This document shows, piece after piece, positions 1 through 22,323 of a DNA stretch of 22,323 bases. The DNA is from a virus: IMG/VR virus record IMGVR_UViG_3300009314_000094, positions 1 to 22,323 of that record. One strand, given 5' to 3'. The translations under genes and the position numbers were made by a program. A model generated the notes under the pieces. It was given only the letters and a program-made list of their open reading frames with translations, ran no database searches and was not told where the DNA came from. Every line of letters begins with the position of its first letter. The first letter of the stretch is position 1.

Positions 1-3000
1 GTCGTCCGTGATGCCTCCGTCCAGCGCAGGCACACCGAGCGGGTTCTGCCCCATGTAGAGGAACTCGACCGGCCCTTCGATAGCAGTCATGGGGTCCGGG
101 GGCTTCTGGCCGAACAGCTCCTTGAAGCCGAACCAGAAGGGGTCGTGGAACGACGGGTAGGTCTTGTCCACCAGTCGCCCGTCCGACTTGATGTCCAAGT
201 CGAAGCCCGTCCGGTAGCTGTCCAGCGCGTTGGCCATCCGCTCGAAGTCCACGAATTCAGGCGGGTCTTGGAACTCGTTGGGGCCAACTCCGGTCATGGA
301 CCCGATGGGCGGCCCCACGAACACCGTGTCGCCCTGCTCCGCCGGGAACTCGTGGAGCGGGATACCCGAGTCGGGGGTCAGCCCGATGAGTACGCGCCCG
401 GAGTCCGCGATGGGGTTGTCGTCGGCGTCCTGAAGGAGGATGACGCAGCCGTACAGCACTTCCCGAACGAAGATGCCCGTGAAGGAAGGTTCCCCGTCCA
501 CGTCGATGGGGTTGTCCCTGTCGTACAGTTCGTAGGTCGTGCCGTCGGGCCGACCCCAACGGAGCTGCTGCCCCTGCCAGAAACCCGGCACCGCCAGCTC
601 GTAGTCACCGCTCCCCGCATCCGGGATTGAGCCGCCTTGCGAGAGGAGCTGTGCGTCATCCGGGTAGTTGGTGTCCGGGTCAAGCGGAACATCCCGGAGA
701 AGCGCCGGGAAGGCGATGATGGCTGGGTCGGGTATGGCCATCACAGGCTCCGTCCCGCCCGTGAAGACCGCTGCCGGGATGCCGTCCGGCTGGTAAGCCC
801 AGACACGACCACGAGCAAAACGCAGCCCAAGGTCCGCCGTAACGACCGTGGTGATGTCTTCGAGGACCGGGTTGTAGAGCTGCCCGATGGTTTCGCCATG
901 CGTACTCTGCCGACTCCCGTCGATGCTTCGCCCGTAAGTGTAGACCCCGAAGTCATTTGCCTCGGGTTCAGCCCCCACGCCCGGATAGGTCATGAGGAAG
1001 GCCCGCGTCAGCGTCGGATAGAGCCGGGAGAAGCGGTGCTGGTCCGTCATCCGGGCGTAGATGCCCTTGGCCTTGTAATCGAAGAATGGGAAGGAGGTCG
1101 TCCGGGCGATGTGCCGCTTGCCGAGCTGGATGAACACCCGGTCGTCCACGTCATTCTGGACAAGCTGCCCTTGCCGGGCGGTCATATCTCGAAGTTGGGA
1201 GGGGTCCGGGAGGAACCCGTCGATGACTCCGCCGCTGATGGCCACGGTGCTGGGGGCCACAATCCAATCGGATTCGAGGTACGTGAGGTCGATGTCCGGG
1301 CGAGCCTCGTTGTAGACCTCGGACCAGACGTGGCGTGGCTGTACGAGGCCGGAGATGGCGTCCTCGTATCCCGGCGTCGGCCAGTCTTTGTCATGGCCTA
1401 CGAAGAAACGGAACTTGCCGTCACGGTCCCCGATGAAGCCGCCGGAGATGGTTTCGTTGACCTGCTCGAACGCTTCGATGCTCTGGTTGTAGAAGTCAAG
1501 GAACGTCCGGGCGGCCCGGTCCTTGTCTTCGAGATTCGACCGCTCACCCAGAAGGCCGTTCCGACCCAGCTCCCAGTTCTCGTCTCCGCCTCCCGCCGTG
1601 GTCGGTGCGCCGCTCGCAGGCTGCTTTGAGGTAATCTCCTCGACAGCCTCACGGGCCGCCTCACCCAAGAAGGCAGGCAACCGGACGCACCGGAAGTAGA
1701 AGGAGTCCGGGTTATAGAAGGTGTAGGTCGCGGTCAGCAACGCCCCCAGAAGGCCGTTTGCTTCGGTCGGGATGGCCCCGTAGAGGAAGTTTGCCGCGTA
1801 CCGAGGGGTCGCCACCACCCCGTCCTTCAGGAAGGGCTGTAGAGGCCGTATCCGTGTGAAGTACAGATGGAGGAACTGGCCCGGTTGCAGGGCGGCCTGC
1901 ACGGGTTCGAGCAACTGGAAATTACCCGTGCCGGGGTCGAGACTGTATTCGACGCCCTCCGCAAGGGTGCGTCCCGGCAACGGATTTCCGGCGGAGTCTG
2001 TCTCCCCGTCGAGGACCAGCTCATACGGCTCGTCGAGGAGAATCGGCCCCACCCCCAGAAAGTCGCGGCTCTCGGGCGGGTAGATGGGTCGGTACGAGAG
2101 CTTCACCAGCGGCGGGGTGTCCATGGAGAAACCGCTGCGGAAGCCGGACGTGACCGAAATCTTGGTCCGAGTGCCGTCGTCGTTCAGTGTCACCTCGGAA
2201 ATGGTGAAGGGCGAACCGTCCAGCTCGAATACATGACCCGGTTGCGCGAACTCTGTCAGGTCGCCCGTGAAGGTGATGTGCTTCTGGCCCCGGCTCACCG
2301 GCTCGAAGGGGAAGACGCTGGTGTCCACCTCGGACATGAACCCCAGAGGAGCATTCGTCGGGGTCGGGCTGCCCCCATGCGGTGTGACCTCGGTGGCCAC
2401 AGCTTCAGAGGTGACGACCGTGATGACATCGTTGCCCGGAGCGCGGGTGCCGACCTCGTTGGTGGTCGTGGGGAAGATGCCGATGCCGGTCACATCCCCC
2501 TTGTCCCGTCCTTCTGAGTCAGTGCGCGGCGGGTAGTAGGTCAGCTTCGTGACGTAGAAGCACTCCTCCCCGATGCGGAACATCTGGCCCAGCTCGAATT
2601 CCGCCGTCCGGTCGCCCCAGACGCCAAACTCGCTGACGCCCGCTTTGATAAAGAAGGGTGGCCTGTAGACCGGCTTCTGAGAGGACTCGTAGGCTTGCTC
2701 CCCACCCTGAGCCTCGAACACCGCGTAGGACACCGTGACCGGAATGTGCGCCTCGACCGTCCTGACGAAGGTGAGACGGCCCTTGCCGTTCAGCTCACGG
2801 GGGTAGTCCACGAGGTAATCGGTGGTCCCGAAGTTCTGCATCATCGGGCCGATGTAGACCGTCGGCTCGATACGCTGGTCGATGGTCGTGTCCTCAGACC
2901 CGAAGGTGTAGGTGTTCCGGGCCGTGCGGACTGCTGCCTCGGCCCTCACGAAGACCGGGAGGAATTCGGTAATCATCTCCCCCACTTTCCGGCCTTCGAG

Positions 3001-6000
3001 GTCCGCCCGCCAGTATTCGACCTCGATGGAGGAGTCCTGCGGGATGGGGGTGGTGAACGCGAAGGCTCCCAGCAGAGGACTGAGAGACACATCGCGGCGC
3101 TGCTCGGTAATCATCTGCTCGACGAAATAGGCCGTGGTCCCCTCGAAGGCGGCCATGTCGGCAGCCGAGAAGTTCAGGTCCCCTGTCTGGGGTCGATACT
3201 CCACTTCGAGGGCTGCCATGTCGGCGGCGGGCAGGAATTCTTCGACGTACCAGACCGGGGCCGCCGCGTAAGAGGTCAGGACGTTGGACCCGAACTTGAG
3301 GCGGCCCACGGGGTCTGGCCCGGATACCGCTGTCAGGTACTCGATAGCGTCGCCGGGGTCCGGGCTGAAGGAAGCAACCGGGTTCAGCCCAGAACCGTGG
3401 CTGTAGAGGACCGTCCCGACCCGGATGGAGAAAGACTCGGTGGTGAATCGGGTCGAGGTGACAGCGGGGACATCCAGCACGTTGTTGGCTATCGGCCCCA
3501 GCTCCGTCTGGGTGAGTTCAACCAGAGTGGCCGTGTTCGCTGCTGTGGCCAACATGAGGCCGTACCTGATGTTGATGAGCCGACCACTGGACAGGGCCGC
3601 CTCCATGTTGGCCTGCAAGGGAGGTGCCGGAGTCGTGGCCGGAACTGCCCCCACCGGGGAGAGCATCAGAACCTTGAACGGCTCAGTTTGCAGGTGGTTG
3701 AAGTCCTTGTAGGTGATGTCCGCGATGACCGTGGGGTCGTACACATCACGGGTGAAGCCTTGGAACACCTCCCAGACGACCGGGTTGGGGGACGCAGCCG
3801 GGAACGGAGGCAGCACATCCAGCTCGGTCGGGCTGGTGATGGCCTGCACCGTGTAGGAACCTTCGGCGTCGCTGGACCCGACCTTGAGCCGGTAGCCCAC
3901 CTGCACGGGGTTCGCCGGGTTCGTGTAGTCAGCAAAGGGGTCGGTGAAAGCTGTCCCGCCTTCTTGGAAGCTCCCCTGAGCGCCGGAGGCAACCCGCGAG
4001 CCGAACCGCTCGACGAGGATGACCGTACCGGGCGTGCCGTTCTGGGGCAGCACGTAGTCGTTGTCCTGACTTTGGAGGACCCTCGGGCCGCCGTCGGGCG
4101 AGATGTAGAGGCCGCCTCCGATGCCGGGCGCACCGAGCATCGACTCCGGGGACACGGCTGTCTCCCCGAGGTTCAGGGTCGTGGTCATGGTGTCCACGGT
4201 CCCCTCGATGGTGTCCCGCTCCACCCAGTCGAACTTCCGCTGGCCGAATCGGTGGATGATGTCCCTGTAATGCTGAAGGGGCTTGTTGACGACCTGCACA
4301 TCGTCGCCGTCGGTGATGATGGTCTGAAGGTTGAAGAAGACCCCTTCGTCGAAACCCGCGATGTCCTGCAAAGGCGGGTAGTTCAGGAAGTAGAAAGGTG
4401 TCGGCGGGACATCCTTGGTGAGGATTCCGTCTTCGATACGGTCACGGTCCCGAATGTCCGGGGTGGCATCGGCCCGGTCCAAGTTGATGGGGCTGCGGGC
4501 CATCCCCAGAGCTGCCCCCGAGTCCGGGAGCCAGTTCTCGACCCCGCCGTCCGCCCTCCAACCGGGCAGGAATCCCAGCACGGCGGCCCCGGACAAGTCC
4601 TTCACCGGGACGCCCCCGGAACCCAGCGCACCCCAGCCAACTTCGATTGACCCCGTGTCCGGGTCGGCTGCTTCGAGGACCACGCGACCATTCTGGGCGT
4701 AGGCCGCCCCGGCGGGAAGTGGGGGAACCGAGTTGGCCATGAGGTCCGCCGCGACCTCCTCGGGCGTGTAGAAGCTCTGGGCTGTCGGAGCTGTCCATTC
4801 GTAGGGCGTCCCGTCGATGGCGAAGTAGAGGGTCTGGGCCTCCTCGAACCGGAAGATGTCACGGTTGCGGGAGATGAGCCGGGCCTGCGTCGTGTAGGTC
4901 GCCGGGGTCACGGTCGCCTGAAGGAAGTAGACCGGCTCGCCCGGCGTGCCTCCCTGCCAGTCGTCCAAGTCGTCCCTGCTCAACATGACGCGGGAACCGT
5001 GCGCCCCCATCTCGCGGGCCACGTAGGCTTCGCCCTTCTGGACCTTGTAAGGCTGGGAGGGCAGGTCGTCTTCGCGGTCCACCACAAGGACTGCTGCGAC
5101 CGCACCCTTCTTCGAGAAGATGATGGTGTCGCCTACTCCATCCGTGACCTGCCGCAGGCGGCCCGTGTTCTGGCCCGTGGAATCATCTCCACCGGGTCGC
5201 ACGCTCGCGTCGAGCAGCGGGTACTTGGGGACAGCTCCCGTGGCGTCCGGCGCATCCAACATCCCGGACTTGCCAAGTCCGCGATATGGGTCCGAACCCA
5301 CGAAGTTCTCGGGCAACACCTCCTCACAGGGCAGGTAGTATTCCGTGGCAGTGCCGACGATGGCGACACCGCCAGACTCGTTCAGGAGCTTGGTTGGCTC
5401 CTTGGTCGGCTGCGAGATGGCATTGAGGGCCACCCCGTCGTACACCACGTCCTCGCCCAAGAAGTGCTTGTCGAAGTGAACCGAGTCCGGGTCGGACTTG
5501 GCCACGTCTTCCGGGCTGAGGCGCAGGCGGCCCGTGGACAGGGACAGAACGACCTGACCCACTGCGGGACTGGCCGCCGCTTCGAGCAGAGCGTCTGTCG
5601 CCACGAGGATGGGCTGAAGGTATCGCCGGTTGCCGAGCTTCAGAAGGGGCCGGTCCGTCGGGCCGGGGATGGGCGCGAGGAACAGCGGTTGGAAGTCCGC
5701 GTCCCGCAGTGGGCCAACAATCCCGTCCGCCGTCTCGAAGAAGTGCTTGTAGCTGTACCAGATGGTCTTGCCAGCGTGCTGTGCCGCGTAGGCGGGGTTG
5801 AACTCCAACTTGCCGTTGGAGCGGCCCATGACCGCCTTGGCCGTGGGGTCGTTGGAAAAGTCGTAACCGTCCTCGACCTCGCTATCCGGGCGAATCCGAA
5901 TCATGTCCACCGGGGTACTCGCCGCTCCGGGGTTCTCCCCGAGGCGAATCATGGCGTAGGCATCCGGTGTGGCCGAATCGCCCGGCAGGTAGGAGTTGAC

Positions 6001-6894
6001 CGGCAGATTCGTGACCTTGGGGTCGAGCTGGTACATCTCGTCGAGGAGCAGCTTGCCCACATTGACGGAGCCGGTCCCCTTGTATGGCTCCCACTTCTGG
6101 GTCGTGCCGTTCCACCCGAACCGAGTCTCGTAACGGTCGTTGCGCGTCCACCAGAACTTGGCCGGGGCCAGCGCGTACCGGACCTCCCGGATGCGGTCGC
6201 CCCGGTCGTTTGAGAGGCCGCCTTCAAGCACATCGAGAATCTGCCCGGTGTCGTAGGGCGGTTCCGGGATGAGGTCTTCGCGGGTCAGGCGCACGAGGCC
6301 CGCGTCTGCGTCTTGGTCCAGCGCCGTGAGCAGCACCGTGATGTAGGGCTTCGTCCCTTCCCGGATGGGGGTGGCCGACAGGTCGTCCTCGTCCGTCCAG
6401 CCCTCGTCGTCGTAGTCGTCCACGTCGCCACGGGAGATGACGAGGGCGATGATGTTCCCGATGGACCTGTCCCCGTTGTCCTGCACCACGACCCGGCTGG
6501 TCCCGTCCTCGAAGAAGCCGTAGTTCACGGGGGTCGGGTCGCCCGGAGGAATCACCGCAGGAGTGTCGTCGGTGACTTGAAGCTCACCGATGGGGATGGT
6601 CCCGAAGCCCTCCTCGGTCCACCAGTCCGGGTCGAGCGCGACCGCGAGCTGGGCCGTGTTGGCCGCCCAGAGGAGGTACTCGACAGGCGTGGTGCCGGGA
6701 GCTTCGAGAACAGCGGTGCGGTACTGGTCGGCCCGAGCGTCCACGAACTCCGGGGACTGGGGTTCCAAGGCGTAGATTGGCGGGACTTCCCGAGCGTCCC
6801 GGAGGACTCCCGTCACCGGCTCGCCGGTTGATGCCGAGTTCGAGGGCGCGATTCGAGGCGGCCTCAGAACCCATCCGTCAAAGGAGAAACCCAT
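1..6894 (-). CDS. Giant phage tail/baseplate structural protein, at least 2298 aa, 3' end outside window
   Basis: Reading the minus strand from ATG at 6894 gives 2298 sense codons with no stop up to base 1, so the C-terminus lies beyond the left edge. The start follows the TAA of the upstream gene by one codon (TAA CGG ATG, same frame) and has no clear Shine-Dalgarno sequence, so reinitiation is likely. The protein is acidic and looks beta-rich, with no signal peptide or membrane segment seen. An Asp/Glu cluster lies near residues 155-170. A recurring motif, TG-x-L-x-F followed by a turn and an aromatic strand, appears at about residues 360, 454, 1237 and 1656. Residues 688-775 resemble flagellar hook-IN-type motifs. 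Residues 979-1032 and a stretch near 1540 look like small beta modules. A conserved-looking segment with GDRDGKFRFF lies near 1816. I recognise no named family. Position after the hub and spike suggests a peripheral baseplate or adsorption component; that role is inference. Confidence 0.88.
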   Translation of the reverse strand, partial: MGFSFDGWVLRPPRIAPSNSASTGEPVTGVLRDAREVPPIYALEPQSPEFVDARADQYRTAVLEAPGTTPVEYLLWAANTAQLAVALDPDWWTEEGFGTIPIGELQVTDDTPAVIPPGDPTPVNYGFFEDGTSRVVVQDNGDRSIGNIIALVISRGDVDDYDDEGWTDEDDLSATPIREGTKPYITVLLTALDQDADAGLVRLTREDLIPEPPYDTGQILDVLEGGLSNDRGDRIREVRYALAPAKFWWTRNDRYETRFGWNGTTQKWEPYKGTGSVNVGKLLLDEMYQLDPKVTNLPVNSYLPGDSATPDAYAMIRLGENPGAASTPVDMIRIRPDSEVEDGYDFSNDPTAKAVMGRSNGKLEFNPAYAAQHAGKTIWYSYKHFFETADGIVGPLRDADFQPLFLAPIPGPTDRPLLKLGNRRYLQPILVATDALLEAAASPAVGQVVLSLSTGRLRLSPEDVAKSDPDSVHFDKHFLGEDVVYDGVALNAISQPTKEPTKLLNESGGVAIVGTATEYYLPCEEVLPENFVGSDPYRGLGKSGMLDAPDATGAVPKYPLLDASVRPGGDDSTGQNTGRLRQVTDGVGDTIIFSKKGAVAAVLVVDREDDLPSQPYKVQKGEAYVAREMGAHGSRVMLSRDDLDDWQGGTPGEPVYFLQATVTPATYTTQARLISRNRDIFRFEEAQTLYFAIDGTPYEWTAPTAQSFYTPEEVAADLMANSVPPLPAGAAYAQNGRVVLEAADPDTGSIEVGWGALGSGGVPVKDLSGAAVLGFLPGWRADGGVENWLPDSGAALGMARSPINLDRADATPDIRDRDRIEDGILTKDVPPTPFYFLNYPPLQDIAGFDEGVFFNLQTIITDGDDVQVVNKPLQHYRDIIHRFGQRKFDWVERDTIEGTVDTMTTTLNLGETAVSPESMLGAPGIGGGLYISPDGGPRVLQSQDNDYVLPQNGTPGTVILVERFGSRVASGAQGSFQEGGTAFTDPFADYTNPANPVQVGYRLKVGSSDAEGSYTVQAITSPTELDVLPPFPAASPNPVVWEVFQGFTRDVYDPTVIADITYKDFNHLQTEPFKVLMLSPVGAVPATTPAPPLQANMEAALSSGRLINIRYGLMLATAANTATLVELTQTELGPIANNVLDVPAVTSTRFTTESFSIRVGTVLYSHGSGLNPVASFSPDPGDAIEYLTAVSGPDPVGRLKFGSNVLTSYAAAPVWYVEEFLPAADMAALEVEYRPQTGDLNFSAADMAAFEGTTAYFVEQMITEQRRDVSLSPLLGAFAFTTPIPQDSSIEVEYWRADLEGRKVGEMITEFLPVFVRAEAAVRTARNTYTFGSEDTTIDQRIEPTVYIGPMMQNFGTTDYLVDYPRELNGKGRLTFVRTVEAHIPVTVSYAVFEAQGGEQAYESSQKPVYRPPFFIKAGVSEFGVWGDRTAEFELGQMFRIGEECFYVTKLTYYPPRTDSEGRDKGDVTGIGIFPTTTNEVGTRAPGNDVITVVTSEAVATEVTPHGGSPTPTNAPLGFMSEVDTSVFPFEPVSRGQKHITFTGDLTEFAQPGHVFELDGSPFTISEVTLNDDGTRTKISVTSGFRSGFSMDTPPLVKLSYRPIYPPESRDFLGVGPILLDEPYELVLDGETDSAGNPLPGRTLAEGVEYSLDPGTGNFQLLEPVQAALQPGQFLHLYFTRIRPLQPFLKDGVVATPRYAANFLYGAIPTEANGLLGALLTATYTFYNPDSFYFRCVRLPAFLGEAAREAVEEITSKQPASGAPTTAGGGDENWELGRNGLLGERSNLEDKDRAARTFLDFYNQSIEAFEQVNETISGGFIGDRDGKFRFFVGHDKDWPTPGYEDAISGLVQPRHVWSEVYNEARPDIDLTYLESDWIVAPSTVAISGGVIDGFLPDPSQLRDMTARQGQLVQNDVDDRVFIQLGKRHIARTTSFPFFDYKAKGIYARMTDQHRFSRLYPTLTRAFLMTYPGVGAEPEANDFGVYTYGRSIDGSRQSTHGETIGQLYNPVLEDITTVVTADLGLRFARGRVWAYQPDGIPAAVFTGGTEPVMAIPDPAIIAFPALLRDVPLDPDTNYPDDAQLLSQGGSIPDAGSGDYELAVPGFWQGQQLRWGRPDGTTYELYDRDNPIDVDGEPSFTGIFVREVLYGCVILLQDADDNPIADSGRVLIGLTPDSGIPLHEFPAEQGDTVFVGPPIGSMTGVGPNEFQDPPEFVDFERMANALDSYRTGFDLDIKSDGRLVDKTYPSFHDPFWFGFKELFGQKPPDPMTAIEGPVEFLYMGQNPLGVPALDGGITDD
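1858..1929 (-). repeat. Giant-protein beta motif, copy 4
   Basis: Encodes TGNFQLLEPVQAALQPGQFL followed by HLYF. It is preceded by GVEYSLDPG, as copy 3 is by EVEYRPQ. Divergence between copies is high, so this would be an old duplication or a shared fold. Confidence 0.4.
3124..3186 (-). repeat. Giant-protein beta motif, copy 3
   Basis: Encodes TGDLNFSAADMAAFEGTTAY plus F. It is preceded by EVEYRPQ, which parallels the GVEYSLDPG just before copy 4, so the repeat unit probably begins with an E-Y strand before the TG turn. Confidence 0.45.
5422..5535 (-). repeat. Giant-protein beta motif, copy 2
   Basis: Encodes TGRLRLSPEDVAKSDPDSVH followed by FDKHFLGEDVVYDGVALN. It matches copy 1 in the TG-x-L start, the turn and the aromatic strand ending in KHF. 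Confidence 0.45.
5737..5817 (-). repeat. Giant-protein beta motif, copy 1
   Basis: Encodes NGKLEFNPAYAAQHAGKTIW and the following YSYKHFF. It shares the pattern (T/N)G-x-L/F-x-F/L, an alanine-containing turn and an aromatic strand with three further segments of the same protein. Similarity is at protein level only. Confidence 0.45.
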
Positions 6895-6898
6895 CCGT
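6868..6898. repeat. 11-bp direct repeat at the giant gene start
   Basis: The plus-strand sequence aacccatccgt occurs at 6868-6878 and again at 6888-6898, exactly 20 nt apart. Each copy contains an ATG on the minus strand (6894 and 6874). Only the one at 6894 is in the giant reading frame. The repeat could be chance or a small duplication at the gene junction. Confidence 0.6.
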
Positions 6899-7506
6899 TA
6901 CACCACCACGCAAACCGTCGGCCCGGACATCGGAACCGGCGGAACTGTCGGCACTCCTACAACTGCACCTGCCCCAGTACCCTGTAACAATAGGCTGGCT
7001 ATTCCAATGCCCAGCCCGGTTGCCATCATGCTGAGGGCTGGCCCCGGCCCCAGAGTCGCGGTCAAGGTCTGCATTAACATACCGACGAGGGAGGCCGAAT
7101 TGGCCACCGTAATCTTCGAGACATCCGCCCCCACCCCGACGCCCGCCGCCGGTCCCACGTACTGGGCCGATGCGTTGAAGGCGGTCGAGATGCCGGTTGA
7201 GATGGCGAGGGCGAGGCTCTGCGCCAGAGGACCCACCATCCCGGCCCCGGCCAGCCCGGCCTGCACCAGTCCCGGATTGGGTGGCACGATGACCTTCGAG
7301 GCCACGGGGTTCACAGCTCCTCCGCCGGACACTCCGGTTGCCAACCCGGTCAAGCCGAGGTTCTGCGGCTGCATGATTCCCCACTGGGAGACTCCGTTTG
7401 CAACCCCGAGCGCCATCCGGTCGTAGTTCACCCCGCCGAAGGAGTGGATGCCCGAAGTCCGCGCCAAGGAGAGCGAGGAGTAGAGGATGCCGGGGTTCAG
7501 TGCCAT
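6898..7506 (-). CDS. Gly/Ala-rich phage protein with internal duplication, function unknown
   Basis: A 202-aa protein. ATG at 7506 is chosen because GAGGAG lies just upstream (7510-7515); the frame stays open to 7545, but that start would overlap the end of the endonuclease gene and lacks such a site. The protein is rich in Gly, Ala, Val, Leu and Ser, with only one cysteine, near the C-terminus. Residues 69-124 and 129-184 are homologous to each other: both begin S-K-x-x-V, have LV about ten residues on, then a GP turn and an amphipathic G-I segment. Residues 30-60 look like part of a third copy. The hydrophobic stretches contain many glycines and look like a repeated fold rather than clear membrane helices. 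It sits between the spike (before the endonuclease insertion) and the giant protein, so it is probably a minor virion or baseplate component. I do not recognise the family. Confidence 0.75.
   Translation of the reverse strand: MALNPGILYSSLSLARTSGIHSFGGVNYDRMALGVANGVSQWGIMQPQNLGLTGLATGVSGGGAVNPVASKVIVPPNPGLVQAGLAGAGMVGPLAQSLALAISTGISTAFNASAQYVGPAAGVGVGADVSKITVANSASLVGMLMQTLTATLGPGPALSMMATGLGIGIASLLLQGTGAGAVVGVPTVPPVPMSGPTVCVVV
6955..7302 (-). repeat. Two-unit protein repeat (period about 60-63 residues) in the 202-aa protein
   Basis: Unit A is residues 69-124 and unit B residues 129-184, both 56 residues long. S70-K71 pairs with S130-K131, L80-V81 with L140-V141, G92-P93 with G155-P156, and G105-I106 with G168-I169, which implies a 3-residue shift in the middle. 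This was aligned by eye. Confidence 0.6.
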
Positions 7507-7509
7507 ATT

Positions 7510-7515
7510 CTCCTC
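7510..7515 (-). promoter_or_regulatory. Shine-Dalgarno site of the 202-aa gene
   Basis: GAGGAG on the minus strand, 3 nt before ATG at 7506. It overlaps the TGA stop of the endonuclease gene (7516-7514), so the two genes are tightly coupled. It decides the start at 7506 over 7545. Confidence 0.7.
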
Positions 7516-8299
7516 AAGGCCCAACGATGTGGGACTCGACGACAAGTCGGCACAACCGGAAGAACTCTTGCTGGTCCATGTCCCATTTCATTTGCTGCAC
7601 CCGCTTGTCCACCCACTGGATGTTCCCTTCGACGTACCCCTTTCTGCTGTCGATTCGGTCTAAAGAAGCGGTCCCCTTCCGCGCCCCGACGGGCGGGAAG
7701 TGAATGGGAAGTCCGGTTAAGGCACACTTTCCGCCCTGCTTCTTGAACAAGTCCCACACCTCTCGTAAGGACACACCGACCTCCAACCCACGAGCTTGGG
7801 CGTTGTTCAGGATGTTGGACCAGAAGGTCTTAGGTATCTTGCCCACACCCTGCCAATTATGCGCCCTCTGCCCCCTCCGGCGACGCCCCATGGCCGAGGC
7901 GGATTCTTTGGCGAGGCAGCCACAACTTCGAGTCGTCCCATTAGAGAGGTTGGATAAAGACACCACTTTCCGTTTCCCGCAATCACAACGACAGTCCCAC
8001 CGAGTCCCCCCTGACTGCGTGCTTCTCTGATTACGACCCTCTACCACGAGCCGCCCGAATCTCTTTCCCACCATCTCTGCTTCAGGAAACGCTCTCCAAG
8101 AAGCCCCCCTCAGACACCCACAGCTTTGCGTGTGGCCGGACCGGACCTTGGTGAGAACTTTGATGACCGAAGCCCCACAGGAGCATTGAAACGTCGCCTG
8201 TGTCCGGCCATTCTTGTGGGGCGGGGCGGCCCCCCGCAGAGTAAGCTCGCCAAACTGCTGCCCAATCAGCTCCTCAACGCTAATTTTCGGCGCACCCAT
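7514..8299 (-). CDS. Free-standing HNH homing endonuclease with two zinc-binding modules
   Basis: A 261-aa protein when started at ATG 8299, which has AAAGGG five bases upstream. An in-frame ATG at 8341 would add 14 residues but has no ribosome site. Two related N-terminal modules each have a G-x-x-FG-x-L-x-V/L strand, a Cys cluster and an SCGC end: residues 12-63 (Cys39, 41, 60, 62) and 78-129 (Cys103, 105, 107, 126, 128). The Arg-rich 139-145 is probably a linker. The HNH-type nuclease core is at about 188-240, with GKCALTG, SLDRIDSRKGY and GNIQWV, then a conserved-looking QMK. Such proteins cut phage DNA at a specific site and spread by homing; cleavage here is inferred from family. It interrupts the structural gene order, its composition looks less GC-rich than its neighbours (by eye), and its last codons mimic the end of the spike gene. 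The core is intact, so it may be active. Confidence 0.87.
   Translation of the reverse strand: MGAPKISVEELIGQQFGELTLRGAAPPHKNGRTQATFQCSCGASVIKVLTKVRSGHTQSCGCLRGASWRAFPEAEMVGKRFGRLVVEGRNQRSTQSGGTRWDCRCDCGKRKVVSLSNLSNGTTRSCGCLAKESASAMGRRRRGQRAHNWQGVGKIPKTFWSNILNNAQARGLEVGVSLREVWDLFKKQGGKCALTGLPIHFPPVGARKGTASLDRIDSRKGYVEGNIQWVDKRVQQMKWDMDQQEFFRLCRLVVESHIVGP
7521..7536 (-). repeat. Imperfect direct repeat, copy at end of HNH gene
   Basis: Minus-strand AGTCCCACATCGTTGG, encoding SHIVG just before the endonuclease stop. It matches the copy at 8352-8367 in 14 of 16 bases. Both differences are synonymous transitions in third codon positions. The two copies lie 831 bp apart and bracket the endonuclease gene. 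Confidence 0.75.
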
Positions 8300-8304
8300 T
8301 GTGA

Positions 8305-8311
8305 CCCTTTC
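8305..8311 (-). promoter_or_regulatory. Probable ribosome binding site of the HNH gene
   Basis: GAAAGGG on the minus strand, five bases before ATG at 8299. The match to the anti-Shine-Dalgarno is moderate. It favours 8299 over the ATG at 8341, which directly follows the spike stop codon and has no purine-rich site. Confidence 0.5.
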
Positions 8312-8344
8312 ACTGTGTTGTCTTGTTAGAGGGCGTCCCATAAA

Positions 8345-10771
8345 CTAACTACCGACGATATGGGACTTGGCTCCCATGCCAAAAGTAGAGAAAGGCAAAT
8401 TCGTGAAGGGGTCGAGCGACCCGGCACAGATGATTGGCCCTTGGTCCGGCCCAGAGATGGGGCCACCGAGATAGACCCCGGAACCTCCCTTGAGCGTGGC
8501 TGTCCCTGCGGCAGAGGAAACCGTGGCCGCCGCCTGACCTTCCATCGTGGCCGTCCCGGCGGATGCCTTCAACGAGACGTTCCCCGCCTTGGCCGCCCCG
8601 GTGATGCCCGATGAACTCAGCTCCATGCTGCTTGTGACTGCCTTGGCCTTCCACACACCGAGCTTCAGGTCGAAGGTCATGTTGCCGACGAGAATCTCCG
8701 TCTTGTGGTTTCCGAGGGTGAACTTTTCTCGCCGGTCCCCCGAGGTATAGGTGACTTTTTCTGCAACCATTCCGGGGAACGCGGGCGAGTAATTCCGCTC
8801 ATGGAGCGGCCCCGAGGTCGGGAGAAGCCCTTTCGGCCCGGCGTAACTTTCTTGGGCCTTCCCGTTGACAGTCTTGTGAAAAGCGTCCGTCGTGAGGGAC
8901 ATCGACTTGGTGGCATTCAGGTCCATATTCTGGTGGGCCGTGACCTGCACCGAGGTCGCGTTGCCGTCGATGATGTTGCCCTTCAGGAACACGGTCTTCT
9001 CGGCCTTCACCCGGACATTGGTGCGCCCTTGGATGTCCACCGACGGCAGGTTGCCGGAGCCTTGGCCCGAACCCGAGACGGACTCCACCTTGTCCGAGGC
9101 GTCCTTCGGCCCTCCGCCCCCGAAAATCTTGACCTGCCCGGCCTCGGACGAGAGGTCGAGACTGTTTTGGCTCCGGGTGCCGAGACTCACATGGCCGTTG
9201 AGCAGCAGTTCGAGTTTCCCGCCCATGCCGAGCTTCAGGCCGCCGTGGAGGTATGCCTCGATGGACGACTCTCCCGGAGGACCCCCGATGGATGCCTTGA
9301 GCTGCCCCTTCTTGTTGAGGGACCAGAACGTCTCCGGGCCGCCGGGTCCGATGGGCGGTGTCAGCTTCATCAGCGTGGCAGCCTGTTCTTCCAGCGGGGT
9401 CGGCTGAACCCCGGACCCCGGAAGAGGGATGTTGGCCGCTTCGAGCCGTGGGGAAGGAGTCGTTCCATCGAAGATAATGGCTTGGAGGGGCAGGCCGTAC
9501 ATGGTCCGGCCCTGCTGGGAGAACGGGTCGTTCCCGACCACCGACCCCATCACGCACTCGATGAAAGGCATGTTCGGCGGCAGCCCCTCGGGAGCTGAGG
9601 ACGGGTCAGTCGAGGGAAGCCGCTCCGCGTCGAACCCGTCCGTCTGCTCGGTGACAGGGAGGCGGCCATCCGAGGTGTGTGTCACGTCGATGCGGTACTC
9701 GGTCAGGGTCGGTTTGTCCGGGTCGAGGTGCGCGTTATCCCGAGACTGGGAGGACACACGGTAGATAATTTTCCCACCGTAGATAGCGTCCGGCTCTTGT
9801 GTGCCGGGGGCCACGAAGCCCGTCTCGTCGATGAATCCGCCGAGACGCATGAACTCGTAGGGGTCGAGGTACGGGTTGTCCCCGAGGAAGCTGCGCCCGA
9901 GATAGCCGCCTTCCGCATCCTTGAGGCCCTTCCGCAGGATACGGGCAGGAGTCAGGAAACCTTCAGGAGACTGCTGGTCTGTCGGCAGGCCAAGGTCACT
10001 GACCGGCTCCTTCGCGGATGCTTGGCGGCTGCCATCCCAAAGATTGTCATCCCCCACCATGGAAGGGTGAAGGGCCAGTGCGTCCCGTTGCACCATCCCG
10101 GCGTAGACTCGCGCCCCAGCAAGAGCTTGGAAACTCTGCAAGGCCCGAAGAATGGCCGCTTGGTCTTGGTCCCGCAGGCGGAACTCATTACCACGCCTGT
10201 TGGCGAGCCGGACGCTTTCGTCCAGAATGAAATCCGCCCCCTGAGACGAGCTGGCCACCACGTTACCGGGCTGGGCGTGCCGGAGTTTGTGTCGGACGCG
10301 GTTGTAGGCACCTTCCGCGAACTGCCGGTCCACAGGGGACTCTTGGTCGAACTCGTCCACTCCGAATTCGCCAGTCGTCAGCCACTCACGACCGGGCCAG
10401 ACTCCGGGGATAATCCACGTCAGAATCACGGGGGAGCGGGTGCCTTGGGAGTTGCTGCTCTCCTGTGGCAGCCAGCCGATGATGCAAGTGTCCCCCACCT
10501 CGGGCATTGCGCCGAAGAAGTGCCTCGCCCCTGCTCCGGGGAAGGTCAACGGGATGGGCACACGCTCGAAGGTGTCGGACGCCCCTGTGAGCGTCTGTAG
10601 AGTGACGTAGAACTCCTCGTAGTCGATGGTGACGACCTTGGCGACCCCCAGACCCCAACCCGTCTCCGGGCGCATCTTCTTGAGGTCGGTCTTCGCCTTG
10701 GTCGTGGTGGAACGCATCGCCCCGCGAGAAACGGTATCCAGCACTCCTACAGGTCTGCGGGTTTCCGGCAT
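8345..10771 (-). CDS. Baseplate central spike protein (gp5/VgrG-type, OB-like N-terminus)
   Basis: An 808-aa protein. ATG at 10771 overlaps the hub gene stop (TGATG), with GAGGAAG four bases upstream. Residues about 35-125 look like the OB-fold domain of gp5-type spikes: a short beta-rich stretch leading to GAMPEVGDTCIIGWLP, the usual P-x-x-GD-x-x-x-x-GW pattern. Residues about 160-300 contain NRRGNEFRLRD and other segments of unknown fold. From about 480 the sequence becomes repetitive and beta-rich (G-K-L-x-L, G-x-V-x-L, V-x-V-x-A steps), as expected for a trimeric needle, ending with AGSLDPFTNLPFSTFGMG and SHIVGS. No lysozyme domain as in T4 gp5 is seen; the enzyme-like domain sits in the neighbouring hub instead. 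By family role it would form the membrane-piercing tip under the hub. The endonuclease gene follows immediately. Confidence 0.75.
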   Translation of the reverse strand: MPETRRPVGVLDTVSRGAMRSTTTKAKTDLKKMRPETGWGLGVAKVVTIDYEEFYVTLQTLTGASDTFERVPIPLTFPGAGARHFFGAMPEVGDTCIIGWLPQESSNSQGTRSPVILTWIIPGVWPGREWLTTGEFGVDEFDQESPVDRQFAEGAYNRVRHKLRHAQPGNVVASSSQGADFILDESVRLANRRGNEFRLRDQDQAAILRALQSFQALAGARVYAGMVQRDALALHPSMVGDDNLWDGSRQASAKEPVSDLGLPTDQQSPEGFLTPARILRKGLKDAEGGYLGRSFLGDNPYLDPYEFMRLGGFIDETGFVAPGTQEPDAIYGGKIIYRVSSQSRDNAHLDPDKPTLTEYRIDVTHTSDGRLPVTEQTDGFDAERLPSTDPSSAPEGLPPNMPFIECVMGSVVGNDPFSQQGRTMYGLPLQAIIFDGTTPSPRLEAANIPLPGSGVQPTPLEEQAATLMKLTPPIGPGGPETFWSLNKKGQLKASIGGPPGESSIEAYLHGGLKLGMGGKLELLLNGHVSLGTRSQNSLDLSSEAGQVKIFGGGGPKDASDKVESVSGSGQGSGNLPSVDIQGRTNVRVKAEKTVFLKGNIIDGNATSVQVTAHQNMDLNATKSMSLTTDAFHKTVNGKAQESYAGPKGLLPTSGPLHERNYSPAFPGMVAEKVTYTSGDRREKFTLGNHKTEILVGNMTFDLKLGVWKAKAVTSSMELSSSGITGAAKAGNVSLKASAGTATMEGQAAATVSSAAGTATLKGGSGVYLGGPISGPDQGPIICAGSLDPFTNLPFSTFGMGAKSHIVGS
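8352..8367 (-). repeat. Imperfect direct repeat, copy at end of spike gene
   Basis: Minus-strand AGTCCCATATCGTCGG, encoding SHIVG at the C-terminus of the spike protein, followed by one serine codon and TAG. It is the partner of the copy at 7521-7536. Confidence 0.75.
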
Positions 10772-13700
10772 CAGTCTTCCTCGGCTCCTTGCGTAAACGC
10801 GCTCTGAAGATTACCGGAGGCATCCACGATATTCGTCACCGCAGGCCCGAGCGCGGCCACTGCTGCGCCGGTCTTTGCCCCTGCTGCGTCAAACGCTTCC
10901 TTCGACCCCTTAATCGTGTCCACGATGGAGGTAGGTCGCTGGTCCGGCAGGCTGCCCGCGAGGGCGTCCCGTGACATCTGCCAGCCCACCGCCCGCTCTG
11001 CCGACGTGGACATGAGCCATGAAGTCACCCGGTCCTGCGTGCCATCGCCGTAGTCTGTCGGAACGGTGGTCGCGGGGGCCACGAACTTCACGAAGTCCTC
11101 CTGCCCCGCCGCTTCGAGGAGGGTGTTCGCCTCGGCCATCTTGCACTGACAGACGTTCTTGCCGACGGCCAAGGTCATGTCTGCCAGAGAGTAGGCCGCG
11201 TTGTTAATAGGCACCTTCTGGATACCGTCCTTGCCCTTCTCCGCGAACCAGTTGGACAGTCCGAACTGAAGGACATTCGGGTCGTCCGTCTCCACGGCCA
11301 GCCCGAGGTCGAGAATCTGCTTGTCGGTCAACCGGGTTTGGAGCTTCTCTAAGACGATTTTCTCCAAGGCGGTCCGGGCCTCGGGGGCGGCTAGTGTCTT
11401 CTTGACCGTCTTCGTCTTCCCGTCCAGCCCCGTTTCGGTCGTCGTAATCGTGATGGGTTGGCCCTTGATGAAAGCCCGCACAACTTGGTCGATGGTGTGC
11501 TTGTCGAGGAGCTGAAGAGGGTCTTGAGCGTGCATCACGGCGAAGACCCCTTCCGGGTCGATGTCCACGTCCCGGCCATACCGGAAAGCACCGATGACCT
11601 CGTAGCCGCCTGCATCGGACACCGGGAACACGGGACTCTGCACGTTGCCCTTGTAGGTCTTGAGCTTCCGCGTCTTCACCTTCGACCGGCGCTGGCTCGT
11701 TCCCGCCCCCGCCAACCCGTTGAAGGTACTCAAGGCCAGCTTGGCATCTTCTTCGCTCAACTGGGAGATTTTCATGACCTTGAACCACGACTTCCGGGCG
11801 CTCTCCATATCTCGAAACAGACGGTATCCGAGGCCCTTTGAAGCGGCTTTATAGAATTGCTCAACGGTGTAGCCGCCGCCTCCTGAAAAAGCCGTGTCCC
11901 CTCCCGCCGTGGCCCCGATGAAGTCGTACTCCCCCATCACGGCGCTCATCGGGATGGATGTATTGCGGAAGGTTATCCCCGAGGGAAAGGCAAGTGCAGG
12001 GAACGCTGGCACTTTGTTCTGCTGTGCCGCTGGCAGCGCGGCCTTAGCAGCCACCGCTGCATCCACAAACTTCTGGGCCAGTTCCTCCCACGGGCCTTTA
12101 GTGATGGCCCCAAGGGTGGAGGTCAATCGGGTTTCCTCGTCCGAGGAGGCCAGCACCTTCTGATAGAAGGCCGTCCCCAGTGACTTCTGGGAACCCTTGG
12201 TCAAGTCCGGGTGGGAGGACTTGGGCGAAGTCGTCGTAAGCGGCTTCTTCAGGGACACCTTGTGAGAGGCGAACATCAACTCCCGAATCTCACTGGTGGG
12301 CAACACCTCGCCGCTGGGTGCTTCCGGGTTGTTGGTGAAGACCTTGATGCCCCACTCCGGCTCCATCTCCCCGAGGGTCGCCGCAGGCACCTTGTCCCCA
12401 GCAGCGACCGTCTTCTTGGAGTCCTCCACGAAACCTATGACCTTCGGACCCTTCCAGACGGCCTCCAAGAATGGGTTGGATGTCTCGACGGCCTTGTCAT
12501 CCACCGACTTCTTCACCTTGAAGTTGGGCTGTAGTTGTCCCTGATGTTCCTTGCTCGGGTGGGAAGCCGAGTAATACCGATAGGTTCCGGGCAGCGTCCC
12601 GTTGGTCATGATGGACTTCTTGTCCGAGAGCATGTCGAGGAGGCTCGACGGGGAGTTGATGTCCCCGAACGTCTCCCCCTCGGTCTGCTGCTTCGTCTTG
12701 TACGACTCCCCCACAACCGAGATGAGCTGGTTGAGGTACGAGATGTCCGTCTGCTGGCCCGGTTCCAGTGTTTCCCAGAAAGCCAGCTCCTCCGCACGAA
12801 TATGACTGTTGGCATCCTTTATCTGCTTTTCCAGCTTCTCCCAGTCCTTGGCAATCTTGTCGAGCGCCACTTTGTGGTCCGCCGCAGGCTTCAGGTTCCG
12901 CACTTGGGAATCGAGGGTCACGAGGTCGGACTCCCATTTCCTGATATTGGCCAGTTGCTCGTCCCGCTTCTGGACGTAGGCCGCCTTGTGGGCGTTGTAG
13001 GCCCCAGCGAGCTTTCTGATGTCCTTGGCACCCGACGGAGCCGACCCCCCGCTTTCCGAGAAGTAGAACGAGATGTTCCCCATCTCCGATACCGCCGACT
13101 TGTAGACAGGGCCGGGGTTACTGGGGTCCTCGGTCGTCAGGACTTTGAGTTGGACGGCCTGCTTCAGGAAATTGTTGATGGTGTCCTCATTGTCGAGGAC
13201 AGCAACATCAGACCCCACGATAAAGAACAGCGGGTTGAGCTGCTCGGGGTCGAGCGCCATGACCACGTTGGGGAAGCCTGCCAGCCGGGGACGGTCCGCC
13301 TTGTCCAACACCTCCAACGGCCTCTGGGGGAGCCGGGTATTGGAGAGGTCGATGGCGTCGATGCCGGTCTTGTCCACCCTGCCGGGCGCGTAGAACTTGG
13401 ACCGCTTCCCGACGAGCTGGATGGTGGTGGTGCATTGACCACCCACAGAGAAGCTGTGCGCGAAGGAGTTGTTGTAGTAGAAGCAATCGAGGTACGCAAT
13501 ATAGACCGGGTAGCCGGGCCGAATCTCGGGCCGCAACGGGATGGTTAGCGACGCCGAAGTCGTAGGGACGTTCATCACATCCATGCGGTTCACGGCAGCG
13601 AAAAACATGCTCTTGGGGTCGTTGAAGTAGGCTGTCTCGTAGTCGCCGGGCCGCCAGCCAAATTGGGCCACCAGCCGGTAGTCGATGTACTGGCCCTTGA

Positions 13701-15828
13701 CGCCCCACTCATTCTCCATCCCGTGGCCCGCCAAATTCTTGATTTGGGAACCCTTCACGGTCATGTACGTGACCTGCGGCTCCTTCTCGTCGAAGTTGAT
13801 GGAGATGATGTCGATGTCCTCGATGCGGTAGACCCGCGAGGACGAGGTGTCCATGTTATACATCGGCGGCTTGAACACGAAATCGCCATCCACGTCTTGG
13901 TAGAACTCGAACCCCGTGACCTCACAGACTCTCTGGATGATGTCGAGCTTCGATTCGTAGGTGGCCTCGAACAGTTGAACCTGCCCGAAGTTACCGATGT
14001 TGGCCACGAACGCCTGCATCTCCACCATGTTCATCTCGAACTGCGGGGTCTTGGCGTTGGTGCCACCGGGCTGGGAACGCCGAAGCCATTGAAGTGCCTC
14101 CAACTTCCTGTTGTTGAACATCCCGAGGGAAAGTGCCTGTTGCAGGATGCTCCCCGTGTCCGCCTGACCGGACTTGTCGAACCGCTCCCGCATCAGTCTG
14201 GTCAGTTGAGAACTCTTGGTCTGGGAGAGCCACGCGGCCTGCGCGGAGTTGAACAGCTCCCCCGTCGCCCCGTGCATCCTGAGCTTGATGTCCCGTGTCT
14301 GGAATCGACGTTCCCAGTAGCGCAGGTTCAGGGAGAACAGGGACTCCCCTGTCACCGGGCTGCGGGCGTCCTGATTCGTCTTATGGGACAGCGCCCATTC
14401 CACGCCTGCGGCGGACCCGGCCACGTCGTGGTGCATCTTGTAGATGATTTCGTAGGGGTGCATCCCCGTGAAGTTGTGGCCCACGAGGGACATCTTGAGC
14501 TTCGAGTTGTGCGGGCGTGCGCCGAACAGCGACGCATTGGTCGAGACACGCTGGTACTCCCAGAAATGGAGCATCGAGGCACACTGGATGGAGACAGTCT
14601 GGACCCCACCGCTATAGGAATGCGAAACCTGCGTGATAACCCCGTGGAAGACGTGGTAGTAGGGGTACGCGAGGATATTCTCGATGTCCTTGCCGGACAG
14701 GCCAGCCTCATCCAACGCCGATTCCCCGAAATCAGGGGGCTTCGTGACAGGTGAGATGTCTGTCTCTTCCGGGGTGTCCTGCCCGAGAACCTGATTGAGA
14801 TTTGGCACTTCGTCCCCGACGGCAGGTGGGTTCAGGGACGCACCCTCGGAATTGTACGCATCGACGAGATGCTGGCCGCCATGTTCCTTGGCCCACGCCA
14901 GAGAATCGGCGGTGTTGAGTTCCGTGCCGTCCGCCAGCGTGATGTGGAACCATTGGTCGCCACCTTGTTTGGGGTAAGGGAACCCGTAGTGGCCCCGAAA
15001 GTCGTAGTGAGTTGATGATGTCTTCCCTGTCTCGGGATTCTTGTAGAAGCCGTTGCCCCCGGTTGGTAGCCGCCCGGCATTCTCCAACGCCCACGTCCCG
15101 GCCCAGACCTCCTCTACTGGAACTTGCTTCTTGTCCCCGTTCTCGTCCCAGTAGAACACGCGGTAGTCAGTGGCAGCCCCTTGACCGTGGTTGGCTGAGT
15201 CGCTGCGCCCATCGACATGGCTGCCTATCCAGACCTTGGCGTTCGGGTACTTCTGCTGCCAATATCGCTCGACGACTTCCACGACCCCGGCGGAGATGGT
15301 AGACCACGGATACCCGTCTTTGGCCATGCCTTGCGTCTTCCACTTGTTCTTCAGGTCGTCTGGCACCTTGCTGAAGTCGATGTCCCCGAATTCATCAGTG
15401 GAATGGCCACCTTCCAGACCTGCGAGAGGCGCTCCCGACACCGTGAACTCGTCGTGGTCTTCCAAGTCCTTCAAGTTCTGGGGCTGGTCGAGGTTCGAGT
15501 ACATCCCCTTCACCGGGAAGTACCCACGCTCGTAGATGTGGACTTCGAGGCCGGGCCGCAGGATGAACTTCGCGTCGCGGGCGAACGCCTCGTTGTGGTG
15601 GATGGGGATGGACAGTGTGAAACTGGCCGACGCGCCACCGGGTTCTACTCCGGCGTCCACCGACACCTCGGTCACGAACTGCTGAATGTCGATTTTGCCG
15701 TTGCACTTCGGGCAGCCGGGGATGGCCAAGTCGCCGTTCAGGTAGACCAGCGCATCCGGGGTGTGCTGGACCACCTGCTTGCCAGCCAGTTGCCAGCTAC
15801 CGACGTATGGCCGATGTTCGACACCCAT
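10771..15828 (-). CDS. Large baseplate hub protein (gp27-like) with embedded M15-type peptidase-like domain
   Basis: A 1685-aa protein, several times the length of T4 gp27. ATG at 15828 has AGGAG upstream (15834-15838) and follows the previous stop by 1 nt. Residues about 25-130 start a hub-type domain, with a CPKC pair at 39-42. Residues about 175-300 form an M15-like domain: H214-x-x-G217-x-A219-x-D221 and a late W293-F-H295. The hub fold resumes near 381 (YYHVFHGVITQVSHSYSGG, then VQTVSIQCAS) and continues to about 815, including the pattern LDIIQRVCEVTGFEFYQD. Residues 815-1685 match nothing I know. They include a probable coiled coil at about 940-1020, a Lys/Arg-rich stretch near 1380-1392 and an Ala-rich C-terminus. 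Expected role: a ring joining tube and spike, with the inserted domain attacking peptidoglycan during DNA entry. Role and activity are inferred. The gene is coupled to the spike gene by a TGATG overlap. Confidence 0.8.
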   Translation of the reverse strand: MGVEHRPYVGSWQLAGKQVVQHTPDALVYLNGDLAIPGCPKCNGKIDIQQFVTEVSVDAGVEPGGASASFTLSIPIHHNEAFARDAKFILRPGLEVHIYERGYFPVKGMYSNLDQPQNLKDLEDHDEFTVSGAPLAGLEGGHSTDEFGDIDFSKVPDDLKNKWKTQGMAKDGYPWSTISAGVVEVVERYWQQKYPNAKVWIGSHVDGRSDSANHGQGAATDYRVFYWDENGDKKQVPVEEVWAGTWALENAGRLPTGGNGFYKNPETGKTSSTHYDFRGHYGFPYPKQGGDQWFHITLADGTELNTADSLAWAKEHGGQHLVDAYNSEGASLNPPAVGDEVPNLNQVLGQDTPEETDISPVTKPPDFGESALDEAGLSGKDIENILAYPYYHVFHGVITQVSHSYSGGVQTVSIQCASMLHFWEYQRVSTNASLFGARPHNSKLKMSLVGHNFTGMHPYEIIYKMHHDVAGSAAGVEWALSHKTNQDARSPVTGESLFSLNLRYWERRFQTRDIKLRMHGATGELFNSAQAAWLSQTKSSQLTRLMRERFDKSGQADTGSILQQALSLGMFNNRKLEALQWLRRSQPGGTNAKTPQFEMNMVEMQAFVANIGNFGQVQLFEATYESKLDIIQRVCEVTGFEFYQDVDGDFVFKPPMYNMDTSSSRVYRIEDIDIISINFDEKEPQVTYMTVKGSQIKNLAGHGMENEWGVKGQYIDYRLVAQFGWRPGDYETAYFNDPKSMFFAAVNRMDVMNVPTTSASLTIPLRPEIRPGYPVYIAYLDCFYYNNSFAHSFSVGGQCTTTIQLVGKRSKFYAPGRVDKTGIDAIDLSNTRLPQRPLEVLDKADRPRLAGFPNVVMALDPEQLNPLFFIVGSDVAVLDNEDTINNFLKQAVQLKVLTTEDPSNPGPVYKSAVSEMGNISFYFSESGGSAPSGAKDIRKLAGAYNAHKAAYVQKRDEQLANIRKWESDLVTLDSQVRNLKPAADHKVALDKIAKDWEKLEKQIKDANSHIRAEELAFWETLEPGQQTDISYLNQLISVVGESYKTKQQTEGETFGDINSPSSLLDMLSDKKSIMTNGTLPGTYRYYSASHPSKEHQGQLQPNFKVKKSVDDKAVETSNPFLEAVWKGPKVIGFVEDSKKTVAAGDKVPAATLGEMEPEWGIKVFTNNPEAPSGEVLPTSEIRELMFASHKVSLKKPLTTTSPKSSHPDLTKGSQKSLGTAFYQKVLASSDEETRLTSTLGAITKGPWEELAQKFVDAAVAAKAALPAAQQNKVPAFPALAFPSGITFRNTSIPMSAVMGEYDFIGATAGGDTAFSGGGGYTVEQFYKAASKGLGYRLFRDMESARKSWFKVMKISQLSEEDAKLALSTFNGLAGAGTSQRRSKVKTRKLKTYKGNVQSPVFPVSDAGGYEVIGAFRYGRDVDIDPEGVFAVMHAQDPLQLLDKHTIDQVVRAFIKGQPITITTTETGLDGKTKTVKKTLAAPEARTALEKIVLEKLQTRLTDKQILDLGLAVETDDPNVLQFGLSNWFAEKGKDGIQKVPINNAAYSLADMTLAVGKNVCQCKMAEANTLLEAAGQEDFVKFVAPATTVPTDYGDGTQDRVTSWLMSTSAERAVGWQMSRDALAGSLPDQRPTSIVDTIKGSKEAFDAAGAKTGAAVAALGPAVTNIVDASGNLQSAFTQGAEED
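14929..15306 (-). other. M15-type (D-Ala-D-Ala peptidase-like) domain within the hub
   Basis: Covers residues about 175-300 of the hub protein. It has the M15 metal-site pattern H-x-x-G-x-A-x-D (H214 to D221) inside NHGQGAATD. Eighty residues on is WFH (W293-H295), where M15 enzymes place the third zinc ligand. The family's general-base Glu is usually three residues before that His; here this is Gln292, with Asp291 next to it. The zinc site seems complete, but catalysis is uncertain. Confidence 0.6.
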
Positions 15829-15829
15829 C

Positions 15830-17317
15830 CTATCTCCTGAAAGGCTGCGCTCGGCCCGGCGCAGCCTGTGTGACGGTCAGAGGTGAGGACACCGAGGAAC
15901 TCTGGAACCCGTCTGTCCCCATACTCTGCTGGGCGACCCCCTTGGGCTGCCCTATCTCCGAGGCTCGCGGCGTCTGATAGTCAGGGTTGCCCGTCACGAG
16001 CTGCGTGGCATCCGGCGTCTGGTAATCGGGGTCGCCCGTCATGACATGCACAGCGTCCTGCGGGAGCAGCGTGCTGAGAACCTCGGACGGGCTGACCTCC
16101 CTGCCCTGCGTCGTCAAGGTGAGTCCGTCCGTGCCAGCCCCCACCGCGTATTCCCCGGACTTGTTCTGGGACTTGCCGGTGTACCGCATGTCAAGGAGAC
16201 TCGGCATGGGTGCCTTCATCGGCAGGACCGCCATGGACGGGGAGGAGGTGTCCGCCATCATGGAGACGACGAACTCCATCGAGAACTCGATGCCGCCGTT
16301 GGGCTGGGAGTCCTGATAGGCGTAGGAGAACGACCCCATGTGACCGTAGTAGACCCAGCCGTCGTAGTGGATGGAGAGCATCCCGACGAAGTGGTGGGCG
16401 TTGGACCGACCCCGCGTGTCGTAGATGTACCCGTTGCTCCGGTACAGGGTAAAGGCGTTCATGAGGTTCTGCCACGCGACAGAATCGTTCTTCGAGGCGA
16501 AGCTCACCCCGCGACCGCCGGAGACAAAGGCACCGCACTTGGCCGTGATGGTCAGCTTGGGCTGGTCCTCGCCCCATGCGTGGAAGATGTACCCGAAGCG
16601 GGAACGGTCTTGGAACTGCTGAATCTTCGAGATGGAGATTTGCAGGTTCGAGGGATTGATGAGCAGCACCAACGGAGGCGTGTTCATGGCCGCCGAGAGC
16701 TGCATCGAGATGTCCACCGCCGTCAGCAGGTCCGCGATGGCGGGCTTCCCCAGACGGGCGGTGCTGGTAGAGTTCCCTGCGCCGTCGGACAGCGTGCCGT
16801 CGCCCTTCGGGTTCTTGGCCGTCCCTGCCGAGGAATTCTGAACGACGTACTCTTCAGTGGACCCCGTGGTGTAGTCGATGCCGGAGATACCGGACACAGC
16901 CAGATTGGCTCGGGCCTTTTGTACCAGCGACACCGAAGACGCCCCCGCCGTCCTGTAAATCTCCGGGGAGATACCGGGGGACTCGTCCCCGTTCAAGCGA
17001 CCCCCGTCCTCCCCGAACGCAAGGGGTGGTTCCACCTGAATCATGAAGGGGGACAGGTTCCGCAGGAGGGCGTTGGACATCTCGATGGGGACAGCCTGCT
17101 GGGCGTCGTACTCGATTTGGATGTCCGGGCCGGTCCGTAGCCCCTTGAAGGCTTCCGGGGGCGGAGGTGTAACGACCGCCGCCTCGACCTGCTTGGCACG
17201 GGCCGACTCGTAGTCGTTCAACGCCCCAACGTCCGCCAGCAATCCTCCACCGGAGGGGGTGCCGTCTGCGGTCGTGGGCGGAGACGTGAGTGTCTCCATG
17301 GAAGTGAACCCTGCCAT
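15830..17317 (-). CDS. Baseplate/tail tube-junction protein, paralogue of the 253-aa neighbour
   Basis: A 495-aa protein. ATG at 17317 overlaps the upstream stop (TGATG) with a strong GGAGGAGGGG four bases before it. Residues about 1-210 are low in recognisable structure and rich in Ser, Gly, Thr and Ala. Residues about 214-356 match the core of the 253-aa protein: L-x-x-x-x-NP, then GY and WGE, later NG-x-x-YD-x-x-G, a DG-x-VY-x-G strand and a final F-x-V-S strand. This pattern resembles tube-fold domains of proteins that cap or start phage tail tubes. The C-terminal 100 residues carry a 15-residue tandem repeat (V/M-TG-D/N-PDYQTP). By position between tape measure and hub, it may play the part that gp48 and gp54 play in T4, linking hub to tube; that is inference, with no sequence match claimed. 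Confidence 0.7.
   Translation of the reverse strand: MAGFTSMETLTSPPTTADGTPSGGGLLADVGALNDYESARAKQVEAAVVTPPPPEAFKGLRTGPDIQIEYDAQQAVPIEMSNALLRNLSPFMIQVEPPLAFGEDGGRLNGDESPGISPEIYRTAGASSVSLVQKARANLAVSGISGIDYTTGSTEEYVVQNSSAGTAKNPKGDGTLSDGAGNSTSTARLGKPAIADLLTAVDISMQLSAAMNTPPLVLLINPSNLQISISKIQQFQDRSRFGYIFHAWGEDQPKLTITAKCGAFVSGGRGVSFASKNDSVAWQNLMNAFTLYRSNGYIYDTRGRSNAHHFVGMLSIHYDGWVYYGHMGSFSYAYQDSQPNGGIEFSMEFVVSMMADTSSPSMAVLPMKAPMPSLLDMRYTGKSQNKSGEYAVGAGTDGLTLTTQGREVSPSEVLSTLLPQDAVHVMTGDPDYQTPDATQLVTGNPDYQTPRASEIGQPKGVAQQSMGTDGFQSSSVSSPLTVTQAAPGRAQPFRR
15959..16042 (-). repeat. 45-bp tandem repeat (two copies) in the 495-aa gene
   Basis: Two in-frame units start at 16042 and 15997. They encode MTGDPDYQTPDATQL and VTGNPDYQTPRAS. 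Seven codons, including CAG ACG CCG, are the same or synonymous in both. The period is exactly 15 codons, and the second unit is cut short at 15959. It sits in the variable C-terminal tail of the protein. Confidence 0.8.
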
Positions 17318-18078
17318 CAGACCCCTCCTCCGCGCCCATCAGGCAGCAAGAACGGAGCGGCCTCCCCGAGGCCACCTTCCCCGACCGGGGTGTTCTGGGC
17401 GAAGTCCAAGAGGCTGTCCGGGGAAGTCCCCGTCCCCAGCCCCGGTGTGTACCCGAGCTGGTAGGGCAGCGTGCGGAACCGCTGTGCCTCGAAGCTGACC
17501 GTAAAGGTAGCCGTCAGGGCGAACTGGTAAGGCTTATCCGCCGCCTCCGTAATGTTGAAATCGGAGAACCACCCGATGTAGACGCCACCGTCGAAGGTGA
17601 TTTTGATGGCCCCGTTGAACACAATCTGGCCCGTGAGGTCGTAGACACAGCCGTTGTTGTGGAACAGGGCCAGCAGGTCGAGGTACTTGTCGTAGGCCAA
17701 CGTCTCGCGGCGGGTGCCTCCTGCCGGGTAAGCCCCCGGCCCGCCTGTGGTGTTCGAGAGGCCCGAGTAGAGCCGCATGAAACCACCCGTCACCATGTCG
17801 AAGCTGATGGACCGTGCGCCCTCGCCCCAGTGCTGCTCGACGTAGCCGCCCTTGGTCTGGATGCGCTCGATGACCTTCGCGTAGGTGAGGGACATGGAAG
17901 TCGGGTTGACGTGGAGGACCATCTTGAGGCCCTCGGGGAGGATGCTCGTCTCCATGTCCGGGGCGAGGATGTCGAACACGACCGGCTTGATGCCCTTGTT
18001 GCGGTCGAACTCGTCCTGCGGCGAGTTGAAGGCCCCCTTGAAAACAGGGAGGACACTGGCTGAAAGGTTCGCAGGCAT
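17317..18078 (-). CDS. Baseplate/tail tube-junction protein (253 aa)
   Basis: A 253-aa protein; ATG at 18078 lies 8 nt after the tape measure stop. The ribosome site is weak (GATGAGA region), so coupling to the tape measure gene is likely. After a short N-terminus, residues about 50-200 form the domain shared with the next gene: LHVNPTSMSLTYAK, GGYVEQHWGEGARS, a LALFHNNGCVYDLTG segment, a FDGGVYIGWFSDFN strand pair and a final TFTVSFEA strand. Residues 205-253 are Gly/Pro-rich. The alternating aromatic strands suggest a tail-tube-like fold. With its paralogue it sits between tape measure and hub, the place of tube-initiating proteins in contractile tails. Alternative: a distal-tail or LysM-type baseplate protein, though no LysM motif is seen. 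Confidence 0.7.
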   Translation of the reverse strand: MPANLSASVLPVFKGAFNSPQDEFDRNKGIKPVVFDILAPDMETSILPEGLKMVLHVNPTSMSLTYAKVIERIQTKGGYVEQHWGEGARSISFDMVTGGFMRLYSGLSNTTGGPGAYPAGGTRRETLAYDKYLDLLALFHNNGCVYDLTGQIVFNGAIKITFDGGVYIGWFSDFNITEAADKPYQFALTATFTVSFEAQRFRTLPYQLGYTPGLGTGTSPDSLLDFAQNTPVGEGGLGEAAPFLLPDGRGGGV

Positions 18079-18086
18079 CAGTTATC

Positions 18087-21000
18087 TCATCCCGGCAACA
18101 CGCCAGCCGACTGCGCTTTCTCGATGGTTCTGAGCGAGCCGGGGCCGTCGTTGTAGAGGTGGAAGATATTGGTGGCCCCGCCCCCTGCACCAGCACCCGC
18201 GAGAGCGCCTCCGGGCTTGGCGAACACACCCACGTCTCCGGGGTCCACCCGCTGGGCGAACTTCACTCCCCGGCTCCCAATCTGCATCACAATGTCGTGG
18301 GCGACACCCGACACAATCCCTTTCTCCCCCAACTTTTTGTAGAACTCGCTTCCCTTCTCCCCCAGCATCTCTTCGGTCGAGAGGTAGTCCCCTTGCAAGA
18401 ACTTCTTGGCCTGCACCTGCATCTGCGGCATATCCCGGTAGGACTTGCCGGTTAGCGACATGAGCAGTCCCGCAACTGCCGCCTCATCCTGTTCTCTCTG
18501 CTCCTTGGACAACTCTTTCTTCCTCAACTTCTCCCACTCTTGGAAGAACTCTTTGCGCCCCCGCTTGTCCGCCGTCCTGTCCTTCTGTTCCTTGGCTACA
18601 ACGTCGTCATGAGCGCGTTTCTCCGCAGCAGCGATGGCTTGGGCCACCGACGCCATCTCGGTGGTCTGCAACATCGCCTGCTTCAAGTCTTCGGCGGCGT
18701 AGTGCTCCCAGTCCCCGGTAAGGGACTGCACCGCACCACCTCTACGAACCGCCTCTACTTGCCCATAAGCATGAGCGGGGACATGCGTGCCGGACGGGGC
18801 TTTGGCATATTTCTCCACTATCACCCTAGACATGCTTTCCTTGTACTTGGCAAATTCCTCGGGGCCGAGCTTGGCCTCAATGGCGGCATACGCTTTCCTG
18901 TACCCGGCGTCTTCATCGCCTTCAAGTACACCTTCCCGTTGACCCCGCTTGATTTCCAACATGGCGGTGATGTCCCTCAAGGACACCTCTTTTTCCCTTA
19001 TCAGCCGACTGTACGCCTCCTTCTCGTCCCCGGTGGCACCTGCTCGTAACGCCTCAAGTTTACTGAGTTCCTTGCTCCCTCCGCGCTCCTTTTCCCGCAA
19101 CAACTTGATGTCCTTGTCCAACTTCTGGATACGTTCTTGGTCGGGGCCACCGAAAAGCTCCACCGAAAGGATTTGCCAGATACTCGTTACAACAGTGTGG
19201 ATGTCAGCCAGAATACGCTCGACACCCTGCTCCATAATCTTGGACATCTTGGTTGTCTCACGAACCTGCTCTTGGGCGAGCTTGATGTCTTCAGGGATTT
19301 GATTGGCCAGTTCCTCGAAGCTGTCCCCTTGTGACACCATCAGATTCATGAATTCATCGGAGATGACTTCCCCTTTCCCTTGGCGCAGCACGTCAACCAG
19401 TTTGCCTGTTGCGTCCCGCTCCTTGTCAAAGATGGCTTTCCGCCGATTGCCCTCCTTGTCAATGTAGACACCGAAGGTCTTGGCCATCTCCTCAGCCTGC
19501 TTCTCGTCGTATTCCGCTGCCCACTTCGTGGTGTCTTTCCTAGCCTCCGCCTGAACCTCCGACAGCTTCTCGTGGTAGCCCCGGAGACGACCTGTCAGCA
19601 TCGCCAACTGGTCGAAGGCTTCCCCAGAGACACCGACGGCCCCTTCGACCGCCATCCGCTGCTTGGGAGTCAATTCGTCGAGGGTCTTGCCAAACAGCTT
19701 CATCGCGGAGAACGCCTGCATGGCCATCTTTCCGCCCGGTCCGAGCTGCCCGAGGGCCGCTGCCTGATTCAACGCGCCACCCTTCATCCCCGAAGACAGG
19801 GTGATGAGCTTGTCCAGCTCGCGTACCAGCTCGTCATTCCCAGCCAACGAGGCGTCCGTGAGCAATTCCCTCTTCTCCTTCTTGGACAGCCCGGCCAGAG
19901 CCTTGGCGAAGGCTGCGGCTCCTTTCTTTCCCTCCACGGGTCTTGCGATTCCGGCCTTGTCGAAGGCTGCTAGGAATGCTTCCTTGTCCCCCTCCTTCAT
20001 CGTATTGAGCTTGCGCTCGAACGCTGAGGCCATGCCCCCGGCCTCCGTCTCGATTACGTCGCCTACAATCTTCCCAGTCGTCAGGTAGACCCGCTTCACA
20101 CGGTCCTGCATCGTCTCCTCGGTGAACCCCTTGGTGAGCTGCTGAAGGAAATCACCACCGACTCGTGCGCCCAGAATCTTCCCGAGCTTGATGAGCAACG
20201 CGGCAGTCTCGGAGAGCCGGACGTTATACATGGACATGCCAGAGGTGGCCTGAAGGACCATCCCGTAGAATCGCTTGACCCCAAAGCCGGACTCCATCGC
20301 CGCCCCGTGGATGGCGCTGAGGCCCGTCTGAAGCGTCTCGAAGTTCTCGCCCAGCTCCTCCATCCACGAAGCCATCGACTCGGCCATCGTCTTGTTCTCT
20401 TGGCCGAACAGCTTGGCGTAGACCATGGTGGTTGACGTGGCTTCCCGGAGCCGCTCCTGCTGGTCCGCGAAACCCTTGGTCTGAGCGGTCAGTTCCCTGA
20501 AGACCTTGCCTGCGCCTGCGTAGGCACCGAGGATTTCGAGGTGGTCCTTGGCCGTCGTCCCCCAGATTCGATTGAAGTTAAACGCCTTCGAGAACGACTC
20601 ACGCACCCGGTCGAGGGTCTTCCCCATCTCGCCGTATTCGTCTACCAGCTCCCCGGCGGCAATCCCGCTCTCCAAGATGGTCGAGTTGAGGTCCTTGGCG
20701 GCGTCGTCCGCGTCGAGGACCATCTTCCCGATAGCTGCAAACCCGGCGACGACAGCCCCGATGGCTATCAAAGCCGGGCCAACCGTCGCCAAGAACTTGC
20801 CGAGCGTCCCCGCCATTGCACCCATCGGGCCGCCCGTGTCCTTCTTCGCGGCGGCAGCGGCCATCTTCTTGGTCCCTTCGCCCATGCGCCGGATGAGGCC
20901 CGACAGGTTCTTCACGTCCCCGGACACCACGTCCGAGAAAGCAGCCCCCATTGATTCCCCGAATTTCTCGGCTCCGGCGGCCATCTCCTCGCCCTTGCCT

Positions 21001-21410
21001 GCCTTCCCGACCTTGGCAAGAGTGGATGCTCTACGGGAAATCGCTTTCTTTTGGAGGTCCATCTCCTTCTGCCAGCGTTTCTCGTCTTGGATTATCTGGG
21101 CCTTGGCCACCTTGCGGGCGGACTCAAGCCGGAGCTTCTCCTCCTTGGTGATGCCTTTTTCCGCGAGCCGGGCCGAGGTCGCTGCCATCTGGATGTAGGT
21201 GTCGGACAGCCGTTGGGAGATGCCCATGAGCTTGTCCTTGACCTTCTTCATCTGGGGGCCGGAGAAGCCGCTATCGACGGCCTTCACCATCGAAGTCGAG
21301 AAATCCCGCTGGACCGTATCCGCTGCCTTCTTCAGGTCTTTGACCGCCTTCGGGCCGAACAGGTCCAGCTCGACCCCGGCGCGGATGAGGTTCTGATGAG
21401 CAGTCGCCAT
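18087..21410 (-). CDS. Tail tape measure protein
   Basis: A 1107-aa protein. ATG at 21410 shares its A with the upstream TAA stop and has AAGGAGAG just before it (21413-21420). The N-terminal 200 residues are Lys/Glu-rich and helical. Residues about 203-231 are a single hydrophobic segment (GKFLATVGPALIAIGAVVAG and on), as in tape measures that insert in the host membrane. The rest is mostly helical and charged, with a likely coiled coil around the stretch IQKLDKDIKLLREKERGG. The C-terminus has HDIVMQIGSRGVKF, DPGDVGVFAKPGG and an Ala/Gly run, an ending often seen in tape measures. It sets tail length and is ejected with the DNA; at about 1.5 angstrom per residue the tail would be near 165 nm. 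No peptidase motif is seen in it; the only wall-enzyme-like domain is in the hub. Confidence 0.87.
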   Translation of the reverse strand: MATAHQNLIRAGVELDLFGPKAVKDLKKAADTVQRDFSTSMVKAVDSGFSGPQMKKVKDKLMGISQRLSDTYIQMAATSARLAEKGITKEEKLRLESARKVAKAQIIQDEKRWQKEMDLQKKAISRRASTLAKVGKAGKGEEMAAGAEKFGESMGAAFSDVVSGDVKNLSGLIRRMGEGTKKMAAAAAKKDTGGPMGAMAGTLGKFLATVGPALIAIGAVVAGFAAIGKMVLDADDAAKDLNSTILESGIAAGELVDEYGEMGKTLDRVRESFSKAFNFNRIWGTTAKDHLEILGAYAGAGKVFRELTAQTKGFADQQERLREATSTTMVYAKLFGQENKTMAESMASWMEELGENFETLQTGLSAIHGAAMESGFGVKRFYGMVLQATSGMSMYNVRLSETAALLIKLGKILGARVGGDFLQQLTKGFTEETMQDRVKRVYLTTGKIVGDVIETEAGGMASAFERKLNTMKEGDKEAFLAAFDKAGIARPVEGKKGAAAFAKALAGLSKKEKRELLTDASLAGNDELVRELDKLITLSSGMKGGALNQAAALGQLGPGGKMAMQAFSAMKLFGKTLDELTPKQRMAVEGAVGVSGEAFDQLAMLTGRLRGYHEKLSEVQAEARKDTTKWAAEYDEKQAEEMAKTFGVYIDKEGNRRKAIFDKERDATGKLVDVLRQGKGEVISDEFMNLMVSQGDSFEELANQIPEDIKLAQEQVRETTKMSKIMEQGVERILADIHTVVTSIWQILSVELFGGPDQERIQKLDKDIKLLREKERGGSKELSKLEALRAGATGDEKEAYSRLIREKEVSLRDITAMLEIKRGQREGVLEGDEDAGYRKAYAAIEAKLGPEEFAKYKESMSRVIVEKYAKAPSGTHVPAHAYGQVEAVRRGGAVQSLTGDWEHYAAEDLKQAMLQTTEMASVAQAIAAAEKRAHDDVVAKEQKDRTADKRGRKEFFQEWEKLRKKELSKEQREQDEAAVAGLLMSLTGKSYRDMPQMQVQAKKFLQGDYLSTEEMLGEKGSEFYKKLGEKGIVSGVAHDIVMQIGSRGVKFAQRVDPGDVGVFAKPGGALAGAGAGGGATNIFHLYNDGPGSLRTIEKAQSAGVLPG

Positions 21411-22323
21411 TACTCTCCTTCACCGGGTTCCGTGCGGAACTGGACCTGACGCGCTGCTACCTCTTCCGTCAGGTCTTTTGCCTCGCGCTCCACCAACTTC
21501 TCCCCGTCCGTGGCGAGCAGCCCAGAATCGGGCCTCCTCTTTAAGTATTTCTCATAGAGGAAATCTCGACTCCCGTGGTCAGTGATGTGAATGACCCTCC
21601 CACCGGGCTGCCCAGCCTCCCTTTCCCTGAGAATCTGGGCGAGTTGCTCTTGGGTGTACCCCACCAAGGGCGACGAGTGCTTCGTGGAAGATTCTTCTAT
21701 GGCCAACCGCTCCCGCAACGCGGCGGCCCTCTTTTCCCGTTCGGCCTTCTCGGCCTCGTGCTGGGCAGTGATTCTCTCCTTGTAGGCATTGACTATCTTG
21801 TCGTGAGCATCCTCCTCGCCCGCTACCCAGCGGCGCATTTCCTCTTCCAACTGCTCCGGTGTCTTGGAGGGCAGCGAGAGGGCATCCATCTCCTTCTTGG
21901 CCTCGACCTGCTCGGGGGAGAGAATCCCCGTGGCGAGGTAGTAGAACTTGTCCTGAACAGCCTGCCTGCGACCCAGCTCGGACTCCCAGAGCTGCTTGTC
22001 CCGCTGGTCGAGTTTCTTGGCCCCCTTGGGCGACTGTGTGGACGCAATGAGCTTGAGGCCCTCCCAGTACGTCTCATCCCGGACCCGCTGGTCCTCCATC
22101 TCGTTGAAGAAGGCCCACATGCGCTGCACGTAGTTGGTCCCCAGCGCCTCGACCCCCGGTATCCCGGCGTGCTGTGGAGTGAAGTGGCCCCCATAGGAGC
22201 GCCACCGGAAGCGCGAGATGGATTCGTAGCAGTAGGATTCAGTCGCGTCCACCGCCTTCGACTGGCGGGTGAACAAACCCATCACGATACTGAAGAGGAT
22301 GTCCTTCGCTCGCGGGGGAAGCC
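21410..22323 (-). CDS. Probable tail assembly chaperone or chaperone extension, 5' end uncertain
   Basis: The open frame runs from the right edge to a TAA that overlaps the tape measure ATG by one base. Possible internal starts are GTG at 22285 and ATG at 22282 (290-291 aa), but neither has a good ribosome site. Upstream codons in the same frame (LPPRAKDILFSIV) look codon-like, so the true start may lie outside. Residues near the N-terminus include FRWRSYGGHFTPQHAGIPG and later QRMWAFFNEMEDQRVRDETY. From about residue 115 the protein is helical and very charged, with a probable coiled coil (EAEKAEREKRAAALRERLAI). The gene directly before the tape measure commonly encodes a chaperone that binds it, in many phages as a frameshifted extension. 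Function is inferred from position; I do not recognise the sequence. Confidence 0.6.
   Translation of the reverse strand, partial: LPPRAKDILFSIVMGLFTRQSKAVDATESYCYESISRFRWRSYGGHFTPQHAGIPGVEALGTNYVQRMWAFFNEMEDQRVRDETYWEGLKLIASTQSPKGAKKLDQRDKQLWESELGRRQAVQDKFYYLATGILSPEQVEAKKEMDALSLPSKTPEQLEEEMRRWVAGEEDAHDKIVNAYKERITAQHEAEKAEREKRAAALRERLAIEESSTKHSSPLVGYTQEQLAQILREREAGQPGGRVIHITDHGSRDFLYEKYLKRRPDSGLLATDGEKLVEREAKDLTEEVAARQVQFRTEPGEGE

Follow-up and report, generated by a model that had tools for sequence, protein, structure and literature searches.

A phage HNH endonuclease gene that appears to exchange the C-terminus of the gene it enters

Integrative elements, for example those at tRNA genes, can supply a replacement 3' end for the gene that they enter and displace the original one; such elements use an integrase and identical att cores. 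Replacement of a gene C-terminus is also described for fungal mitochondrial mORFs, in Allomyces atp6 and in Glomus atp6, atp9, cox2 and nad3, and the two tails of the fungal atp6 are 63.5% identical in DNA and 91% identical in protein (PMC3630166). The free-standing endonucleases of T4 are encoded between genes and cleave at a distance of hundreds to thousands of bases, and the insertions of mobE in nrdA of phage Aeh1 and of mobA in gene 60 of T4 split the host gene (PMC2988022). Neither replacement nor capture of a tail is described in that review of T4 homing, and our literature search, which had partial coverage and included few subscription journals, found the fungal parallel and no phage case. 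It is an open question in phage mobility how free-standing homing endonucleases can enter coding sequence harmlessly and what spares the occupied allele from being cut. Whereas the known phage insertions into genes split them, at the locus described here the ending of a gene appears to have been replaced and re-spelled, and the old ending captured.

The spike–endonuclease junction

The window (the whole stretch of DNA that was analysed, 22,323 nucleotides, IMG/VR record IMGVR_UViG_3300009314_000094) carries an HNH endonuclease gene between a spike gene and a conserved gene downstream, with the following features.

8345..10771, minus strand: phage spike/baseplate gene, 808 aa, host gene of the element; an ORF with a 71% identical spike in the empty relative L004
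8345..8374, minus strand: left copy, the last spike codons GAKSHIVGS and TAG; core match 8352-8367
8300..8344, minus strand: short leader from the spike stop to the endonuclease start; missing from empty junctions, no Rfam intron
7514..8299, minus strand: free-standing HNH endonuclease gene, 261 aa from the ATG at 8299; PHROG 374 and alignments
7910..8272, minus strand: two Cys-rich (zinc-ribbon-like) N-terminal repeats of the HNH protein; CxC/CGC motifs in the alignment, confident in the model
7547..7807, minus strand: HNH nuclease core; conserved CALTG...ASLDRID...GY...GN.QWV, and the model
7514..7534, minus strand: right copy, the endonuclease C-terminus SHIVGP and TGA; core match 7521-7536
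7510..7515, minus strand: ribosome site (GAGGAG) of the gene downstream; the endonuclease stop overlaps it
6898..7506, minus strand: conserved next gene, 202 aa, which adjoins the spike directly in empty relatives

The spike protein, which gave only a weak DUF2345-like match, ends in GAKSHIVGS, and the endonuclease ends in VVESHIVGP. The first-pass annotation had reported that the DNA under SHIVGS and SHIVGP matches in 14 of 16 bases, and re-reading of the sequence confirmed this: minus-strand AGTCCCATATCGTCGG (8352-8367) and AGTCCCACATCGTTGG (7521-7536) are direct repeats, and both mismatches between them are synonymous transitions. The stop codons (TAG at 8345-8347 for the spike, TGA at 7514-7516 for the endonuclease) are in register, each 16-mer ending seven bases before the end of its stop. 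An in-register match of 14 of 16 bases was obtained for 0.5% of random gene-tail pairs from related loci, a figure that overestimates chance, as the pool includes homologous spike tails. The endonuclease stop, which that annotation had placed in the ribosome site of the gene downstream, does overlap this site, and the downstream gene begins with an ATG at 7504-7506. We interpret the left copy as the ending brought in by the element and the right copy as the former spike ending.

The endonuclease ORF is open from 8341 (7514-8341). The ATG at 8299 is the more likely start, because the MGAPK encoded there matches MGARK in a 63%-identical homologue. The leader is inferred to be element-borne, since empty junctions lack it.

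Empty and occupied relatives of the spike site

Scans with alignments of the spike, the next gene and the endonuclease retained about 80 spike loci, and the junction was read in 47 of them, about 38 being distinct. At most junctions the next gene begins a few bases past the spike stop, with no insert. An endonuclease of the same kind is present in four lineages (the window, L159/L161/L178, L140-L142 and L167), each sister to an empty one in a spike tree that excluded the last 14 residues (window with L004, L159 with L137, L140 with L146, L167 with L149/L151), and this tree requires four changes of endonuclease presence or absence. The four spike-site endonucleases form one clade with support of 99/95 when compared with 38 relatives from other sites, and we take this clade to be a site-specific lineage. 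Occupancy of a single site is polymorphic both at the spike (four occupied lineages among about 38 junctions) and among crAss-like isolates with and without the gene. A sister that is 99.9% identical to the window has the endonuclease too, and a scan of GTDB genomes for the spike gave one locus, which is empty. A 38% spike match in LR745208 (L019) differs in both its tail and its downstream gene and is uninformative.

Two occupied lineages indicate which copy is old. In L159 the endonuclease ends in TEH-GAKGHIVGA (stop in TAATGG) and the spike in GAKAHVIGS (TAG). Of some 33 empty junctions, the one closest to this endonuclease tail is that of the sister L137 (GAKAHVVGA, stop in TGATGG), with 22 of 27 bases identical, compared with only 17 of 27 for L159's own spike tail in the same comparison. 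In L167 the endonuclease ends in AKGHLVTP (stop in TAATG) and the spike in GAKGHIITP (TAG); the former tail finds its best match among the same empty junctions in the sister L149 (GHLVTP and stop; 14/15, 21/27), and the latter in the distant L170, not in L149. Because the endonuclease tails match their own empty sisters best and the spike tails do not, the endonuclease holds the native ending and the spike the newcomer.

The first-pass annotation had predicted an uninterrupted junction reading SHIVGP-stop-GGAG. Tails of the GAKxHxVG type are present in empty relatives, but that exact junction was not found among them. Two observations that would have counted against the proposal, empty spikes ending unlike both copies and endonucleases at other loci ending in SHIVG, were not made: the empty tails are of the type just given, and none of the other-site family members examined ends in SHIVG, their tails matching other target genes in several cases.

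The closest empty relative of the window, L004 (71%), ends in VGS and TAG and so resembles the window's spike copy; its end is identical to the left copy at 21 of 27 bases and to the endonuclease tail at 14 of 27. It could be argued from this that old and new are reversed in the window, the spike end being native and the endonuclease tail acquired elsewhere. We consider such a reversal unlikely, as the sister comparisons of L159 and L167 and the crAss-like pair described below place the native end on the endonuclease, and the TAGTTAG end of L004 is otherwise limited to element-bearing spikes, occurring in three of the four occupied spikes and in one of about 34 empty ones (hypergeometric p 0.002). 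We tentatively take the TAGTTAG end of L004 to be a scar that a lost element left behind. For the window's own lineage the direction of the swap is inferred, depends on this lost-element reading and is less certain than in the general case. In L140 the endonuclease tail is not an in-frame copy of the spike end; an out-of-frame remnant of one is no more than suggested, by eye.

The crAss-like pair, the protein family and other target genes

In the cultured crAss-like phage PhiCrAssBcn18 (and in Bcn14, Bcn15 and Bcn16) an endonuclease of this family follows the reductase gene, and in PhiCrAssBcn20 and Bcn1 it is absent from that position. Bcn18 is identical to Bcn20/Bcn1 at 741 of 761 positions of the left flank (97.4%) and at all 487 of the right (100%). 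The empty reductase gene of Bcn20/Bcn1 ends in GATTGTGGGTATAGTAAATGTTTATAA (CGYSKCL and stop), which can be split into GATTGTGG and GTATAGTAAATGTTTATAATATGAAG. In Bcn18 the reductase ends in GATTGTGGCTACTCAAGGTGCAATTAA (CGYSRCN and stop; GATTGTGG and CTACTCAAGGTGCAATTAA) and the endonuclease in GTGGCTGGGTATAGTAAATGTTTATAA (AGYSKCL and stop), or, with TTAGTGGCTGG and GTATAGTAAATGTTTATAATATGAAG, in LVAGYSKCL and stop. The insert of 576 bp lies within the last codons of the reductase, its two sides share just the three bases TGG, and every shared codon of the left copy past TGG has a new spelling; 21 bases separate the reductase stop from the endonuclease start. As far as can be read from sequence, this pair shows the full architecture, with insertion in the last codons, a re-spelled YSRCN and stop supplied to the reductase, and the native codons and stop ending the endonuclease.

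The same comparison bears on the possibility that insertion simply duplicated some 16–27 bases of the spike end, so that both copies are native. The window's copies are alike (14/16) and are direct repeats, as such a target-site duplication would have it. At the crAss-like locus, however, it is refuted by the empty and occupied alleles, which have TGG alone in common and a left copy re-spelled beyond it between flanks that are 97–100% identical, and in L159 the endonuclease tail is nearer to the sister's end than to that of its own spike. We regard duplication as quite improbable at the spike site as well.

The window's protein matches the HNH endonucleases of PHROG 374 (E=9.9e-41), and homology of the nuclease core is also seen in a 40-member alignment; no Pfam HNH family matched the protein, and a PDB sequence search with it gave no match. 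An AlphaFold model of the whole protein from 7 alignment rows was poor (pLDDT 58.6), whereas one of the nuclease half from 40 rows was good (pLDDT 88), its best PDB match being the HNH enzyme PacI (probability 1.00, weak E=5.7e-3, TM 0.47). The Cys-rich repeats are the probable DNA-binding part, a role that is inferred. The canonical His of the first catalytic motif is absent, S-L-D-R being invariant with Arg at that position in 40 of 40 members; this family-wide substitution does not imply loss of activity, and nuclease activity is unproven. Three weak matches to the endonuclease were obtained from 294 bacterial genomes.

The nuclease homology of the family (...EF.xLCxxV) stops just ahead of the copied tail, in the window at VVE. 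Past this point the tails (SHIVGP, HGAKGHIVGA, KGHLVTP, NHNPTIKAEVAV, AGGACEIA, HQVLKK) vary with the upstream gene; the copied tail is specific to the target gene and not a feature of the HNH family.

Some relatives of the endonuclease sit in split genes (thyX pieces in cr111_1, a split polA in Bas89), which raises the possibility that the gene lies in a spliced element, such as a group I intron, and that the mRNA regains the old ending. We give this reading very little credence, as an Rfam search found no intron, the non-coding stretches of roughly 45 bases (window) and 21 bases (Bcn18) are too short for a ribozyme core, and the upstream gene already carries a complete in-frame copy of the tail. 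The endonuclease ORF accordingly lies outside any intron or intein.

Copied tails recur at other genes. At the 63 endonuclease loci with a callable upstream gene (called automatically), the endonuclease tail resembles that of the upstream gene in eight cases (p<0.01, taken against all mismatched pairs; 0.63 expected, binomial 2e-7), and leaving out the two spike loci gives 6 of 61 (binomial p 3e-5). The upstream genes include thymidylate synthase ThyA (Pfam PF00303; tails IKYEVAI and IKAEVAV), chaperonin Cpn60 (Pfam PF00118; GMNHKY and GLNHKY), where the nuclease is a different, shorter one, and, as identified by tblastn, a B12-dependent ribonucleotide reductase and an RNA-ligase-like gene; two of the eight (L084/L097) are reductase cases. 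The endonuclease tails resemble the usual endings of their targets, such as HPAIKAPVAV in element-free phage ThyA and ACAGGxCEI in phage reductases, and in seven pairs 24 of the 37 shared residues are encoded by different codons in the two copies. Among the eight matches, that of L094 is probably due to chance; L094 and L066 are weak and were set aside, as was cr1_1, whose tail scored through a lysine run only. Most family members (about 55 of 63) lack a copied tail, so that C-terminus exchange is not the family's only way of inserting, and no such tail was convincing at the other-site loci of S-SKS1, Anedea, MeganTheeKilla, Vibrio phi 1, MA9V-3 and cr111_1.

The six matching residues of the window, taken alone, might reflect coincidence, convergence of short C-terminal motifs or an ending that the HNH family conserves. 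These readings are ruled out, as the correspondence recurs at this site in two further diverged lineages, several other genes show target-specific tails, and related endonucleases elsewhere end differently.

Proposed mechanism and relation to described systems

We propose, with a probability of about 0.9, that a free-standing homing-endonuclease element inserted into the final codons of the spike gene, gave that gene a new ending and captured the native one as the C-terminus of its endonuclease. This is essentially how the first-pass annotation had read the window, and the homologous loci and the crAss-like pair support it. The element would consist of a re-spelled ending of the host gene, a stop and an endonuclease ORF without its own final codons. 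Upon insertion, spike translation would run into the element's ending (SHIVGS and stop), and the displaced native ending and stop would form the endonuclease C-terminus in frame (SHIVGP and stop). The ribosome site of the next gene would stay in place, both flanking genes would be kept and the old site would be split. Translation of both proteins is inferred, and it is likewise inferred, in the absence of cleavage data, that the endonuclease would cut an uninterrupted 3' end, that the element would propagate through repair of the break, and that the re-spelled ending would escape cutting. Sequence comparison by itself documents the architecture, the difference between empty and occupied loci, the target-specific tails, the single clade at the spike site and, in one pair, the exact boundaries. 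Whether re-spelling reflects selection against self-cutting or a diverged tail donor cannot be told from these data.

More broadly, and with distinctly less confidence, we favour the view that C-terminus exchange is how an HNH family widespread in phages integrates. Each member that does so would carry a re-spelled target ending and an ORF that stops where the nuclease core ends and is completed by captured native codons; the last residues would label the target, and loss would leave scars. Related endonucleases have made the same exchange in other phage genes, including in cultured gut phages, so the arrival of a mobile gene need not break the coding gene that it enters. The pattern recurs at genes for the spike, thymidylate synthase, chaperonin, ribonucleotide reductase and an RNA-ligase-like protein. 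The target of an endonuclease may be readable from its own last codons, C-terminus exchange may account for odd gene endings, and the occupied and empty pair in cultured Bacteroides phages makes the proposal directly testable.

In contrast to integrative elements, the crAss-like site has only three shared bases, no integrase was seen, and what was displaced now encodes the end of the HNH element's own enzyme. The phage HNH genes share with the seg and mob genes of intronless homing in T4-like phages a compact form without intron or intein, a position between conserved genes and a patchy distribution (PMC2988022). As in the fungal mORFs, an endonuclease ORF near the 3' end of a gene brings a foreign or re-spelled in-frame C-terminus, and the native C-terminus is pushed downstream of the endonuclease (PMC3630166). 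The fungal mORFs are mitochondrial and encode LAGLIDADG or GIY-YIG enzymes, whereas the phage elements encode HNH enzymes, and the replaced ends span 17 to about 80 codons in the former (PMC3630166) and 5–10 codons in the latter. The displaced native tail is unexpressed in fungal atp6 and cox2 (PMC3630166), whereas in the phages the native tail and stop are reused as the end of the endonuclease. By analogy, the phage HNH element may be said to work like a fungal mORF without being a member of that group, its enzyme being a phage HNH and neither LAGLIDADG nor GIY-YIG.

Empty junctions with possibly altered gene endings

In the closest relative of the window with an empty spike junction (L004:8375–8424), the spike gene carries an element-type ending, GTCGGTAGTTAG, with a spacer of 9 bases. 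This junction is a candidate scar left by a lost HNH element. Another spike relative (L144) ends in GSPTHILGV-stop. Downstream of this stop, the usual next gene is absent, and there is no HNH gene either.

The element-free reductase gene of the crAss-like phage PhiCrAssBcn17 (L238:1514–1600) is about 97% identical in its upstream part. A divergent ending, CSSCGWSRCG-stop, replaces its last ~22 codons, and ~19 additional bases separate it from the next gene. Possibly, this ending is the scar of an earlier tail exchange. Several further Bcn isolates gave similar partial-coverage matches, an observation based on match coverage only and not on junction sequence.

Other arrangements of HNH genes

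In one of the HNH genes at the reductase site (L097:2764–3522), ~50 additional residues separate the nuclease core from the tail AGGACEINI, and this element may have taken in further coding sequence.

Two annotated thyX pieces flank the HNH gene of crAss-like phage cr111_1 (L022:2405–4302), probably representing an intron or split gene rather than tail capture. HNH genes also occur beside or between annotated RNA polymerase gene pieces in Acinetobacter phage XC38 (L233:153–3912) and at a further locus, L230.

A different endonuclease at a chaperonin gene

Downstream of a phage chaperonin gene is a shorter, different endonuclease of the CxxC type (L067:3560–4045). Its C-terminus matches the last residues of the chaperonin, GLNHKY, which suggests that tail copying is not confined to one nuclease family and that more than one does so.
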